DNA from: Ischnura elegans
Taxonomy: Eukaryota > Arthropoda > Insecta > Odonata > Coenagrionidae
NCBI RefSeq assembly: GCF_921293095.1
Contig: NC_060249.1
Coordinates: forward strand, 79,991,907-80,055,906
Length of the DNA: 64,000 nt
Reading direction: 5' to 3'
Part shown: positions 1 to 64,000 of the stretch, piece after piece
Position numbering within the stretch: the stretch's first letter is position 1
Layout: each line of letters opens with the position of its first letter
Position numbers and translations under genes: made by a program
The notes under the pieces: generated by a model
Database searches by the model: none
What the model was told of the DNA's origin: nothing
The model's input: only the letters and a program-made list of their open reading frames with translations

Positions 1-446
1 TCTCCCGCATAATTGACCACCCTTTATTATATTATTTAGGCCTTGATTCACCACCGTTGGCCGTGGTATGAAAGAACGACGGCTTCGCTCATCGGGGACA
101 CACGTTTTGGAAAATCTTCCCAGTCAGAATTAGCCATCGACCTTATTTACAAAATTGCAAAAACTTTATCAAGCTCTTATATTTTTGGTCTAAGTTGTTA
201 TTGTAAAGGTTGTTCGTCAAAAATCTAGGTTGATTCTTCAAAAAAATGGAAAAAAATTAATTAATACTAGGAAATGACACGTCATCCACATAAATTATTT
301 GGAAAGATTATTTTCGAGTCACATTAATATTTTATTTCAGTTTTAATAATGTTTAACCATGATCATGAAACATTTACACTTATATTACTAACTTAGCCTT
401 TAACTGGTTTGATGCCTTCAGGCGTGTAATAATCTTTTTTTTATCA
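1..446. other. intergenic, nothing recognised
   Basis: AT-rich sequence with no convincing coding potential, RNA gene or structured repeat on either strand. Confidence 0.5.
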
Positions 447-780
447 TGATCACTGGTCAACAATCCTAGGATTGGTTTGACGCAGCTCTCCACTCAGTTC
501 TCCTATCAGCTAATCTTTTCACACCTATTTAGACGTATTTCTTCTCTTTCACACCCTTCTTTATTTGTTCCATATATTTTGTTCGAGGTCTTCCTTTTCC
601 GTTCTTGCCATCCACTTGTCCCTCGACGATTGTCTTCATCAGGCCATCATGTCTCAAGATGTGGTCTATAAGGTTGTTCCGTCTTTTTGTTAAGGTTTCA
701 TGAGGCTTCTCCCCTCTCCTACTCTTCTTAGGACTTCTTCGTTACTAACTCGGTCGATCCATTTGATCTTCATCATCATC
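447..780 (-). mobile_element. RTE-like LINE 3' end, truncated copy 1
   Basis: Read on the minus strand this matches the copies at 52915-53440 and 57600-57965. It begins near 775 with codons for the KIKWIDRVSNEEVLRRVGE stretch, part of the C-terminal tail of RTE-type LINE polyproteins, then runs through several stops and shifts. It ends with the shared 3' sequence CAATCCTAGGATTG reversed near 460. A CATCATCAT-rich tract lies at the 5' truncation. The copy is dead and severely 5'-truncated. The clade is inferred from the tail motif and the ATG-repeat tails of the sister copies. Confidence 0.7.
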
Positions 781-926
781 AATAATGATCATAAAGTTGC
801 CTTATATCATTGCAGGTATCGTGAGATCATTTAGGAGAGGGTCATATTTACAAGAGAAGCGCCAAATAAAAGACTAAATTACGCTTAAATTATATGAGAA
901 CTCAAATCACCGGATTACATCATGGC

Positions 927-1810
927 CAATAGGGTAGTTTCCTTCATCAAAGAAAACGAAAGGCATTGATTGCGATTCGTTGCCTAACATTAGTGTATTC
1001 ATTATATATTACTTGGTTTTAGAAATTCCATTTTATACGAATGTTAGTGGTCAATTTTAACCTCATTTGAAATAGGCAAGATTGGCACCCATGCGTTGCC
1101 ACCCCACGTGACGTCACAGGGATCTAGATGTATACGAATAGTCAGGAGTTTCACATCGACTGAGATTACCAATGCATGAATGTGGCACAGAACTCAGGGA
1201 AACATCTCTTAATATTCACCTATTAAAATTGCCTATGGTCGGAAAGTTTCCTTCGTTCGATAGGGTATTAATAATCCTTATTTAAGCAGGGTAGTCTGCT
1301 ATCTGCTAGCAGCCTGCATCGTATCTGTGCTCACTGCTCATAGCCTCGCACCAAGATGGCCTCACACGGCAGCAGCTGGAATCAGAATAACGTCTCACGG
1401 GCTTTTCCTTGCATTGAGTTCAGCATTCTTTCGGGCTGCATCCGCGTCCGTTGTCGAAGAACCACAACAGTTTCGCCAGCTCTCCTGCCAGCGTCCTCAG
1501 GTGAAGGATTCCTTCACCTGAGGACGCTGGCAGGAGAGCTGGCGAAACTGTTGTGGTTCTTCGACAACGGACGCGGATGCAGCCCGAAAGAATGCTGAAC
1601 TCAAGTAATCACCGCGGAAACCTGCGTACGAACATTTTCCTTGCATTCATAATTATCCGTCGCGTTTTCGCGCACTCGCAAATTTTCACTTTTCATTTAA
1701 TCGCGAAAAATAGATATCGTCATTTAAAAATCTAAAAGCGTGAAACACGTACTCCAGGAGTAATTATCTTTCGATTTTGGCAATTTAAAAAATTATAAAA
1801 CCATCCTATA
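927..1810 (+). mobile_element. TIR element family 1, copy A
   Basis: First of three copies (others at 37545-38205 and 44260-44932). It starts CAATAGGGTAGTTTCC and, in the sister copies, ends GGAAACCACCCTATTA, a 15 bp terminal inverted repeat with one mismatch; this copy's right end is eroded (CCATCCTATA). A CRE-like palindrome GTGACGTCAC lies in the interior (about 1109-1118) and is kept in all three copies. No coding capacity is seen, so it is a non-autonomous DNA-transposon-like element. It is interrupted by the palindromic insertion 1416-1634. No clear target duplication was found. Confidence 0.7.
1403..1647 (+). mobile_element. palindromic insertion 1 with 13 bp target duplications
   Basis: Insertion 1416-1634 is flanked by TTTTCCTTGCATT at 1403-1415 and 1635-1647. 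It sits inside TIR element copy A exactly where copies B and C run straight through, so the empty-site sequence is visible in the same window. It contains a perfect inverted repeat of 95 bp per arm (1414-1508 and 1510-1604, one central base) and then a 30 nt unpaired tail holding ACCGCGGAAACCTG before the right duplication. Related insertions lie at 6111-6243 and 52700-52855. It matches no family I recognise. Confidence 0.75.
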
Positions 1811-3929
1811 GTCAGCATTTGATGCGCATAATGAAGGACTTTTTCGTCTCTTTCATAGTGGAGGATACCTTAATTCCATCGTTAAAAAATAAAAATCCGA
1901 TACATAAAGACAGGAAAAATGCCTAAGCGCCAATCTTTTTCAAGTGGAACAGTTCATTTTTAGAAACGATTGGCAATATTCCACAGCATGAATGGTAACT
2001 CCATATAGTTCCCATTTAACGATACTTTCATGAATTTACATACAATAACTCTTTCGATAATGTATAACAAAATTTTCGACAGAGTTGGCCTCGCCATCAG
2101 ACCAGAGGGAGATTTAATAGAGATCGATCGGAATCAATATTATTATTGTTAAAATTTCCAGTACTTTCTTTGTATACCTCGAAACCGCTCGAGATAAATT
2201 CTGAAGCCGTTATATTTAAAAGTAGGCCTTCACCACCGCCGTGTTTCTCTTCACTTTTCTGGGATTTCCATAGTCTTTCCTATAATAACTTGACGGTCCT
2301 TGATGGCATAAGTAACCTCAGCAGTCGGTCTCCTCCCAAAATAATAACCATCCAATTATCTCTTAAAACATCCCAGTCCATCTGCCAATCAACCCATCTG
2401 TTATTAGCGATACTGATGGCCTCAATTGTCAGTCACCTCCCCGAAGACTTACCCAGACGAATTGATTACAACCGCCATGTCCCTTGATAAACTACCACGA
2501 GAACATCCTGGGAAACGCCTTCCCATATATGCATTTGCTGTGGTCAAAACGCCGTGTTTTCCACGTCCCTGGCCTCAGGACTTATGGGACGTATTTCATT
2601 ACGATGGGATGTATCAAAATGGGAAATATATTGGCTCGCATGTTCACGGCGTTATCTCCCGTTGCCTGACCTCCCACATTGGTCTGTCGTTTTAAACTCG
2701 CGTTATCTCCGGGAAGACCCATCGCAGTCGTAAAACCTATCGGAGGATCGACAAGAGATACTTAATGAAAGTGCAGATGATTCTATACTCTTAGCATGGA
2801 AGAGCTGTGTTTGAAAAGTAATTTTACAGTGGATTTGTAGTTGATAGGCTTGCTGTACATCACAATGCTGAGGATTCACTTCGTGGCATGCCATTCACAA
2901 TATGCCAATGCGCTTTCAAAAACAATTTTTTTTTGTGAACGTGGAACGTGATTTATGCCAGGGGAAAATGATTCCCTTAAATGATACTGTCGCGATTTCT
3001 TTCTAAGAAGCTACTCCGTAAATCTTCTGGTTGCTACGCGAGAAAAGTATTCCTCATATCTTGGCTTAAATCCACCTTCAATAGGTTCTATCTTTTGTAC
3101 AGCCTTTCGATTCATACCAGTTGCTCTCAAAAGACATAATTATAATTTCTCGTGACAAAAATCAAATATGCTTGCAAACGGACTATCCACTGTATACAAC
3201 ATTTTTATTGGTGATACGTCCTATTCATAGTTTATACGAATAACATGCATGGAGTTCAGTACGAATGAGTGAATAACGTATTTCTTTTTTAACGTCTATT
3301 CTCTCAGTTCCAAATTTCCCCATTACCCTCAAGAGATAAAATGCAAACGGCGATACTTGACACTACTTTTTTATCTAAGGAATGTTCCTTAAAAGCATAT
3401 ATGACTATATTTTGAATGAAAAAATTCTCTCCAGTACCCTATATAAGAAACTTTTTACCGCAGAAATCAATCATCTACAGGTAACAACACTATATAAGCC
3501 AAGCTTCCTGGCACCCCAAATTGTCATACAAGCGACATAATTAAACCTTCAGCGTGAGAATTCTTCGTGTCACTAGGAATGTTGCAAAAACCAAGAATAG
3601 TTTGCGGTTACAAGCCTAAATCTATTTTTCTGCGGTAAAAATTTACCCAGTATTCTTTTTTGAATTTTAACCATTTTTGGCGAACGAATTCTCTCAAGAA
3701 AAACTACCAGGATTGCTGCCTGGATTCCTTATACTTCAGCGCATTACCTACCCGTAAATATGCCAATTATTCGATTTTCGGTTCTGCTGAATTTCACAAT
3801 CACATATCGTCATTAAATTATATACTTGGAAATTATCACTGCATTCTATCATTTTTTAATTACCTGTGGACAAAAAAGAGCCTCGACAATATCGTTAGTA
3901 CGTGATACTCTATTAATCGTTGGCGTGTG
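1811..3929. other. intergenic, nothing recognised
   Basis: Unique AT-rich DNA. Two overlapping open frames at 2146-2695 (113 and 89 codons) show no recognisable motif and no coding-like composition. No RNA gene or repeat was identified. Confidence 0.45.
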
Positions 3930-4012
3930 GTGTGAACGTGGGGATCGGCCTGCAGAGTGCAGGTGATTGCTAGCACCCTGCCAAACAACCAAGAGGTGGA
4001 TCGCAGTGTATT
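3930..4012 (+). repeat. LINE 3'-end fragment
   Basis: Contains GTGATTG..AGCACCCTGCCAAACAACC, a decayed version of the GGTGATTGATCACCCCCTGCCA consensus seen at 35150-35250, 39030-39110, 39590-39620 and 47570-47650. In better copies this sequence runs into GCAGGGT...GTAGATGTAGA, as LINE 3' ends in arthropods do. Solo fragment, no coding sequence. Confidence 0.45.
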
Positions 4013-4050
4013 ATGTAAGCCTGCATGTAATAAGAGCTAACAGATATAGG

Positions 4051-4170
4051 CATGACCACCTAGATACTCAGTATGAGTAGGTATTTGTTGGCCTATATCA
4101 CGAACACCTAGATACTCATACTCATACTGAGTATCTAGGTGGTCATGATATAGGCCAACAAATACCTACT
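4051..4170. repeat. nested inverted tandem structure
   Basis: Positions 4051-4079 (CATGACCACCTAGATACTCA...) are the exact reverse complement of 4119-4147. Positions 4076-4100 (AGTAGGTATTTGTTGGCCTA...) are the exact reverse complement of 4146-4170. The two stems cross in order, so the right half is the inverse of a roughly 50 bp unit repeated in tandem. The 18 bases between them (4101-4118) hold a further partial copy, CACCTAGATACTCATA. No target duplication is evident. Confidence 0.8.
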
Positions 4171-6095
4171 GGGAAATAGCATTAAAAGGCATATAATTTG
4201 GGCGTCAGATACTTCTTTGAAAAGCATCGTTAAATGAAATAATCAAAAATCGATACCTATACATAAGCCATATTCCCTCACAGGTAATATATTATGATCT
4301 ATTGCCAATTGAATCCTTGTTTACGAATCACCTCCTTATCTCCAGCGAGGCAGAAACCAAGGTTAATAGGCCCCAATCAATCACCTGCGATGATACCTGC
4401 CTTCCCCATCCACAGCTCTTTTCCTATTCTAGAGTACCATCAATTGGACTTATTTTCTCATTTTTAAGAAAGAGAATGAAGAAGAAGAAAGAAGAAGAGC
4501 TACAAGGATGACTCATATCGATTACCCACGAATCAGATGTAAATCGATTAGCCGGTGAATGGAAATACCTCTCTAGTGAAATATTCGATTCACTCGAATC
4601 TAGACATTTTATTTGCAAACCGCAATGTTAGTCTTTCACTCCTTCATCGGCAATGCGAATCAAGGAAATTTTTACAAAATTTTTCTTCTCTTTCATCGCA
4701 TGGCAATTTGTACCTTATTTAGTTTCGAATTTGATTCGAAAACGATTCCTTTAAATTTGAGATTTGAATTTTTTTAGAGATTTGATTCGTTTTCAAACGA
4801 AACTTTTATGAACAGATTCTTTGAGTTTGATTCGACATGAGAACCCCTAATTCAAAGAGAAATACGACGAATGTACTTATCATTTAGCTTCCATGCAATT
4901 ACTCTCTAGACACTCCAAAGTGAGTTAGCCTGTAGTGGAAAGGGTAATGATGAGGCGTGGATGAAACAATTTTATACCTTCTATATCTGGCTGGAATAAA
5001 TCATTCAAGGGATTGAAAAATTAAGGAGAAAAGAAAACATTATATTGGAGAACGTAAAATTTTGCCAAATTTCACCATCTGATTGCGGATGTAGACAACT
5101 CAATTGATCCAACTGTCCACAATCACGCTTTATAGTACCAATTACACCCGAGCTACAAAAAATTTCACTTCAGTGAAGAACCCGAGTATTCACTGAACGA
5201 AGAAATGAAGGATTCTCCGCGTCGGGCTGTCACTTTGCACCAATTGAATTGAAGTTGCTAGGAAGTTTGCCTTGTCTCATCATAGTCTTAATAGTGGTTT
5301 AACTAGTCTCAGTCTAGTTAGCGAGTCATTTTAGTGATTTCAACAAAGTTCAAAAATTGTATTCCGATTTTTCTCTTTCAAAACTTAGCAGACCATGGGA
5401 TTGTGATAGCTTCCACCGATAACAAACAGCTATTTAGCATAAACTTCCTGGATAAAAAAATCACATGCACCCAGCGTAGATTTTATCTAATACCTAAGAG
5501 TTAGTTCAACGGCAGGTGTTATGTAGTGGAAATTCGACATATTGAAATAAAAGGCGATAGCAATTTTCCACAATTATTAATTAATTATCGTAGAAAAGGT
5601 GTACTACCTTTCATTTCAACCTAACAGTTACTTGATAATTTACCTTACTGTAATGAAGAGTTTGAGGCGTCACTTGGTGGGGTAGCTTTATTTTTATTTG
5701 AAATTAAATGTAAATTTCACACTATTTAATTTTGATGATTTTTTGGAAAAGTACCTTACTATATCCTTCAAGAAGAAACATCGCAAACTAGATGCGACTA
5801 TTGAATGCCGAGTTCGTAAATACTCAGGGGTCAGTGACCCCCACGTGTAACCCTGGGTCACCATCACTCAGAATCTCTCGTGGGGTAAACACACACGCTT
5901 AGTATGCGGGAATGCCAACCGTAAACTGGGATTTGCAAAAAGAATACTCCGTAATTGTCATAGAAGTCACATGACAAAGGAGTGTGCTGCTTGCAAGTGG
6001 AACCCTTAAGAATTAGGAGTGATACCTGTAATCAATGGAGTACAGCGCAATGCGGCCATGCGCAGACTCGTGATGAATTGAGGCAAACACCATAC
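4171..6095. other. intergenic with GATTCG-rich patch
   Basis: No gene recognised. Between about 4560 and 4850 the words ATTCGATT, GATTCGAA, TTTGATTCG and CGAATC recur irregularly, looking like a decayed low-complexity array. A short inverted stretch at 4434-4618 overlaps purine-rich (GAAGAA)n. The remainder is unique AT-rich sequence. Confidence 0.4.
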
Positions 6096-6258
6096 ACTTA
6101 TGACTCGGTGAAGATACGTCTCTTTCGGGTAATACACCGCGTGGGTCCATTGTTCTTGGTCCGAGAACAATGGACCCACGCGGTGTATTACCCGAAAGAG
6201 ACGTATCTTCATACTCATCGACCCGCGGAAGCCTGCATAAGGAACTTATGACTCGGTG
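6096..6258 (+). mobile_element. palindromic insertion 2 with 15 bp target duplications
   Basis: Insertion 6111-6243 lies between two exact copies of ACTTATGACTCGGTG (6096-6110 and 6244-6258). It has perfect 48 bp inverted arms (6109-6156 and 6164-6211) around a 7 nt loop TGGTCCG, then a 32 nt one-armed tail containing ACCCGCGGAAGCCTG. The arm shares CTTTCGGG and a nearby CCGCGT with insertion 1, and the tail aligns with it, so the two are members of one family with divergent bodies. Confidence 0.8.
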
Positions 6259-9200
6259 TTTATATCCCTGTATAGCGCTCCATCGCCCGCGCGAAAAATG
6301 GAAGTGACCCGCTGGGTATTATGTGGATATATAGAACAGCTGCAAGAGTATTGCCATTTGGTCGTCTCGGTGGGGGATAACCCGAACGAGAGATAAAGAG
6401 GATGAAAGGATAAAGCATCGGTAAATAGCGACAACAGTAACAACACTCTTCCTCACCAACCCTTCCCCGTAGCCCTGAGAGCAGACGCGAAGGAAGCCCA
6501 TGATAAATAGCATCATGTCCACCACTCCTCTAGCATAACGGCCCTGCCGCGTCCATTTCCCGTTCATTTTTTTTCTTTCCATCACTTGAGCCATTCGAGG
6601 GCAAATATGCACTCTGGGATAGATCTTCTCACCCCCAGACACAGCCTGGAGATGAGGGCAGGTCGTTTGGGAAAACCCCGTGCGGAAAGGTGTTGTCGAG
6701 GAACTTGAAACAGGAGAGCAATCAGCATACGGCTATGTGTGTGTCCGTGTTGATTATCTCCCCGGCAGCAAAGAGTGGCGGTTGAGTCACCTTTTTTATC
6801 TCCGTGGGCTATAAATATAAGGACGGACTGTCGGCAAATATGTGGCTTCCCTGATAACCCTGTTTGGCTAGCTTGCTTCGCGATATCCAGAGGGAAAAAA
6901 CATTGCAATATCGAAATATTTTTCATAGCAGACAGGTGAAAATTGTATTTGCAATCACGTAGCTTTATTTAAAACAGGAGAAAAATAAAGAAGAAGCCCA
7001 ATTAGATTGCATTATTTAACCACCATTTATGCTACGACTAAAGAAAGCCTTTTATATCACCTGAATCTAAATGTCTAGTTTTAAACACATGCATTTGAAT
7101 CCTTGGAGAGCCCTGCCCACAGTCGCTGCTACACTAAATTATATTCCATTATAATTTATATTATTAAAGCAGATAGCTAACTATTTTACTGGTCCCCGTA
7201 GGTAACATAGGCCTCTATTTCCGCCGTATTCCTATACTCATTGAGAATTCTGTGGAAATTCCTTCAAAAACAACTTCACAGAACTCACTAGACTTTTATG
7301 CAAAATTTCTTTAAAATAATGAAAGTTTTGTTAGGGAATTCTTACAGAATTCTTTAAAGTTTCAGTAGAAGTTCTACGGAAAACCTTGGCAGTTTCACTA
7401 GAGTTCTATAGATTTCTTTAAGAGTTCCTGTAGAGTTTAATAAAATTCGATTAGCATTCTATGGAAACTTCTTACCATAATTTTCCAGGTACATGGCTGG
7501 AAGGAAAAATTGCATTATAAAATCGGAACTAATGCTTTCCAACACTTTTGAGCGATATTAAAGAATGAATGATAAAAATAAGTAAATACAGGGAAAAATA
7601 GATGACAGGTGCGAGTCTCGTTCGAATAGGCTGACTTTAGAACTACCTACACTGACCAATTGACCAATTCAGCATAATGAGTTACAAGTATAGCAATACT
7701 GTACAGAACACCATTAGCGCTGACATAGTATCTTCTCACCGAAGTTCCGAGTCGTCACCTTTGACCTCACGTATTTAGGAGCAAGAGTTTTATAAATATA
7801 GTGCATAAAGGGTATATTTTAACGAAATAATTATCATTATTTCCAATTTTCCTCACAGAATTCGCAGTGTGTGAGGATATAATGAGGAAAGCTGTTAATT
7901 AGTGCGAGGAGCCTCCTCGCTTAAGCACCCAGTAAGGAAAATTAATTTACCTAAGAGCTATGATGCAAGAATTGAAGCCTGATAAGCGTCAAGTAAAATA
8001 GCGGCTATTCCCTGATATCCTTAAATCACTATTACTAGATAATATTCCATAATAATCGCCCTCTAAATATCACTAACATTAGTGAGGTTATTCCGATGTT
8101 TTTATTAGAAGCCTTTCATCGTCAATTCCAACAAAAGTCTCGCATTTTAATGAATTTAATGCATCATAATAATAAAGTGACGATTAGTTATTGCATCAAT
8201 AAATTGTTAATTTCTCAAATATAAAGAATGATGCTAGGTTTTCTCAAGACTGTCAAGATCATGTCCAGAACAATTACTTTTCTCCGGAAAACATGCGAAA
8301 GTTCTCCAGATATCCTTGCAATAAAAAGAATATTTTGTACCGCATGTTCGAAATTCTTAAATTTCCCTTCAATAATTCCGGTGAAACTAGTATTACATGT
8401 GTGCTTATGTCTGCTCAAATAATCTTAGTGCAAAGAAAATATTCGACATTTTATAGGTAGCGGTTACGTTCTACGTAGGGAGCTCTACGGAACACATGTC
8501 CCGTGCTCTGTAGTAAAAACCTAGAAAAGTAACTCCGAATGCTATGTTATACGGAACATTTTTTACGAAACCCGTCAAGGAGGCCGTCCACATTTACTCT
8601 GCAGGCATAATTTCTCCAGATCTAAAGGGAGTGTTGTTTAGATTTGAAACGCGTTCCACAGAACGGACGAAGCTTTCCGGAGGATTCCTTACGTAAAAAT
8701 ATTCTACAGAAATTAATGGCAGGGTATCAATGATTCTAAATGAATCCTATGGCTATCTTGCTCATCAGTTCAAATAGGTATGAATAAATCTAGATAGGCC
8801 GTCTTTTTTTAATTAAGGTATATCATTATCTAATTTTTTATCCAGCTTTCATTTATTTTTACTTACCGACTCGCATTTTTCCATGCCACCCTCATTTGTT
8901 ATTTTACCTACCTTTTGATAAGTTTAATGCCTCCTATTTTTGTGAAATTTGTACTTCTTATATTTTATTCTGGGTATTATTTTTGTAAAAAATCCCAAGA
9001 TTGAAGAGTGATGGAGTGAACCTTGAGTATGATGTAGTAACATTAAAACCTAGGTCGCAATAAACTTCATAACCGTGGAAAATTGCAAGTATTTATTTCA
9101 ATATATTATTTTTTTATTTTCATACTCTGAGGAAATTTGTTCCGGAATAATAGAACTACTTTCTATTTTAAACCTGCAACATCTTTCGTTCCAACCCTTC

Positions 9201-9399
9201 TGATGGAGGATCAAAGTCTTTGCTTTTAATTTTTACACGTTCCTGCAAACACAATTAAACGAGGTCATAGCATGGAAAATGATCGAATTATAAGGTCAAT
9301 CGTGAAAATGTGAACTGAATCAACAGGTAAGCTGGTATTTACACCATCTTCGACTCTCCCTGTATTCGTGGCAGAGGTGAGTTGAGAGACAATAAGGGA
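6259..9399. other. intergenic, degenerate short repeats
   Basis: No gene recognised. From about 7225 to 7480 the sequence is built of loose variants of AGTTCTATAGAATTTCTTTA about every 20-25 bp, resembling an old tandem array. Weaker echoes (TCTACGGAAC, TTCTACAGAAATT) recur at 8460-8720. Short minus-strand frames at 6319-6926 overlap a mildly GC-rich patch and show no recognisable protein. Confidence 0.4.
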
Positions 9400-9800
9400 T
9401 AGAAAAGAAGTTGACAATTAACCGAAAACCGAGCCGCACTGCTCGGAAAGGGGGAGGGAGTCTTGGCGCAAATATTCTACGCGACCGACCGCCGCCAGTG
9501 TTTGGCAACACGGGGAAATTTGCTCGGGCGTTGGGCAAAAGGGCGAGTAAACTGATTCGAAGACACCCCTGCCCGATAGCGCCGGCGTGCGACACTTTCT
9601 TGATGGTAGGGAGTGAGAGACACCGACCTAAGGTTGTGCAACGAAAGAACCGCGGAACACCGATAGCAAGGGCGACAATTTGAAAGAGCGGCGGAACGCT
9701 CTTTGTTGCCAGGCTACGGAGCTTCGGTGCGTGTAGTGTTTGTCGTAGCTGATTAGCCGTGGCCGCAACCGTTGCGAATAAAATAAAATTATCACCGATC
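9400..9800. other. CpG-rich patch
   Basis: Locally CpG-dense sequence (for example GCGCCGGCGTGCGACAC) within AT-rich surroundings. It could be an orphan promoter or a GC-rich repeat. Overlapping frames on both strands are not protein-like. Confidence 0.3.
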
Positions 9801-12800
9801 CCCGCGAGGAGTTGAGAGAGGTTAAATATACGTTCCCTACAATAAGAGAAGTAGAAATCAATCCAGGGTAGTTTTTAGTTCCCGTGCCAACTGTATACCT
9901 TATGATATCACAAGCTACTAAATTTTATTAGAATGAATTCTAAGCAAAAATATATATTGTATGATTACAATCCTTTGGTCAAAAATTTCATGGAAAAAAA
10001 AATATGAATCGAGATTCAGTGTGTTACCATATTTGTCGCAGTACGTTCCATCATTCTTCCTACAAACATTCTAAATCCCACTTTTCATAATTTTGTAGGA
10101 CTGCCATAGGTAGCGGAATGAATAGTGCAATTGGTTCATGCTCAGTTAAACCTTGCCAGATGCCATGCAATTGCAAGTAAGATTACGGTAGCACTTACAT
10201 ATATAGCCAAGTGCATATAGGGGAAAAAATATGCACCCCATCCCTATAGGTGGCTCGAAGGATATAGCGTAAATTTAGATGAAAATTCTGATCGTTACCA
10301 ATCAATGGCATCTTCACTGTCCGAAGAATAATAAAAGAACTTGAATAGCATACTCTCCTAATTTAATACAGGCAAATAAAGTAATCGAAATCATCGCATC
10401 CTTCTCTATAGCCCGTGAACAAAAAAATGCGGGAACTATTTTCACATTGCTTTATAAATATATTTTTTCGATATTTCGATATAATGACCGAAAGAACACT
10501 TTTCACAACTTGCGACCCATTCTGAAATGTTTTTTTCCAAATATCGCTACACATTTTCAATCATGTTTGTTATTTACTATTAGTTATAGAGAGTTGATTC
10601 AGGATTAATCCGGTGGAATTCTAATATATTGTAAATAAAAACTTACTAGTTATTTTCCACAAGTAATTTGTTTCACACAGTCGCTTTTCTCACATTTTTC
10701 ACTACCGCCAGGAGACCTTAGGTCAGGTGTCAATCGATCGGTCAGATGACCCAACGATAATACGATGTATTGAAACTGGATGTTGAAATAAAATTTTTTG
10801 TGGAAAATTGCCAGTTTGTTTGAAAATGTTTTAATTCAAAAATTTTACTATTACTCCCCTCTCTCCCACGATTATAGCAAAATGCTCTTTATAAACATAT
10901 CAGTACAACGATAATAAAGGGAGTCGTTTTTTATTCCAAATGTAATAAAAAGTAATGATATGTCATGGAGATACCTACCGTGCAAAAAGAAAATGTGAAC
11001 GATATACTCTGCCAAGGCAAAAGTCGACCCATCTGACCTCAGTGACACAGCAGTGAATTTTGACAGGGATTGAAGTCCGAGGAAGACACACAAACGGACC
11101 GACATTGTGGTGCCTCTGGCCTACAGCATAAGTGAACCCTAGGGGAAAATGTAAGGAAAAGCATCGCGAAAAGTCTTCGAGAGGCAGAAAATAAGAGTTG
11201 TGAGGTGCTACGCGGGTTTAGAGGGTGATGGGCAAACATTCAAGAATTATGTCCGCCCACCCACCCCCAACCCTCCCCCTCTCTCCGACTGCCCTCTTCC
11301 CCAACCCTTTCCCAACTAAAAATACCCTCACTGGGCACGAGGAATGCCTGCTAAAGCTCGGAGACGCCTCGAAATACCCGTCGACTCACACAACTGGCAC
11401 GCATTACGGGCATCAAAACACTTTTTTTCTTCGGCCCGCTCCTTTTCCCCTCGAGTTTTGCGTAGTACCAAGGCGATACATTTTAAAAGCCCGCAAAAAA
11501 TACTCCAAGTCCCTGCTTCCCAGCGGAAATTAGTTCTCGGGTGCTAGCGATAAAAGGAAGAATGCTTTGCGAGCCTTTCCCTCAAACTAGACTTTTTAAA
11601 TAAGCTAAGATACTCTTCAAACATGTTAGCACTTCCATGTGCTCATACATTTCCTTCAAATTCGCTTTGCTGGGCGTTGCCGTAAACCCTTTCTCAATTA
11701 GGATAATGTAATACATATTATAAACGTCCGCACCCTGTGTCCTACAAATATGTATCCAAAATATATCCAAAAAAGGGGTTGCCCCCAATAGAAAGATTGT
11801 CGAAAGAGGTGTAAAATAAAATTATTAGGGCAATATATCATGGATAACTTTCGGAATGCTTAACCGTATCGTTGAAATCTCCAATTCAATACTCAGTAAA
11901 CTCCAGGACCATCTAATAATTTGTTCTTTTCCGGCGAATGTGTATACTTAAGTTTCTCCCGCATAGCAATTGAAGTATCCATCTCTCAAACCCTTCCTAA
12001 AAGATATATACTGAAATAAATTATTATTCCACCAGCAATGAAAGCGATAACTTTCACGGGACATGGCAGTAATAGGGCACGACCAGGATTATTACTCTTA
12101 CTCTTGAAGTCGTTTACGATACAGTTGAGTTTTTCCATAATACTATGCTAGTGACTGGCAGTATCAGTATATAATACCGTATGCATTCCATTTTTATCTG
12201 ACGAGGAATGTCTGGATGGGACTCGTTTTAGTGCGGCGATGACCAAGATAAGGATAAGAAAACAATTCTCCAAATTTTAATTGTAATTCGAGTATTGATG
12301 GAGGTTATCTCATATTTATATCGAGATGGAGAAACACAAGGACTAGGACCGATATCAATCGGATTTTCCAAGATAGGGGTATGGAGCAGCGAAAAATTCA
12401 GCGAACCACGGTCAAAGAAAGCTAATGTGCGCATTTGATAAATTTACTTGTTTCTTGTTAGGTATATTCCATTAATTTGCTTGTTATTGGGCCATTTTAA
12501 ATTGGAAATATTGCTGTAAGTGGACATTTTCCATAAATAAAAATATATCTTCGTCAAATAAAACTGGACAAAGAATATGGTCCTTGACCAATTTTCGTAA
12601 TTCGTTTAATAGCTAGTCCTCCGTTATAGATTAAACCATCCCATAATTTCCGGCTTCTGAGAATTAGCATTCCCAAAAACCAATAAGACTGATATCATTA
12701 TCTCAAAAATCTATCAGAGCAAAATTGAGCAACTCTTCACAATACACATAATGAATGCAGCGGACGATGTGCGCCGTAAAAAAAATCAACAAAATATAAG

Positions 12801-13470
12801 GAAATAAAAGCCGGTTTCTCGCCATGCGATATCAAACACTTCGAAGGACTGTATGTACTTCAATTCAATTTTTTTCATAATATTAAATACATAAACTTCG
12901 GAACGGATTGGGTGAAATTTATTTTTTCAACATCTGATTAAGAAACACACTTCGCAGCTATCGCGGATGTTTCAAACCAGGTGTTTCCGCATACTGAGCA
13001 TTCAACCAGGTGGGCTTCATTAATTCCAGCAAAAAAATGTACACGCTACAAAATATGACTACAATTAGACACTAAAGGTGACTTCGAAGCAATGGTAAAC
13101 TTAGCGCCCTTTGGCAGACACATGGATATTTCTCTATTGACTCAACATGAAGATCCTTAAACAGACACTTTTCAATTGGCTGCCGATACCGGAAAACAAT
13201 AAGGTGTCTATTGTTTAAACGAGCAAACCGATGGATACCCTAGCAGAGAGCAAACATGTAGGTCTGGTTGTTATAAAATACACCATCCAGATTAAAATAT
13301 AGAATAAACATATAAGTACATATTAGACGATTATTGTCATACAATTCAATTTCATATCACGTTCTCCCGTGACCGGCAACCGTACAGCCCGATTACACCA
13401 TCTCTTGTTTATAAAACAAAAGACACGAGAAAGGTCACCAGCGCAAACCAAGTAATTGCTCTGAAGACTT
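9801..13470. other. intergenic, nothing recognised
   Basis: AT-rich sequence without recognisable exon, RNA gene or mobile element. The frames at 11225-11547 are pyrimidine-rich low complexity and are not taken as genes. Confidence 0.45.
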
Positions 13471-13676
13471 GTGTTACCCTCAGAGTAAGGATGGGGGAGA
13501 GTGCGCTTTGGAAACTGCGCATGTAGTCAAGATCCCGCATATACATCCCACACTTCCCACAAGGGATTCCCGCACTACTTCCCACGATCACGTGGTAACC
13601 ATGTTGACTACAAGAATCTGCTACTGCGCAGCCTGAAAGCGCCCTCTACCCCAATCCTTACTCTGAGGTGTTACCC
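13471..13676. mobile_element. hAT-like MITE with 8-9 bp target duplications
   Basis: Element 13479-13667 (about 189 bp) begins CTCAGAGTAAGGATGGGG and ends with the matching inverse CCCCAATCCTTACTCTGAG. Similarity between the ends continues for about 50 bp (GCGCTTT, CTGCGCA and GTAGTC match in order). It is flanked by GTGTTACC(C) at 13471-13479 and 13668-13676. An 8 bp duplication and a CAGAG-type end fit the hAT superfamily. It has no coding capacity. Confidence 0.8.
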
Positions 13677-14848
13677 AGAGATTTGCTCTGAAGAGGTGTT
13701 TATGTGTCATATGCTTGAATTTTGGGGGCAAGTAAGGGGTGCATTTGAATATGATGGGAGAAATTTAGCATTCAACAGAAAGAGCTCAATTGGATTGCGT
13801 TTAATATAGTTTATTTCCCGTGATGATAACTACACGTTGATGCATCGGCTCACCATACCAATACTATCACGAAGACAATAATTACATGTGTACATTGGAC
13901 AGCACCCCTTGGATACGAAAAAATTTTCTATAAAAATAAAAGACAAAGAAACCGTAGTAGTTGAAAGTCATAGAGGGAATTCCATACCACATACAGTGGT
14001 TACATCAGGGAGTTAAAAACTTCTACGATGGTTCCTTCTTCGGCGCGACCGTAGTTGGACCCCCTGGTCGGCGCACGATATACTTTTTGAAAAATATGCA
14101 AAATTACTACAAAAATACAATTTAAATACAGGATTTTATTTGTACTTACACCAATTAGAAATAATTAATAAAATTTTTACAATTTTACAGAAAAAAAAAC
14201 AATTAATTTGACTTCGATTTTGGACAAAATGGAACCTTCTTTCATACACCAATCTAACACATACTTTTGACCGTATACTGGCAACAATGCGAAATATCCG
14301 CTAGAATATTTCACCTCTTTCAAAAAACATTCATCCAAATTCTTCTCATAATCCACAGATTCCATCGTAGCCGTGTTCTAACGATGATATCTAACGATGG
14401 GTCACTTCGATAAAAAATCCGGGATTTCTTGAAAAAAATGAAGTAACCATAACGCGCGGGAAATGAAATACGCTTTAAAATTAACCAATCAGAAAGAAGA
14501 AACCCATCCAGAAAATAGTTCTAGAGACCGCCGCCAATCCACCGATTGGCGAATTAGGGGTCCCAAATGCCGGCCACCCCCTTCTTCTTTTGGACGCCGC
14601 GCCTCAGGTAAAAATTAACTTCCATTATTTGCGATTACAATAGCAGGAATGGATAGCTAACTCAGACATCAATACCAACGTTGCTGTTTTCATCACTAAT
14701 GATTTACCGACAGATTTTTGTGATTTCTAATTAGAATTTCACCTACAAGTATAAATGGATCAGCTGGAGTAATGGATTTCTTTTTCTTGGAAAAAAATTG
14801 AAGAAGATTGTGCTTGAGGTAAAATTATTTATGAAATGGAAATTCAAG
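13677..14848. other. intergenic with one possible repeat-borne frame
   Basis: A 62-codon minus-strand frame at 14177-14365 (start MESVDYEKNLDECFLKEV) has a fairly protein-like composition. A CCAAT-containing GC-rich block lies 200 bp upstream of it (14520-14600), and another GC-rich block at 14036-14085 lies beyond its 3' end. This could be a remnant of a DNA transposon, but no family is recognised. Confidence 0.25.
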
Positions 14849-15299
14849 AAAATTTGGAGAGGACGGGAAAAAATATTTAAGGAGCGTAAGCATTTTTTCG
14901 TTACGGAAGATTAAATTCCATAGATATAAAATTTTCAATCCATATAAACATTAGCATCATGAGAACAGACCTACGACGTTTGTTACACGGCTAAAGAGGA
15001 AAACTGAGGTATTACAAATGAAGAAGAAGACGATCCAAGAATTCGCCTAAGAAGGTATCGTTGAAGGATAAATACATCTAAAAAGGCCGAACACATACGA
15101 CAACTTTTCAGACTTGCGAGTGGGGGCAATTGTCGCTAGAAATGCATAGCACCAGTTTTGCATAGCGAAAAAGTTTGGGATTAAATCGGGATAGGAATTA
15201 AAATTTGGGGAGGATTTGAAAAATATGGAAGGAGCGTAAGCATTTTTTCGTTTCGGAATATTCGATGGATATAAAATGCTCAATCCATATAAACATTAG
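14849..15299 (+). repeat. 105 bp direct duplication
   Basis: Positions 14849-14954 and 15199-15299 are diverged copies of the same sequence. Both contain GGAGCGTAAGCATTTTTTCG and end in CAATCCATATAAACATTAG. They are about 350 bp apart in direct orientation. No open frame spans them. Confidence 0.75.
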
Positions 15300-15640
15300 A
15301 CAAACAAAATCTTTTAGCGCAGTCGATCGATGTCATAGCTAGAAAAATTTTAGGGGTGGGGTCTCTAGATGGTTTTTTTTCGAGGGGGCCAAATACTGTA
15401 TCCCCAATCGAAATAAAGAATATAAAAACATACGCAATCATCCTAGTCAACCATAGCCTTAACCAGAAAACTTTTCGAGGGGGTCACTTGGTAGGGGAAA
15501 AGTATATTAAAGGGGTAAACCAAATATCTATCCATCCCCCGGACAATTAGGGGGCGATTTAACCACTTGAACTCCCCTCGCACTCTGCCTAGAATGTGAA
15601 GCATTTAATTCTCCTTCCAAGAGTACTGCAGTATCAATTC
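15300..15640. other. intergenic, nothing recognised
   Basis: No gene or mobile element identified. Two GAGGGGGYCA-type G-runs occur at 15380 and 15478. Confidence 0.35.
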
Positions 15641-16330
15641 CGTTCACCTCGAGAACCCACACACACTTCCCGAGGCCTCCTCTCCCTCTCCTCACAAGGC
15701 TTTTATCAGCGCGACGGCGATGGAGAAATAAAGCGGGATTTCCACGATCGCCGAACAGAGGCGTATTCGCGCGCCGCCGTTGCAATGGTGTGCGTGCCTC
15801 CCGAGCAACTCTTGAAATGTGGGATTTCCAGAGGTTGGAATGGAGGGTGGAGGCAAGAGGGAGGGAGCGGGAGGGCCGTCTGGGTGAGGAGGGGCGGTGG
15901 CGCGCAAAACATCACGTAGGCCTCGGCCAGCGCGCCGTCGAAGGCAAAAACCTCGCTCCGAACGGTCGCTCGCACGGGAAACGGAAGGCTTTTCAAGAGA
16001 GGCTGTTGCCCGGCTGCCGCTATTGTGTGGGAAGGCAACGCTGCGGCCGGGGGAAAACCTGAGAATGTTCTACCACCACCCACAGCTGAAATAATCCTCT
16101 ACGGTCGAGGGATAATGTGGTCCTTAATTGCACTTGCTCACGAAGACATCCGTTCCGAAAGAGTTGAGCGCCGTACCATTCGTCGCGGGTCACGAACGGC
16201 GGAATTCCGCGCGAATGACCTAAGGGGTTATTACTACCGCGACTGGCTGGCCGCATGCGTCGCGCGGGAAAGGAATGTAAATCCTTGTGTTGAGTTTCCG
16301 CCTTCACAGAGCGGAAAAATTAGCAAAGGA
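15640..16330. promoter_or_regulatory. orphan CpG-rich block
   Basis: The strongest CpG-rich stretch of the left flank, with many CGCGCG and GCCGCCG words, about 1.1-1.8 kb beyond the presumed 3' end of cactus. Every frame here is open for 65-125 codons simply because stop codons are rare in GC-rich DNA, and none reads as a known protein. It may be a promoter or 5' exon of a gene outside the window, or a GC-rich repeat. Confidence 0.3.
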
Positions 16331-17452
16331 TGGTTGAGGCAGGTCTAAGGCTCATTAAATTAAAATCCCTGCAGCATAACACTAGTTAAACTAAATCAAC
16401 TTCATCGTGGCAAACAAGGTAGGAATCAATACTGCAAAAAAGTAACCAAAAATCATAACCAAAAGCTCGAATTGCAATTTTTACGTGCTCAGTACTAGCA
16501 AGCGTAACTTCTTTTTTTATGAATTCAACTGATTCAGGCGTGATGTGGTGGAGGTTCGAAATATTGAAATAAAAATAACACTTATCGACACGTAAGAAAA
16601 CACCCAGCTCTCGATATGCAATCAGAAGTACTTATTCAATATTTCATCAGAAGTATTCAATTCAATTCCAAGGTGAATTAGATTTGCATCTTGATAATTT
16701 GTATTGACTATTAAGAATACTCATATATATCCTCAGTGAATTTTTTTGTGTCCCTCCTATATCTTCACGGAAAAAAGTTTTAAGCATATACTTCTCAGAT
16801 ATTATTATGGGGCCATGGATTAGGAAAACAGGCCGAATCAAGAGGAAAATGAACATCTAAAAAAAAACTTTTGTCTGGTAGGAGAAACACCTGCAGAAAA
16901 AAACAAATAAGGACGCATCACTAAAAATGAGGCGATGAGCTACTTACATAACGAGGACAGCAGCAGAACTGTAGGAGGGAATGCTTACTCACCCTCTTAC
17001 CTGCGCCAATCACTTTTCTTCGTATTGCATCGATGACTTCATTCGTGGCGAATATCCATTCGTTGAAGGTGCGATTGGGAAGCCCTACCGTAATTACATA
17101 AAAATTCCATATTATGAAGCAACCATATACTTAGATATGAGATCCACAAGGGCTTGGTTCCAATGGCTAAAGTCTTCATGAGGTTACCACGATTTTTACA
17201 CTGGCCTTAGTAAACTATTGATGCAAATATATCACCAAAATATTGAAGGCAGACAGGGTATTCAAAAAAAAGGGAAGTGACAAAATTCCACCAGAAATAG
17301 CGAGGACCAAGGCCAAGGAAAAAGGACAGAACTGTGATTATTTAGAATCCGTCGATGGTTAAACACGTAATTTAAGGAGCGATAAAGCTTCCGTGATCGC
17401 TGTGGGAGTTAAAGGATAAATAAAATACAGGAAATCGTCAGTCAATTAAGTG
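16331..17452. other. intergenic, nothing recognised
   Basis: AT-rich DNA downstream of cactus. No exon, RNA gene or mobile element recognised. Confidence 0.4.
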
Positions 17453-18539
17453 TTTAATTCTCAAAGTGACTGGCAATGTTTAACAAGTAACAGAAATGGT
17501 ATACGGTATATACAAAATAAAAAGAAAACATTACCTCAGATATTACTGTTTTCCTAGGAATATAGATTTTGTGAGGACTTCAAACAACATAAATCCTCCA
17601 TTCATTTACAGTTTAGCATCTATACAGCTTCTTAATACGAGAATTAACATGAATTCATCAGTATAATAGCAACATTCTCCTAAAGTGGAGAATTTAATTT
17701 GGCAAAATGTCTTTTAAGGGTTCAAGGCACATGGCAAAATACAAACGAAAATGGCATTAGAATAATAAATAATAAAACAAGACACAATGGAAGAAATAAT
17801 TCAAACCCTCTCACTATGCGGCAGGTACACTTCTTTCCTGAATTAGGGAGTTGAGAACAGTCTTATGCATTGCTTTCTATCAACATTCCCACTCAGTACC
17901 ACAGGCTCATAAAATATTAACAATGAACACTCATTCAGATTTAGACAAATCGGGACTTGAACGCCCCTCAATTCTTTTCCTAAAGACAGATGAATCCATA
18001 CATAGAATTTTCTCCTTCCCTCATGAAATACTTATGGATACAGGTCAAAAAGACCACAAATCACTTTAACAACAATGAATGACTCACTCACACATTCATA
18101 CAAATAAAAACATTGACACGTCACCTACAACACACATTTTGTTTAAAAAATTAAGTGGTGGGCAGTGACTACCCTTCCCTCTGACCCACATCTACCATTA
18201 ACATACATTCGCTGGACATCAAAACATCCATCAATTGACATAAAACTATTTACATGAACTTTTCACTCAATTACCAAACAGCTGCCCTTAAGTTAAAACC
18301 AATTTCACGTTTTTAAGTCAACACTTTCAGTAGATGGGGACATGGGGAGAGCGATAATAGCCTCATTTTGTAGATTCAGCAGGCATTCAAATCTCTATCA
18401 ACTCCTTCACTGCAAGGATTAGACTGCATTCGAGCTGCACTCTTGCCTGCTGCGGCGGGATGGTAGCAGGCAGAGACAGGTCAAGTCATCCTTCAAGCCT
18501 CCTTTCACAGCAAAGCCTCCACAGCACACGGGACTCCTC
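17453..18539 (-). other. probable cactus 3' untranslated region
   Basis: Sequence following the stop codon. No canonical AATAAA was found on the minus strand here; ATTAAA variants lie at 17693-17698 and 17453-17458, giving a 3' UTR of about 0.85-1.1 kb. An 8 bp stem-loop (TGCCTGCT at 18444-18451 with AGCAGGCA at 18465-18472) lies about 70 nt past the stop. The exact end is a guess. Confidence 0.35.
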
Positions 18540-18611
18540 TCAGGCACTGATGCCAATCGCCTCAATATTCATCCTGAGACCATTGAAGTAGTCGTTTGAC
18601 TTCAAGCTCAT
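18540..18611 (-). CDS. cact: cactus coding exon 6 (C-terminus)
   Basis: The acceptor is TGTCTTTGCCTCATTAG, immediately before ATGAGCTTGAAG. Entered in phase 0 from exon 5 it gives 23 residues (MSLKSNDYFNGLRMN...) and stops at TGA 18542-18540. It was chosen because it is the downstream acceptor found with a good pyrimidine tract and a short in-frame ending, and because it is followed by AU-rich UTR-like sequence. The phase-compatible alternative is retention of intron 5, which adds about 34 codons after the acidic tract. Confidence 0.65.
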   Translation of the reverse strand: MSLKSNDYFNGLRMNIEAIGISA

Positions 18612-21600
18612 CTAATGAGGCAAAGACATGCATACTTAAAATTAACTTAACTTAATCGTGAAAGAACTAAAACTAGTTAGATAACTAAACAAGCAAACTC
18701 TAAGATATGACTTTGAATAACAGCTCAAAAATAGTGTAGCAACAAGTCCTTCAATTAAACATTGCATCCACGTTTACAGAAATTTTGAAGTAAAACCACT
18801 AAGCCATCATTGAAAATGCTAAAGCACAGTAGACCAAGAAATCTACACTGCGCAAATCCAAGAAATTACAATAATTTTCCTTAAGAAAGAATCAATAAAA
18901 GCTTTAGAAAATGTATACTTTACACATTAAGTCAGAAATACAGGTTACAAAATAAGCTCCAAAAAGTGTCAAATCTTTGTACTAAGTAACAGAAAGGGAA
19001 GACAGAAAAGGAAGAAGAAAGCGAAGGAGAAAGAAAAAACAAGGAGGAAGACAGAAAATTCAACTAAACGACCCGCCTAAAAATGTTGCAACTTCTGAGA
19101 AATTTCGCTAACGCTGCATTGTCAGGCAATGGTGAACATTCTTTTCCATTCCATTTTGCGAAACGAAGCGATCTCGTGGAGACGGTTCACGCCTTGAACG
19201 AAGCACGCGAGAGACCACTTCGAAGGAACTTTCCCCATCGCATTCAAGACTCGCTTTCGAACAGAACTGTCTGGGAGCCCATGTCGGACAGAGAAGAGAG
19301 AGTCGCACTCCAATCAAGAGAAGTCTGAAGGTCTAAAAATATTGCGGATACCGCAGAATCCGAAATAAGGAAAATTATGAGGCAAGCCACCACGGAAGCA
19401 ACCGTAGATCAATGAACAAGATGGTGGCGTCGCGACTGAGGCACGGGAACCAGAGGAAACTACTCGAGTGCGAGAGGAGAGGAATGATACAGAACACAAC
19501 GCAACAGCCCATCCTCCCACTCCCCCCGCAAAGGGAAACCGCGGAGAGATCAACGGACGCACGGGCAGTGAATATTTTCGACAAATATCTCGTTTGCGGG
19601 TGGTAAAACAGGTTCGTAAGTCAGACTAGAGACGAAGACGTGGTTCCAGAAAATGGCCGAGAAAGCTCTCCTCGTCGGCGACCTCGAAAAGTTGGAACTC
19701 GCGAACGTAATTGGAAGAAATAAAAATGCGTCAACAAGGCATCCGAGAAATCTGACAAAGAGCTGATGAGAAATGATTGGCACGAGGAAACTGGGGAAAT
19801 ATATTCAAATACGAGGAACTCCGCAAGAGCAAATCGATGTCTACCTGAGTCATCCAGAAAAAAACATAAATGAATTCTCGTCAATGAATGAAAGTATACA
19901 CGCTTTCAAAACAGACGTTGCCATGTGAAAAGAGACAAAGTAACTTTCTAACTATGAAACTTGATCTAAGAGTACATACGTGCTGATGGAAAGACATTAA
20001 GACGACAAAGGGCGAGGTTCATAAGCTGGGAAACAAAATAAAACCAATTAAAGAAAGGTGATAGGACCTCACGAGGCTAAATGAGCATCAATGTAAGCTG
20101 ATTGGGTAATGCCAATTTGGCTACATAAGCCAACTAGCGACCATAAAGCAGCTCAAATTTCTCTAGGCCCACTTTTGACCATGATAACCATTGAATGGAG
20201 TTAACATGGCTTCGATAAGGGCCAAGGTACATTGATTCCGCAGCTGTAAGTACGAACGACCATCCGTGATGGCTAAACGTCTATAGTCGAAAGCAACTGG
20301 GTTACTGATAGACAAGGGAAGGGCTTGCTACGGGCTGACTCAATGCCATGACCTACGAGAAAATTTACTGTGGAAAAGGAAAACGGGGAAAAGTACAGCG
20401 TGGAAGCTCGTAAATTTCTAAAATCAAATACAGCATTAAAACACCAACTATTGTCTGAGAAAAAAATTACGGGCGAGAAAAAGTAATGAAAGGTAGGGCA
20501 AACCAAATGAGAAATGCAAGTGCAGAATACTCCGTCACCTTTCGCGCAAAGGTACGCACGTTTGGCAAATGTTGCTGATGCATATTTAAACCGACTATGG
20601 AGATAGGTTCCGGGCATTAAAACATGAGATAGAAAAATCTAACCAACCAATACTTGCATCCATACCTTGCAAAGCGAGGAATCTAAATTTAGACGCAACT
20701 CCCCCGCAGAAGCGAGATTAACAAAACTAACGAATTACACTTAAGGCTAACCTATAGAGCGAAATTCCCTTCAGCATACGAATATATAAGATAGCCATAA
20801 TTTCCGAGACAGCACCAACCAAGAAGAAAGAACCATGCTAAAATGTTGTAGATTTCAACTCTAATGGCGGACTACGTTTCTCAATTATGCGGCGATTTAG
20901 CTATTTTACGTATTTTACCACCAACTGGAAAGCCCAAAACCTATGGGGCCTGCAAAATTAGGAGTTACGGTAGTGGCGACGGAAAACAAAGGAAAGGAGT
21001 GGGGAGAAATACACAATCGAAATATTTGAAGATTCCGAATCCACGAAAGGAGTACTCACCTCATCTTCGCTGGAGTCCGAATCTGAGTCTTGGGGCAAGG
21101 GAAGGGGTCGTGCACCCCTTGAGACGAGATCACGGGCCAGGGCCGACTGTGAACACGCTGCGGCAATCTGATAGGCAGTCATGCCGGCGTAAGTTGTGGC
21201 CTCGAGGTGAACAGGACACTGCTCAATCAGGAACTGTATAAGGCGCCTATTTCCCATCTCCACACCGTAGTGAAGAATCGTTCGCCCGCTCAACCCATCC
21301 TGAAAACACAGCGAAGGTAAGACCGTCATTGCGTGAAGATGACATGGTCGAATAACAGTAACACAGTAGAGGGAAATTAGCATGAACTTCGTGGAGGGAT
21401 CAAAATTTATATGAAAGTGGAAGCAACGAACAATATTTAGCTCCCGCAGCCACATTTAAAACATTTATAAGTATAAAAACCGGGACCGATGCCGTAACAT
21501 GAACCGTAACGTTAACAAGAAAAAAATTTCAGATTTAAGTCAAACACAATGACAGCCGCGAGATGCATTAATGAATAACCAGGGGCCAATTAATCCTGAG

Positions 21601-24600
21601 ACTGATTACGAGTGAATCCAGAGTAGTACCGCATCCCAAGTGACTACCAACATCAATAGGGAAAAAGAGAAAATATTGAATTGGATAAAAGGAAATAATT
21701 CCCGTAAGCGTCACCTTTGATAAGAGGTCAAATACATATGTGGCTGCAGGAAAACCAAGTCACAGAGAACAACGCGTTAGGGAGGAAGGAAAACGAGGAA
21801 GAAGACACAAGGCTAAGTCACGAGTGAGGAGGAGGGGGTGGGATAGGGCAGCCGAGAATACTAAAAGAAGGAAGTGCAAAGCAATACTAACCCTTGCGTT
21901 GACATTAGCTCCGAACCCCACCAGGTGCCTGAGAACGTCCAGGTTACCACCAATCGCTGCCAAATGGACGCAAGTTTGTCCTGCAAATACAAAAAATTTG
22001 TATGCTGAGTATAAAAGCCAGAAAAATAAACAAAACAACAACTGCGAACAAAAAAATAATATCAAGAGCGTAAATTCAAATATTCCTTCCTACGATAGTG
22101 TACAACGGATGTAAACGGTTTCATTGCACATATCACACATACCATAAGAATACCATTAGTTCGAGAATGCAAATGATCTTCATTAGCGGTAAGATGATTT
22201 CGCATTACGAAAATAAAGACTGAATCTGAAAGGTTATAAAATGTTCCGACGCCATTATTATGATCCCAGGAGAGCATGATAGGGCAGAGAGAATATCCTA
22301 AGTTCCACGTGGCTTCAAATGAAACTATCAATGAAGAGACTAAATAATATTGTTCATGCAAAGCACGGGAAATTACAATTACTAATTTCCCGCGTATGAT
22401 CTCAAAAACTACCAAATTTTCATCACTATTTCGGAGATGGAGAAGCACTTAACATACCACGAAGGTATCAGAGGAAGAAGCACAAAGGCCGTACAAAGAG
22501 CACTCTATAGAGATAACGACTCATGACGAGGAAGAGACAAATTGCCACAAGAAAAAAATGCAAGCAAGGCGCAGTGGAGCAAGGTGAGAAAGAGAGAAAA
22601 ATGATGTGGAGGGGCAACCGCCTACAAATTGACTCACGCCTCGAGAACCTCACCCCACATCCATTCTGGACCGAAATTGACCCAAGGAGGGGGTATTTTT
22701 GGATCAGCGGGCTTCTTATTTGGGATCACCTGCGCATCCACAACTCCGCAACAGTCCTTTTGAGTCCGCAATTGGAATGGAGGGGAAGGAAGAAACGGAG
22801 AGAGAGGTGGCTGGAATTCTCTATCCCTTCCCCTAAAAATTCTCAACTGCATTACCTTTCCTCGTCCATATTTAAGTTCAACCAGCCACATTAAAGGATT
22901 CCATGCCTCAAAAAAAAAATTAAGTGGCATCTATTAAATCGCTCCCGTCACAATTACTTCCACATCTTCCCAACTTAACATGCTCTAAGTGATAATATCA
23001 GGACCTAAGAAAAGTTCCAAATTATATACACTTCTAACGTAATACGCATATTTTTCCAAATTCAGTAATACGAAACAAGGCTATTTGTCATAACCATATT
23101 ACGCACAAGCGAATGTCGTCGTGTTGCTAGTTACGGGTCACTTAAAGGCGTGATTTCACTATCTTCAATGCGCTTCATTATGAATCCTGATGCAGAATGT
23201 AATTCTTATTTTTCATTATCTCTTTCCTCAATGAACTAAGGAAACATGTAAGGCGATTTTCATAGCATAATAATAAAAGAACAGCAACACTGCCTCTCGT
23301 TCCGCAGCTTGCGCGAGTGATGTTAGGGAACTAAGCATGGGGCCGGTCCGTTAAAGAAAAAACGACATCAAAGAGAGCAACGAACATCTTGGGCCTGGGG
23401 AATCCCCGACGCAGACTGCCGCCTCAAGGCGGGAAGTGGAGCCAGATGCAGAATCCGAAATGGGCGGAGAGATTCTCAACGCGGCTATGAGACTCCCGAG
23501 AAGTGACCCTGAAAGTTGCCGGCGGGAATGAGAAAGGAAAAAAACTATACTGCAACCTCAATTCGCCAGCATAAAATTACGCGCGAAAGAAAAATAATAG
23601 TAGGGGCGTTAATAAACAATGATTCGAGCCTGCTGGAGAAAAAGATCACTTTTTAAAAAGACAATTTATCCTCGACTTCATATTATCCTAGGAAAGAACC
23701 TAAGAGTCACGAAAAACGATAAGCAAAAGATAGACCAAGACTAGCAAAAATAACTGCCGCTGCAGCCATAAGATAGGAGGAGAGGAAAAGATGGACTACG
23801 AACGCATACATTGGACCAATAGAAAACAGGAAACTAACTTCCCACTAGCACGGGAAATTTGCCGCTCGGGGAGTGGTCTGAAATGCAGATCAGGCACTTA
23901 TGACCTTCTATTAACCCGTGCGTATGCAAGAATAAAATTGCCTATCATACCATTAATTGACGGGAGGTAACCTATCTAGAGCAGACACGTGGTAAGGTCA
24001 AACCTTGGCTATCAACTCAGGATTATTAAAGCACCATGATGTAACCAATCACCTCGTAACTAATTATTTTCCTGCACAGGTCACACACAAAATTATCAAG
24101 AAAAATATTAATGGAATAAATAAGCAAGAGAAAGAGGACTTCGAGATCAAAAATGAATTTCCAATCCCCGATTACATCAAGCAAATTCAAGGCACAACCT
24201 TCAAAGAATTAGGTAGCATGTTCAAATGAAATCGCTCCGATCGCCTAAGAGGAGACTGATAATATAAAAGACCTCTAAACACTTACTCAAGGTCCAGTCA
24301 GGAATAAACATTCGACCTCGTCAGTCAAGCCAAGCTTTGGACGGTAGGCTGAGACAGCCTCGCGTGCAAAACCACGACGGGTAAGAAAAACAGCCCCAAC
24401 TTCCCCTGAATAAATCCTCTGAACGTAGGAATTTCCCGACGGGGCATGAGGTATTAAGGCCCTCGCTCCACTACAACCACCCTGGTGAGGGGCTTATAAT
24501 CCGTCCTTTCTTCACAAGACCATGCTACCATAAAACTAAGTACTCAGGCTGTCAAGAACCTCTGGGTCCCCAGAGTGGTAAAAACCACCCCACACTCTCT

Positions 24601-27600
24601 CTTTCCAAGCTGTGGAGCGGGGAAATCCCAGGAAACGGGGTCACCCACGCCGAGTGCCCGCTTGCCTCCTTAATTCCCCCCGCCCGCCCCCGCAGCCACC
24701 TTTGCTAACCCACTCGGAGAGAACACCTCGATCCTCCCGCCATGTTGCCATATTGGGTGGCCACGGCTCTCGGACTTCGACTGGTCGGAGGGGGAGGCAC
24801 AAGCGGCGTGTAGATACGTACATGGCATCCGATTTATCCCCACAAGCGCCAGCTAAAGACCTCGTGAACATCTAGCGATTAAATCCTACCACCTGCATCC
24901 CCTAATTCGCAAGGTAACATGATGACAATACCAGAAGCAGCGCTCAGGTCTACCAACCTATAACCGATACAAAGACGACATCAAACATTAACAAATAGGC
25001 TGTAATACAATCAAGTAAATACTGATTACTGCACTAAATAGTTACAACACAAGATATGATGAGACGCATCTAAAAAATATGATACCTGACTAAAAGCAGC
25101 TGACTACGGTTTAGTCCGAGGGGAGATATCTCGAGAGACTAAGCTACGCGACAAAGAACGCCAAAATAAGGCAATAATAAATCTACGTAGTGAGAAGTGA
25201 ACTCTGTATAGGTATTCGCCCTCAGATTCCAATAACGGTAAGCCGAGCGCAAGAATCCTCGTCGTAGGCACCGGCATTGTTAGCTGCAATTCGTAGAGGT
25301 AAAAGGAAACCTACAAGCAACAATTACACAGCGAACACGTTGTCGCCAATGAGAAATACGCGGCAATTGTGATTGAGGCAATCCTTTTCGAAAAAGAATT
25401 TCCACGAAACACCAGCAATATCTTAAAAGTGATAGGAAACAAGCCGAGAGGTAACTCATGAAAAACTGAAAAGTCAACAAAACCATCGTGTTATAACTAG
25501 AACAAAATAAATTATCAAGAAGGAAAAACTAGTGAATGCGAATGATCGAAAGATAATGCGGTACTTGAAAAAAACTATAACTAACGAATGCACGACACTA
25601 AGATATTACAAACTAAGATAAACAATGAATGCATGTCCGCCATTAGAAGAGAAGACGAAAGAACACGGCGGAAGAAAAATAAGAATGCGAGGTAAAAGCC
25701 TTAGCAAGGAGACGTCCTTGCCGACACGAAAAGAAAAAAATGAAGGCGCCGACTACATAAGCGGTTTTGGAATGCCTGCGCCAAACACGATTTATAGGAG
25801 AGAATGCCAAAAAGGGCATGGGACGCAATCAGATGAAAAAGGGCGAAAATATAAGCCAAACATAAAAATCATGATTAATGTATCAAATTATGATCCAAAA
25901 CTAACTCAAAAAATAAAACTTAAAGGCCATCACGCAAGCCCGTGCGTATCCAAAGTTTTCGCCCAAACGTGGCCTTCATACGCCACGAATAATTCGCAAG
26001 TCAATGCACAAAACGCAGTGAGAGAGGCAGAAATTCAACTCGTAAGCGCAGGATGGTAGAATTACGCAGACATGCTCCGCCAACATGACCGGTATTCCCC
26101 AAGGTTTTGGAGGCGGCGCCGGGAAATACTAAGCATCTATCGCGTGGTAAACAAAAGAATTCCCTCACGGCGACTGATGCCGTCATATTCGCTCCCGCGG
26201 GGCACAACGAAAGGAAGAGAGGGGGGGAAAGAGAGCAAAACGCGATGACCAAGGACCATGGTATGCGCCAGCCAATTGCCAGAAACCCGAGATCCGAATC
26301 GAAAAAAAAATTACACCCCAGATAGGAACGCCCGGAATCCCGCTGAAAATCGGACTTAAAACGTTTCCTTATACATTATGGACGTATTCAAGGCTAAGAA
26401 TGATACGCCAACCACTTAACTACACATGAATTACCTGAGAGGTAGGGCAAAAAAATTGAAAGAAATTTTTGAAGACACGGCCATGATAAAATTTTAAAAC
26501 TGTTTGTCGAAGCCAGGAATTCCCAGACGACAGAAACCGGGATTCCCAAGGCCGCAATTCCATCGCTGGTGCCTCGAGAGAAGGGAAAAGAAGGAAAGCT
26601 TATGGAGGAGTGGAGGAGGTAAGCTCTCAGGCAGGTTCGGAGGCGGGGGAAGTCGACTAACCACCTCCACTCCCTCCCACCGGGTTCCTACCTCGTGCAC
26701 ACAAACTACAGGGCTTATGGCAGGAGAGAGAGAAGACACAAAGCAGGGCTTACACTGGGATTTCCAAACTTCGCCTCAAGCACAACCTCACCCCAGCCAA
26801 GTATGCATCTTCCACATCCACCCCACCCTCGTCCTAAACGGTGGGCAAAACCCCATCCCACCAGAACTGCTTCCCGAAAACCCGAATTGCCCCTCGCTGG
26901 CTGCCTCGGAGACTTGCCCCGAGGCGAGTGTGGGATGGGGAGAAATCGCGATGGGAAGAGGAATCACAACCATCAAGGAAGTATAGGAGCAGTCTGCCAG
27001 AGTCGTTCTTGCGTGATTCCGAAATGCTTTTCAGGAGAAAAAACTGCACTCCCAATTAACGCCTCAGAAAAAAAGATCACGCCCGTGCAGTTCTTAGCAA
27101 CCCGATGCGATGTAGAGAAACATTTGCAGGAGGATGATAATAAATCCCCAAAGGAAAATTATGTCGGATATCTAAACACTAAACATAACCCTTACCCCCA
27201 CCCATTATGAGCTTTAAAAAAAAGGCCGCGAATGCGAGAAAATGCTTCATTAGAAACCCATAAACCAATCCCAACAATGATAAATCAATTCTGATTTATG
27301 AGAGATCAGTCCCAATCCATCAGGCAGTAAATTGACATAATGATCACTAGCATATGGAATACAAACTGAATAGGTTGAAGTGGATGGAATTACTGCCTAT
27401 CCTCAGAGAAGGATATCAGAAGCCAAGTACGATGGTACCATGACAAAACCAGGAGGAATGAGTTCACGGGGTGAAAACAAAGGAGGGGGGAAGGAAGTGA
27501 ATGACCGGGGGGATTTCCCAAACGCATCCGAAGGGGGAAACAAGTGTTAGAAAGCAGCGCGTCACGCACGTGCCATTCGGAGAAAGAAAGAGCATACTTC

Positions 27601-30600
27601 ACCATGCGACGGGATGGCCCCCCCTTATGATGGAGAAAGATGATGCATTGATGAGGAAGGATTCTAAGAGAGACATCGTCGCAGTTGGTAAGGAACTTTC
27701 ACGGCAAATCCCACCTCCTCCCACCACCTAATGAACGAGGGGAAATCACGGGCGTTTCGTCAAACGAGGCAGACACAATGAGACGAGCCTGAATGAATGA
27801 CTGTTAATCCGCAAGGTTTGGGCGTTGGCACGGGCGGCCACACAACTCTGCTAGGTGACTAGCAGCATAATCCGAGGGTAAAAAATGCGAGAGGGCCAGC
27901 CGTTCAAATACGGAGGACAAAAATACCAATGTGATGATAGGAATCGAAAGGTAGAGTTGGGTGATTGACGTATGCACATACACATTGACGGCAATATCCA
28001 ATAACACCACTGCGAATCTATATAACAGAAACTAATTTATCAATGCTTGGTCTCCTACAACCTCTCTTGTATCCTGGTGGATTTATGAAGGAGAGAACTA
28101 GGATTTGACCACAATCCTCAAGAGCAATGCATCCATCGGATACCTGAAAAATACGATGCCTATATTCAACGGGTAAATAAGCGACTGTAATTACAAAAGC
28201 AGATGAAGTCAGGAGATATATACGGAACAATGAATGCGACGACTGAGAGAACGATTAACAGCTGTAATGTGGACACTGCCGTTGAGCTAACTGTAGTTAT
28301 TCTACCGTTCATACTGGAGTTCCAAGAACTCCAGTAGGAACGGGTATGCAAAAGAGACCGTCTTGGAAGTCCGTTGTTTTTCTGAATTAAAATCAGCATC
28401 ACGAGCATATACATGCTCGGTGAACTTTTCCCGACCGACCAAAATAAGAAAATCATTGTCATTGTCAAAATTAGAAACTTGTTTTTCAACTCCATAAAAA
28501 TGTGAAAACATGTCATACACCTTTACGATTTTTCACCTTTAGATGTTTACCTATGCAAGAGAAAACGAGAGAGATCAACTGCACAGGCATTATTTCCGCT
28601 AGGCGGGAAAATATTTTTTCCGCATTAAGAAACAAAATAAAATCCAGAAGCCCTGACAGGGTTGAGGGCGCAAATGCATGCAGGCCACACCTATAATGAT
28701 AACATCAGCAGAGAAAAATAATTCAGCATTTCCCCGTAGGATGATGGAATTTACATTAGGAGTACAGTCAGTGCTTTAGTCGGGCCGGTACAGTGTTACC
28801 CCCAAAATCTAAACTTGTTTTAAGCGTACCGGTTACACTACCTTTTTACGTATGTAAGAAAAGCCCTGCTGCAAATTGTCCAATGAATTTCAGAAAGAAA
28901 AATCGGAAAAGGTTATTTACATGTTCAGAGTTATCTCGTGGCACAACTTGGAACTAATATAAGAGTTGGAGTATGACAATTCAATCGCGACCAGATGTAT
29001 AATACATGTTCAGCTGTTGGCAATTTTTGGTGAGTACCGCCTAAATTTTTTCCCAACTACAGTACCGAGTACAGTGAGAGACACGTTTAAAGAGAGTAAA
29101 GAAACTCTCGCGTCGCCTTGTCCCGGAGCAAACAACAACAGAAGCTACTAAGATCACCTTCAGAAAACAGCCCGGAAGCATGACAACATTTCCGTTTACC
29201 CGCCTCCGATTGCGAAGGAAGAGCAATTATGACGGAAGTGACGTGTCACTAGAATCATCTCCTTGAGTACTACACACATTCTGGATCCGTGAATCTTTGC
29301 TTTTCATGAGACACCACGAAGATAGTCAACTACACCTCGCAATTAATAATATCAATACCTACAATAAAACGGTAGGGGCAAAGAATATACCAACCTTAAA
29401 CTATTATATACTACGAACATTTTGCAATATAACGGAGACTAAACAGCCTCTAAGAAGACCACATGCATTTTTAATTTAAACCCCATCAATTTAAGGATGC
29501 TTTAGGCGAAATAAATAAAAACTAACACATAGACAGCCATATCACAGCGTCAACTAAATGCTAATAAAAAATAACGTCTACAACAACGAGCAAAGAGAAG
29601 TAGAAATATTATTGCTAATTATAGTAAAAAATACTATTAATTATTGTGGAGGTATATACACAGAAATTGAATAATGATGGCCATATTACACTCAAGATGG
29701 CATTCAACGAAAACATGAGGCACTCTCCTCACAATGTTGTGAATTTCCATCCCTTCAAGATTTTATAAGCATGTTTTGTAGTTGTGACTTCGCCAATGAG
29801 TCCTCAGGAAGGGCTAACCAAAAGAAAAACCTGAGCAGACTGCGAAAATCTATCCAGTGACGGCCCCGAATCAATGTCTCGCTGTGACATGCATTAATGA
29901 AGGTCAGGCGACATTCCAGAAGCAAAGGCGCTGTATTGGAGGCGAATCATGAAGGCTTGTTTACAAGACACATCAACTTGCCCACAAGAAGATTTCGACG
30001 GGGGGAAACTTAAAAAGTCGTGAACCGAATGATAACAGGTGCACATAAACTTGTACGCGTTGCTTTACGGTAGAAACAGGCCTTAAGAATGGAATCAAAT
30101 GCTGCGACCATTGGGACTACAAAAGAGTAAAAACAAAACAAAACAACTTACCATCATGGTTCCTCTCGTCGATGCTGCTGGGCGGGAAGCAGTGGGAGGC
30201 GTTTCCGGGTGCAGACGAGGCCTCCTGCGCCGTCAGCGGCTCAAGGAGCGCCTTAGTGCACATGACGTCGCCGACGCGTGCCGCAAGGTGCAGCGGCGTG
30301 TCGCCCTTGCGGTCCCGCTGGTCCACTGAGGCGCCTGCGACAACCAGGCGACGAACGATCCGTGCCTGCCTCGTCAGCACGGCAAGGTGCATGGGGCTCT
30401 ATGAACGGCAATGAATGAAGTCAATAATAACAGAGAATTTATTTAACTCTTGAAATTAGGATTATTACAATCCCTCTTAGATTTTAAGAATTGCATTTCT
30501 ACAAACATCCACGCCCTTTGAGATAAACATAGCTACCAAGACGCGATACGAACATACGAGCAAGCGTAAATACTAGGAAAACGACTGGAAGGATTATTAG

Positions 30601-32706
30601 CACAGGGCACACTGATTTTGCCACAGTACAGCACTACATTGAACATTCGTCACCAAATGTGGTGAGATAACCTTATTTCCGAACCCACCATGGAATTGGA
30701 CTGTGGGGTCAGTATATCACTAAAATCCACATTTAAGAGAATACATCAATTAGGGGTTTTCCCATAAACGATGACTGTACGCATTTATGGTAACCGCGGA
30801 TGAGAATTTAATATCGAACACCGGCCATCATACGAGGAGATTCTCCGATAAACTAAGATTCAAACGCGACAAAGGGCATATTGATAGACAGTGACACGCG
30901 AAGGCCTTATGGAATGCAGGATTTAAAACGGATATTCGATGATTAAAAAAAACATTATAACGCCCAAGAAGTAATCAAAAATAATTATCAAAACATTCTT
31001 GGGCACAATTCCAAAAACCTCAGCGTATATATAGTAAAAATAGTGAGTGCACTGACACCAACTTCAACTGCAAAATACAGATCATTGGCAGGAGAAATGG
31101 GGGTATAAATAAACACTAGGCAAATATAGTCTAGGAGACAGCGTTAAGTAGTTGTTAATGTACTTTCATAATAAACTGACAACATTCCTAGCGATAATTA
31201 TAATCCCCAAATTTGGTCAAAACCAGCACAATTGCAAATACAGCAAACTTGAACAATATGACTACAGAATCAAGGTTCTAAGGAAGATAACGATGGGCAA
31301 TTACTAATGATACAATTCCACAATGAAATAATATACGGCAATAAAAATAAATTAACATTCTACAGCACAGCCACGTTGTTCCCCATATATGGCAGGAATA
31401 CTACTGAAGCAATTGAGAAATCACATGTCCTAAATAAAAAAACCGACTGAGAAGCCTCGACACCGGCTGCAAGATTTTTCGATTACCGCGGGGTTAACAG
31501 CGAAAAGCACTCTAAACAAATAGCAATATCAAAACATGGCAACAGCCCATCCATTCAACCCACAAAAACAGCATTGAATGAAATCGCCAGTAATTGAGTG
31601 GATGTAGAAACTTACGTCTCACGGCACGTTCACTAAAGTAATAACGGACATGTCACACCACGGGGAGCCCAACAGTACTATTGAATGAAATAATAACGAA
31701 AGAAGCCTCACCTGTCTCAAGTCATTCAGGATATCCAAGAAAATTGGATGTGGTGCCATGCGTATCAAACTATACACGACTTCAATGAAGCCATGAATGA
31801 TGGCCAAATGCAATTGGCTGCAAAAAAATAACGAAACACAATATTAATACTGAAATAAGAGCCAAACAAATGAGATCACCAAAATACAAGCAACTATTTA
31901 GCAAATATTAGGGTATATTATTTAGAAAAATTAAACACCATAAAACAAATGACGAACGTATCGCATAGCATGGCACAGTGGCGGAATGTTATCTTCAACA
32001 CGATAAATTTATCATTCCAGGACAATCGTTAAATTGATATAACTTTATCCAAATAAATTTTTAAAATTTATACTCACGTATCTCCGTCGTCATCTTGCTG
32101 AAAATACTTCTCCCAATCGAAACACGGCTGACATGATTCTTCCGATGGCAGCTCTGTTGATAAACTGTCCGAGTGAGAAACAACGTTTACATTCGTACAT
32201 CTTGTGCTTTCTTGCTGTAACTTAGGGGACACATTTAAGTTGTTGAGCGACGCATTTTTTAACGTTAAGTGACTGAAGGGCTCTTCGAGTTCAACATCCA
32301 CACCACTGTCAATCCTCATGAAGGATTTCTTGTCCTCCTCGCTTAAGTCCTGGACGCCAGAGTCTTTGAATTTTCTAGGGGACAAGTCTTCTGATAAACA
32401 ATGTTCGGACGACACAATATTGGCTCCTGATAAAAACCCTGAATCAGTCCGGCCAGAGTCGTATAACGAACACTTCCCACTGTCAGAGTAGCCCTTAGAG
32501 CTGGGTGAGGAAAAAGCATCACGCTTCGAGCTCACAAAACCCACATCTTGCTGAAATTTAGAAGCACTTTTCCACTGGCGCTGACTCTCTTCACATTCCA
32601 ACTGAGATGGTAATCCATGTGATAACGCCTGCGGCTGGCCAGATGCACGACCTGAAACCAAGTCGGAACCGTCAATATGGCCAATAGGATGCTGTCCTTG
32701 CCACAT
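18540..32706 (-). CDS. cact: cactus / IkappaB inhibitor of Rel proteins, whole spliced gene
   Basis: The coding sequence joins 32706-32078, 31817-31712, 30398-30152, 21980-21892, 21299-21060 and 18611-18540 (1,383 nt, 460 residues plus stop). In the fly pathway cactus holds Dorsal/Dif in the cytoplasm until Toll signalling causes its phosphorylation and degradation. Residues 1-208 form a Ser/Asp-rich arm with the degron DSGFLS at 88-93. Six ankyrin repeats span about 209-425: DTQLHLA, SPMHLA, DTPLHLAA, QTCVHLAA, RTILHYG and MTAYQIAA. Repeat 3 has the extended loop before DERNHDG found in cactus proteins. The C-terminus is acidic (DSDSDSSEDE, 428-437), a likely CK2/PEST region. Length is close to the roughly 500-residue fly protein. 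Each exon border has AG/GT and all phases match. The ATG at 32706 is the first inside exon 1 past a possible splice acceptor; an upstream coding exon cannot be excluded. Intron 3 is 8.2 kb. Identification is very secure; the last exon and 5' end are less so. Confidence 0.95.
18612..21059 (-). other. cactus intron 5
   Basis: 2,448 bp. The donor is GAG|GTGAGT at 21059 and the acceptor CATTAG at 18612. A purine-rich (GAAGAAG) tract lies near 18990-19050 and a somewhat GC-rich stretch with overlapping short frames at 19083-19880. No nested gene recognised. Confidence 0.65.
21060..21299 (-). CDS. cact: cactus coding exon 5 (ankyrin 5-6 and acidic tail)
   Basis: 240 nt, phase 0 at both ends, 80 residues (358-437). 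Acceptor TGTGTTTTCAG|GATGGG, donor GATGAG|GTGAGT. It encodes ankyrin 5 (SGRTILHYGVEMGN), the characteristic ATTYAGMTAYQIA of ankyrin 6, and then the acidic serine run DSDSDSSEDE, a strong casein kinase II-type cluster. In IkappaB proteins the equivalent C-terminal acidic region contacts Rel dimers and controls basal turnover. Confidence 0.95.
21300..21891 (-). other. cactus intron 4
   Basis: 592 bp, with donor AGG|GTTAGT at 21891 and acceptor TTTTCAG at 21300. Nothing else recognised inside. Confidence 0.8.
21892..21980 (-). CDS. cact: cactus coding exon 4 (ankyrin 4)
   Basis: 89 nt. The acceptor is TGTATTTGCAG|GACAAAC. Two bases complete the glycine begun in exon 3, and 29 further codons encode QTCVHLAAIGGNLDVLRHLV followed by GFGANVNAR, a textbook ankyrin repeat (residues 329-357). 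The donor is GTTAGT, slightly off consensus. Confidence 0.95.
21981..30151 (-). other. cactus intron 3 (8.2 kb)
   Basis: The largest intron, between donor GATG|GTAAGT at 30151 and acceptor TTTGCAG at 21981. It holds several GC-rich patches (about 23280-23560, 24600-24870, 26500-27000) in which long frames appear on both strands without recognisable protein, and a short hairpin at 28305-28343. No nested gene or intact transposon was recognised. The GC-rich patches could be enhancers or an internal alternative promoter. Confidence 0.75.
28305..28343. repeat. 18 bp hairpin in intron 3
   Basis: CCGTTCATACTGGAGTTC (28305-28322) pairs with 28326-28343 around a 3 nt loop CAA, with one mismatch. No flanking direct repeat was found, so it is not grouped with the palindromic insertions. 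Confidence 0.75.
30152..30398 (-). CDS. cact: cactus coding exon 3 (ankyrin 2-3 and loop)
   Basis: 247 nt, entered in phase 0 through acceptor TTCATAG|AGCCCC and left in phase 1 at GATG|GTAAGT. It encodes residues 246-327 and the first base of 328. Ankyrin 2 is SPMHLAVLTRQARIVRRLVV and ankyrin 3 is DTPLHLAARVGDVMCTKALL. A loop of about 24 residues ending CFPPSSIDERNHDG follows, the cactus-type insertion between repeats 3 and 4. The exon is strongly GC/CpG-rich compared with its introns. Confidence 0.95.
30399..31711 (-). other. cactus intron 2
   Basis: 1,313 bp between donor CAG|GTGAGG at 31711 and acceptor TTCATAG at 30399. AT-rich, with nothing recognised inside. Confidence 0.85.
31712..31817 (-). 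CDS. cact: cactus coding exon 2 (ankyrin 1)
   Basis: 106 nt. Acceptor ATTTTTTTGCAG|CCAATT; the first base completes Thr210, and 35 codons follow: QLHLAIIHGFIEVVYSLIRM, then APHPIFLDILNDLRQ. RMAPHP and NDLRQ closely match the conserved first ankyrin repeat of cactus and IkappaB proteins, so identity and frame are secure. Confidence 0.97.
31818..32077 (-). other. cactus intron 1
   Basis: 260 bp, with donor GATAC|GTGAGT at 32077 and a strong pyrimidine-rich acceptor at 31818. Nothing else inside. Confidence 0.9.
32078..32706 (-). CDS. cact: cactus coding exon 1 (N-terminal degron arm)
   Basis: Encodes residues 1-209 and two bases of codon 210. The ATG at 32706-32704 has A at -3. An ATG 24 nt further upstream is in frame but lies upstream of a likely splice acceptor (TGTCTTTAG ending at 32717), so the inner start is preferred. 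The segment is Ser/Asp/Glu-rich. DSG motifs lie at residues 75, 83, 88, 115 and 133; those at 75-80 (DSGKCS) and 88-93 (DSGFLS) fit the DSGxxS consensus bound by beta-TrCP/Slimb after phosphorylation. The exon ends in the acidic YFQQDDDGD leading into ankyrin 1. Confidence 0.93.
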
Positions 32707-33115
32707 CGTCACACCACTAAAGACAAGCAAACACTAATGAACGAAGCTAGCTACGCTAATACACGAGCTTCCAAAATGATGAAAGCAATCACGAAACTCC
32801 AAACATTCCCTCGAGATTACGAGAATATGATAAAAAAGCTAACGAAGAATGTAAAACGCAAAACTAAACAAATCCACGAAGATGGCTGGGATACACAATC
32901 GCAAAACTCAAAGGAAGTATTGCGAACCGTCGACCCAAGCACTGAACCTCATTTCACTTAAGCCACACGCAAACTGAACGAACAACTGACCGTTGATCAA
33001 GACACCTTCACCATGGCTCGCGTCTGACAAAATGATGAAGAAGCACTTCCTCCGTCGACGGATATAACGCGACCTTTCCACTCTCTCCCCGAGCGCTCGC
33101 GTCGCAGCGCATCGA

Positions 33116-33126
33116 GGGAAAAACCC
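33116..33126. promoter_or_regulatory. kappaB-like site 1
   Basis: GGGAAAAACCC fits the insect Rel/Dorsal pattern GGG-W4/5-CC. It lies 410 bp upstream of the cactus ATG in the CpG-rich region, 20 bp from a second site. Confidence 0.5.
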
Positions 33127-33146
33127 AGTACGGAGGCGCTACCTGA

Positions 33147-33158
33147 GGGGCATTTCCC
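33147..33158. promoter_or_regulatory. kappaB-like site 2
   Basis: GGGGCATTTCCC is one base from the canonical GGGRNWYYCC pattern and nearly palindromic. It is paired with site 1, as expected for a Rel-responsive IkappaB promoter. Confidence 0.45.
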
Positions 33159-33250
33159 GAACTTCTTCTCAGCTGCGCGAGATTTTAAAATAAAATTCGT
33201 GCAAAGCACAACTTGTACAGTGTTTGATGAATTGAAATTTCGTGGAATAG

Positions 33251-36200
33251 ATTAACATACATTTTATTCCTTTTAAAAATCTACATTTTTTTTCTTTTAA
33301 CGTTAAATGAAGCCACCAAATGAAACGGCTACTGGTGGAAATGGCGCTATATTTTGGAAAGCTTTTTGAATGGTAGCTATTGGCCTATGCGATTTTTTAC
33401 GCAAGTAAATGCACTGGAAATACTTGTCACACTCACAAATTTTATACAAAAATACATTATATCTTTCACACAGAAATTGAAGACATAGACTATAAAAGAA
33501 ATAGAACGAAAATGTTGTTGTACCACCGATTTTAAACACAGTGCCTAGACTAAATACCTATTAATCATTTTAAGCCATCAAACATGATGAATAAACTACA
33601 TAATCACTAAATTTAGCCATTAAACCGCATCAACAGAGTTTGGCTGGCGATATATTCCTAATTTTAGTATTTATTCTGAATATCTGAATATTTATTTGTA
33701 ACTGGAAATTGTTTTTACGATAAATCCGGTAAAATAAAGTTATCTTGAAATTTCAAGAGTTACTTTAAAATGCTCACATTTAGAAACGCAGTACACGATG
33801 CGAAACAAAAAACGAACCCTCCTCAGATGAATAGAAAGTAACTGCTATAAGACATTAATAGTTTTATGCAAATTACCAGATGTATGTGGAGATGAAAATG
33901 GATAATGCTATTATGTCATCGAACCCTCCGCCGTGATATCCTGCGATCGATTCCGCTGGTTCCATTGAATTAAATTATGGTTTATACAAAACATTAACGA
34001 TTAGTACAACGAATTTACGCCTATTGTTGAATTACATTAATAAATACGTAATATTACAAATATATAAATAGTTGACCGTTTCATTGGTAAATTCAATTTA
34101 CATTGAGATGAGCTTGGAAAAAAATACAAGAAGTATCATTGAACGTCGAGAATATGGGTGATCAGGCATGATGAGATTGAGATTAGCATAGCAGTATTAG
34201 AGGCAAGGGTTTCTTTATGCAATAAATATCTGTTAATTATCAACTTCAATAAATACTCAAAGGAAGGTCGATTACTCTAGTTTTTTCATAGCTCTAAGAT
34301 ACGCGTGTCTGATGGCGATTAGGAGGATCATCTTGCAAAATAGGATGGATAGCATCATTGCTTGTGAAATCGCTTTGCCGATCCGTGCTTTGAACATCTT
34401 GGGGTATCATTTCTCTTGGGAATCCTACTTTCTCAAAGATCAATATATATGTTTTATCTCACAGATCAAACTGGCTAAAACCGCTACGTAGGAAAAACGA
34501 CTTTGAAGAGAGGTACATGACTGTAGATAAAAATTATTATAAAACTTGATCCAAAACTACATTTACATGAGATAGTACCGCATTGCAAAAGTCATATATG
34601 AGGTCTCTCGAAAGCGGTCTTTTCTGGTGACGTTCAAAATATATTTCATTATCTTGAACAGTTCAGGGTATATAAAGCAGGCCCTTCTCAACATTTGCTT
34701 GCATCTCAAATTTAATAAATTTTCCACGGCTTTTTCTCCGTTGTATTATTATATGTTTGAGATACAGGAAAATAAATAGTGACAAATGTCTTTAGTATAT
34801 ACTCCGAAATTTTCAAGATGGCATTTAAGTTTGAAAGATGAAGTTTTAAATGAGCATTGAATCGCCCAAAAAGTAAAAAGTACAATCGGTCGAGATAAAG
34901 TGAGGCGTCCTCTTAAAAGTACTTAAACATGAGGTCTAATATTTCTACTGGTAAACATATTATCAAGTAAAAATGATGGACTCTATATGAAGACGCGACG
35001 ACCCATAGCACGTATTTATTTTCCGTTGTTCTAACCTTGCATGGATTCTCTGTAGGAATTACTAACCACTGCCAAGTTATGCCTTTGAATGGATGTGGAC
35101 GCATAATATGTCAGTATGCGTAATATTTTTATGACCGTTTGGTGTGCATGTGGAGGTCCTATTGCATGGTGCATGCTGGTGATTGATCACCCCCTGCCAT
35201 GTACCCTAGAGGTAGCCCGCAGGGTTTTGTGTGGATGTAGAAGAACCAAGAGGGATGGTCTCTACATGAAGAGCCAAAAATAACGCTTCTACCTATGATC
35301 ATCTTTGGTTAACAACCCACTCATTGCAAGTATGACTAACGCATTAACAGCATGACTAATATCACCAGCCACTTGACCACAATACCTAGACAAACAAGGG
35401 ACGTGGAAGGTGGGATTTTTTTTTTGCAGAGTGAAAACCCATAAAGGGGATTCTAACTGCCGCCTTTACAGTGACGAAGACTTCCTGAGTACTTCAGGAG
35501 ATCATTATTAGCTAACTGCAGCAGATGATAAATTTTATGCAACCTAAACCCAAACTACCTTCACAAAAAATATTACCATATTGTACAAATAATAAACGAA
35601 GTATACGATCAAACGTTTAGCATTCGATTATAATGTTGTGTGATGAAGATCTCAAAACATTCTTTTTGGAGTTTCTCGTTTACCAGGAAACAAATTCCTA
35701 CTACAACAACCACGCGGCGCGAAATGTTCCATAACATTGAGAAAACAAAATAGATCACGCAAATTTGCGAATAATTATCTCCGCCTAGAACCTGGGTTCA
35801 AATCTTAAAAGCTGCCTAGAAAACTTGGCACATTGACAACCTTCGGCACCGATTTTTCATCACATAACTGAGATGTCTACACGTGCTCCACAAGTTGTAT
35901 TCGTCTACAGCACGATTCCCTATTAGAGCATCCATGGGCCGTCACCATTGTAGCAGGAGTAATTGTGCCTTATCACTATATCATAATTTAAGAGTGTAGC
36001 AAGTACTGAACAAATATAGGATGAAAATTACTATTACACCGCCGTGGCAAAGAATTGATGCATAGTTTCGGTGGCTTGAGAACTTCTCCAACTGGAGGCA
36101 TACCGCATGACATGAGCAGAATTGCAAAGAGAATTATAGAAAAGACGACTGACAACTACCTGCTCCACTGCGATATGCTTTCGAGAAAGTCCCTTTCAAT

Positions 36201-36851
36201 TATTTCCGACGAAAATTAGGTGATCATTTCCATTGCATCTTACAATATCCGAGTTTTATCTTCGAATATATCACCATGAAAATTTACCCTTTTTTGGAGA
36301 CTTTGCAATGATGTCTGAAAGTCATGAATGGAATGAAAACGTGAAATTTTATTCTTATGAATTTAATACATCGTGAATATTGGAAGAAGTTAGGACATGG
36401 GAAAATGCAAAAGTAAAGTCTAAATAAAAAATGGATAATCTTGCTAGTTTTTAGGACATATTGATAAAGTGGTAATGATTTAACTGCGTGTACTCTCCAT
36501 ATTTTTCAAGGATCTGCGATGAAATTGTATCGTAGAGAGAAAAAGATAACATCTTTTTAAATTATTTTTGAAATAACATGCATCCCTCAAATTCAGCAAA
36601 TTTCGGGCATCAACTTCACCATACGATAACAGAAAAATTGGCTAGATAAAAATAACTTAAGTGCTGCAATGCAAAATGCTATTTTTTCCGGAGAATTTCA
36701 GTTATGATACCTCCGGGGAAGAAGAGTCAATTTTTTTTAATCATATCATCGCAGCGACCTCCACCATGAGACAACTAGAGGTGGAAAGATGTGGAAAAAA
36801 ACTGACCGAAAAATATATACCCGAAAAAAACACTTTCCTCCGAACGATCAC
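33251..36851. other. intergenic with LINE 3'-end fragment
   Basis: AT-rich, no gene recognised. A LINE 3'-end fragment lies at 35150-35260 (GGTGATTGATCACCCCCTGCCA..., then CCCGCAGGGTTTTG and GGATGTAGAAG), plus-strand orientation. A second decayed stretch of the same family may follow at 35330-35400. Confidence 0.5.
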
Positions 36852-37045
36852 TTATTATTTATTTATTTTATTTATTTATTTATTTCACACACCTCCGAAA
36901 ACAGCACTGTTCGGCCTCTACATCGGGGCTGATAACATTTAACAATCACAAATATCCATGTCCTGGATAAGGGTAACTTATCCAGGCGGGACTCGAACCC
37001 GCGACCTTCGGTTTAACAGGCGAGGACTTTAACCCGCCGCCTCCG
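36852..37045 (-). mobile_element. tRNA-derived SINE
   Basis: Read on the minus strand, a tRNA-like head at about 37045-36980 has a good B box (GGTTCGAGTCC, 36999-36989) and a CTGTTAA anticodon-loop-like stretch suggesting descent from a tRNA-Asn gene; its A box and stems are degraded. A unique body of about 90 bp ends in an (AAAT)n tail (36854-36886). Head, body and A-rich simple tail in this order define a SINE. The tRNA is not intact, so it is not called a tRNA gene. Confidence 0.7.
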
Positions 37046-37544
37046 AATTATTGTAAGGATCAAATGTAAGCCATTTAACACCAATAAACTCATATCGCGG
37101 ATAAATACTGACAAGAGTCGAGTAAATACTGACAAGACACATTGTCGAGTGATTTTTTTGTCATCATCGCTATAAAAAATCAGTGCACAGGATAAGAGAG
37201 TCTAGTATGGAAACAAAGACCATTTTGAAAATACAATAGCCGGGAAGGACCGAAGAAAATTAAATCATCACGAAAGAACACTATATACCTGATCCATCGG
37301 CAATTTTTTTGCATTGATATTCTGGTAGTACAAGCGCTGTTAATCAAAGCAAAGAAAACAAAAGAACCTGTAGACTTCGAATGCTGCCTGTTTTGATGGC
37401 TCTACAATTCAATGATAACGTGCTATCGTTAAAACCAACGTACTGGCAAAAAATTATTAAAAATATGATCTCTCGAGCGTAGCTCGTAACACAAATTTAA
37501 GGGTGACTGCACGGTACCACGTAAATGCAGATAAGCATGTATCG

Positions 37545-38205
37545 CAATAGGGTAGTTTCCTTCGTCAAAGAAAACGATGGGCATTGATTGCGATTCGTTA
37601 CCCACCATTAGCGTATTCATAATACACAAATTATTTGGTTTTTGAAATACAGGTTTAGACGAATGGCAAGGGTCAAATTTTATCCTCATTTGAAAAAGGC
37701 CAGATTGGCGCCCATGCGATTCCACTCCGCGTGACGTCACAGGGACCTAGTTTCTACACGAGAGGATAGAAGTTATACATCGTCTGAGGTTACCAATGCA
37801 TGCATGAGGCACAGAGCTCAGGGAAACATGTCTTAATAATCACCTATTAAAACTGGCTAAGGTCGGAAAGTTTTCTTCGTTTGATAAGGTATTAATAAAC
37901 CTTTTTTAAGCCAAGCGCTACCATTCAGCAAGGTACTCAGCTATCCGCTAGCATCCTGCGTCCTATCAGCGCTCAGAGTCTCGATCAAGGTCACTTCACA
38001 AGGAGAGAGGGGGAACCAGAAATGCGTCGCACGGACTTTCCTACTTACGCGTCGCGTTTTTGCGCGCTTGAAATTTTTCACTTTTCATTTAATCGCGAAA
38101 AATAGATATCGTCATTTAAAAATCTAAAAGCGCGAAATACGTACTCCAGGAGTAATAATCTTTCGATTTAGGCAATAAAAAAATAATAGGAAACCACCCT
38201 ATTAA
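37545..38205 (+). mobile_element. TIR element family 1, copy B
   Basis: About 660 bp, from CAATAGGGTAGTTTCC to GGAAACCACCCTATTA. Very similar to copy C throughout, including CGTGACGTCACAGGGACCTA at about 37730-37749 and the AATCGCGAAAAATAGATATC stretch near the right end. There is no open frame long enough for a transposase. The 15 bp terminal inverted repeat has one mismatch. Target duplication not resolved. Confidence 0.75.
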
Positions 38206-40541
38206 TGCTGAAGGAAAAAATAATTGGCTCCAGAAAGAAATTGTTGCAAATATGTGTCACTCTTCGGGTCATCTAGCATAGAATCAGATGCAATGAGTGA
38301 AGCGCTACAAAAATAGGAACGATCCTAGACTTGAATTTCCACTTCTTTTTTCAATTAATTTCCCACTTTTAATTTTTTTCTCGGCACTTTTGCCTTTCAG
38401 TGGATCTCTTAACAGGATAAAACAAGTTTACACAACTAAACCTTGCAATCGTATTAGAGTTTTTTTTTGGAACGAGTCTTGTATTTCCACGAAGTGCATG
38501 GAGCAATTCGTGATTGCGAACTCACATAGGTGGAGCACACGTGCATCTTTATGGAATAGTTTGATTCTTTGTAAGCACTGATGTTTACGGCGTAGTACAT
38601 GCTGGCGAAAAAAACGAAAAAAATGCTAACAAACCTCGCGGGGTACTCGCGGGAGAACAACGTCTTGGGAAGGGAAAAATTAATACGATTACCTACGCTA
38701 AATCGAATTCTCCGTTTTAAAGATTTGGTGGACCACACCATGAATGAGAATTATCATTGGATAATTCCAAAGAATACGCGGAACAAAACGTGATCAGAAC
38801 ATAAACTTTGCCATACACCTTTTAAATGAATCGTAGGGTATTATATGCGGTTGTCTTGATAAAGTAGACTTATTTAAATTATTAGCGGATGACAAATTTT
38901 TGATGTATACGTAAAGGCATACGTTTTAATAGCCTTTCGTTGTATTTTTGGCGGGAACTCACACCAACTGCATACATGGGTACGTATTGTTTTCATTATC
39001 ATATTTTTTGACAACGTGAAGAACGCATGTGGCGTATTGAATGCTGTATGCTGGTGATTGGTCATTCCCGGGTTGGATTGCAGGGTACTACAGGGTGGCT
39101 GATAATAACTAGGTATTATGAAATGTATAACAGGCTGCATGAGATTGGCCGATGCCACAGGTGCTTAAATTGACTTTTAAAGTATACATGAAGATTTTTA
39201 GGTACAGGGATACCGACTTACAAAAAATATTGGGGGGCCCAAACCGGGGATCTTGCCCCGGGAAATTTTATAAGTAGTGACTTTTAAGTTTTTTAAGCGT
39301 TTAAGTTTTAGAAGAACCATATGATCAACATTAGAACCCTGATAACTCGAATCTCGATATCTGGACACTCCGAGGAAAATCGACAAGCCTGATAAATTTT
39401 TTTCTCACACCCATAACGAATTTTTGAGGGGGCTCGGGCCCCCTCATGCCCCAACGAGTCGGCGCCACTGCTTATATAATACTGTAGGTATTAAATTAAT
39501 ATCACTTTATTATTGCTGTTACTATAGAATTTATTCGTATTTTTCATTGCCTACTTATCTACCAGCCACCCTGTATGTAGACTCAGATCATCCCCTGCCA
39601 AATAACACATTTGTGGATTGCGTAGTAACCACTAAGATCTAGATATTAACCTTCGCAATTGTCTCAGGCAACGATGGAGTCCCTCCAGTAAGGAGCATGA
39701 ATCATGGTAGTCGCGTGGAGCATGTGTTCTCGGCTCTGAGGATGACTCGTCACCCACCGCGACGCCGACCAGCGTCCATACGAGTATGACTCGGAGCACG
39801 TCCGGAGCATTGAAAGGTCCGCCACTCTGAAGGGACGATCACGACGGTGCTCAATACGCTATAGGGCAGTTCACCCGGCGATTGCTTCGCAACCATATGG
39901 TGTACGGTTACTCATTGTCTAAATCTTCACGGGGCAGCTGAAGGCATGTGGCGGGTTGGAGGGTGGGGGGACGAGAATTTTAACGATTTTAACCGTAACA
40001 TGCTAAAATTTGCATTTCCAAGAGGGTCTCGGATCACTGGGATTATGTTCGAAACGCTTCAGATATCGTTCGTTCACCAATTTTCTTTCATTGCCAACTG
40101 AGATAGTTTGAAAAACGAAGAGACTCGTATTTTCCGTTTTCCAAACCTTCGTCTACTCTATTCGCGGCGAAAAATTTATGCCCTTAACCTTTTAGCAGAA
40201 AAATATATGGCGTCACGCGCTCCTGCTCAACGCTTCTCAGCTACTCCTCGGTCTCGCGTGGTCCATTGTAGACCATTTCAGTCCCTCGCTGAGTTATTAT
40301 GCTGAGCGAGTTAATTAACCGGAACCGCAATGACGTCACCTACTCAACAAAATTGGAGGTAGCTTTCGTTGTATTTAATTTTAAGTATGGGATAATGGAA
40401 GAATAAGGAAGACTTCTTTTTCGTAGCTATTCATCTTGCCTTTACGTGACCCGAATCGTTAAAATGGGTTGATATTTCGGATTATAGCGAGGAAAACTGG
40501 ATCGAGAAGAAGCGGAATGCTGCTAAACATAAATTACCTTA
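38206..40541. other. intergenic with transposon remnants
   Basis: No gene recognised. A LINE 3'-end fragment lies at about 39030-39110 (GCTGGTGATTGGTCATTCCC). From about 39217 to 39475 there is a decayed DNA-transposon-like piece: its right end reads CGAGTCGGCGCCACTG, and its left interior GGGGGGCCC mirrors GGGCCCCCT near 39437-39446. A G-rich run is at 39960-39972. Confidence 0.4.
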
Positions 40542-40886
40542 AGCTAGGTTTACACCTGCGAGAAATTGCGCGAGTTTACTGTCAGACAGTCAAAATTGCA
40601 AGTGTAAACGGGTCGGCGAGCAGTGTCGCGAGCTGGGCGGCGGAGTGTCTGACACTTCGACTCGCAGGTCTAAACATGAAACTTAGCTCTAGCAATTTCT
40701 CGCGCTCGCACTGTCGCCTGATCAAACCGCGGGAGATATTTCCCGACACTTTTGCGGAAGTTGGGCTGAAGGGTAGTTGTGTTGTCTCTCGAGTCTCCTG
40801 TAATTTGTTGTTTTTTGTTTGTTTTTTTGTGTCATGTTGTTTTGTTGATGGATGAAGGGAAAAGGATGGAAAATCCCCTTAAGTAA

Positions 40887-41048
40887 AGTAGTTACATATG
40901 GTCGGACTTGGAGACAAAAAAACTTATTACGTTATATGAAGAAAGCGAAATATTGTGGAATGTGACCCTGAAAGATTACAGAAACCGAGTGAAAAATCAG
41001 GAATCTTTGCGTGACATTAGCAAAAAGAATAAATACATCAGAGAATGA
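40887..41048 (+). pseudogene. MADF-domain protein remnant of the Harbinger element
   Basis: A frame of about 53 codons reads WSDLETKKLITLYEESEILW and then NVTLKDYRNRVKNQ, matching the MADF/Myb-SANT-like pattern (Leu-Ile-x-Leu-Tyr-Glu, Leu-Trp-Asn, Asp-Tyr-x-Asn-Arg). Harbinger elements carry such a DNA-binding accessory protein that partners the transposase. A stop precedes it (40884) and another follows at 41046, and no complete domain remains, so it is a broken fragment. Confidence 0.75.
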
Positions 41049-41269
41049 TAAGATTCACCTAAAAAATATAGATTGTATGACGAAGACAGTGCATAGATAG
41101 TACAGCGCCAAACAATTGGCACAAATTTTCTCTCAAGTAGATTGGGATGGACAATTTTACTACTTTCCTAGTATTAGCTATTCTTATAAAATTTGAAGAA
41201 AATTATAATTGAACATTCATAACTTCCTTCGGTCTGGTAATGAATTCAAATACACGATGATATCAAAGT

Positions 41270-42181
41270 GGAGTTAGCATGGAAGTAGTGGCCACAAGCA
41301 GTATAAGCTGAGATTTGTATTTCGGAAGGAATCAGATTCAGTGGATGATTCCTATATGTTTTCCATTTCTATGTTACCTCATCCGCTAAAATCTAATGAT
41401 AAAAACATCTCATGGCAGAATATCAGGCCGTCTTCGATCAGGTATTGTAGACCCATTAAATTATTTCTGGAAGATGAAAGTTATTAGGTAACTGAGAAAG
41501 AAGTGCAAAAGATAAAGGCACAGATATCTCCACTGATACCCTTGGTCATCGAAATAAACGGGAAGAAATTGTACAAAGTATCAGAATTTTGACGTAAAAA
41601 GAATCCTGACATTTCATCAGGCATTAGTTGAGTAGAGGTGGAATTATTTCATTGGTTTGGAACAATATTTAGCGCACTTTCCCGTGGTTTCTCCATAAGT
41701 ATGTACAAGTGAATTTGAGAAGTATGCTTAAAAACAGAAGAAATGTACATGCGTCAAACTCATGGTATTACATTCCTTTCACGGTACTTAAAATATAATT
41801 CATGGGACAAAAGTGATTGATTGCCCCCATTCCATTGCTTTCCGAAGAGGCCCAAGAAGCAAGGAATAAGCATATTCGGAAATTCAAAGAAAATCACGTG
41901 CTAAAATACTCAAGAAAGGACACCATGAGAGATGTTTTTAACCTACTATTAGTCACATCTGACCTTATGTTTCCAGTATTAGTTCGTTGCACCCAAGGCA
42001 TTGTTATTCCCTCTCGATGGATGCCAGGCAGCTTCTTAGGGAACCAATATTACCTGCGCCTAATGAAATGAGTAATGTTAAAGAGATGGAGGACGTGGAG
42101 TCGGTAAATGTCGGAGATGAAGAGAGTTGGGAAAGTAATAATGATGAAGGTGACAAACGTTCCGCAGTTCATTTTCTGTGA
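41270..42181 (+). pseudogene. Transib/RAG1-superfamily transposase fossil
   Basis: Three separated blocks read in the plus strand. HGSSGHKQYK sits at 41290-41320, where the family normally has a catalytic Asp before Gly-Ser-Ser-Gly-His; here it is His, preceded by a stop. ISWQNIRPSSIRYCRPIKLF follows at about 41418-41477. The third block is LSEEAQEARNKHIRKFKENH at 41838-41897, continuing to SRKDTMRDVFNLLL, the region carrying the catalytic Glu in Transib and RAG1. Stops and frameshifts between blocks make it non-functional. A last acidic frame ends at 42181. No Transib-type CACWRTG ends were located, so whether this is a nested insertion or captured DNA is open. Assignment rests on remembered family motifs. 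Confidence 0.65.
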
Positions 42182-42427
42182 AAAACGATTTTACGTTTAA
42201 ATCCTGTGTTTAAGAGCATATATTTAACGTAATTAGTTCATTAAATTAAGAAAAGCGCATTACTATACAATTTTTTTATGATTTTCTTCATATTTCTCAA
42301 GTGTTAAGTAACATGAAATTATTTTGCAAATTAAATTAATTTTTTCATAAAAATCACCTTGAAAAGACCTGTGATAGTGTTATTTTGTGTTTTTGTCCAT
42401 AATTTGGCATTTCTGAATGTTTTCACG

Positions 42428-42905
42428 TCAAAATATGTAAGTTTTTTGAGAAAAATAATTTTGTCCCGCTAGATTCGCAATTGGAACCACTGTGTCATCC
42501 GTTTGGTTACTGTGGATATTCACACATACGTAAACAGGCCAATATAACGAATAAAAACGATTATACTTATCAGAGGCAAGAAAACGTGGTGTTATAACTA
42601 TCAGCCGCTGACTCGCTGATATCGATTCCCTCAAAACCATGTCCTGTTTTTGGACTTATGGCCCAACAAAGTAGAGCAGATTCTCCAGCTCTGTAGCAGA
42701 CATCCTCATGAAATTCCTAAACTGTTGAGAGTCCTCTATTTGTAACTCCTTTACATTAAGTCGTGAAAGCTCTCAAATGTTGCCTTCTATCAATCCATTC
42801 CTTAACCCAGATACTCCTCTTCCTTTTTTTCTGTTTATGTACTCTATGCCAATAATCAAGTAACACTATTGTAGCGGCAGTTTGCGCACGTCTACTTCGT
42901 GACAT
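42428..42905 (-). pseudogene. Harbinger transposase N-terminal remnant
   Basis: From an ATG at 42905 the minus strand reads through RSIWVKEWIDRRQHLRAF to a stop, and after a frameshift the following region corresponds to QIEDSQQFRNFMRMSATELE. A later frame gives VLRESISASQRLIVITPRFL (about 42640-42570). All three blocks match the conserved N-terminal part of animal Harbinger (DDE_Tnp_4) transposases. The catalytic DDE half is absent, its place taken by the unrelated 41.2-42.4 kb DNA. A clear pseudogene. Confidence 0.8.
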
Positions 42906-43153
42906 TGTAAAAAGCTACTGACCACGGTACGGGAGGGACCACTTCCGCGAGTTGAAATTGCACCGAATGCTGTCACATGTAAACGGATTTCATACCAACT
43001 GTCGCAACCAACAGTGACACTGGCTCGCGCGAGAACTCGCAAAATAACTCGCGTCCAACTCTCGGGAAAAATTGCATCTGTGAGTTTACACTATGCGACA
43101 CCACTCGCGCAACTTATGTCGCAACTTTTCTCGCAGGTGTAAACCTAGCTTTA

Positions 43154-44259
43154 CGACAATCACGTACCTAATCTATAATTTGTAAAAAAATAACACAACG
43201 CATCATCTTAGCCATGAGTAAAATCTGCTCGCGCTCTTGAAAGAGTGGAACACGGCAGAGGATGTAGACGATTTATCGTCAATATGAAAGGTTTAACTCA
43301 TTCCTTTCATTTATTGTTATGTAATTCATTTTGGCGCATAAAATTCATCCTCATCGTATTTCCCAATTGCTTATCAACCGACGCCATTTGATACCTAAAT
43401 AAAACGGTTTCTAGAATGATTTCCTATAATACCATTATATAATTATGCCTCGTACAAGAAAGCAATCAGGATGTACTCCATTAACGTCTGGGTCAAGAGC
43501 TCATAAGGTATGCGAACGACTCTAGTTTCAATCTCATGCAGCAGTCCTGTGAGCGGATAACGAATTGAGTACGAGTTACACATACATAATATGTATCTAC
43601 CTATTTTTAGTAAGAACAACATACATGCTCTCCTAGAAGTACATGCCATTTTTCATCAGCAAGTTAAATTTACGCTTTCGCTCGTAATAATTGTCTTTCA
43701 ATACGTCGCAGGTGATTTCCACTGATTCCTTGTACGGACTAATTGCGTTAAATTTCGCTGGTTGCATTAACTCTATTGAGTGAACCTCTTCAAAACCACT
43801 CAAGCCCCACTAACTCCAATTAGTGTTTTCACACATTTGATGAGTATTAATGAGCAATTTTTACCTAAATGACTTGAACATCCTCTCCTCAAGCAATCAC
43901 CATAAATAACGGAGATTACGGAAGCCTTAATCAGCACCTGATAATATGAAATATATTAAACTAATACCAAAAAGTGGAGGCTTAAGCGAGATAATTTTAT
44001 CGAATTTCAGTTATTTATTTTCTTTCATGAAATTATACCTCTTCATGGAGATTCGTCCTTATACAATGTGCGACTTCATTTTCCAGTAAGAAGAATATTA
44101 TCAGCATTCGGTCAATGAAATATTACGTTAGAGAGGGTGGCCAGAACCACAGAAATACCTACTAATAGTAATGGCGATAACTAAAAATTAAGTTAAGGGA
44201 GCCTGAATTTTTCAAATAGCTTTTCAGTAATCTTCATCTTATTCAAAGCTTATGACCTT
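43154..44259. other. intergenic, nothing recognised
   Basis: AT-rich unique DNA between the Harbinger element and TIR element copy C. Confidence 0.5.
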
Positions 44260-44932
44260 CAATAGGGTAGTTTCCCTCATCAAAGAAAACGAAAGGCATT
44301 GATTACGATTCATTACCCACCATTAGTGTATTCATAACAAATAAATTCTTTGGTTTTAGAAATACCGGTTTAGACGAATGGCAATGGTCATTTTTAACCT
44401 CATTTGTAAAGGCCAGATTGGCGCCCATGCGATGCCACTCCACGTGACGTCACAGGGACCTAGTTTCTATACGAGTAGATAGGAGTTTTACATCGTCTGA
44501 GATTACCAATGCATGCATGAAGCACAGAGCTCAGGGAAACATGTCTTAATAATCACCTATTAAAACTGCCTAAGGTCGGAAAGTTTTCTTCGTTTGATAA
44601 GGTATTAATAATCCTTAATTAAGCCAAGTGCTACCAGCTAGGAGGGTTCTCGGCTACCTGCTAGCATCCTGCGTCGTATCAGCGCTCAAAGCCTCGCCCC
44701 AATGTCACCTCACTTGCGGCAGCGGGAACCAGAACGACTTCACACGGAGTTTTCCCGGCATTCATACTTAGACGTCGCGTTTTCGCGCGCTTGAAAATTT
44801 TCACTTTTCATTTAATCGCGAAAAATAGATATCGTCTTTATATTTAAAAATCTAAAAGCGTGAAATACGTACTCCAGGAGTAATAGTCTTTCGATTTAGG
44901 CAATAAAAAATAATAGGAAACCACCCTATTAT
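44260..44932 (+). mobile_element. TIR element family 1, copy C
   Basis: About 670 bp with the same ends and interior as copy B (CAATAGGGTAGTTTCC ... GGAAACCACCCTATTA; CACGTGACGTCACAGGGACC at 44441-44460). Its interior runs uninterrupted through the point where copy A carries the palindromic insertion, so it serves as the empty-site reference. Non-coding. Confidence 0.75.
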
Positions 44933-47900
44933 TAGTAGTCCTCTATCGTATATAACAACTACGGACGGAAAAATATTCTCCGAAATTATAAAAATATTGT
45001 CATCTTGAAAATGGGGAATAGGAAGCAAAGGTAGTGTGGCTAGGAGGCAATTTCAAGAGAAAAATAAATGATGTCTAGTTGGGAAACAATTCCGACAGGA
45101 AAAAGGTGAAGCACCTGAAAATAATAAGAACATAAATAACCAATGACCTGATCAGACTAGCATCTACGTGCGAGCTTAGAGAAAAATAGCGTGACATGAA
45201 ACTTGGTGAAAGCAACTCTAACCACTAAAATATCGGCGAAGGTCCTCAGGTCAGTTACATAACGAAAACTAAACATTCCGTTGGGGCAATGACACCGAGG
45301 AATTGCCTCGGGATCAAAATAATCAGCTGTCCAATGCCGTGTAACACACAAAGGCATTAATAGGACTCGCAGCACGAGACTAAAACGTAACACTCAAATG
45401 CTGAGATGGAAAAACATACCACGCTAGCTAGCTATTTGTTTACCTGGGGAAAAACAAAGAAAGTTCTTCGAACATGATTACTCAATCCGGATCCCCTGTG
45501 GTCGAACCGGAAAAGGTTTTCACGCTGTAAAGGACGTAAAGCCCGCAAAGATGAGGAAGATATCTGATACACAACATCAGAAGAATAGGAAAATCCTTTC
45601 CCGTTCGCCTTGAAGTTTCAAACTCTCAGTAATACTTCCTCCACAACGAATTCAGAGAAATTCTAGAATGTGTGCCCACTGACCACAAAAATGTAACCAG
45701 TGCGGGAAAATTACGTCAACATGCGATAAAATATGGCGTTCGGTCGCGGAGAATACAGAAAATAATTGCAAGGGCATCATGAAAAAGAACTTAGAGACAT
45801 TGGTAACCACAACCGGGTAACACGAGCTTGGGGATATCAGTAACGAGCTCGTTCACTCAGACTTCAAGTTGCTATTCATTAAAATAATCGGTGGATGGAT
45901 GGGAGTAAGTTACGACGAAAAGTGAATATATATCATTCAGGTATTATCTCATAATTTAAAAATAAAAAAAACGGCAAAATTAAAGGTCAACCACTTTACA
46001 TGAGTTGGTGACGTCATTAGAGTTCTAGGCCATGTACTCGTTCAAGGAGAACTATTACTTGAGGGAAGGAATCAATCGCGGGGGTGTAAACAACAACGAA
46101 CTGCATGCAATAGGTCGAGGAGTAGCGCAGAAGCGGCATCAAGCTTGGCATTAGTTCGTGGCGTCTTCCACTTTCCTCCGAAAGTGCAAGTGGTCGTAAC
46201 TTTTTCGTCGCAAATAGTTCGTTTAGTAGACGACAGATCGAAAAACGGAGAAATACGAGTCATTTTATTTTTTCAAACACACTCTAAAGTTTATCACTAG
46301 CGCACAATTCAACTGATCGAATTTCTCCGCTATCCATTTGAGGCGATGAAAAAAGAGCTTATTACCTCGAAGTAGTAATGCACGATATCATATTAGCACT
46401 GACCTCAATCAAGCTTGCGTTCGAAAGGGTGGAGAAGCACCCGAGGCGTCTAGCTATGATGTTCAAGCTAATGTCTTTGGGTTTTACCCCCGGAACGAGC
46501 GAAAGATACCAACAGTTGCATTCTCCCACCGCGATAAAACCAGCGACGATAGTACGTAACATCGTGCAAATACGAGAAGTAAGAAAAAAAAGAACGGAGA
46601 CCAAAAATTTCAGATATACATAATGTAACCTGTTTACACGGTACATCAGCTTTTACAAGTTGATTTCTGCATGTATGAACGCGAGAATGAACACCAAAAT
46701 GCACCGCGTAACCACCAAATTTGTGCGAACGCATGTACAGAAAGTAGAACCTATTCTAGTAATTTGGTTCATGCATTCGTGCATATTCTGTTCCACCAGA
46801 ACCATTCCTGCAACCAGACTCGTGCGTGTTAATATATCGTGTAAAAAGGCCTCAACGAGGGATTTTTTTCTAAGAATACCTTTCGACCAATTCCAAATTT
46901 GAGGAAGTTCCAAACTAAGTTACGGTTGTAGAAAATGGAGACAAATCCTTTTTTCTTCTTGGCATCGGAAATAATCTCTATAAGAAAAAATACACTGAAA
47001 TATATCTTTCCAGGAAGTATTCCTGATGGAAAAGTCTATATTGTTGCAGACGTGACTGGAAATGTCGCTGGCGAAAAAAATTAAAGGCATCCGAATATCT
47101 ACCTTTATGAACATAGTCCAACTCTACACTATATGAAGGTGTTTTCGAAGAAATGAGTAGGGTAATGCACTTTTGAGGTGGCTTGCATGATTATTTAGAT
47201 GTAGTTGGAAATTCCTCAATCTCATTCAAATTCCAAAATCAACTCAAAAATAAACTCAATCAGATTCCTAAATTAACCCTATCCCAAAGATGGTTCACTA
47301 TCCCCTACCTGCAAGTCATTTGGCCGATAAAATAAATCTAAAAAAGGGACTTAGAAAAAGGTTAGTTGACTTAAAGTGTAGCTTACAAGCAAATGTATTC
47401 CTTAATGCATGTTTCTGAATTTTTCTATCATTTCTAAAAGCGATATTTTCATTTTCGAGCTCCAAAGTCAGATTTCCTTCATAAGGATATAGATTAATCC
47501 CATTTCTAATGTGAAACATATAGCGGAAATGTTGAGTAGTGGATGTACGTGAAGGTAAATTTTAATCCTTTGGCGCATGTTGGTGATAGTTCACCCCTGC
47601 CATACACGTCTGTAGCTGGTTTTCAGGGTAAATGTAGATGTAGAACTTAATAGCTACGGGTCTATCCCGAACCTCGACGATCAGTATGTTAATTTATGCA
47701 CTGAATCGGAGGAAGAACGCAACGCACTATTCAGATTTGTTCGGAACATATTCTAAACACTACAATGGGATAAACAAAACCGAGTGAAGGACACTGTATT
47801 CACGAGCGTTGACGAAGAACATTGGCAATAACTAAAAAAAACTTCGAATAACGCCATTTCAAATAACACAAAATACAAAATTTTCGAACACATGCCTACT

Positions 47901-47985
47901 CGTTGCCGCAAAGAACAGTCTCACAGATTACATGGTTATTACTGAGCAAATTTTGGAGTAAACAAAAACACTTACGGAAAAAGCA
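44933..47985. other. intergenic with LINE 3'-end fragment
   Basis: No gene recognised. Solo LINE 3'-end fragment at 47570-47650 (GCATGTTGGTGATAGTTCACCCCTGCCAT, then AGGGTAAATGTAGATGTAGAA). Moderate-length frames at 46378-46913 overlap on both strands and have no recognisable content. Confidence 0.4.
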
Positions 47986-47989
47986 GAGC

Positions 47990-48260
47990 CAAGCAAAAGA
48001 GAATATCCATTTTTACAAGTGGTGGTGTCGACGAATGGCAAGGACGCGGAATGAAGAACAAAATAAGCTTAAAATAACATAAAAACCTGAAATTTTTAGC
48101 AACAGGCCTACCAGGTGCTTCGACAAGCAGTGTCTTGTCAATTCCCTCGCGGCATCGGGGAAAACCTCAAGAGCACTAAGACGAACTTAGAACACATAAA
48201 AAGAACACGAAAAATCTGTCCCGAGTGGTGATTCCGACGAGTGACAAGGACGCACAATGA
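47990..48260 (+). repeat. short diverged direct duplication
   Basis: TGTCGACGAATGGCAAGGACGC...AATGAAGAACAAAA near 48025-48065 recurs as TTCCGACGAGTGACAAGGACGC...AATGAAGAGCACAAAA near 48230-48270, in direct orientation about 205 bp apart. Confidence 0.55.
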
Positions 48261-48269
48261 AGAGCACAA

Positions 48270-49250
48270 AACAATCCAGAGGGCACATACGCAAAGGAGA
48301 ATCGAGTATTCACCTCACCGCTTACCTGCTTCCAACAGCTCGGCCTTGTCACCACTGCAATCGACCGACACTTTTGACGGCATTGGTGCCTCTCCGCCGC
48401 TCTCAAGCGCCCACAACACCACAGCCAGCACTCCAAAGTGCACCACCGTCACCACTCTTCCAACTATGGCGGAACCTCAGCACAGCAAGAGGACGAACGC
48501 CGCTCGCGAGCTTTTAACGGGGGCAGAGAGGAGTCAAGTGACGACTCCACCTCCTCCTCATATAATCTCCGCGATACTGTTCCGTCGAACGGCGACTCGA
48601 CGCGACCCCTTTCTCCTCGAACCTTCAGCAAAACAAACAAGGACACGCCCACGGCCGAAAAACGCGCCGGAGAACTTCCACGCGCGCACGCGAGTGGGGC
48701 GTTTGCAGAGAGAAGAATTAAGGCACTCTATTGGTATGCCAACAGGGGAGGGGATCTCTAGACCAACCTCTAACCAGAGGGAAGAAGAAATAGAGGAAGA
48801 CCCACGGATGAGAATGTGGAAGAGGATTTGAGGAAGCTGGGGGTGCGGAGGTGGAGAAAGAAGGACACGGAGGAATAGTAGGCCAGGGTTCTACATGGAT
48901 TGTAGCACCAAAGGAGGTGATAGGGAGTCTCTAAAGATAGGAGGGTGAGCGCGAATGGACCCTGATGGTTGGTGATGTTTGAAGAGCCGTGGTAGACCTT
49001 CGCCTGCAGTTTCTAGAGGCTCACTGATCGGCCCCTTTTTCTCGCTCCCCAAGTGCCGTCGAGGGGAGTGGGGAGGAGACGAGCGGGGCCTTCAAGGAGT
49101 GAGAGGGCAGACTGGGGAATTCCAAATCGCAATTCTTTTCCCCCCGCCACCATCCGCTGTCCCTCAACTTCTCCTCCCCTTTCCCGGCTGCATCTCTCCT
49201 CCTCTTCCACGGTCGTCGTAACACACCTCTTCCTTCATCCACCCATACCA
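48270..49250. promoter_or_regulatory. orphan GC/CpG-rich block
   Basis: Pronounced GC-rich stretch within AT-rich DNA. A 196-codon plus-strand frame (48241-48831) and shorter frames on both strands are open here, but they are rich in Pro, Ser, Thr and Arg with no motif, as expected of random GC-rich sequence. It may be a promoter of an unseen gene or non-coding RNA. Confidence 0.3.
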
Positions 49251-49282
49251 CTTCACATTTCTCTCTTTCTTCCACCGAACGC

Positions 49283-50190
49283 ATCTACATAATACACTGC
49301 GAGCAATCTATATTGTGTTTGGCAGGGGATGCCCAACCACCAGCATTCAAGAGGATCCCCACATGCACACCACCCAGTCTTAAATTATTATGTGTATGAA
49401 AAAAAAATAGGTAAAAAATTTTGCAAAGGCAAAACTTGCCAGCAGTTAGTAACCCCTGCAGTAAATCTATGCAAGGTAAGAACATTGGAAAATGCAATAA
49501 GTCGTCCTTGCAATTGACGACTTTGATGTTATTAATCGAGATACCGTTGCTACCCCTGATGGTACGGAAAAGAATGACATACTACGAGATAGTACGTATA
49601 TCCTTCTTTATCTCCTATTTAATCTATCGTAATGGCCATAAACCTCTGTGAACGCAACTACATAATTTAGGAAGAGGTGGATTTTGATCGTGATCGCGGT
49701 GGTAATTCCATTAATGTAAAGAAGGAAAAAAAGAGGACCTGTAACTCATCCTTGGGCTACCTGTAACTCATCCTCAGGCTACCTACCTGAGGTAACTTGC
49801 TCGGTATCCAAGCAAATTCCATCCGAAATGACTCGATCCTCGCGATTGTTTAAAAATAACCATGATCCAACCTATTACGTGGTAATCTACACTATATGTT
49901 TGTAGCTCTGGAATCAGCTTAGAATGCGGAACCTTATCGAATGCCACCCTGAAGTCTAGAAATATAGCGTCAACTTGAACATGTACGTCACCCGCGGTTA
50001 AGATATCATGAACGAAGAGAGTTAGCTGGGTTCCACAAGACCTCCCTGTTCTGAATCCGTGCCGATCTTTTGCTAACAGCTTTTGGCTACCCACATGACC
50101 CATTATCGAACTGAAAATAATATGTTCCAAGATTTTACAAGAAATGGAGGTGAGTGAGATATGTCTGCAGTGATTCCCATTCGAGTTGTT
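49283..50190 (-). mobile_element. CR1/Jockey-type LINE remnant with reverse transcriptase
   Basis: The minus strand from about 50190 reads ISLTSISCKILEHIIF (RT motif 1 region), then HGFRTGRSCGTQL (motif 2) and VDAIFLDFRVAFDKVPHSKL (motif A, with its metal-binding Asp and the FDKVPH signature). The catalytic YxDD and C-terminal part are absent. About 450 bp further on, 49283-49310 has TCTACATAATACACTGCGAGC, the inverse of the family 3' terminus. The element is heavily deleted and inactive. A 22 bp tandem duplication (CTGTAACTCATCCT...GGCTAC) lies at 49739-49785. Confidence 0.75.
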
Positions 50191-51630
50191 TTAAGAGGTG
50201 AGTTACACTAACTTTTCATGCATACACCATTGACGTGGTTTCTGAAATAATACAGATCATCCCCCATTCACTCATTCCACTTTCCTCACGCCTCTTTCTA
50301 TCTTTCTTCCTCGAAACACAAATCCCTGCCGTGGGTCATTGACCTCTCCACCCTCCCCCACTTACTGATTTTTCATTACTCCAGGTATTCAAAGTCAACC
50401 TTTACTGAATTCGGTATAACGCCCGCGAATAATTTTCAGCGAATAAAAGTCCTCTTGAAATAAGAAGAACTACACGTGATGGAGCGGAATTTTTCCAAAT
50501 TGATTATAAACTATTTTGTTCCTTGAAGATGCTGTAGTAACATCGAAACCTATAAGGTCGGGAGTACAAGTCCATAATCGTGGAAAATTGCATGCGTTTC
50601 TTTCAATATCAGTTCCTTTGCACACGACGCGTTCCATTGCACTTCCGATTGTTCCAACCCGAAGTGCTGATAGGTGAGGATGAGCACACCGCAAACTAAA
50701 CTAGTAGTATGTAAAAGTTAATTTACATGTTTCCTGTCCATAGGCCGTCCAATATGTAAATAGTTGAAATTAACGACCTCTCTCTCTCTCTCTCGGCAAA
50801 TCACTCCTTGTCGAAATCATTTTGGTAGTATTCAAAGCACAATGCAGACGTAGGCAATTTTGAATCAGAATTATCTTTAACGCTTTAAGTACTCACTGTG
50901 GCGTTTGATTTGTGAAAGAAACGGAGAAAATTTTCAAACATTTATTGAATTAATCGAAAATAAAAATATGAAAAATCCAGAATCGTTCCCATAAAAATTG
51001 ATTTGTAAAAGAATGAACATTTTTCCATTATGAAATCATGCATGAGTAATTAGCTTCCACTTACCTCATAGTTTTTTGTGCGTTTTAAAATTAATGCCTC
51101 TCAGGAATTGGAAATCGAAGTTATTCCCTCTCCCAATTGCTGCCTCTCACCCATCGCCAGCAGTGTACAAGCGAAAACTTTCACTTTTTTTCCTCACTTG
51201 TGGAAGAAGCTTGACCTCGGAATATATACTCTCGATAAAAAGTTATTTCAACTCAGTCGTGGCAGAAATTCCCTTTCTAACAGAATTTGTAAGTTACCAG
51301 TTAAACTATTAAAAGTGATCAGCCGTTCATTTCACTCGTTCTAAAAAGACAGGAAATCGACCTTGAATTTTTCGTCTTGCAGCGTCAGAATTCTAACCTC
51401 ATTTGAGTATTTTAACTGATTTAATTCTGTTTTAATTGCATAATTCCTTGGTTATTTCCCAAGCTCAATGGTCAATTCTGATCTACGTTTTTGGTGACTT
51501 AAAATCGCGAGAGAAACAAGAATCCTGAGAAGAGATCATACCTTTAAAGAATATAGTACATACCATACCGTTTTACTCGGATGGATGACTGCTTCCTAAG
51601 TCTGTAATGATCTCTAAACTACTTCCTAAG
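50191..51630. other. intergenic with (CT)n microsatellite
   Basis: Contains (CT)8-type run CTCTCTCTCTCTCTC at about 50780-50795. Otherwise nothing recognised. Confidence 0.5.
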
Positions 51631-51637
51631 TCTGTAT

Positions 51638-51735
51638 CTACATTATGCCGCCCAAGCCGCCTAAATACGCGAGTGGTGGGAGGTGTAAGGACACAAGCCA
51701 TTTACTCGCATATGTACCAAAAACTTACGCTGAGC
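51638..51735 (-). repeat. LINE 3'-end fragment
   Basis: TCTACATTATGCCGCCCAAG, then CCGCCTAAATACGCGAGTGGTGGGAGGTGT, is the inverse of the GCGGCTTGCGGAGTAGTATGTAGATG end at 62660-62690 and parallels 58335-58420. It is a solo 3' tail of the CR1/Jockey-like family in minus orientation. Confidence 0.6.
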
Positions 51736-52684
51736 TTTGACATGGTGATTTGACTTCGGCCAAACATTTAAGACAGTCCATAGAGTCCTTTATTGCTCAT
51801 GAGAAAAACGAATTCCTATACCAATCCGCTTGACTAATACTCTATCTATATAATTTATCTATGTAATATGAAAATTGTGGTTCGAAAATGGTGCTTTCCA
51901 TGTCATTATGAAAGGTATATCTGCCCTAGTAATCTATGCCTAACACGTATCCTCCGACTATCAAGCGGTTCTACTCAATTCAAGTAAAAACTGCGTTAGC
52001 CTATCCGTCAGCTAGTATATAATTCAGTTACGATGACAGAAGATCATATATTACAAACATAAGAGTTCAATAAAAAACAAGAAAAGTAAATTATCTAGTA
52101 CCTCATCCATGCACCACAAAGTAGTCATCGTATTTTTCTCACAAGTGAAAATTCCACTTTCAACATGCAGCCAAGTGAAGACGCAATAACTCCGACTTCC
52201 AAGCTCATGATGACCCATTGTGTGGAGAATTCAGATTGAAGACGTCGGAGTTTCCAATGGAACATAAATAAAAGGTCGCTACCAAGTATCTTCACAAGTC
52301 ATTATTACTTATAGGTGGACATGTGGAAATGTTATAACGAAGAGCGATTTCGGTGACAGCAAAAACATTATAATCATTCATTTGGTTGCGAAATTTTATC
52401 GAATAGCTCCTCTACGCCCTTAACCTTTGCCTCTATGTGACGTAAGTCTACACTTCTGAAATGTCATTCAAAGTTTTTTTAATGCGACTTTGCTTATGTG
52501 GTATCTACTGCAGGAATTTTGCTGACGTAAGATGTCTCAACGTAACAATGTTGTTCATGCAAAATTCTTAAAGCTCTGAAGAAGCGATATATGAGAAGCT
52601 CGTAAATTGTAGAGAAAATAAGCGATAGAATAATAAATTAATCACCCAATATCAACCTAACGAGCATTTATATCAAAAGGAAAA
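51736..52684. other. intergenic, nothing recognised
   Basis: AT-rich unique sequence without features. Confidence 0.5.
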
Positions 52685-52870
52685 TAACCAAAAGGAATAA
52701 ATAAAAGATCGAAGCACTTTTCCAAAAGAATTTTTAATGCGTACAACGAATTAAATATATAAACGCATTAAAAATTTTTGTGGAAAAGTGCTACGATCTT
52801 TTATTTATTTAAATATGTCTAACTTCCACCAATTGAAGCCTGAATCTGTTGAACTTAACCAAAAGGAATA
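52685..52870 (+). mobile_element. palindromic insertion 3 with 15 bp target duplications
   Basis: Insertion 52700-52855 lies between exact copies of TAACCAAAAGGAATA (52685-52699 and 52856-52870). Its arms (52696-52742 and 52763-52809) match at 44 of 47 positions around a 20 nt loop. A 46 nt one-armed tail follows, containing ACCAATTGAAGCCTG 13 nt from the 3' duplication. The architecture and tail motif match insertions 1 and 2, while the body sequence is unrelated. Confidence 0.8.
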
Positions 52871-52914
52871 TACTAAGGAAATAAAATAAAGTATATGTAA
52901 TAATAATAAATCAT

Positions 52915-53440
52915 CATCATTAGTCAACAATCCTAAGATTGGTTTGACGCAGCTCTCCATTTCTCTCTCCTATCCGCTAATCTCTTCATAGCTACATATT
53001 TATTCTCTTTTACATCCTTTATAACATGTCCTCCATGTTCATTCGGGGCCGTCCCTTGCCCTTTTTCCCTTCCACTTGTCCTTCAACGATTGTCTTCATC
53101 AGACCATCGTGCCTCAAAATGTGGCCAACTAAGTTGTCCCTTCTTCTGCTTAATGTTTTTAGGAGGCTTCTCTTTTCTCCTACTCTCCTTAGCACTTCCT
53201 GGTTACTCACACGGTCAATCCATTTTATCTTCATCATTCTTCGGTAGCACCACATTTCGAATGCTTCTACTCTTGACTTCTCTGCTGCTGTCAACGTCCA
53301 AGCCTCGCTTCCATAGAGAAACATACTCCATATGTAGCATCTGATGAATTGTTTCCTTACTTCTATGCTGGTATTTTCAGCTGTAAGAAGATTCTTCTTT
53401 TTGTAGAAAGCCCTCTTCGCCTGCGCTATTCTACTGTGAA
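52915..53440 (-). mobile_element. RTE-like LINE 3' end, copy 2 (best preserved)
   Basis: From about 53438 the minus strand is open for roughly 145 codons: QAKRAFYKKKNLLT, then a YGSEAWTLTAAEKSRVEAFE stretch, MWCYRRMMKIKWIDRVSN and LLKTLSRRRDNLVGHILRHD. This is the conserved C-terminal end of RTE-type LINE reverse-transcriptase proteins. Decayed sequence and the 3' terminus follow, ending in ATGATGATG repeats (52915-52922), the usual RTE tail. The RT and endonuclease domains are missing through 5' truncation. Confidence 0.8.
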
Positions 53441-55605
53441 ATAATAAATAAAATAAATAATAATAACTAAAAGATCATGAAAAAATAATCATGGAAATTG
53501 AAAAAACATCAATACTGTATAGTTTCTGTGTCTCACTAGAATTGAAATAAATTTAATACCTGATATATGACCGCTATAAAGGTAGAAATTAAAAGACAAA
53601 GTTACCAACGGAATACCGAGTGAAACTTCGAAGCAACATTTTGGCTATCTTGTCAGCTCGTGAACTGTGCCGCATGCGGCCTAAACGGGGAGAAATCTAA
53701 AAGTTATTTCATGAGAAAAAAATTCTCTACCGAAATTTTTCCGGAAAGGCAACGACAGACTTATCGCGTGAAATCTCAACTACGTAGTCCGTACCCCAAT
53801 CCGGTTCAGATATGATAAATGGCAGGTCGACGTGGCGACATCACACCCGTATCGGAAGTGTGTCAATTTCCTGACGGCCTCTGTTCCCGATAGCCACACG
53901 AAACGAGAGGCAAGGAAAAACTGGGACGCATTTCTTTATCTTGGGGAGTAGCGCATCTGGAATGTCATTGTAGCTGAACTAGGTAACAATACGGCCTCTG
54001 ATGGCGAATTAATTCTTCCTGTTACGAACTTCAGCGCTATAGAACCCTACAAGGTTCCGAATAAATCTCCGTACAGTTTTAACCCTACCAACAGCATCCC
54101 AGCCAAATATTATTTACTTCTCGAAATTCTATTTGTCTACACTTACTAGCATAGGGGTAAGCGCTGGAAAACATACTAGCGGGTTACAGAATTAAATTCA
54201 AGTCCGGGTCAATCCTCCGCAAACCCTACCGAAAAATCCTTACGGAGCACTTCTCTGACTGTTACAACGTCATGGGAAATCGCAGGTAATCCAGGGAAGG
54301 GAACTGCCTCGCTACTGAATGAGTAAACAACACTTAATAACGGCTTAGACAGATGGGTCTGGTAGTGACACTCGAACTTCAACTACCCTTACGGTTGCAG
54401 CATTTACAAAGAGATTATTGACACTAAGTAGGATACAACGTGGTCAGAACAAAGGTAGATAACAACGCTTTAACTGTAACACAGAGCCTGAAAATTAAAT
54501 ATTTAGTACCATTCTTGGTGAAAATCCTCTCCCTTCGAATCTGTCAGCTAATACCAACCATGATAAATGAGAAAGGACAATGGAATAGCAATTAGGGGAA
54601 GGGAGTTGACAGCTAAGGTCATTTGGCCGCCTTAAGATAGATGTGAGTATAAAAGTAGTGTGTGTATGTAATGGAAAAAGAGTGGGCAGAAATCCAACTC
54701 CGAAAGATATGGCAGCCAAATCTGAAGTTTCCCGCACAATTCGAACGATATAGCGGCAGATATCAGCACATTCTGAAATGCGGTTCACATGTTTGCTTCC
54801 TACGAGAAATATATTTTGGTAGGTTGAATTTTGGTTTTTGTGCTACAGCCCGTTGTTTCATTTTAAACAGAGCAATATCTGACCCAGCAAGAAATTCTTA
54901 GGTTGGTAATTCTGATTCTCCATCGGGTCACACTCCGCGTTTTAGCTGACACATATAGGCATGAGTCCTACATCGTCAATCAGAGAATGCACGGTTAATT
55001 TCTTCGAAATCCAAGAAGATATTCAGGATGTGAACCGGAACCGATTCCGGATGGGATACTCCAGTATTCAATTCTGTAAACCTTCATTTTTAAAGCCTTA
55101 CTTGGTCAATAGAAGAAGAGACAAAAAAATATAGACTCAAGCAGAGATGGGGAAATCACACTTATCTTACCGGAATTTAAACCTAAAACTTGAAAAGTTG
55201 GCCCAAATCTTTAAGGTAAAAGTATCGATTAAACTGTTTCGCTACAAGAAAAAACAAACCAAATTTAAATCTAAAATATATCTATTGAGGGAGGAAAAAT
55301 GAATTATTTAAGATTTCCGTAGCAAAATCTAAGAAATGAAAATTCACTTTGCGTAGATATTCCACGTAAATACTCTATTCCTCACCATGGTAACCCTGAG
55401 AACAAAATAGCCTCGTCGAAGCCACAGTCGGGAATAAAATAATAGTGTGCAATGTCAAAAGTGAATTTTCATATCTTATTTCGTGGTTTCACAAAGTTCA
55501 TCCGTAAATATTAAACAGTATTCCAGAATCAATGTTCTTTATGTACGCCTCTGGATACACCTGACAATTATTTTCAGTCTTTCGTCCATTTATTTATTTC
55601 TAGTG
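53441..55605. other. intergenic, nothing recognised
   Basis: Begins with an A/T simple-sequence stretch (53436-53470). The rest is unique, with no gene or mobile element recognised. Confidence 0.45.
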
Positions 55606-55877
55606 TATCACACCAGTGGCGTAACTAGGAATATGCTTTGGTGGGGGATTGGAGGTAATGGGGGCCTAAGAGGAATTTTCAAAAAATTTCCCCCTGGCAA
55701 CGGGGGAAAATTTTTGAAAAATGACGTACCTGGAAATAAATTTTACATCATCTATAACTTTAAGCAGATGCAGTTATTACGTGTCAAAACTAGACAATAG
55801 GTATAATTTTTTTTCTCTGATGCTTTAGGGAAGATCTATCTCCCTCATTCCCCCATATTTACGCTACTGTATTACAC
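55606..55877. mobile_element. hAT-like MITE, 256 bp
   Basis: Element 55614-55869 starts CAGTGGCGTAACTAGG and ends TTTACGCTACTG, an imperfect inverted repeat. It is flanked by TATCACAC (55606-55613) and TATTACAC (55870-55877), an 8 bp duplication with one mismatch. The interior has the GGGGG-rich, AAATTTTTGAAAA-type sequence common in such elements. Non-coding. Confidence 0.7.
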
Positions 55878-57383
55878 CTTTTCCCACTCTACCCATGAAA
55901 ATATCAATATTAATTTCTTGGCTCTACTCTATCGATTGGATTGTCCACATTTCTGAGCCATCTATCGCGAATCTTATCTTATCAATGGAAATGGCGCGAG
56001 TTACGGCTGTTGCCGTTTATTACTATATCTTCTACTATTTTCTATCCATTTCTTTCATCCCCTCTACTATGCCTAGCCTCTACATCTTCTGCGTCTGACA
56101 TCATTCTCACTATTGAGGATTTGGCAGGATTATCGCTCTTACTATACATTCCATCGCATTCTTGTTGTATTCTTTTCCTTAGCCCTCATCATTCAGCTGA
56201 GGCCGTCTATTATTCTACATACCACTCTAAGTGACATGCCATTTTCTCTCTATGGCATCCATTATTGTTCCGAACAGGTTTTCTATTATTTCGCTCCGGA
56301 CAGAGTTCAATATGGATGCAGTTTAAGTTCTTCTCCAGATAACCATCTTTAGCGCTCATGATATTTTTCTTCATGATCATTTACTTGCAACGATTTCCAT
56401 TATTCTCCATGATTGACCGATGGTCAAGTCCGTTTCTTTCTGGTTTACGTCCAGAGAAGTTTCGGATTCCATGCATGTAGTTGAATGGCCACGTAACTGT
56501 TTTACGTTGCCATAGCTCGTTATCGCTTTTTAAATACGTTGATAATGCTACATTCAGATATTTTTTCGGCCTAGCATTCCATGACTTCAATCCCGCAACT
56601 TCAAGATCCCCTTCTTTGCCTTACGTATACCTTGCTTCAATTTTAACTTTTCCAAGTAAAAAAAGTGTTCATTCATATCTGCATTTAAGAAAAAAAAATC
56701 GAGGGCATTCACTGTAATCTAATTTAGACTTGATTTAATGTACAGTAAAGGTAGGTATCCAAAAATGATACACCTGAGGTATTTCTCCACGATTTCGTTG
56801 AGAAAACCTTGAGTTTGAAAAACTCACGCAGCCATTCTTAGATCCAAGACAAGGGGGTCTTGTTTCATGACGACCCTAAGCGTGAACGCATCGTATTTTC
56901 AATAGATTTGAGGAAATTTGCGACAAATATTTCATTCAGAGATGCATTTATATGGAGCTGCGAGAGTTGCCTCGCATTCTGACCGAAATGAATAATCATT
57001 CTCGGTGATGGCGTGTTGTGATGGCGCTTCCAAGTGTGTTTCACTGTACATATATACTGCATAGAGGTTGTTTTCCTTCTTACCAACGCATCTCCATTAT
57101 ATTTTCCTCGGGCCGCATGACGAGGCAGCGAAGGTTTGGAATTCCTACACCGCTCAGAGTCACGGTTATTCACCAGGGGTCCGCAGAGAAGCGGCGTCGT
57201 TCATCCACTGGGGAATATCCACATTTGCAACGCATCCGCATTCATGCTCCTGCATAAAAAATCCGCGGAGAATAAAAGACGTCAACGAAGTCTCATTTGC
57301 ATCGCTTCCTTGTCACATTAAAAGAATACTCGAGGCAAAATAGAATCAATCTCAAATAAAGGGTCAGTCAAACAAATACCTGT
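55878..57383. other. intergenic, nothing recognised
   Basis: Unique AT-rich DNA. Several 60-100 codon frames overlap each other on both strands without recognisable content. Confidence 0.4.
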
Positions 57384-58120
57384 ATCTCATTTAGTGGCGG
57401 ATCTATGGGGGTGCTCAGGGGACTATAGCTCTCCCCCCATTTGGTCGAAATACACACTAGATAAAATCGAAATTTTTGGGGTTGCCACTTTGCGCAAATT
57501 ATTTAGTTATATTTTCCGATATACTTACCTACTTTAACGAATTTAAATTTAAATAAGCTCTAAACTTAAAGCTTATTTGACACGCTTTTGGTACGTTAAA
57601 ATCCAGTGGTGCTACAGAAGAATGTTGAGGATCAAATGGATTGACCGAGTGAGTAATGAGGAAGACTTAAGAGGAGTAGTAGCGAAGAGAAGCCTCATGA
57701 AAACCTTAGTAAGAAGACGGAACAAACTTTTAGGCCACATTTTTAGACATAATGGATTGATGAAGACAATCGTCGAGGGGCAAGTGGATGTCAAGAACGG
57801 AAAAGGAAGACCTCGAACAAAATGTATGGAACATGTAAAGAAAGATGTGTAAGAAAAGAAATACGTAGGTGTAAAAAGATTAGCATATAGGAGAATTGAG
57901 CGAGGAACTCCGCCAAGCAATGTTAGGATAGTTGACCAGTGATGATGATGATGAAGATGACAATCCAGCAGCAGATCCAGAAAGGGGTTATCCAATTAAT
58001 ATGGGAATTCAATTTACACTAGATAGAATGGTTATTTTGTGCGGACCCCCACTACTGCTGGGAGGTTACCCCTGACTTGGCCCCCTTTTTCCCTATCCTG
58101 GATCCGCCACGGATCTCATT
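57384..58120. mobile_element. hAT-like element carrying a nested LINE
   Basis: Element 57392-58112 is flanked by exact ATCTCATT duplications (57384-57391 and 58113-58120). Its ends share GTGGCGGATC as an inverted repeat (57394-57403 and 58101-58110). An 8 bp duplication and CAGTGGCGGATC-like ends fit hAT. No transposase is present. The RTE-like fragment at 57600-57965 lies inside, so the host element inserted first. Confidence 0.75.
57594..57965 (+). mobile_element. RTE-like LINE 3' end, copy 3 (nested)
   Basis: The plus strand reads WCYRRMLRIKWIDRVSNEED, then LLGHIFRHNGLMKTIVEGQV and GKGRPRTK, matching copies 1 and 2. It then runs to GTTGACCAGTGATGATGATGATG at 57931-57953. AATCCAG occurs at both junctions (57600-57606 and 57961-57967), a plausible 7 bp target duplication. 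Open for about 85 codons, so relatively young, but fully 5'-truncated. Confidence 0.8.
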
Positions 58121-58334
58121 GGAGTCGCTATTGGGGCTCATAACCTCCGTACGGGAATAAGCTTCATTTGCACAAGCCCTTTTTCTGGTACTCATACACC
58201 AATATTGCCAATTTATAGGGTACTTTTAATAATAACAATAATATAACTTTATTCCACTGACACACAATTACACTATAGGTACTCTTTACAAAAGTAGTGG
58301 AATACATAAGTACCCCATATGAACATGTTTTCTA

Positions 58335-58420
58335 CATCTGCGTAATACTCCGCAAGCCGCCCAAAAAGGCAAGTGGCAGGAGGTGTTAGGTCACCAGTCG
58401 TTAACATATAATTTTGGGGT
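58335..58420 (-). repeat. LINE 3'-end fragment
   Basis: TCTGCGTAATACTCCGCAAG, then CCGCCCAAAAAGGCAAGTGG, same family and orientation as 51638-51735. About 90 bp before it, TATAACTTTATTCCACTGACACA (58230-58253) may be another LINE or SINE end. Confidence 0.6.
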
Positions 58421-61400
58421 TTTGGGCACCAACTGTTTTGGGGCAAATAACATGCATAGTTCCAACAGAAGTGTTTCTACCGATGTATGATAAAAATTTT
58501 CTCTCATTCAATTCGGTGATTATTTTTTACTTTCTTATCGTTTTTGCATTCAGTTTCAATAATGCAGTTATTATACATACACATAAAACTTAAAATAATT
58601 ATGAATGTAACACAAGTAACTCCAAAGAAATCAAACAAAAATCCAACAGCAACCTTAAAGGATGGTCGCATGTCGACTAAAGACTATATTAAAGAAATGT
58701 GTAATATCAGGTCGAATTTTACCACGACAATACATGCACTACAATAAAAAATTATATCTGACTCTTGAAAATGTATTTCGGGGCCCATTACGATCCTTAT
58801 GCGACAATGACTTCATGGTGGGAAAATCACACAGCACTTCCGTGTGATTGGGGAAATTTTTCCTGACGAAAGAATGAATCAACTAACGTCGCCTTTAAGA
58901 CAAGGCGTCCACTTTGCTCTTGATAGCTGTACCAATTACTCCAAATCTCCATTACACATAAGCAAGTTTGCAATTGAGACGCCATGACGAATGAACAAGA
59001 ACAAATAATGGGGTGGCCGAAGGCTATTTTCATCTCATCGCGGTGTATCTACCATGGAGGGTCAGGCTTCAATAAGATCTATTGTTTTATGAGGCAGTCC
59101 CTGGACTGTAATTTGATTTGAATTTCATAGATTGCTTGCATCTTAACAATAAAGACCCACAGAGGGCCAACAATTTGGGGTACTTAAGAGTGAGCGCAGT
59201 TTGGCAAAATATGGAAGCAATCAGGAGCACGATTCGCGAATTATACGAGCCAAAGTTGGTGCGATACGAGGAATTAGAAGAGAGAAAATCGAATTAGAGT
59301 TTAAATGACTTGCGATTTAAACTATATTATACGAGAATTCCATGAAGGTGTGCGCTGCCTATTAGCAAGAAGGGTATATTTATGAAGAGGGATATAATAA
59401 GAAATTTTAGTGGCTACTTAACTGGCTTCCAAACTATTCCTATATCGTTAGTGATCATGTGACTTCAGGAACTCATAATCCATTTGATGAGAGAAATTTT
59501 ATCATCTGGGTACATAATCGATTTTGTCCACTTATCCTTATTTATCTAAGTATTGTACAGACTGTGGTATATCTCAAGCATCTATCATGTTTCACCTCAA
59601 ACTGCACTCCGCTCTAAGAGTTTATCTAGCGATATTTTTATTATAATATGTAAAATGTAGAATCCTCAAAATGTATTGCATCGAAGAGGCCCTATTGCTG
59701 GCCTTCCATAAAAATTATATATCTTGCCGTAGAGTCTAATTGTCCATTTCAGTCTCTCGGCTATGAATAAAATTTATTAGAGTTTCCATCGTCATTTTTT
59801 CGTATAGTTTCATGGAAAGAATCCTGTTAATTTTTTGTGATTGTGAAATGAAAAAAAATATGAAAATTCCCAACGAGAAGCGGAAGGGGATTCCCTTCAG
59901 GAAGGACTTCTGCCGACCTCGCCAAGAAAAGTCCTTCAAAATGAAATTTCCCGGCTATGTTAAAACTATCGAAATCATCAACGGATTTACCGCCACTGTA
60001 AGAGTGAAAACCATGATAAATAGGAAGCATCTTCCGGATAAAAAAATTGCAAGCGATAAAGTACGTTTTCAAAAGCGTACAGTGGAAATCATTATGCTTT
60101 TCCCGGTTGTCAAATTTGAGATGATTTCATTAAACGTAAGGCACAGCCTACACATGTAAAGACGAATACAAAGTCTTAATTTCTCTTCAAGTATTGTCAT
60201 AAGGCGTAAATATCTCCTCTTTAACATTCAATAGTGAGTACCAACCGAAAATACGCATATCCGTTCGTCATGGAGGTATTTATTATTTTTTAAATCTAAA
60301 ATTATAATCGCTACTTCAAAAATATTAATGATAATGACCCACTTGAATTTTACTGCAAATATTATTAAGGGACTATATATAAAGGTATAGCTAGTTTAAG
60401 TTTTTCAATCATGATCATTGAATAACACACAAAATTTTAGTAATTTTCCACCTTTAAATCTAACTTACATACTTGAGACAGCTTTGAGAATGACGGTTTC
60501 ATGGAAACTTAGGTCTGTGCAAGTTTGATTAAAGTGCGTATAATTACAAAACTTTGCGTGTTCTTCTATTATCATGTTTTCATAAAATTTTTATTTTGAT
60601 TTGAACAGAATCAAAAATATCTAAAGTAAATATTAACAGACCTGAGCAATAAATTATTAAATCCTACTTCAGGGCGTTAATTAATCACTTGATTAAAAAT
60701 ATTTTTACCCGATTATCCTCACAACGAAGCAAAAATAAACACTTGACTTTGGTTAAGGCAATGGTAATCGAGGAAATTGCACTCCTTATAAATAAGATTA
60801 TGGCCAATAGAAGATCCTTTAATTCATTTATTCTACTTCAGACTTTTATTTTTGAATGTGCACAAACTCTTGATAATTGATGTATTTTTAGCATCAACTC
60901 TCCATGTACTCCTTCCAACGTTAATTACGTGCACAAATATATAAACGGGGCATAAGGTCGAATAGATAAAGCGCTCAGTGATTGGGTGCAGTTTTGAATA
61001 CCCTGAGGTTTTCCTGAGGAATCACTTTTCTCCGTAGAAATAGATTACAAAGGTTCATTTGTTTTCCGATGTTCATCCTGTTAATTGGCGCTTCCTCATA
61101 AGCGCCATGAGTCAGGCGAGCGCCATCATACCCAAAAGTAAACATCTTCCATGACACCATCCACGAAAGCATTTGGTGCAGACCGATGAATGAAGAGGCC
61201 GGACGGAGAATTACGAATTTACACCCGCGTTGGCATCGCATTCATTCACCAGCTAAACTGCCTCGACTAGCGAAACGCATGGGATGACCCATCACAGACA
61301 GCATCAATGAAGCGAAAAAAGTTGGGAAAATACTCGTGCCCTGATGAGTGGGACAGTCATATCCTGAGATGAACACGTTTTGGACCTATTTAGCCTTCGT

Positions 61401-62282
61401 TTTATGAAATAGTAATAATTTCGTAGAGATGAGAAAGCCTGATATTCTTTGCGCAAATTTATTACTAAAACACGGAAATTTAGATTAAAATTAGAAGCCA
61501 TCCCATCATACCAAAAAAATTTCTTAACATTATCCCATTACTTTCACAAAAAAAACCCTTTCGGTGGCCCACAAGGTATTTCGTACATAGGTAGGTATTT
61601 TTGGCGATCTACTTTTTTAGTTCTACTCAAGTCATATAATTCATATTTATTTTTTTACCTATTCGAATTGAAACTCGAGAGAAAATAATTTCTGCGCCGA
61701 CACAAACTATACTTAGTTCCTACGGCGGGAATGTCACTTGGATTGGATATTATAATTATTTGATAAGACCGAACTACCAAAGTACACCACGGTCTAGACA
61801 TCGCTCTAGATTATGAATATGACAAACTTTTCGTATGAGCAACTTCAACAGATGATGACGATGGAATGAATAAGATACTTACGCTATCCAGCAGCTGAAA
61901 TACTTAATCGAAATAACCATTCAACCCTTAAGAAAGTTAAATGAAGTATTTATTCATGGTCGTCTAAATGAAAATATGAGCACGTAAAACTCGATATGCA
62001 TTTTTATGCGCATCATTAACCTTGATGCTAGAAGTTACAACAGGAATATTTTCCCTAAAAATAAAAGCGACAAAATTTATTTTTTCGTGCGTCTATTTTT
62101 ACCACTGATCATGCGTGCGCACAGTTTTTATGGCAAATGTAATCGAAACCGATAATGATTATCTTCAGAAAGAATTTAAAATCAAGGACGCCAAAGCTAA
62201 ACACAATTATAGGATATAAAAATCATTACTCATAGCACATTTAGCGAGCATATGTGATCCGGTGAAAAAATAAATAATTAGA
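58421..62282. other. intergenic, nothing recognised
   Basis: AT-rich. A 115-codon plus-strand frame (59812-60159) is Lys-rich without motifs and has an equally open frame opposite it, so it is not taken as a gene. No RNA gene or mobile element recognised. Confidence 0.4.
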
Positions 62283-62700
62283 GAAATTAATAAAATACAA
62301 AAGAAAGCTCCGCGATTCGTCAAATACTGCTACGGGCGCACAGAAAGCGTTACGCAGATGTAGAAATTAGGTTGGCAGCCGCTGGACTTGGAGGATACGG
62401 AGTACAATATGGTTGTTTCAGCCATTGAGAATGGATATCATTGAGAGCGACACGGAGATAATCATATTGGAAACTCACAACATTTCCAGGCCCGACGAAT
62501 ACGATAAATCAAGAATACGAATTGATACAGGAATTTGTTTTTCCCCCGAACGATAAAAGACTTTCATAAATGCTAAGTAAGAAAATCATAGGCCTAAGTT
62601 AGACGATTTCATTTTTATGTTTACGGCTGGGGTGCCAGCATCCCCGCCACGCGCCTAATTGAGGCGGCTTGCGGAGTAGTATGTAGATGTGTATTTAAAA
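62283..62700 (+). mobile_element. CR1/Jockey-type LINE C-terminus and 3' end
   Basis: Blocks of the conserved C-terminal region appear in order across shifted frames: IQKKAPRFVKYCYGRTESVT, LGWQPLDLED, then LETHNISRPDEYDKSRIR and FFPRTIKDFH-like codons at about 62540-62570. Next comes CCCCGCCACGCGCCTAATTG and GCGGCTTGCGGAGTAGTATGTAGATG, the 3' terminus whose inverse is seen at 51638 and 58335. Multiple frameshifts; inactive. Confidence 0.75.
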
Positions 62701-64000
62701 AAAATCAATGTCTATGAAATATATATTGCTCGTCCAATATCGGGAAATACCAAGTTCTCCGTTTTTCAATCACGGCTAATTGTCTCCACGTAGAAACGCT
62801 TGATGTATAGGCGGATACGGGGAATGGATGCATAGACGACTTGCAACCGTCCTTCAGAGGAGACCCCGAATATTTTCAATGCCACCACCCATTCATTCTC
62901 GCATGCTTGAGTGGATACGTAGCGGCGCGTGGGGCGAGAGAAAACCAACAGGACACCCTCCGCCTCCAGGCGGGGTTTTCCACCTCACCCGCTCTTTCTC
63001 TATTCACCAACTCTTGAGTGACGTTTCCATCTTCTTTTTTTTATTTTATTTCTTCTTTTCACGAGTCCTCGCACCGTCGGCAGACGGAGGAGAAAGTAAA
63101 TTGAGAGGAGAGAAGCCCGCCCAGCTGCTAAATGAGTGTGGAGAAAGAAGGGCGACGACTTTCCATCTCTTTCTCAATTTGCCTGCGACTATTTTGCATG
63201 CTGAAAGTTACCTATGCACTTATTCCATATCCAGGATATGGACCTATCTCTATATCTAGGATACGTATCGGAGGATGACTAGATTTTCAGCCATGAACGA
63301 AGCGAAAAAAAACGATATTTTCTTTATAACACATAAAAGTCTATTACATGCGCAAAAGCATGGGATATTAATTATTTTCGCGTGAAAAAGTCATCTATTG
63401 TCGACATAGACGTTTTAGGGCAAATATTCATTATTTTATAACGAAGTATACTTCCGAAGCCAATGTATTCCAAGGTAACCATCGAGAACCGCCTCAATCC
63501 AAAAATATTAATCGCGATACTAAGAAATACCAGTATACCTGTAATCAATTGCATTAAAAACAGTAGGTAAGTACATTAAGAACTTAAAAAATACATCGGC
63601 CAATCAGAAACACCTGAGCTTTATTGTAGTAATCAACATACGGTCAATTCAGTTCAGTATGAATTTCGACATTCAGTCAGTAACACGCTTTGAGCATTGA
63701 AAACAGGTCGTTTTCCGAAATGTCGGCCAATACAACTGAATTAATCTGATGTAGAGCCCGAGAATAATACTTGAATATTCAAAGTTTGTAGCGAATGCTT
63801 CCGCGATGTTGCCAAATTCACCCTATAAGGTATTCAAGATATTTTGCTAGAGATAAATCGGAAAATAACAAATTATCTAGCTTTAAACACGAATAATTAT
63901 TCCAGAAAGTAATTTCTATATTATTTCCTTTGAAAGGATAACAAAAGTGGCATTTAATGGGGAGGCAAATGGTAAATAATAATTCAAAATATGCACAAAT
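62701..64000. other. intergenic, small GC-rich patch
   Basis: A GC-rich stretch at about 62900-63130 keeps a 143-codon plus frame open, with no recognisable motifs. The rest is AT-rich without features up to the window end. Confidence 0.35.

What the first reader, a model, noticed from the sequence alone, without database searches (positions are those of the whole stretch)
1403..1647. 95 bp perfect palindrome inserted with a 13 bp target duplication
A palindrome this long and perfect is normally unstable. Here it sits in a 219 bp insertion with direct 13 bp flanks, inside a repeat whose other two copies show the uninterrupted site. The insertion ends with a one-armed 30 nt tail. The shape (palindrome at the 5' end, single-copy 3' tail, 13-15 bp duplications) suggests reverse-transcribed DNA that snapped back and copied itself, rather than a cut-and-paste element.
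Basis: seen in the sequence. Interest (0 to 1): 0.8.

Follow-up and report, generated by a model that had tools for sequence, protein, structure and literature searches.

The report
Double-ended insertion by Penelope-like retroelement
The perfect DNA palindrome is a very short copy of a common, recently active Penelope-type jumping gene, apparently written twice, once from each side of the cut chromosome, which offers a way to test how this little-understood class of retroelement inserts itself.

Summary
In detail: two 95-nt arms (100%, 1-nt spacer), a one-armed 30-nt tail and a 13-nt target duplication, in a host repeat whose other two window copies lack the insert. It is a copy of a Penelope-like element (PLE); the tail has 243 matches in this 1.72-Gb genome. 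Longer copies encode a reverse transcriptase and a probable GIY-YIG endonuclease; the arm fits a minimal hammerhead fold. Of 96 distinct tail-selected insertions, 61 have the same head-to-head shape. The tail-less arm ends about 31 nt short of the element end in 59 of 61; target duplications reach 8 nt in 56 of 61. In 10 of 61 the tail-less arm is longer by 40 nt or more, so it is not a plain snap-back copy. A studied PLE enzyme nicks and extends both strands from two start sites separated by such a tail (PMC11167929). I conclude that each nick primed its own cDNA and the two were joined head to head. Inverted, tailed PLE copies are already known; I found no statement of double-ended priming as their origin, but key papers were not held. 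Snap-back with later trimming is the main rival.

The parts
1403..1415 (+). left copy of the 13-nt target-site duplication (its last 2 nt also pair with the right arm: microhomology)
   Evidence: uninterrupted site in the 44260 copy
1414..1508 (-). tail-less arm: antisense PLE cDNA from start site A (family reference about 1594) to the inferred RNA 5' end (reference about 1500)
1509..1509 (.). head-to-head junction, 1-nt spacer
1510..1604 (+). tailed arm, the part shared with the other arm: sense PLE sequence from the inferred RNA 5' end
1515..1555 (+). minimal hammerhead-ribozyme fold (CUGAGGA, stem II 1526-1531/1538-1543, GAAA, inferred cleavage after 1552)
   Evidence: core pattern alone is not beyond chance; no Rfam hammerhead match
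1605..1634 (+). one-armed 30-nt tail; ends at start site B (family 3' end, GAACA)
   Evidence: alignment to the published PAc RNA
1635..1647 (+). right copy of the 13-nt target-site duplication
927..1402 (+). host repeat, part left of the insert (copies at 37545 and 44260)
1648..1809 (+). host repeat, part right of the insert

Best explanation
The palindrome is a minimal insertion of a Penelope-like element made by double-ended target-primed reverse transcription. The element's enzyme nicks both target strands about 13 nt apart. Each free 3' end primes reverse transcription on PLE RNA at one of two internal start sites: site B on one strand, giving the arm with the tail, and site A about 31 nt upstream on the other, giving the arm without it. 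In the window both cDNAs ran to the 5' end of the RNA (about 30 nt after the start of a TATATAA sequence seen in longer copies), giving products of about 125 and 95 nt. Their 3' ends were joined head to head and filled in, which makes a palindrome between target duplications. Shown: family, anatomy, target duplications, one tail per insertion wherever both ends were seen in the arm-selected sample, large differences in arm extent in both directions, and excess agreement of inner ends. Inferred: transcription start, order of steps, the joining step, and that one RNA (or sister RNAs) served both arms.
For: Family: L010, a same-family copy, runs into an ORF with reverse transcriptase (Pfam RVT_1 3.2e-15) and a C-terminal GVYQVPCSCGKWYIGET stretch; a 64% identical relative matches GIY-YIG weakly (E 0.0042, below cut-off). 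The last 130 nt align to the published PAc RNA (score 57; 1000 letter shuffles mean 29.8, highest 56) and the 3' end falls at PAc ORF position 116, within its mapped start site 111-118 (PMC11167929, three of four parts read). Double priming: 104 tail-selected loci give 96 distinct insertions, 61 with an adjoining inverted arm, whose outer end lies at reference 1590-1602 of 1625 in 59 of 61. Target duplication of at least 8 nt in 56 of 61, against 5 of 300 random flank pairings. Among 20 loci picked by arm instead of tail, 13 show both outer ends and exactly one bears the tail in 13 of 13. Tail-less arm longer by 40 nt or more in 10 of 61, tailed arm longer in 11 of 61. Inner ends coincide within 20 nt in 37 of 61 (permuted mean 12.1, 0 of 20000); 37 of 157 inner ends fall in one 13-nt bin, 1495-1507. 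Haplotypes at two markers (1468 and the A-run beside it) agree in 12 of 15 pairs covering both (shuffle mean 3.8, 0 of 20000 reaching 12). Same plan in two arrays of related PLEs: head to head, 15- and 13-nt duplications, one tail each. PAc nicks and extends both strands and its tail is the stretch between two start sites (PMC11167929).
Against: Inner ends coincide far more often than chance even away from the putative transcription start (20 of 37 within 20 nt, permuted mean 4.3): snap-back predicts this directly, double priming needs a shared RNA 5' end. Shared template is only partly borne out: the two agreeing markers were picked after looking, and at the other variable sites inside the arms (edge positions 1589-1596 left out) a non-majority letter is shared by both arms in 3 cases and differs in 17; over all sites 11 shared and 138 differing. 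Later mutation may explain these. Large asymmetries could be later deletions of palindrome centres. In both arrays the tail-less arm has fewer units (2) than the tailed arm (4). PMC11167929 reports no start-site difference between strands in vitro. 35 of 96 insertions show no adjoining inverted arm.
Confidence: 0.74

Rival explanations
1. Snap-back: one target-primed cDNA (tailed) folds back at its 3' end and copies itself; copying halts about 31 nt short of the end because that stretch is covered by enzyme or still paired to RNA; the palindrome centre is later trimmed.
For: Inner ends coincide within 20 nt in 37 of 61; two markers agree between arms in 12 of 15 pairs; many junctions show overlaps of 1-13 nt (25 of 61) or filler, some of it copied from the element; about 5 nt at the centre of the C13 array; in both arrays the tail-less arm is the shorter.
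Against: Tail-less arm longer than tailed arm by at least 8 nt in 24 of 61 and by at least 40 nt in 10 of 61, which needs a later deletion each time; spacers of 0-1 nt (L034, window) leave little room for a hairpin loop; the constant halt coincides with a start site known from biochemistry; in two arrays the tail-less arm ends at that same kind of site two units from the centre although the other arm has four units.
Confidence: 0.19
2. Self-priming on an antisense PLE transcript, as proposed for rotifer Penelope elements (PMC3846280, passages and Discussion read).
For: Explains head-to-head order and palindromic junctions.
Against: The copied sense arm could not extend past its template, yet it carries the extra tail (tail-less end at 1590-1602 in 59 of 61; one tail in 13 of 13 by arm selection).
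Confidence: 0.03
3. A DNA transposon or MITE with long terminal inverted repeats.
For: Inverted arms and target duplication.
Against: Arm extents differ from copy to copy, one arm lacks about 31 nt, copies run into a reverse-transcriptase ORF and are 5' truncated.
Confidence: 0.01
4. Assembly or library fold-back artefact.
For: Perfect palindromes are a common form of such artefacts (general knowledge).
Against: 61 palindromic insertions with a shared outer boundary, 56 with their own target duplication; the tail is one-sided.
Confidence: 0.01

Closest known systems
Penelope elements of Adineta vaga (Pen2a_Av and others, PMC3846280; passages and Discussion read)
   Same: Inverted pLTR head to head with the direct one, 31-bp tail on one of the inverted pLTRs, palindromes at the inverted junction, target duplications of 8-10 bp in several copies.
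   Different: Described there for longer elements and read as self-priming; here the insert is only the RNA 5'-end piece, target duplications centre on 13 nt, and two primings are favoured.
Poseidon of Anolis carolinensis, PAc (PMC11167929; three of four parts read)
   Same: Two adjacent internal start sites bounding the tail, minimal hammerhead next to them, nicking and extension of both strands; RNA alignable over ribozyme and start region.
   Different: Biochemistry in vitro, with no strand difference in start site reported. The genomic products here show one tailed and one tail-less end.
LINE-1 twin priming (5' inversions; recalled, and seen in a search listing, PMC2837659)
   Same: Two primers from one target site, inverted 5' segment, target duplication.
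   Different: In twin priming (recalled) the inverted segment lies upstream of the direct one on the RNA; here both arms start about 31 nt apart and overlap, giving a palindrome.
Metazoan retrozymes (PMC7229834, passages)
   Same: Short repeats with a type I hammerhead.
   Different: Retrozymes are tandem repeats of about 300 bp with canonical hammerheads; here the arms are head to head and belong to a PLE family with a minimal hammerhead, the kind that PMC6155905 (passages) describes for PLEs.

Membership tests
Penelope-like element (Penelope/Poseidon type) | Reverse transcriptase in one ORF | tested here: met
   RVT_1 E 3.2e-15 in L010; solved relatives by sequence include group II-like RTs (E 0.0008) and telomerase (E 0.008). 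That the motifs are of PLE type is recalled, not tested.
Penelope-like element (Penelope/Poseidon type) | C-terminal GIY-YIG endonuclease | tested here: inconclusive
   No Pfam match for the L010 C-terminus, no NCBIfam match; a 64% identical relative matches PF01541 at E 0.0042, below cut-off.
Penelope-like element (Penelope/Poseidon type) | Tail of 30-40 nt between two start sites, on one end | tested here: met
   Tail-less outer end at 1590-1602 in 59 of 61; one tail in 13 of 13 by arm selection (12 of the 13 tail-less ends at 1591-1602, L116 at 1379); 2 of 2 arrays. That these ends are start sites is inferred from PAc.
Penelope-like element (Penelope/Poseidon type) | Minimal hammerhead ribozyme in the pLTR | tested here: inconclusive
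   Fold kept in 3 of 3 families: 11 pairs all standard, 4 with changes on both sides, shuffles as high in 7 of 500. Core pattern alone not beyond chance, no Rfam hammerhead match, activity untested.
Penelope-like element (Penelope/Poseidon type) | Tandem units giving pLTRs | tested here: inconclusive
   Constant-period units in related PLEs (2517 and 2530); not seen for the window's own family in the stretches fetched.
Penelope-like element (Penelope/Poseidon type) | Target-site duplication, 5' truncation | tested here: met
DNA transposon / MITE | Fixed, symmetric terminal inverted repeats | tested here: not met
   Arms differ in extent and one lacks the tail.
Metazoan retrozyme | Tandem (head-to-tail) repeats of about 300 bp with canonical type I hammerhead | tested here: not met
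   Opposite-strand arm pairs are head to head in 25 of 25 (100 of 428 arms listed); the fold is minimal, without a proper helix III.

The most novel reading that the evidence does not exclude
Double-ended priming is the normal insertion route of PLEs: a two-subunit enzyme holds one RNA, each subunit starts at a different site (A or B, about 31 nt apart), each uses one of the two nicked target strands, and the two cDNAs meet head to head. Tailed palindromic copies, from 0.2 kb to multi-unit arrays of about 16 kb, are then direct products, and the tail is the signature that each start site was used once.
Probability: 0.45. Interest if true: 0.78.

Novelty: new member of a known kind. Interest (0 to 1): 0.55.

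Why it matters
PLEs are a third class of eukaryotic retroelements, and how they complete insertion is open: PMC11167929 says later steps are yet to be validated. This genome holds hundreds of matches to one young family whose junctions record both ends of each insertion, so strand use, start-site choice, template sharing and joining can be read directly. It would also explain how a normally unstable perfect palindrome arises repeatedly.

Tried and rejected
Rfam: the insert gave 21 matches, 19 of them microRNA families, all below gathering scores and due to the palindrome itself; no hammerhead; L010 gave none either. The hammerhead core pattern has 3 matches in the window (the two arms and 19763), and 10 of 100 shuffles have as many. 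Plasmid collection: two weak, irrelevant matches. The fold of arm plus tail is not unusual (z -0.90). Cut-and-paste element, retrozyme, antisense self-priming and assembly artefact were considered and set aside as stated.

Selection and dropped rows. The first 39 fetched copies were the best matches to arm plus tail (40 of 490 candidates scored), so short direct arms are under-represented among them; the next 64 were the exact tail matches listed (100 of 243 listed) that were not yet held. Hence a tail on the direct arm is by selection in the 104; only the arm-selected 20 test it. Merging copies of one insertion took 104 loci to 98 and two more, L047 and L094, to 96. L062, L083 and L107 have inverted pieces that do not adjoin the direct arm and count as 'no adjoining arm'. 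L049 and L072, and L066 and L100, share flanks and may not be independent. Of 51 arm clusters not yet held only 20 could be fetched: 13 show both ends, 5 a tailed arm only, 2 a tail-less arm only. A variant of the reference at 1481 cut some alignments short, so x = 1482 of L014, L023 and L024 is really about 1480 (read by eye).

Full report
What is there. The window carries a 219-nt insert (1416-1634) between two copies of a 13-nt target sequence (1403-1415 and 1635-1647). The insert is a perfect palindrome of two 95-nt arms with one spacer base, plus 30 nt that occur only on the right. It interrupts a repeat with two other copies in the window, both without the insert; one of them keeps a recognisable empty site.

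What family it is. Searching the window's own genome (1.72 Gb, 110 contigs, plainly a eukaryote) with the right arm plus tail gave 490 candidates, of which 40 were scored; 24 of these, the window's own included, are 100% identical over all 125 nt. The tail alone has 243 matches with at most two mismatches against none for the reversed pattern; an arm pattern has 428. Longer copies of the same family run upstream into an ORF with a reverse transcriptase and a C-terminal stretch that looks like a GIY-YIG endonuclease. That label is from memory for this family; a 64% identical relative matches the Pfam model only at E 0.0042, below cut-off. The last 130 nt align with the RNA of PAc, the Penelope-like element studied with purified protein (score 57, 1000 letter shuffles mean 29.8, highest 56). 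The arm fits a minimal hammerhead: across three PLE families of this genome all 11 proposed pairs are kept and four change on both sides; sliding the partner by one to three columns leaves 21-53% of the cells paired, and 7 of 500 shuffles reach the observed values. With three sequences, no Rfam match and a core pattern that chance can give, this supports the fold but proves no activity. PMC6155905 (passages) says that PLE hammerheads are usually minimal and lack helix III.

The same shape many times over. I collected 104 loci with the tail, the window included. After merging copies of one insertion 96 remain, and 61 of these have an inverted arm adjoining the direct one. The outer end of that inverted arm lies at reference 1590-1602 in 59 of 61, about 31 nt before the element end at 1625; exceptions are L040 (1548) and L068 (1563). 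A target duplication of at least 8 nt is present in 56 of 61, median 13; random pairing of left and right flanks gave 5 of 300. Because these loci were chosen for the tail, I also looked at loci chosen for the arm. Of 428 arm matches 100 were listed, in 74 clusters: 25 opposite-strand pairs, all head to head, 1 same-strand pair and 48 single arms. Of 20 such loci fetched and not held before, 13 show both outer ends, and exactly one of the two bears the tail in each.

What the two arms say about mechanism. Let x be the inner end of the tail-less arm and y that of the tailed arm. The tail-less arm is longer by at least 8 nt in 24 of 61, about equal in 17, shorter in 20; by at least 40 nt it is longer in 10 and shorter in 11. 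All 10 of the former have target duplications, of 11-18 nt. In L012 the tail-less arm has 315 nt that the tailed arm lacks, and the tailed arm has the tail that the other lacks. Neither arm can therefore be a plain copy of the other, unless sequence was deleted afterwards. Yet the arms are not independent: x and y agree within 20 nt in 37 of 61 (12.1 on average when the pairing is permuted, 0 of 20000 permutations as high), and in 20 of 37 (average 4.3) when ends near 1490-1515 are left out.

Do the arms share a template? At position 1468 and the A-run beside it the arms agree in 12 of 15 pairs that cover both (permuted mean 3.8, 0 of 20000). I picked these two markers after seeing the variants of the first 40 loci. 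The exceptions carry rare alleles (1468 G, seen in two arms; an A-run of 17, seen once). Against this, at the other variable sites, with the edge positions 1589-1596 left out, both arms share a non-majority letter in 3 cases and differ in 17; over all sites the script counted 11 shared and 138 differing. Mutations after insertion would differ between arms, so this does not refute a shared template, but it leaves the claim open.

Where the arms stop. Of 157 inner ends (96 direct, 61 inverted) 37 fall in one 13-nt bin, 1495-1507, which is 25-37 nt after the start of a TATATAA sequence at 1470-1476. I infer that this is near the 5' end of the RNA. The window's arms end at 1500 and 1501; they would be run-off copies from the two start sites to the RNA 5' end. 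That would explain why the palindrome is nearly without spacer: both cDNAs ended at the same place.

Link to biochemistry. Frangieh and colleagues (PMC11167929; three of four parts read) report that the purified PAc protein cuts and extends both strands of the target, that reverse transcription starts at two internal sites, and that the tail is the sequence between them. They saw no difference in start site between strands. The genomic copies here show one tailed and one tail-less end per insertion. That coupled use of the two sites is the added point.

The same plan at large scale. A search with the reverse-transcriptase part (150 of 2837 candidates scored) found tandem, head-to-head arrays of related PLEs: on C13 two units pointing left and four right (period 2517), on C19 four left and two right (period 2530). 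The C13 centre is a palindrome, 99.6% over 735 nt with about 5 nt in the middle; the C19 centre was not fetched. The outer ends show one tailed and one tail-less end in both, with duplications of 15 and 13 nt. Unit numbers rest on the assembly, and in both the tailed arm has more units. A second small family (query from L015) gave 5 inverted arms beside 40 scored places (of 1860 candidates), all 5 head to head, ending at query positions 79-95 of about 126.

Mechanism. Most likely: both nicked strands prime reverse transcription, one at site A and one at site B; the cDNAs run to the RNA 5' end or stop before; their 3' ends are joined, with overlaps of 1-13 nt in 25 of 61 junctions, flush in 6, with 1-56 nt of filler in 30. 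The main rival is snap-back of one cDNA with later trimming; it predicts coincident inner ends well but needs deletions for the reverse asymmetries and gives no reason for the constant outer boundary.

Comparison with what is known. Inverted pLTRs with a one-sided tail and palindromic junctions were described in rotifers and read as self-priming on an antisense template (PMC3846280, passages and Discussion); that model does not add the tail to the sense arm. My searches listed no title or abstract, and the passages I read contain no statement, that gives double-ended priming as the origin of these copies; three key papers are not held, so I claim only that I did not find it. The insert itself is an ordinary member of a known class; the value lies in what the family shows about the insertion route.

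Noticed in passing
G000:C13 about 13452093-13468504 and G000:C19 about 59909943-59926186 (ends in L134-L137, C13 centre in L133): Arrays of related PLEs in head-to-head order (2+4 and 4+2 units of about 2.5 kb, open frames of 838 and 868 codons), each looking like a single insertion with one tail and a 15- or 13-nt target duplication; suggests multimeric or circular RNA templates.
   Followed up: partly
window 20958-21455 (-) and 32074-32733 (-): An ORF with ankyrin repeats and another, without a Pfam match, that reminds me of insect Cactus/I-kappa-B (recalled, not tested): perhaps exons of one gene on the minus strand.
   Followed up: partly
window 20089-20226 (-): Match to the SNORA16 H/ACA snoRNA family (45.1 bits, gathering 35).
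   Followed up: no
window 49783-50190 (-): Fragment of another retrotransposon's reverse transcriptase (RVT_1 4e-10).
   Followed up: no
window 443-776, 52910-53237, 57622-57949: A repeat in three copies (the other two 77% and 83% like the first); the 53019-53474 ORF looks like the C-terminal part of a LINE polyprotein (by eye; no Pfam match).
   Followed up: no
window 4076-4170: Self-complementary stretch (95 nt, 88% like its own reverse complement), possibly a small MITE.
   Followed up: no
L048, L077, L085, L091, L110, L111: Six loci with the same short PLE copy and the same 3' flank (three compared on both sides): an insertion carried along by another amplified repeat.
   Followed up: partly
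window 1597-1602 and 1630-1634 (inferred start sites A and B): Both inferred start sites carry the same GAAC motif (GAACTC, GAACA).
   Followed up: no
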